A stretch of 9,102 bases of DNA from an uncultured Gilliamella sp. (lineage in GTDB: Bacteria > Pseudomonadota > Gammaproteobacteria > Enterobacterales > Enterobacteriaceae): positions 1 to 9,102 of the forward strand of contig CALYQY010000086.1 in the NCBI GenBank assembly GCA_945291235.1, in the 5' to 3' direction. Positions within the stretch are counted from its first letter, which is position 1. Each line of letters starts with the position of its first letter. The translations under genes and the position numbers were made by a program. The notes below the pieces were generated by a model. The model saw only the letters and a list, made by a program, of their open reading frames with translations. It did not search any database and was not told the origin of the DNA. Shown here in pieces: positions 1-9,102 of the stretch.

Positions 1-692
1 TTCAATGGAAAATCGGTCGAAAAGGACAAGACAATGGTATTTTATTACTTATTGTAAAAGATGATAAACGTATGCGAATTGAGGTTGGCTATGGGCTTGA
101 AGGAACTATTACTGACTTATTTGCCAGTAAAATTATTCGTGAACAATTAGCGCCACAATTTCGGCAAAATAACTATTATCAAGGTATTAATAATGCCTTA
201 TCTGTGCTGAAACAAGAAATCGATAATCCTTCCCCGAAAAGTGAAGATAACGAACAAGGCTCTAACCTTAACATTGGATGGTTATTTACAGAAAACTTTG
301 CTTATTATGCACTGGTGTCATTTTTTATTTGTCTTATACTTGCTAACTTATTTTATCGTAAAGATAAAACCAAACAATGTTTATGTGCAAGTTTATTTAA
401 TGCACTATCTGTTGGTGGACTCACCTTTTGGCATGTGCGCAATCTACATATTATAATAGTATATATCATGTTTGTGGTATTTATTTTGAGTGCCATTGCT
501 AGCCACTATGTAATTCGCAGAGCTGGCAGAAGAAGAGGGCGAAGAAATAATCGCGGAAGAAGTGACTATTTTGGTGGTTCTAGCGGAGGCGACAGAAGCA
601 GTGGAGGCGGCAGAAGAGGCGGCGGAGGCGGCGGCTTTAGTGGCGGCGGTGGTGGCCGCAGTGGTGGCGGTGGCGCTTCCGGTAGCTGGTAA
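1..692 (+). CDS. TPM-domain (YgcG-type) membrane protein, 5' end missing
   Basis: Partial: the reading frame is open from base 3 to the TAA at 690-692, so the real start lies left of the window and the ATG at 72 is internal. The visible part begins in the C-terminal half of a TPM domain (Q-W-K-I-G-R, then D-N-G-I-L-L-L and R-I-E-V-G-Y-G-L-E-G), a typical signature of this family of extracytoplasmic domains. Three hydrophobic segments follow, at about 297-356, 381-431 and 444-509. An arginine-rich stretch (about 516-560) leads into a glycine/serine-rich tail ending GGGGASGSW, the usual ending of YgcG-type proteins. Members normally have an N-terminal signal peptide, with TPM outside the membrane; that part is not visible here. 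Cellular function is poorly defined; TPM domains have been linked to membrane-protein quality control and phosphatase activity in other lineages. It is separated from the downstream cluster by a hairpin and 400 bases, so it is probably unrelated to it. Family assignment is firm, role unknown. Confidence 0.88.
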   Translation, partial: QWKIGRKGQDNGILLLIVKDDKRMRIEVGYGLEGTITDLFASKIIREQLAPQFRQNNYYQGINNALSVLKQEIDNPSPKSEDNEQGSNLNIGWLFTENFAYYALVSFFICLILANLFYRKDKTKQCLCASLFNALSVGGLTFWHVRNLHIIIVYIMFVVFILSAIASHYVIRRAGRRRGRRNNRGRSDYFGGSSGGDRSSGGGRRGGGGGGFSGGGGGRSGGGGASGSW

Positions 693-706
693 ATGGGATA
701 AAAAAA

Positions 707-727
707 TAAGGCGCTAGATGCGCCTTA
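707..727 (+). terminator. Hairpin terminator after the TPM gene
   Basis: A perfect 8-bp stem TAAGGCGC / GCGCCTTA (707-714 and 720-727) with a 5-base loop TAGAT starts 15 bases after the TPM stop codon. The A-run at 700-706 lies upstream of the stem and the + strand sequence after it is only weakly T-rich (ATTATAT). On the minus strand the stem would be followed by a long T-run. It therefore fits either a modest rightward terminator or a bidirectional one that is stronger leftward. Confidence 0.7.
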
Positions 728-906
728 ATTATATCGATTAATGGTAGTTTATTTTTTACCATCCTTCCCTATTTAAAAATTTAGCCACAACATATCTCGC
801 TGCAATCAGCGATAACATTTTCTGATTTATGTAGCCTTTAATTTTGGTTAAAACAGTGTTGATATGCCCATTGATTCATCGTCTTTTTTAGAAAAATCGT
901 GTTAAT

Positions 907-928
907 TTTTATGATCTAACTCACAAAA
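907..928 (+). promoter_or_regulatory. CRP (cAMP receptor protein)-like binding site
   Basis: The core reads TATGA-TCTAAC-TCACA (910-925), against the CRP consensus TGTGA-N6-TCACA: nine of ten core bases match. The flanks are TTT before and AAA after (the consensus is AAA/TTT, so the flanks match only in being AT-rich). It lies within a perfect 10+10 inverted repeat, TGTTAATTTT (900-909) and AAAATTAACA (925-934), whose centre nearly coincides with that of the CRP site. A CRP site is what one expects for a carbon-catabolic operon in a gammaproteobacterium. The distance to a start site is unknown because no clear -10 is seen. Confidence 0.6.
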
Positions 929-980
929 TTAACAATCATTTATTTATCAAAATTGACCTATCAAGCAAGATTAAGTCTGC

Positions 981-1008
981 TTGTCCCACGATAGAACCCC
1001 CATAATAA
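981..1008 (+). promoter_or_regulatory. Tentative sigma70 promoter for the PRD-SFCGS-dga cluster
   Basis: TTGTCC (981-986) and TAATAA (1003-1008) are spaced by 16 bases, giving a start near 1014-1015. Each box has about four of six consensus bases. The upstream CRP-like centre (917.5) would then be near -97, close to but not on the usual class I positions. Another -35-like hexamer, TTGACC at 953-958, has no -10 at a proper distance. No sigma54-type GG/GC box was seen. This is weak and mainly marks where to look. Confidence 0.25.
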
Positions 1009-1092
1009 AAAATTTCCTATTGTTGAAGGAAAAACTCTCTATCCACATTGCTTATGGTTTGATTTAGGCTTTATTCATTCTCAAAACAGACA

Positions 1093-1452
1093 ATGCTAGT
1101 GGTTATGACTCAAATAAAATTTCGCATGATCGAAGATGATCTGACGCTTGAAGAGGTGACAGAAAACACAATCAACATTATTAATACTTGGTTAGCTGAG
1201 CATCAAATTGTACAAAATGAGGTGCAAAAATTGATGCTCTATTCCCATATTAAATCCATGGTTCAACGGGCTAAAACTTTAGAACAATTACCTGAACTCG
1301 ATCTCACTTTATTTGACCAACTATCTGAAGAGTCCTTAGCGTTAGCGCAAAAAACAGTAAATTTATTCGATAATTTACCAATAGAAGAAGCATATTTATT
1401 GGCTATTCACTATGACGTAGCCAAAGCAAATGAATCGATAAACAAAAATTAA
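1093..1452 (+). CDS. Stand-alone PRD-domain protein (EF_0829/AHA_3910-type)
   Basis: A 119-residue protein consisting of almost nothing but one PTS-regulation domain. PRDs are normally paired modules in regulators such as BglG or LicR, where histidines are phosphorylated by HPr or PTS enzymes. Both conserved PRD histidine positions are present: H52 in LYSHIKSMVQR and H106 in YLLAIHYDV. There is no DNA- or RNA-binding segment, signal peptide or membrane helix, so it should be cytoplasmic and is not a transcription factor by itself. It is the first gene of the cluster, 26 bases before the SFCGS gene. The start is uncertain: ATG 1093 and ATG 1105 are in frame and neither has a good ribosome-binding site; 1105 gives a 115-residue form starting MTQIKF. 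Small PRD proteins like this are found at the head of the same cluster in other bacteria. A role as phosphorylatable sensor or EIIA-like partner is inference. Confidence 0.85.
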   Translation: MLVVMTQIKFRMIEDDLTLEEVTENTINIINTWLAEHQIVQNEVQKLMLYSHIKSMVQRAKTLEQLPELDLTLFDQLSEESLALAQKTVNLFDNLPIEEAYLLAIHYDVAKANESINKN

Positions 1453-1478
1453 AAAAATAAATGGAAAGGAGAAACATT

Positions 1479-1847
1479 ATGGCTCAAGTGATCATTGTAA
1501 TAGGCGATCGAATGGGAAAAGGACAAAAAATTGCCCAAGGCATTAATTCGGTAGAAGGCTGCCAAGCAATTGTGATCCCCGGTATGGCAGCCGATATGAA
1601 ATTGGGAGATGTGATGAATCAAGAAAATGCCGATTTAGGTCTTTCATTTTGTGGTAGTGGTGGGGCAGGCGCAATTACCGCCCAAAATAAATATGGTTAT
1701 ACCCAACGTCATGGAATGCGTTCGATTGAAGAAGGAGAAACGGCAATCAATGATGGCTGTAAAGTGCTGGGTTTTGGTTTTATGGATACCGAAGAATTAG
1801 GGCAACGTATCGCCAAAGCATTTTTGAAAAAAAATCCTCGTGAGTAA
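1479..1847 (+). CDS. SFCGS-family glycine-rich protein
   Basis: A 122-residue soluble protein with the family-naming motif S-F-C-G-S at residues 56-60. The start is ATG 1479, because AAGGAG (1466-1471) sits 7 bases before it; the in-frame ATG at 1461 overlaps that site and is rejected. The family has no assigned function and occurs with DUF4310/4311/4312 and DgaE/DgaF-type genes. Reading the sequence, I note a resemblance to RpiB/LacAB sugar-phosphate isomerases. An N-terminal VIIVIGDRMG resembles their phosphate/substrate loop with an Asp (D10). CGSG at 58-61 followed by AITAQNK (65-71) matches their CGTG...SIAANK loop, whose Cys is the catalytic base. KVLGFG (95-100) and ELGQRIAKAFL (106-116) match their VLAFG and final helix. 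It is about 25 residues shorter than RpiB. An EIIB-like role for Cys58 is the alternative. Family call firm; fold and activity inferred. Confidence 0.9.
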   Translation: MAQVIIVIGDRMGKGQKIAQGINSVEGCQAIVIPGMAADMKLGDVMNQENADLGLSFCGSGGAGAITAQNKYGYTQRHGMRSIEEGETAINDGCKVLGFGFMDTEELGQRIAKAFLKKNPRE

Positions 1848-1861
1848 AAGGGCGCATCAGC

Positions 1862-2158
1862 ATGAAACAAAATCAACAGCAAATAGTAAGAGTAAGTGGT
1901 CAAGGTGATTCTAAGCAACGTGCATTTGCTAATGCATTAAGTCAGGTACAAAAACAGGTGCTTAAAAATTCATCCAATATGATGTTGCGTATAGAGCCGC
2001 TGAATATTCAAATCGTATCAGCAATAAAGAATATCACCACAGAACGATTTTTATTTATCTTTTTACCCAGAAAAAAGGCCATTTATGACATTACACTCGA
2101 TGTGGCTGTTGATGTTTGTTTTGTTGATTTAAGTCATATTGAATTTACTTCTCAATAA
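1862..2158 (+). CDS. DUF4312 family protein
   Basis: A 98-residue protein with no signal peptide. It opens with a strand-turn-helix pattern (IVRVSGQGDSKQRAFANAL, residues 8-26), continues through VQKQVL, and ends with two strand-like hydrophobic segments (RFLFIFLPRK, residues 61-70, and YDITLDVAVDVCFVDL, 74-89). It looks like a small soluble alpha/beta protein, not a membrane protein. The length and position between the SFCGS gene and the DUF4311 gene fit DUF4312 (EF_0831/AHA_3912-type). It starts 14 bases after the previous stop codon with AAAGGG (1847-1852) as a moderate ribosome-binding site 9 bases upstream. The function of the family is unknown; constant linkage to the two membrane proteins suggests a cytoplasmic subunit of the same complex. 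I found no catalytic motif. Confidence 0.85.
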   Translation: MKQNQQQIVRVSGQGDSKQRAFANALSQVQKQVLKNSSNMMLRIEPLNIQIVSAIKNITTERFLFIFLPRKKAIYDITLDVAVDVCFVDLSHIEFTSQ

Positions 2159-2174
2159 CAAAAAAAGGAAAGTT

Positions 2175-2927
2175 ATGGAAATTCTCATCATTGCATTTAA
2201 GTCAATCATTATTGGTGGACTTTGTGGTTTAGGGGTTGGAGCCGGGGCGGCAAGGATGTTTCACGCCCCAACTTATCAAGGTATGGGGGCATTTCGGACA
2301 TTGGGTGAGCTCAACGCTTGTGAAGGCGATCCGGCTGCGCATTTTTCATTTGGTTTAGGGTTCTTTTTTAATGCCTGGGCATCATCCGTTGCCGCAGGTT
2401 CGTTTACCCAAGATGTTGATCATCGCATTATTCCAAACTGGGGCGCCGCTTTATTGATGATTAAAAATCGTAATCTTGCCGAAACGTTGCATGATCCTAA
2501 AAAAATGGCCATTGCCTGCGCAATCATCGGCATGATAGTGGTGCTGTTTTTAAATACAACAACATCGGTTATTCCCGATTCGTTAAAGATAACTGCCACA
2601 AAAGTTCTTGTGCCTGCTGCCAATTTGCTAGTTGCAACAGTGATGCCGGTTATTTTCTGGCTGGCAGCTTTAGATGCAGGGCGACGTAGTGGATTTTGGG
2701 GAACATTATTTGGTGGTCTGGCACAGTTAATTATGGGCAATGCCGTTCCCGGTCTGGTGTTAGGCATACTTATCGGTAAAGGTGTCGATGATAGTGGTTG
2801 GAATCGAATGATGAAAATTATGTTAATTGCTGTCATTTTGCTATTTGTGATGAGTGGCTACTTCCGGGGCTTTGATATGAAGATGATAAACGCATTTAGC
2901 GACGGTTTATCTTATTGGTTTAAATAA
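2175..2927 (+). CDS. DUF4311 membrane protein, putative transporter subunit
   Basis: A 250-residue polytopic membrane protein. The start is ATG 2175, with AGGAA a few bases upstream (2166-2170); a longer frame from 2139 overlaps the previous gene, lacks a ribosome-binding site and adds a polar N-terminus. Hydrophobic segments lie near residues 3-25, 57-75, 110-130, 142-165, 175-200 and 212-230. Notable polar or glycine-rich parts are GGLCGLGVGAGAARMF (14-29), GELNACEGDPAAHFSFG (44-60), SFTQDVDHRIIPNWGAAL (76-93) and LDAGRRSGFWG (166-176). The acidic, His- and Cys-containing segment 44-60 could be substrate- or ion-binding. It matches DUF4311 in length, context and overall pattern (EF_0832/AHA_3913-type). 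No match to a classical PTS EIIC or other named transporter is evident. It is followed after 14 bases by the DUF4310 gene, and the two presumably form one inner-membrane complex. Transport is inferred from topology and context. Confidence 0.87.
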   Translation: MEILIIAFKSIIIGGLCGLGVGAGAARMFHAPTYQGMGAFRTLGELNACEGDPAAHFSFGLGFFFNAWASSVAAGSFTQDVDHRIIPNWGAALLMIKNRNLAETLHDPKKMAIACAIIGMIVVLFLNTTTSVIPDSLKITATKVLVPAANLLVATVMPVIFWLAALDAGRRSGFWGTLFGGLAQLIMGNAVPGLVLGILIGKGVDDSGWNRMMKIMLIAVILLFVMSGYFRGFDMKMINAFSDGLSYWFK

Positions 2928-2941
2928 TATAGGAAATGATT

Positions 2942-3595
2942 ATGAATACACAAACAGCACTAAATAAAAGTTTCTGGTATGCCGATTGGTCGTTTCCTAT
3001 TCTTTGTGGATTATTATCCGCCGGAATTTTTGCCGGGACACATACCTTTTATGTTTATGGTATCGGCGCTTTTAACGAAATTGCCTTTGTTGCCATGCTC
3101 AAATCGGGTATGAGCACCGGGGATTATGGTGCAGTGGCCGCATTTGGGGCAAGTTTTTTATTTGCTCGTGTGATTGAAAGCTCTTTAGTTGGCATACTCG
3201 ATATAGGTGGCGCTTTACAAACCGGTATTGGGCTTGGCGTACCCGCCTTATTATTGGCCGGTGGTTATACACTACCCATTGAAAACTTCTTTATCGCTTT
3301 AGTAACTGGCTTCGTGTTAGGCGCCTTAATTGGTTTAGTTATCATTTTGATCCGAAAATTCACCATTAACAGCGCTGGTGGTTCAACTTTTGGCGCTGAT
3401 GTCATGATGGGGGCGGGTAATGCTTCGGGGCGTTTTTTAGGACCAATGATTATTTTATCTGCAATGGCTGCTTCTATTCCAATTGGCATAGGGTCTTTAC
3501 TAGGCGCACTCATTTTCTATATTTGGAAAAAGCCAATTACTGGTGGCGCAATTTTAGGTGCGATGATTTTCGGTGGAATATTTCCTATTGTCTGA
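2942..3595 (+). CDS. DUF4310 membrane protein, putative transporter subunit
   Basis: A 217-residue polytopic inner-membrane protein. ATG 2942 is chosen over the in-frame ATG at 2936 because AGGAA (2931-2935) would touch the latter but is 6 bases from 2942. Hydrophobic segments lie near residues 17-38, 63-80, 86-108, 114-137, 165-193 and 200-216. Between the fourth and fifth is a conserved-looking loop, GGSTFGADVMMGAGNASGRFLGP (146-168), rich in Gly, Asn and Asp, which could line a substrate path. Other features are a short N-terminal FWYADWSFP motif (11-19) and FNEIAFV (44-50). Length, gene order and sequence character fit DUF4310 (EF_0833/AHA_3914-type). Family function is unknown. Pairing with DUF4311 resembles the two-subunit membrane parts of mannose-family PTS systems in layout only; I see no direct sequence match. 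Confidence 0.87.
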   Translation: MNTQTALNKSFWYADWSFPILCGLLSAGIFAGTHTFYVYGIGAFNEIAFVAMLKSGMSTGDYGAVAAFGASFLFARVIESSLVGILDIGGALQTGIGLGVPALLLAGGYTLPIENFFIALVTGFVLGALIGLVIILIRKFTINSAGGSTFGADVMMGAGNASGRFLGPMIILSAMAASIPIGIGSLLGALIFYIWKKPITGGAILGAMIFGGIFPIV

Positions 3596-3604
3596 TGTTA
3601 ACTC

Positions 3605-3633
3605 TCCGCTGTCGTTGGTTAAATTACAGCGGA
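3605..3633 (+). other. Intercistronic hairpin between transporter and enzyme genes
   Basis: A perfect 8-bp inverted repeat, TCCGCTGT (3605-3612) and ACAGCGGA (3626-3633), encloses a 13-base loop. It starts 9 bases after the DUF4310 stop and ends 3 bases before GGAA (3637-3640), the probable ribosome-binding site of the metallohydrolase gene at ATG 3647. It is not followed by a T-run (TTTGG), so it is not a classical terminator. It is better read as an mRNA stability, processing or translation-control element that could set different levels for the membrane and enzyme parts of the operon. Confidence 0.55.
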
Positions 3634-3646
3634 TTTGGAACAACGT

Positions 3647-4801
3647 ATGTATGATTTAATAATAAAAAATGCCAAACTCATTGATGAGACGTGTGTCGAT
3701 ATCGCTATAGAACAAAGTCAAATTGCTGAGATTGCAAATTCGATTTTAGCTCGATCAAAACGGGTGTTGGATCTACGCAATAAACACTATATCAGTGCCG
3801 GTTGGATCGATTCACATACGCATTGCTTTGCGCATTCACCTATCTATTATGACGAACCTGATTTAATTGGTATAAAAGCCGGCGTGACATCGGTCATTGA
3901 TGCCGGGAGTGTCGGCGCGCTTGATGTGGCTGAATTTTATCAATTAGCCAGACAAGCACATACCCATGTTTACTCATTTTTGAATATATCCAAAATTGGC
4001 TTAATAACGCAAAGTGAACTTGCCAATATGGATAATATTGATGCGCTTTTATTTGAACAAGCATTAATAAAATATCCTGATTTTGTGGTCGGAATCAAAG
4101 TAAGGATGAGCCGGAGTGTGGTGGATGAAAATGGTATTGAACCTTTAATTAAAGCCAAAAAGATCCAAAAAAAATGTAGCTTACCGTTGATGATTCATAT
4201 TGGCAACAATCCACCCGATCTGGATGAGATCGCCGATTTATTGACGGAAGGTGACATTATTACTCACTGTTTTAATGGTAAGCCTAATCAAATCCTTGAT
4301 AAGAACAATAATTTACGGGGTTCGATTAAATCCGCTATTAAACGTGGCGTGATTTTAGATATTGGTCATGGTGGCGAAAGTTTTAGTTTTGCCGTTGCTG
4401 AGCGGGCGAAAAGTTTAGGTATTTACCCTAATACCATAAGTTCAGATATCTATGCGAAAAATCGCTTACATGGCCCGGTAGTGAGTTTGGCAAATATTAT
4501 GACCAAATTTATCGCGCTAAATTACAGTAAAAAACGAATTATTGATAGTGTAACGGTAAATCCAGCGCAGATCTTACATCTCAAAAATAAAGGTCTTATC
4601 GCGGTGGGATATGATGCTGATTTAACTATTTTTGATATTAAACAGCAAGCAACCTCATTATCAGATGCACATGGTGAGGTACGACAAAGTCAAGAACAGT
4701 TTGTTCCGTTAGCTTCCATTGTTGCTGATGTTGCAAAAGATGATATACATATACAAATCACGCAAGAAGGTAGTAAAAATGAGCTTAGAATCTCCAGCTA
4801 A
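3647..4801 (+). CDS. Amidohydrolase/deacetylase family metallohydrolase (EF_0837-type)
   Basis: A 384-residue cytoplasmic enzyme of the amidohydrolase superfamily (cog3964 type). A binuclear metal site can be traced: H57 and H59 in DSHTH, the bridging lysine K151 in GIKVRMS (normally carboxylated), H184 in MIHIG, H207 in THCFNG and the catalytic D267 in SSDIYA. All expected ligands are present, so the enzyme should be active. The N-terminal MYDLIIKNAKLID and C-terminal VGYDADLTIFD form the small beta-sandwich domain usual for the superfamily. I chose ATG 3647 with GGAA at 3637-3640; a TTG start at 3635 would overlap that site. Some relatives hydrolyse acetylated hydroxy acids such as acetyl-(R)-mandelate, and none of this operon type has a firm substrate known to me. 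Next to an ammonia-lyase and a KDGP aldolase, removal of an acyl group from, or ring opening of, an amino-sugar acid is the natural inference. Its end overlaps the next gene by 23 bases. Confidence 0.9.
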   Translation: MYDLIIKNAKLIDETCVDIAIEQSQIAEIANSILARSKRVLDLRNKHYISAGWIDSHTHCFAHSPIYYDEPDLIGIKAGVTSVIDAGSVGALDVAEFYQLARQAHTHVYSFLNISKIGLITQSELANMDNIDALLFEQALIKYPDFVVGIKVRMSRSVVDENGIEPLIKAKKIQKKCSLPLMIHIGNNPPDLDEIADLLTEGDIITHCFNGKPNQILDKNNNLRGSIKSAIKRGVILDIGHGGESFSFAVAERAKSLGIYPNTISSDIYAKNRLHGPVVSLANIMTKFIALNYSKKRIIDSVTVNPAQILHLKNKGLIAVGYDADLTIFDIKQQATSLSDAHGEVRQSQEQFVPLASIVADVAKDDIHIQITQEGSKNELRISS

Positions 4802-5918
4802 AAAAGATGTTTATGGTCAATATCACTTAAAAAAAGTGATTAATGCTTCAGGACGTATGACAATATTGGGTGTTTCAACACCAAGACCGGAAGTGGTCGA
4901 AACTGTCTCGCAAGGATTAAATGAATATTTTGAAATTAAAGATTTGATTGATAAAACAGGGCAATATATTGCGTGTTTACTCAATGTTGAAAATGCAGTT
5001 GTGGTATCTTGTGCGTCTGCCGGTATTGCACAGGCTGTTGCCGGTTTGATTGTGAAAGATGATCGTGATCTGTTATTTAATTTACATTCATCGACTAAAA
5101 ATGTTCCTCGTGAAATCATTGTAGCAAAAGGGCATAACGTTAATTTTGGTGCACCGATTGGCACCATGGTTGCATTAGGTGGGGGAGTGGTCGTTGAAGC
5201 CGGTTATGCTAATGAGTGTGATGCTGACCATATTGCCTCACTGATTAATGTTAATACTGCTGCTATTTTATATGTTAAATCACATCACTGCGTCCAAAAA
5301 AGTATGCTGTCAGTTACGCAGGCGGCAGCTGTAGCCCAAAAATATCAGATCCCTTTAATTGTTGATGCCGCAGCTGAGGAAGATTTAGTGACCTATTATC
5401 AGCAAGGCGCTGATATTGTGATTTATAGCGGAGCTAAAGCAATTGAGGGGCCAACTAGTGGATTGGCCATTGGTCGGTATCAAGCTATCGAATGGTTAAA
5501 GCGTCAGTCAGAAGGCATCGGCCGACCAATGAAAGTGGGTAAAGAAGGTATTTTGGGCTTAACTCGAGCCATTGAGCTTTATATTAACGACCCCAAACAT
5601 GAAACCGGGCAGCAAATGGTTAGCAAAATGCAGCCTTTTATTGAAAAACTCAATGCGCTTAATGGAATATCGGCCAAAGTGGTTTGGGATAGTGCCGGCC
5701 GGGATATTGCCAGAGCCGAAATCGCTTTTGATGCTAAAGTGATAGGCAAAACAGCAATTGAAATGGTTGATTTAATGAAACAAGGTGATATTGCCGTCTA
5801 TTTCAGACAATACAAAGCCAATGAAGGCAAAGTTGATGCTGATGTAAGAAGTGTAACATCCGCGCAACTCGATACGATTTACCACAAAATTAAAAATATT
5901 ATTCAAGGAGTAGAATAA
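4779..5918 (+). CDS. dgaE: DgaE-like PLP-dependent ammonia-lyase (SelA-related)
   Basis: A 379-residue fold-type I PLP enzyme of the SelA-related group. Visible marks are INASGRMTILG (21-31), VENAVVVSCASAGIAQA (70-86, cofactor phosphate region), D196 in IVDAAAEED (pyridine-nitrogen Asp) and K220 in YSGAKAIEGP, the Schiff-base lysine. In Salmonella DgaE converts D-glucosaminate 6-phosphate to 2-keto-3-deoxygluconate 6-phosphate plus ammonia; the next gene encodes the matching aldolase, so the same kind of alpha,beta-elimination is likely. The exact substrate here may differ, since the Salmonella dga PTS genes are absent and a metallohydrolase precedes it. The start is ATG 4779 with AGAAGG 8 bases upstream (4765-4770); it overlaps the metallohydrolase gene by 23 bases. 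A longer in-frame opening from 4719 has no ribosome-binding site. The stop TAA overlaps the ATG of the next gene by one base (TAATG), indicating translational coupling. Confidence 0.9.
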   Translation: MSLESPAKKDVYGQYHLKKVINASGRMTILGVSTPRPEVVETVSQGLNEYFEIKDLIDKTGQYIACLLNVENAVVVSCASAGIAQAVAGLIVKDDRDLLFNLHSSTKNVPREIIVAKGHNVNFGAPIGTMVALGGGVVVEAGYANECDADHIASLINVNTAAILYVKSHHCVQKSMLSVTQAAAVAQKYQIPLIVDAAAEEDLVTYYQQGADIVIYSGAKAIEGPTSGLAIGRYQAIEWLKRQSEGIGRPMKVGKEGILGLTRAIELYINDPKHETGQQMVSKMQPFIEKLNALNGISAKVVWDSAGRDIARAEIAFDAKVIGKTAIEMVDLMKQGDIAVYFRQYKANEGKVDADVRSVTSAQLDTIYHKIKNIIQGVE

Positions 5919-6658
5919 TGAAGCTAATGCCGAATTATTATCATGACCGAGTTTGTTTGAATGTGTTGGCTAATTCAATTGACAATGCCAAAGCTATTTA
6001 TGAAGCAGCACAAACGCATGTAGTAGTTGGTATCTTATCTAAAAACTATAAAGATAACCAATCAGCGATCGATGATATGAAACAATATGCCAAAGCTATC
6101 GATAACGCGATTTCTATCGGCCTTGGTGCCGGTGATCCTAACCAATCAACCATGGTTTCACAACTATCAGCGGCGCTACAGCCACAACATGTAAATCAAG
6201 TGTTTACAGGTGTGGCAACGAGTCGAGCATTATTAGGTCAACAGCAGACCGTGATTAATGGTTTAGTGTCGCCAACCGGTCAAGTCGGGCTGATGAATAT
6301 CGCAACCGGCCCATTAAGCTGCCACTCACCAGCGGCAATTGTGCCTGTTGAAACAGCGATTGCTTTATTAAAAGATATGGGCGGAAGTTCAATTAAATAC
6401 TTTCCTATGGGAGGCTTAAAGCATCAGGATGAATTTGAATATGTGGCAAAATGTTGTGCTGAACACAATTTCTATCTTGAACCAACCGGCGGTATTGACT
6501 TAAACAATTATGAAGCGATCATGAAAATAGCATTAAATGCCGGCGTGAAAAAAATCATCCCGCATATTTATAGCGCAATTATCGACAAAACCATAGGTGC
6601 CACCCGTACCGATGATGTCAAACAACTGTTGGCGATGACGCAAAAATTAGTAGGATAG
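5918..6658 (+). CDS. dgaF: DgaF-like 2-dehydro-3-deoxy-phosphogluconate (KDGP) aldolase
   Basis: A 246-residue TIM-barrel-type aldolase of the KDGP aldolase family (formerly DUF1341; EF_0839/AHA_3917-type). It should cleave 2-keto-3-deoxy-6-phosphogluconate to pyruvate and glyceraldehyde 3-phosphate in the cytoplasm. The likely Schiff-base lysine is K160 in SSIKYFPMGG, with EPTGGIDL (188-195) as the phosphate-binding turn near the end of the barrel; GLGAGDPNQ (68-76) and NIATGPLSCHSPAA (127-140) are further glycine-rich active-site loops. The start ATG 5918 is preceded by AAGGAG (5905-5910) 7 bases upstream and overlaps the DgaE stop by one base. It is unrelated in detail to the short Eda-type aldolases but performs the same chemistry. 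The regulator gene begins immediately after its stop codon. The pairing with the DgaE-like enzyme supports the assignment; substrate stereochemistry is not deducible. Confidence 0.9.
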   Translation: MKLMPNYYHDRVCLNVLANSIDNAKAIYEAAQTHVVVGILSKNYKDNQSAIDDMKQYAKAIDNAISIGLGAGDPNQSTMVSQLSAALQPQHVNQVFTGVATSRALLGQQQTVINGLVSPTGQVGLMNIATGPLSCHSPAAIVPVETAIALLKDMGGSSIKYFPMGGLKHQDEFEYVAKCCAEHNFYLEPTGGIDLNNYEAIMKIALNAGVKKIIPHIYSAIIDKTIGATRTDDVKQLLAMTQKLVG

Positions 6659-6661
6659 GTG

Positions 6662-8581
6662 ATGACATCTAACATGATGTTTTCTTATCAACGATTAGTC
6701 TATTTGTTTGATACGATAAAAAATGAGACGCTACCTCAAAAAGAGTTAGCGAATCGTTTTTCGGTATCAACGCGTACTATTCGAACCGATATTGCAGCGC
6801 TTAATGATATATTAGCTAACTATGGTGCTCAAATTCAGTACACCAAAAATCTGGGTTATCAACTTGTTGTATCAGATCCTGTTTGTTATGCAACGCTTCC
6901 GATAGTGCCTTCAACAAAACAGCTACCACGTACCAGTAAAGAAAGATTTTCAGCCCTGCTTATTGCCTTTTTAACTCAACCTCACGCAGTAAAATTGGAT
7001 GATATTGCAGATAAATGGTTTTTAAGCCGCAGCACGTTACAAAATGACATTCTTGAAATAAAACAGTATTTAGATAAGTATAATCTATCACTCGAAAATC
7101 GCCCGTATTACGGATTGCGTTTGGTTGGCGATGAGTCATCAATACGTGCATGTTTAACCGACATTATATGGCAACGCCATTTGGCGCAAGACCTCATCAC
7201 TGTTGAAAGGCTTAAACAAATAATTTTAAATGATATTGATTTAAACTATCTGGAAAAAGTGTTACAAAATCAGTTTGAGCGTTTTGAATTAAAGTTAACG
7301 GCGGAAGGTCAGAGCTATTTACTCTATAGTTGTGCGGTATCGATAACTCGTATCACACAAATGCATGAGTTAATTGAATATCAGGTCGATAAGATTAATT
7401 CAACCGTGATTGGCGCAGCCAGAGAAATATCAGAAGAGTTCTCCCATTTTTTAGGCAACCCACTCGGTGAAGCGGAGTTTAATTATCTGTGTGTTCAAAT
7501 TATTTCACGCACCATGACCGAATCACCCAATCAAGCCAAAAGTTTAGCGCTGGTTGAACATATCTTATCTTATATCAATGATTGTTATCACTATAATTTA
7601 CGGGAGGACAACAAGTTACGGCAAGATCTCCTTATTCATATCTCCTCAATGTTATCAAGGATACAGTATCAAATAAGAGCGACCAATCCCTTATTGGATG
7701 AAATTAAACAGTATTATCCTTTTGCTTATGATATTACGCTTTCAGCATTGGCAAATACTAAAAACTATACTCAAGCAAAAATGACCGAAGATGAAATAAG
7801 TTATCTAGCGGTACATATTGGCGTGGCTTTAGAGCGTAATTACAGTGCCGGGCATGCACGATTTGCGCAAATTTTGCTGGTCAGCGAGCTTGGTAATGCC
7901 ACTTTGCGGATGATTGAATCAAAAATTAAGCGGGATTTTCCCCATATTCAAATTAGTCGCACGCTTTCATATCGTGAATATGAGCAACTGACAAAGGTAG
8001 AAGAAGACTTCGTTGTATCCACCGTTCGTTTGACCGAAAAAGATAAACCGATTGTTAAAATTGCGCCTTTCCCAACGGCTTACCAACTTGAACAGCTCGG
8101 GCGGTTGGCGATGATTGATCGCACTATGCCTTATATCATAGAGCGATTTTTCGATGAAAAATTCTTTTTTATTATCGATGAGCCAATGACACAAAAAACA
8201 CTGTTTGACCAAGTATGCGCAAAATTAGTTCAACAAGGGTATGTTGATAGCGATTTTTATCCGTCGGTTGTTGAACGTGAAAAAATTGTTTCAACTCTAT
8301 TGGGAGAAAACATCGCCATACCTCACTCAGTAGGATTACTGGCCAGAAAAACCGTTGTCACAACGATTTTGGCGCCACAAGGCATTGTCTGGAATAAAAA
8401 CGAAGTAGCGCATGTCATTTTTTTATTGGCGATCAGCAAAGATGAGTATGAAGATGCGATGCGCATTTATAATCTATTTGTTAACTTTGTAAAAGAGAAA
8501 GCGACTAAGCGCTTGCTAGATAGTCAAAACTTTGACGATTTTACGGCAATTGTAAAAGATAGTTTTGGACGATTATCATAA
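6662..8581 (+). CDS. PRD/EIIA-containing transcription regulator (LicR/MtlR-type, BglG superfamily)
   Basis: About 640 residues. Numbering here counts from a possible GTG at 6659; ATG 6662 is one codon later and preferred, since AGGAT (6652-6656) is upstream. Domain order: winged helix HTH_11 (8-70, with KELANRFSVSTRTIRTDI), second Mga-like HTH (95-160, DKWFLSRSTLQNDI), PRD1 (about 190-285), PRD2 (about 295-395), EIIB-like (400-490) and EIIA fructose/mannitol type (about 510-635). It binds DNA, not RNA: there is no CAT antiterminator domain. PRD2 keeps both histidines (H327 in LLIHISS, H386 in YLAVHIG), but PRD1 has S224 and Q280 there. The EIIB-like domain has S409 where the phospho-cysteine would be (ILLVSELG). 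EIIA keeps its active-site H556 in IAIPH. It abuts the DgaF stop codon, so it is co-transcribed and probably controls the cluster, most likely as an activator. No clear terminator follows. The signal and binding site are unknown. Confidence 0.92.
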   Translation: MTSNMMFSYQRLVYLFDTIKNETLPQKELANRFSVSTRTIRTDIAALNDILANYGAQIQYTKNLGYQLVVSDPVCYATLPIVPSTKQLPRTSKERFSALLIAFLTQPHAVKLDDIADKWFLSRSTLQNDILEIKQYLDKYNLSLENRPYYGLRLVGDESSIRACLTDIIWQRHLAQDLITVERLKQIILNDIDLNYLEKVLQNQFERFELKLTAEGQSYLLYSCAVSITRITQMHELIEYQVDKINSTVIGAAREISEEFSHFLGNPLGEAEFNYLCVQIISRTMTESPNQAKSLALVEHILSYINDCYHYNLREDNKLRQDLLIHISSMLSRIQYQIRATNPLLDEIKQYYPFAYDITLSALANTKNYTQAKMTEDEISYLAVHIGVALERNYSAGHARFAQILLVSELGNATLRMIESKIKRDFPHIQISRTLSYREYEQLTKVEEDFVVSTVRLTEKDKPIVKIAPFPTAYQLEQLGRLAMIDRTMPYIIERFFDEKFFFIIDEPMTQKTLFDQVCAKLVQQGYVDSDFYPSVVEREKIVSTLLGENIAIPHSVGLLARKTVVTTILAPQGIVWNKNEVAHVIFLLAISKDEYEDAMRIYNLFVNFVKEKATKRLLDSQNFDDFTAIVKDSFGRLS

Positions 8582-8719
8582 TAAATAGGCAAATATAAAA
8601 AGTTTTATACTTAAACGTATATATTTTCTGAAAGTTCTTGACAAGCGTAAAATAGTCGCAAAAAAGTAAATATTAAGGTAATAATCAACAACTAAAACAA
8701 ATTATATTATCGATGCCCA

Positions 8720-8748
8720 TTGACGAAATCTTGATTTAAAGGTAAGAT
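8720..8748 (+). promoter_or_regulatory. yceD: Sigma70 promoter of the yceD (rpmF-plsX) operon
   Basis: TTGACG (8720-8725) and TAAGAT (8743-8748) are separated by exactly 17 bases, which predicts a start near 8755. The discriminator GCGCGCC (8749-8755) is GC-rich in an otherwise AT-rich gap, a feature of stringently controlled ribosomal and translation genes. This fits yceD-rpmF, where rpmF encodes ribosomal protein L32. The leader of about 60 bases contains a 6-bp hairpin, GTGCAG/CTGCAC (8766-8771/8779-8784). The rest of the gap from 8582 is AT-rich and holds only a weak AT palindrome, TATAAAA-AG-TTTTATA (8594-8609). Confidence 0.72.
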
Positions 8749-8816
8749 GCGCGCCTTACGGCATTGTGCAGATTTTAGCTGCACTAAACAAAATTTTAAG
8801 GTAGTATGCATATCTT

Positions 8817-9102
8817 ATGCAAAATAAATTACCATTAACAATTGACCCTATCAAAGCGGCACAAAAACGGCTTGATTACGTTGGATATTATCCAATGCAA
8901 GCTATAACGCGCTTGGAGAGTCCAAAAAGTGATATCGAATGTCGTTTATCTTTTGGTTACGATGAACAAAAACTTTGCGTTATCACAATTGATGCAAAAA
9001 TAACGTTAGAACAGATTTGTCAACGTTGTTTTAAGCCTTTTATCACAGAAGTTCATGTGATGAATAAATTTAGTCCTGTTAAGAGCGATGCTCAAGCAGA
9101 GA
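8817..9102 (+). CDS. yceD: YceD (DUF177) 23S rRNA accumulation protein, 3' end missing
   Basis: The first 95 residues are visible; the gene continues past the window. The start LPLTIDPIKAAQKRLDY is almost the same as the E. coli YceD N-terminus, and ICQRCFKPF (about residues 68-76) carries the two-cysteine C-x-x-C motif of the family, followed by FSPVKSDAQAE, again as in E. coli. YceD is needed for normal 23S rRNA accumulation and normally precedes rpmF and plsX. ATG 8817 is the only possible start because an in-frame TAG lies at 8802-8804. There is no ribosome-binding site at normal distance: AAGG at 8798-8801 is 15 bases away and instead faces an out-of-frame ATG at 8806. This marks the return to housekeeping genes after the catabolic cluster. 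Confidence 0.93.
   Translation, partial: MQNKLPLTIDPIKAAQKRLDYVGYYPMQAITRLESPKSDIECRLSFGYDEQKLCVITIDAKITLEQICQRCFKPFITEVHVMNKFSPVKSDAQAE

Follow-up and report, generated by a model that had tools for sequence, protein, structure and literature searches.

We describe a nine-gene cluster of an uncultured Gilliamella sp., a bacterium of the bee-gut type, that probably encodes an undescribed type of importer together with the enzymes for taking up and degrading an acetylated amino-sugar acid, with a phosphate group that may be attached to the cargo during entry. The gene set itself occurs in many other bacteria and is not new: the stretch of DNA analyzed here in its full length of 9,102 nt (GCA_945291235.1, contig CALYQY010000086.1, forward strand; hereafter, the window) contains a member of the EF_0829–EF_0839/AHA_3910–AHA_3917 cluster, and "hypothetical equivalog" models of NCBIfam, named EF_0829...EF_0839/AHA_3910...3917, cover seven of its nine products. 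A search of the open literature found no paper on the function of this gene set. Beyond the preliminary description of the locus, we infer a PTS-dependent importer with phosphorylated cargo and narrow the putative substrate class to N-acyl-aminohexonates.

As identified from open reading frames and from Pfam and NCBIfam matches, the nine genes are tightly packed on the plus strand at positions 1093..8581. They encode, in this order, a stand-alone PRD-domain protein of the EF_0829/AHA_3910 family (1105..1452; alternative start at 1093), an RpiB-like SFCGS protein and candidate EIIB-like phosphocarrier (1479..1847), the soluble DUF4312 protein (1862..2158), the polytopic membrane proteins DUF4311 (2175..2927) and DUF4310 (2936..3595), both candidate permease subunits, an EF_0837-like amidohydrolase/deacetylase (3647..4801; a TTG start at 3635 is possible), a DgaE-family PLP-dependent ammonia-lyase (4779..5918), a DgaF-family 2-keto-3-deoxy-6-phosphogluconate aldolase (5918..6658), and a transcriptional regulator (6659..8581). 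For the PRD, SFCGS, DUF4311, amidohydrolase, and DgaE genes, the coordinates follow the likelier start. Successive genes are separated by 26, 14, 16, 8, and 39 bases (the last becoming 51 if the amidohydrolase begins with the ATG at 3647), then overlap by 23 and 1, and finally abut with 0, which bears out the initial claim of a single-strand arrangement with gaps or overlaps under about 55 bases. The GC content of 38.6% and the closest DUF4310 relatives, which are from Gilliamella (92%), fit the earlier characterization of the source as a low-GC, host-associated gammaproteobacterium. Upstream of the operon, a palindrome at 910..925 (TATGA-N6-TCACA), with 1 mismatch to TGTGA-N6-TCACA, is a candidate CRP-like catabolite-control site. 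Alone it is weak, with 6 matches at up to 2 mismatches in the whole window versus 4.2 expected. Matches with at most 1 mismatch occur in 36 of 80 mutually related upstream regions, namely, those of the window and 79 further loci (L024 was dropped as too short), versus 1.1 expected from mononucleotide shuffling; by group, 13 of the 18 regions from Orbaceae have one, as do 23 of the remaining 62.

The order PRD-SFCGS-DUF4312-DUF4311-DUF4310-amidohydrolase-DgaE-DgaF is maintained on one strand in all 80 loci compared, the best-scoring 80 of at least 423 confirmed relatives, and the regulator follows downstream in 79 of them, the remaining locus (L065) ending before it. Co-occurrence of the families, proposed earlier as a check, was upheld: all four DUF/SFCGS families occur at full length in 13 of 148 genomes from a single order, and the two partial cases reflect the edge of a contig and the scar of a deletion. 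The cluster named earlier for Enterococcus and Aeromonas proved real, as seen from the NCBIfam model names and the loci compared, and carriers span Gammaproteobacteria, Bacilli (judged by protein names), and plasmids of an alphaproteobacterium. As for the claim that five of the nine products belong to families without known function, it holds for the four DUF/SFCGS proteins; the fifth has a recognizable PRD domain.

The route proposed at the outset, hydrolysis followed by ammonia elimination and aldol cleavage with pyruvate and a triose phosphate as end products, is supported by the family membership of the three enzymes and by their retained residues. The amidohydrolase (TIGR03583, 515.9 bits versus a cut-off of 432), a relative of 2ICS and 8WZY, has H61, H63, K155, H188, H211, and D271 (numbered from the start at 3635) conserved in 84 of 84 sequences. 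DgaE scores above the NCBIfam cut-off of TIGR01437 (549.4 bits) and below that of the D-glucosaminate-6-P lyase (DGL) equivalog NF047797 (358.9 bits versus 600); all 86 DgaE sequences compared retain the residues of DGL (His163, the PLP lysine, and Arg301/332/346). The three arginines are named the phosphate cluster on the strength of manual docking (PMC9529869). Their conservation supports a phosphorylated substrate but is not decisive by itself, because the same residues are kept in kinase-bearing Niallia and E. faecalis. DgaF, related to 3M0Z, exceeds both the NCBIfam cut-off of TIGR03581 (392.4 bits) and that of the DagF equivalog NF047796 (381.3 bits versus 300).

All members of the module preceding the enzymes score above their NCBIfam cut-offs. 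The PRD protein (TIGR03582, 107.7 bits versus 69.4) has two histidines invariant in 83 of 83 sequences, and SFCGS (TIGR03577/PF14272, 198.4 bits) carries Cys58 within a C-G-S-G-G-A-G loop motif, a cysteine present in 186 of 186 distinct sequences. The alignment of DUF4312 (TIGR03578/PF14189, 117.4 bits) contains no invariant His or Cys. DUF4311 (TIGR03580/PF14188, 460.8 bits) and DUF4310 (TIGR03579/PF14187, 359.3 bits) each have 5 hydrophobic segments over threshold and no sequence match to any known transporter family: Pfam EIIC models matched neither 17 DUF4310 members nor the DUF4311 of the window, and profiles of the two families, searched at E values up to 50 against a set including EIIC/EIID proteins from E. 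coli MB53, L. paracasei, and E. faecalis, recovered none of these. In the regulator, HTH, Mga, PRD, and EIIA domains exceed Pfam cut-offs, but no NCBIfam cut-off is passed; its PRD histidines 327 and 386 are present in 82 of 82 sequences and EIIA His 556 in 81 of 82, being absent from the E. faecalis regulator.

On the Bartonella HY406 and HY761 plasmids, the full cluster is followed, after 64 bases, by a gene for an HPr-EI fusion with intact LHARPA (HPr) and GGATSH (EI) motifs; the two fusions are equal at 669 of 671 residues and the plasmids represent one event. All 8 carrier genomes checked for Enzyme I encode it, and no copy lies beside the cluster in the 80 gammaproteobacterial loci, as expected if it is encoded elsewhere and of no help to an argument for PTS dependence. 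Five of these loci have no more than a small HPr-like gene, located downstream and on the opposite strand. Elsewhere, the same enzymes are accompanied by other transporters and a kinase: the Priestia operon reads amidohydrolase-DgaE-DgaF-kinase-GntR-gluconate:H+ symporter, and those of C. difficile and Niallia read EIIC-MupG-amidohydrolase-DgaE-DgaF-kinase, with an additional GntR-like gene inside the latter. The gluconate-type symporter of Priestia points to an aldonate substrate. Matches to these operon kinases were found in 0 of 80 gammaproteobacterial loci and in neither Bartonella stretch, a contrast that coincides with a phylum boundary and is based on 4 operons with a kinase. KdgK is encoded elsewhere in 62 of 68 carrier genomes tested, so that most of them could phosphorylate the intermediate once ammonia has been removed; the other 6 yielded no match over the cut-off, and a kinase in trans is therefore not universal. 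Among the latter are four drafts of 4.0–5.3 Mb (G004, G316, G326, and G363).

We tentatively regard the cluster, with somewhat less than even confidence, as a carbon and nitrogen catabolic operon for an N-acyl-2-amino-2-deoxyhexonate with a phosphorylating, PTS-like importer formed by the DUF module. DUF4311 and DUF4310 would constitute the membrane channel, and SFCGS, possibly joined by DUF4312 and the PRD protein, a cytoplasmic phosphorelay, in which Cys58 would act as an EIIB-like phosphocysteine, receiving phosphate from Enzyme I and HPr via a histidine donor, either the EIIA domain of the regulator or the stand-alone PRD. Given such a phosphorelay, the cargo would enter the cell as a 6-phosphate. 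The amidohydrolase would then strip the acyl group from the N-acyl-aminohexonate, DgaE would remove ammonia to yield 2-keto-3-deoxygluconate-6-phosphate, and DgaF would convert the latter to pyruvate and glyceraldehyde-3-phosphate, with the PRD/EIIA regulator presumably sensing the phosphorylation state and turning the operon on. The substrate would most simply be N-acetyl-D-glucosaminate or a C2/C3 epimer. Chitin-derived GlcNAc acid is not favored over the other candidates, LPMO genes being not significantly enriched in carriers (5 of 14 versus 32 of 134).

A PTS-like importer is suggested by the position of the module, which occupies the place of the mannose-family PTS in E. coli dga, by the HPr-EI fusion adjoining the cluster on two related plasmids, by the restriction of sugar kinases to the symporter and EIIC-MupG operons as opposed to the gammaproteobacterial and Bartonella DUF operons, and by the conservation of the SFCGS cysteine and of the PRD and EIIA histidines. 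It is weakened by E. faecalis, where the DUF module coexists with a kinase and an EIIC and the regulator lacks the EIIA histidine, by the absence of a sequence link between DUF4310/DUF4311 and the compared EIIC/EIID proteins, and by the lack of invariant His or Cys in DUF4312. The prevalence of KdgK weakens it further and favors a different scheme, which we consider possible though rather doubtful, in which DUF4310/DUF4311 form a secondary transporter with soluble accessories, free cargo is deacylated and deaminated, KdgK phosphorylates 2-keto-3-deoxygluconate before DgaF acts, and PRD/EIIA is solely regulatory. The ong pathway is reported to work so, with a sodium symporter (PMC9537276); the Priestia, Niallia, and C. 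difficile operons pair a kinase with the same enzymes, and E. faecalis has the module plus a kinase. Such a scheme fits less well with the carriers devoid of a KdgK match, the missing operon kinases in gammaproteobacterial loci and Bartonella, the dedicated HPr-EI of the latter, and the small proteins with invariant Cys (SFCGS) and His (PRD).

The Bartonella HPr-EI could also feed the PRD/EIIA regulator alone for sensing sugar status, the DUF module being an unrelated transporter. This accords with the conserved regulator histidines and with the location of the fusion gene directly behind the regulator, yet a whole PEP phosphotransferase for regulating one operon seems costly and, without an EII, the phosphorylation state would presumably report nothing; we consider it improbable. 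Least probable of all, in our estimation, is a membrane-bound enzyme complex of DUF4310, DUF4311, DUF4312, and SFCGS, with the latter as an RpiB-like isomerase acting on a sugar acid. SFCGS does weakly match LacAB_rpiB (29 of 37 members, best E 0.0022) and the NCBI model RPI_actino (E 0.00038), but the operon would then lack any importer; the module stands in the PTS-permease place of dga, and module-free operons for the same enzymes encode a symporter or EIIC.

Known PTS permeases belong to a handful of structural superfamilies, and a further one would extend the basic repertoire of bacterial transport, assigning function to four Pfam families and the corresponding NCBI "hypothetical equivalogs." The stronger proposal, that of a new PEP-dependent permease class with a membrane pair unrelated in sequence to known EIIC/EIID, the RpiB-like SFCGS as phosphocysteine EIIB, and the stand-alone PRD as histidine phosphocarrier in place of EIIA, appears unlikely at present; if true, the PRD domain, which is not known beyond its role as a phosphate acceptor in regulation, would serve as a transport step. 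The cluster is also a candidate N-acetyl-aminohexonate route in Aeromonas. A search for the marine GlcNAc1A genes in two Aeromonas strains is reported to have turned up LPMOs and no more than distant matches, or none, to OngB/OngC, leaving the deacetylase and deaminase open (PMC11653859).

Among known systems, the EF_0829–EF_0839/AHA_3910–AHA_3917 cluster (TIGR03577–TIGR03583, models that carry no function) shares with the window its families, over curated cut-offs, and their order, with no system-level difference; the E. faecalis version has an extra EIIC, MupG, and kinase, and its regulator comes first. The dga operon of E. coli and Salmonella shares the DgaE-type lyase followed by a DagF-type aldolase, the expected chemistry, and the place of the importer genes. 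In E. coli it consists of PTS IIA-IIB-IIC-IID and then DgaE-DagF, with no kinase, and L. paracasei is alike. However, dga employs a mannose-family PTS and DagR, whereas the window has PRD-SFCGS-DUF4312-DUF4311-DUF4310 and a PRD/EIIA regulator, as well as an amidohydrolase, which dga lacks, and a DgaE under the dgaE equivalog cut-off. No mannose-family PTS was matched by Pfam among the nine window products, and phmmer (E 1e-6) found no Man IIA, IIB, IIC, or IID in the 80 gammaproteobacterial loci or the two Bartonella stretches. The ong pathway for GlcNAc1A in Pseudoalteromonas and Vibrio, as described in PMC9537276, likewise yields pyruvate and glyceraldehyde-3-P by deacetylating, deaminating, and aldol-cleaving an N-acetylated aminohexonate. 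It relies on the fold-type III PLP deaminase OngC, on the sodium symporter OngIT, and on a KdgK step that comes after deamination. The window instead combines a lyase related to SelA with the DUF module and has no operon kinase, neither an SSS symporter nor KdgK being among its nine genes, and OngB and OngC carry family labels other than those of the window enzymes. Finally, E. coli yhfSTUVWXYZ encodes a stand-alone PRD (YhfY) and the polytopic membrane protein YhfT, along with a PLP enzyme and a member of the phosphotriesterase family. Its enzymes are of other families than those of the window, YhfY keeps only the first PRD histidine in the alignment, and YhfT gave no significant hhalign or hmmsearch match to DUF4310/DUF4311, a comparison limited by low alignment diversity. 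YhfU (DUF2620) is possibly related to SFCGS, with weak DUF2620 matches in 20 of 37 SFCGS members and a common C-x-[ST]-G motif. Were the new permease class real, YhfY, YhfU, and YhfT would represent a second, diverged system of similar general plan.

The nine-gene set recognized in the preliminary description is present in the window: nine co-directional genes on the forward strand (1093 to 8581; window GC content, 38.6%) are tightly packed, with overlaps of 23 and 1 bases and no intergenic gap longer than 39 bases (51 if the likelier amidohydrolase start is used), and their families could be identified with Pfam and NCBIfam. Eight products each match a named NCBIfam model above its cut-off; the ninth, the regulator, combines HTH, Mga, PRD, and EIIA domains and exceeds Pfam domain cut-offs only. 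Seven of the products are covered by hypothetical-equivalog models named for loci of E. faecalis and A. hydrophila. Thus, the gene set is not new, and the cluster that the preliminary description places in Enterococcus and Aeromonas is real. No paper on the function of the cluster was found among 5.39 million openly licensed papers. The pertinent passages of PMC7701990 propose that EF0839 and EF2975 may be part of amino-sugar metabolism and may contribute to fitness in nutrient medium, and an excerpt of PMC2912369 describes activity in urine for a fragment containing the promoter of either ef_0839 or ef_2975, which were not distinguished. The closest DUF4310 proteins are those of Gilliamella (92%). 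The operon is preceded by the 3' part of a gene (window:72-692) for a TPM-domain membrane protein whose tail is rich in Gly and Ser and followed, from position 8821, by the start of a YceD-like gene, ordinary flanks which by eye resemble those of a Gilliamella locus (L003). A CRP-like palindrome with one mismatch lies at 910-925, and such sites were found in 36 of 80 upstream regions, against 1.1 expected by shuffling (Orbaceae, 13/18; others, 23/62); these candidate sites would simply fit a catabolic operon.

A scan of GTDB contigs for DUF4310 yielded at least 423 confirmed relatives, the best 80 of which were kept, all from Gammaproteobacteria by title. The order PRD-SFCGS-DUF4312-DUF4311-DUF4310-amidohydrolase-DgaE-DgaF is maintained on one strand in each of these 80 best-scoring loci, and the regulator lies downstream in 79, the remaining one (L065, from Aeromonas) being cut by a contig end. 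In 33 of the 80 best-scoring loci (e.g., L031:13781-14935), DgaF and the regulator are separated by an extra PF10282 lactonase-like gene with what by eye is a signal-peptide-like start; this gene is absent from the window. Among 148 evenly sampled genomes of one order (a count that includes the Klebsiella centre), DUF4310 and DUF4311 each occur at full length in 14 and SFCGS and DUF4312 each in 13, with all four families together in 13. In the fourteenth genome (G391), DUF4310 and DUF4311 lie at a contig edge. Another genome, G402, bears a deletion scar that joins the start of SFCGS to the end of DUF4310, and its amidohydrolase, DgaF, and regulator genes are in pieces as well; this decaying copy (L109:2236-5491) has kept the PRD gene, a near full-length DgaE gene, and partial DgaF and regulator genes. 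G407 holds only a doubtful DUF4311 fragment with stops, below the cut-off, and no convincing relative was found there. Weak DUF4311 matches in G204 and G263 are due to chance; judged by eye, they fall on a short membrane segment within a DnaJ/DjlA-like protein. Collectively, the four families are present or lost jointly in this sample, so that their postulated co-occurrence is borne out, the exceptions being a contig edge and a scar. Across the phylum, the module formed by these families (DUF module) is rare (7 of 299 genomes, centre included); a set of 14 control genomes that includes E. coli gave no DUF4310 match, and viral contigs gave no relative of DUF4310 or DUF4311. For Bacilli, neighbourhoods were drawn from plasmid records only.

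DgaF exceeds the equivalog cut-off for 2-keto-3-deoxy-6-phosphogluconate aldolase (381.3 vs 300), whereas DgaE, within its subfamily, stays below that for D-glucosaminate-6-phosphate (358.9 vs 600), a combination which suggests that the operon likely handles a substrate somewhat unlike D-glucosaminate-6-phosphate and arrives at the same product. Since the DgaE reaction, as described in the relevant part of PMC9529869, would remove the C2 and C3 stereocentres, several epimers could feed the enzyme. Residues were numbered by alignment with 7LC0, a solved lyase: all 86 DgaE sequences keep His163, the PLP lysine, and arginines 301, 332, and 346, and 84 keep His162, which is replaced by Ala in the two from Bartonella; at position 226, 24 sequences have Arg and 62 have Lys. 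In the same part of that source, the substrate phosphate is placed at the three arginines by manual docking, and the catalytic lysine is numbered 217 (213 in the aligned chain here). The amidohydrolase belongs to the EF_0837 type (relatives 2ICS and 8WZY), and its H61, H63, K155, H188, H211, and D271, identical in 84 of 84 sequences, are read as a putative metal site. A D-amino-acid-like N-acyl substrate agrees with work on COG3964 enzymes. The DgaF gene of E. faecalis IDRL-9065 (L081:17741-18483) is matched as two pieces lying in different frames and looks frameshifted; the other genes of that operon are annotated as intact.

The most informative comparison that we made concerns what replaces the DUF module elsewhere. 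E. coli MB53 and L. paracasei combine DgaE and DgaF with a mannose-family PTS (IIA-IIB-IIC-IID), without amidohydrolase or kinase, whereas the operons of Gammaproteobacteria and Bartonella hold the DUF module, amidohydrolase, DgaE, and DgaF, also without kinase. By contrast, a Priestia plasmid encodes amidohydrolase, DgaE, DgaF, a PfkB kinase, GntR, and a gluconate:H+ symporter; C. difficile and Niallia plasmids encode a lactose/cellobiose-type EIIC, a MupG-family hydrolase, amidohydrolase, DgaE, DgaF, and a kinase; and in E. faecalis the DUF module occurs together with the EIIC-MupG set and a kinase. A kinase thus accompanies importers that would be unable to phosphorylate the hexonate, such as the symporter, and is missing where a PTS imports it; in the EIIC-MupG operons, the sugar phosphorylated by the PTS would be the other moiety of a glycoside, which MupG would then cut. 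Lacking a kinase, the DUF operons of Gammaproteobacteria and Bartonella group with the PTS-importing ones, and four kinase queries found no match in any of the 80 best-scoring gammaproteobacterial loci. The PTS IID gene of the E. coli MB53 dga operon is annotated as frameshifted (L100:4711-5569), and the dga-type operon of the L. paracasei plasmid adjoins its own rpoN and sigma-54 activator gene (L104:4005-12880). Klebsiella DgaE-DgaF DNA has matches in 559 of 5426 E. coli genomes, each covering at most 80% of the query; among the 40 matches listed, all are annotated as dgaE and 39 also have a dagF-type aldolase, indicating the ordinary dga operon.

The earlier interpretation of the genes as a catabolic operon served by a new type of importer is partly supported. 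We tentatively favour, at a little under even confidence, the reading of the DUF module as a phosphorylating PTS-like importer. Its alternative, a non-phosphorylating importer whose cargo is phosphorylated later by KdgK acting in trans, is a serious but lesser possibility, and the remaining probability falls to other roles of the module. A phosphotransferase link is found on two Bartonella plasmids from bat faeces, where an HPr-Enzyme I fusion lies directly behind the cluster, 64 bases after the regulator (L082:8047-10062 and L094:15405-17420), and comprises HPr and all three Enzyme I domains (Pfam) with the histidine motifs of both intact; the plasmids are close kin (669/671 residues equal), so the two count as one event. 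In both, a small gene and then type VI secretion genes follow the fusion. With the fusion as query, the 80 best-scoring gammaproteobacterial loci gave only five small HPr-like ORFs, downstream and on the other strand; in 8 of 8 carriers examined, Enzyme I is encoded at another place in the genome. The histidines of the stand-alone PRD protein are invariant (83/83), as are those of the regulator PRDs (82/82); the EIIA histidine is present in 81 of 82 regulators and missing in E. faecalis. SFCGS has one invariant cysteine (186/186; motif SFCGSGGAG) and weakly matches the RpiB/LacAB family in 29 of 37 members.

Several results weigh against phosphorylation during import. KdgK scores above its equivalog cut-off in 62 of 68 carrier genomes (15/18 and 47/50, with 12 of the 80 loci left out), as the action of KdgK in trans would have it; the six others (G304, G004, G316, G317, G326, and G363) are all drafts, so that absence is uncertain, Gilliamella App6-5 (G304) having KdgK fragments with a stop and G317 being a 1.3 Mb MAG. 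The kinase beside the DUF module in E. faecalis argues in the same direction, as does the lack of an invariant His or Cys in DUF4312. Finally, DUF4310 and DUF4311 matched none of the EIIC or EIID proteins compared by sequence, which counts against a phosphorylating importer, although their alignments have a mean identity of 77% and the resulting profiles are poor for distant kinship.

The gluconate-type symporter of Priestia and the lactonase-like gene in 33 of the 80 best-scoring loci point to an aldonic acid, and the latter suggests that the substrate may be supplied as a lactone. N-acetyl-D-glucosaminate would be the simplest candidate, because in the marine ong pathway, as outlined in PMC9537276 and PMC12017989, it is deacetylated and deaminated to the same aldolase substrate. 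Aeromonas species are among the cluster carriers (L017, L024, and L065), and a section of PMC11653859 reports two other Aeromonas strains with LPMOs and distant or no OngB/OngC matches. In the 148-genome sample, LPMOs (PF03067) are not significantly enriched among carriers (5/14 vs 32/134; Fisher p 0.34), and G309 and G313, the two sample carriers known as Orbaceae, are absent from the match list. Hence, GlcNAc1A from chitin is one candidate rather than a conclusion.

The idea that YhfT is a DUF4311-DUF4310 fusion was not supported: hhalign found nothing, and hmmsearch gave E. coli YhfT an E value of 48 with DUF4311 and no match at all with DUF4310. Kinship of YhfU and SFCGS is weakly supported by profile comparison: in hhalign, with low-diversity alignments, the E value is 0.004 but the probability 8.5%, and YhfU is the best non-family SFCGS match in hmmsearch (E 0.014). 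DUF2620, the YhfU family, is matched by 20 of 37 SFCGS members (best E 0.00031), and the unrelated family Cecropin by 10 of 37 (best E 0.0032). The ground plan is similar in the E. coli yhfSTUVWXYZ operon (L095:6936-14345; gene annotations, uncharacterised or putative), with a stand-alone PRD protein (YhfY), YhfU with its SFCGS-like motif, the membrane protein YhfT, PLP enzymes, and a phosphotriesterase-family protein.
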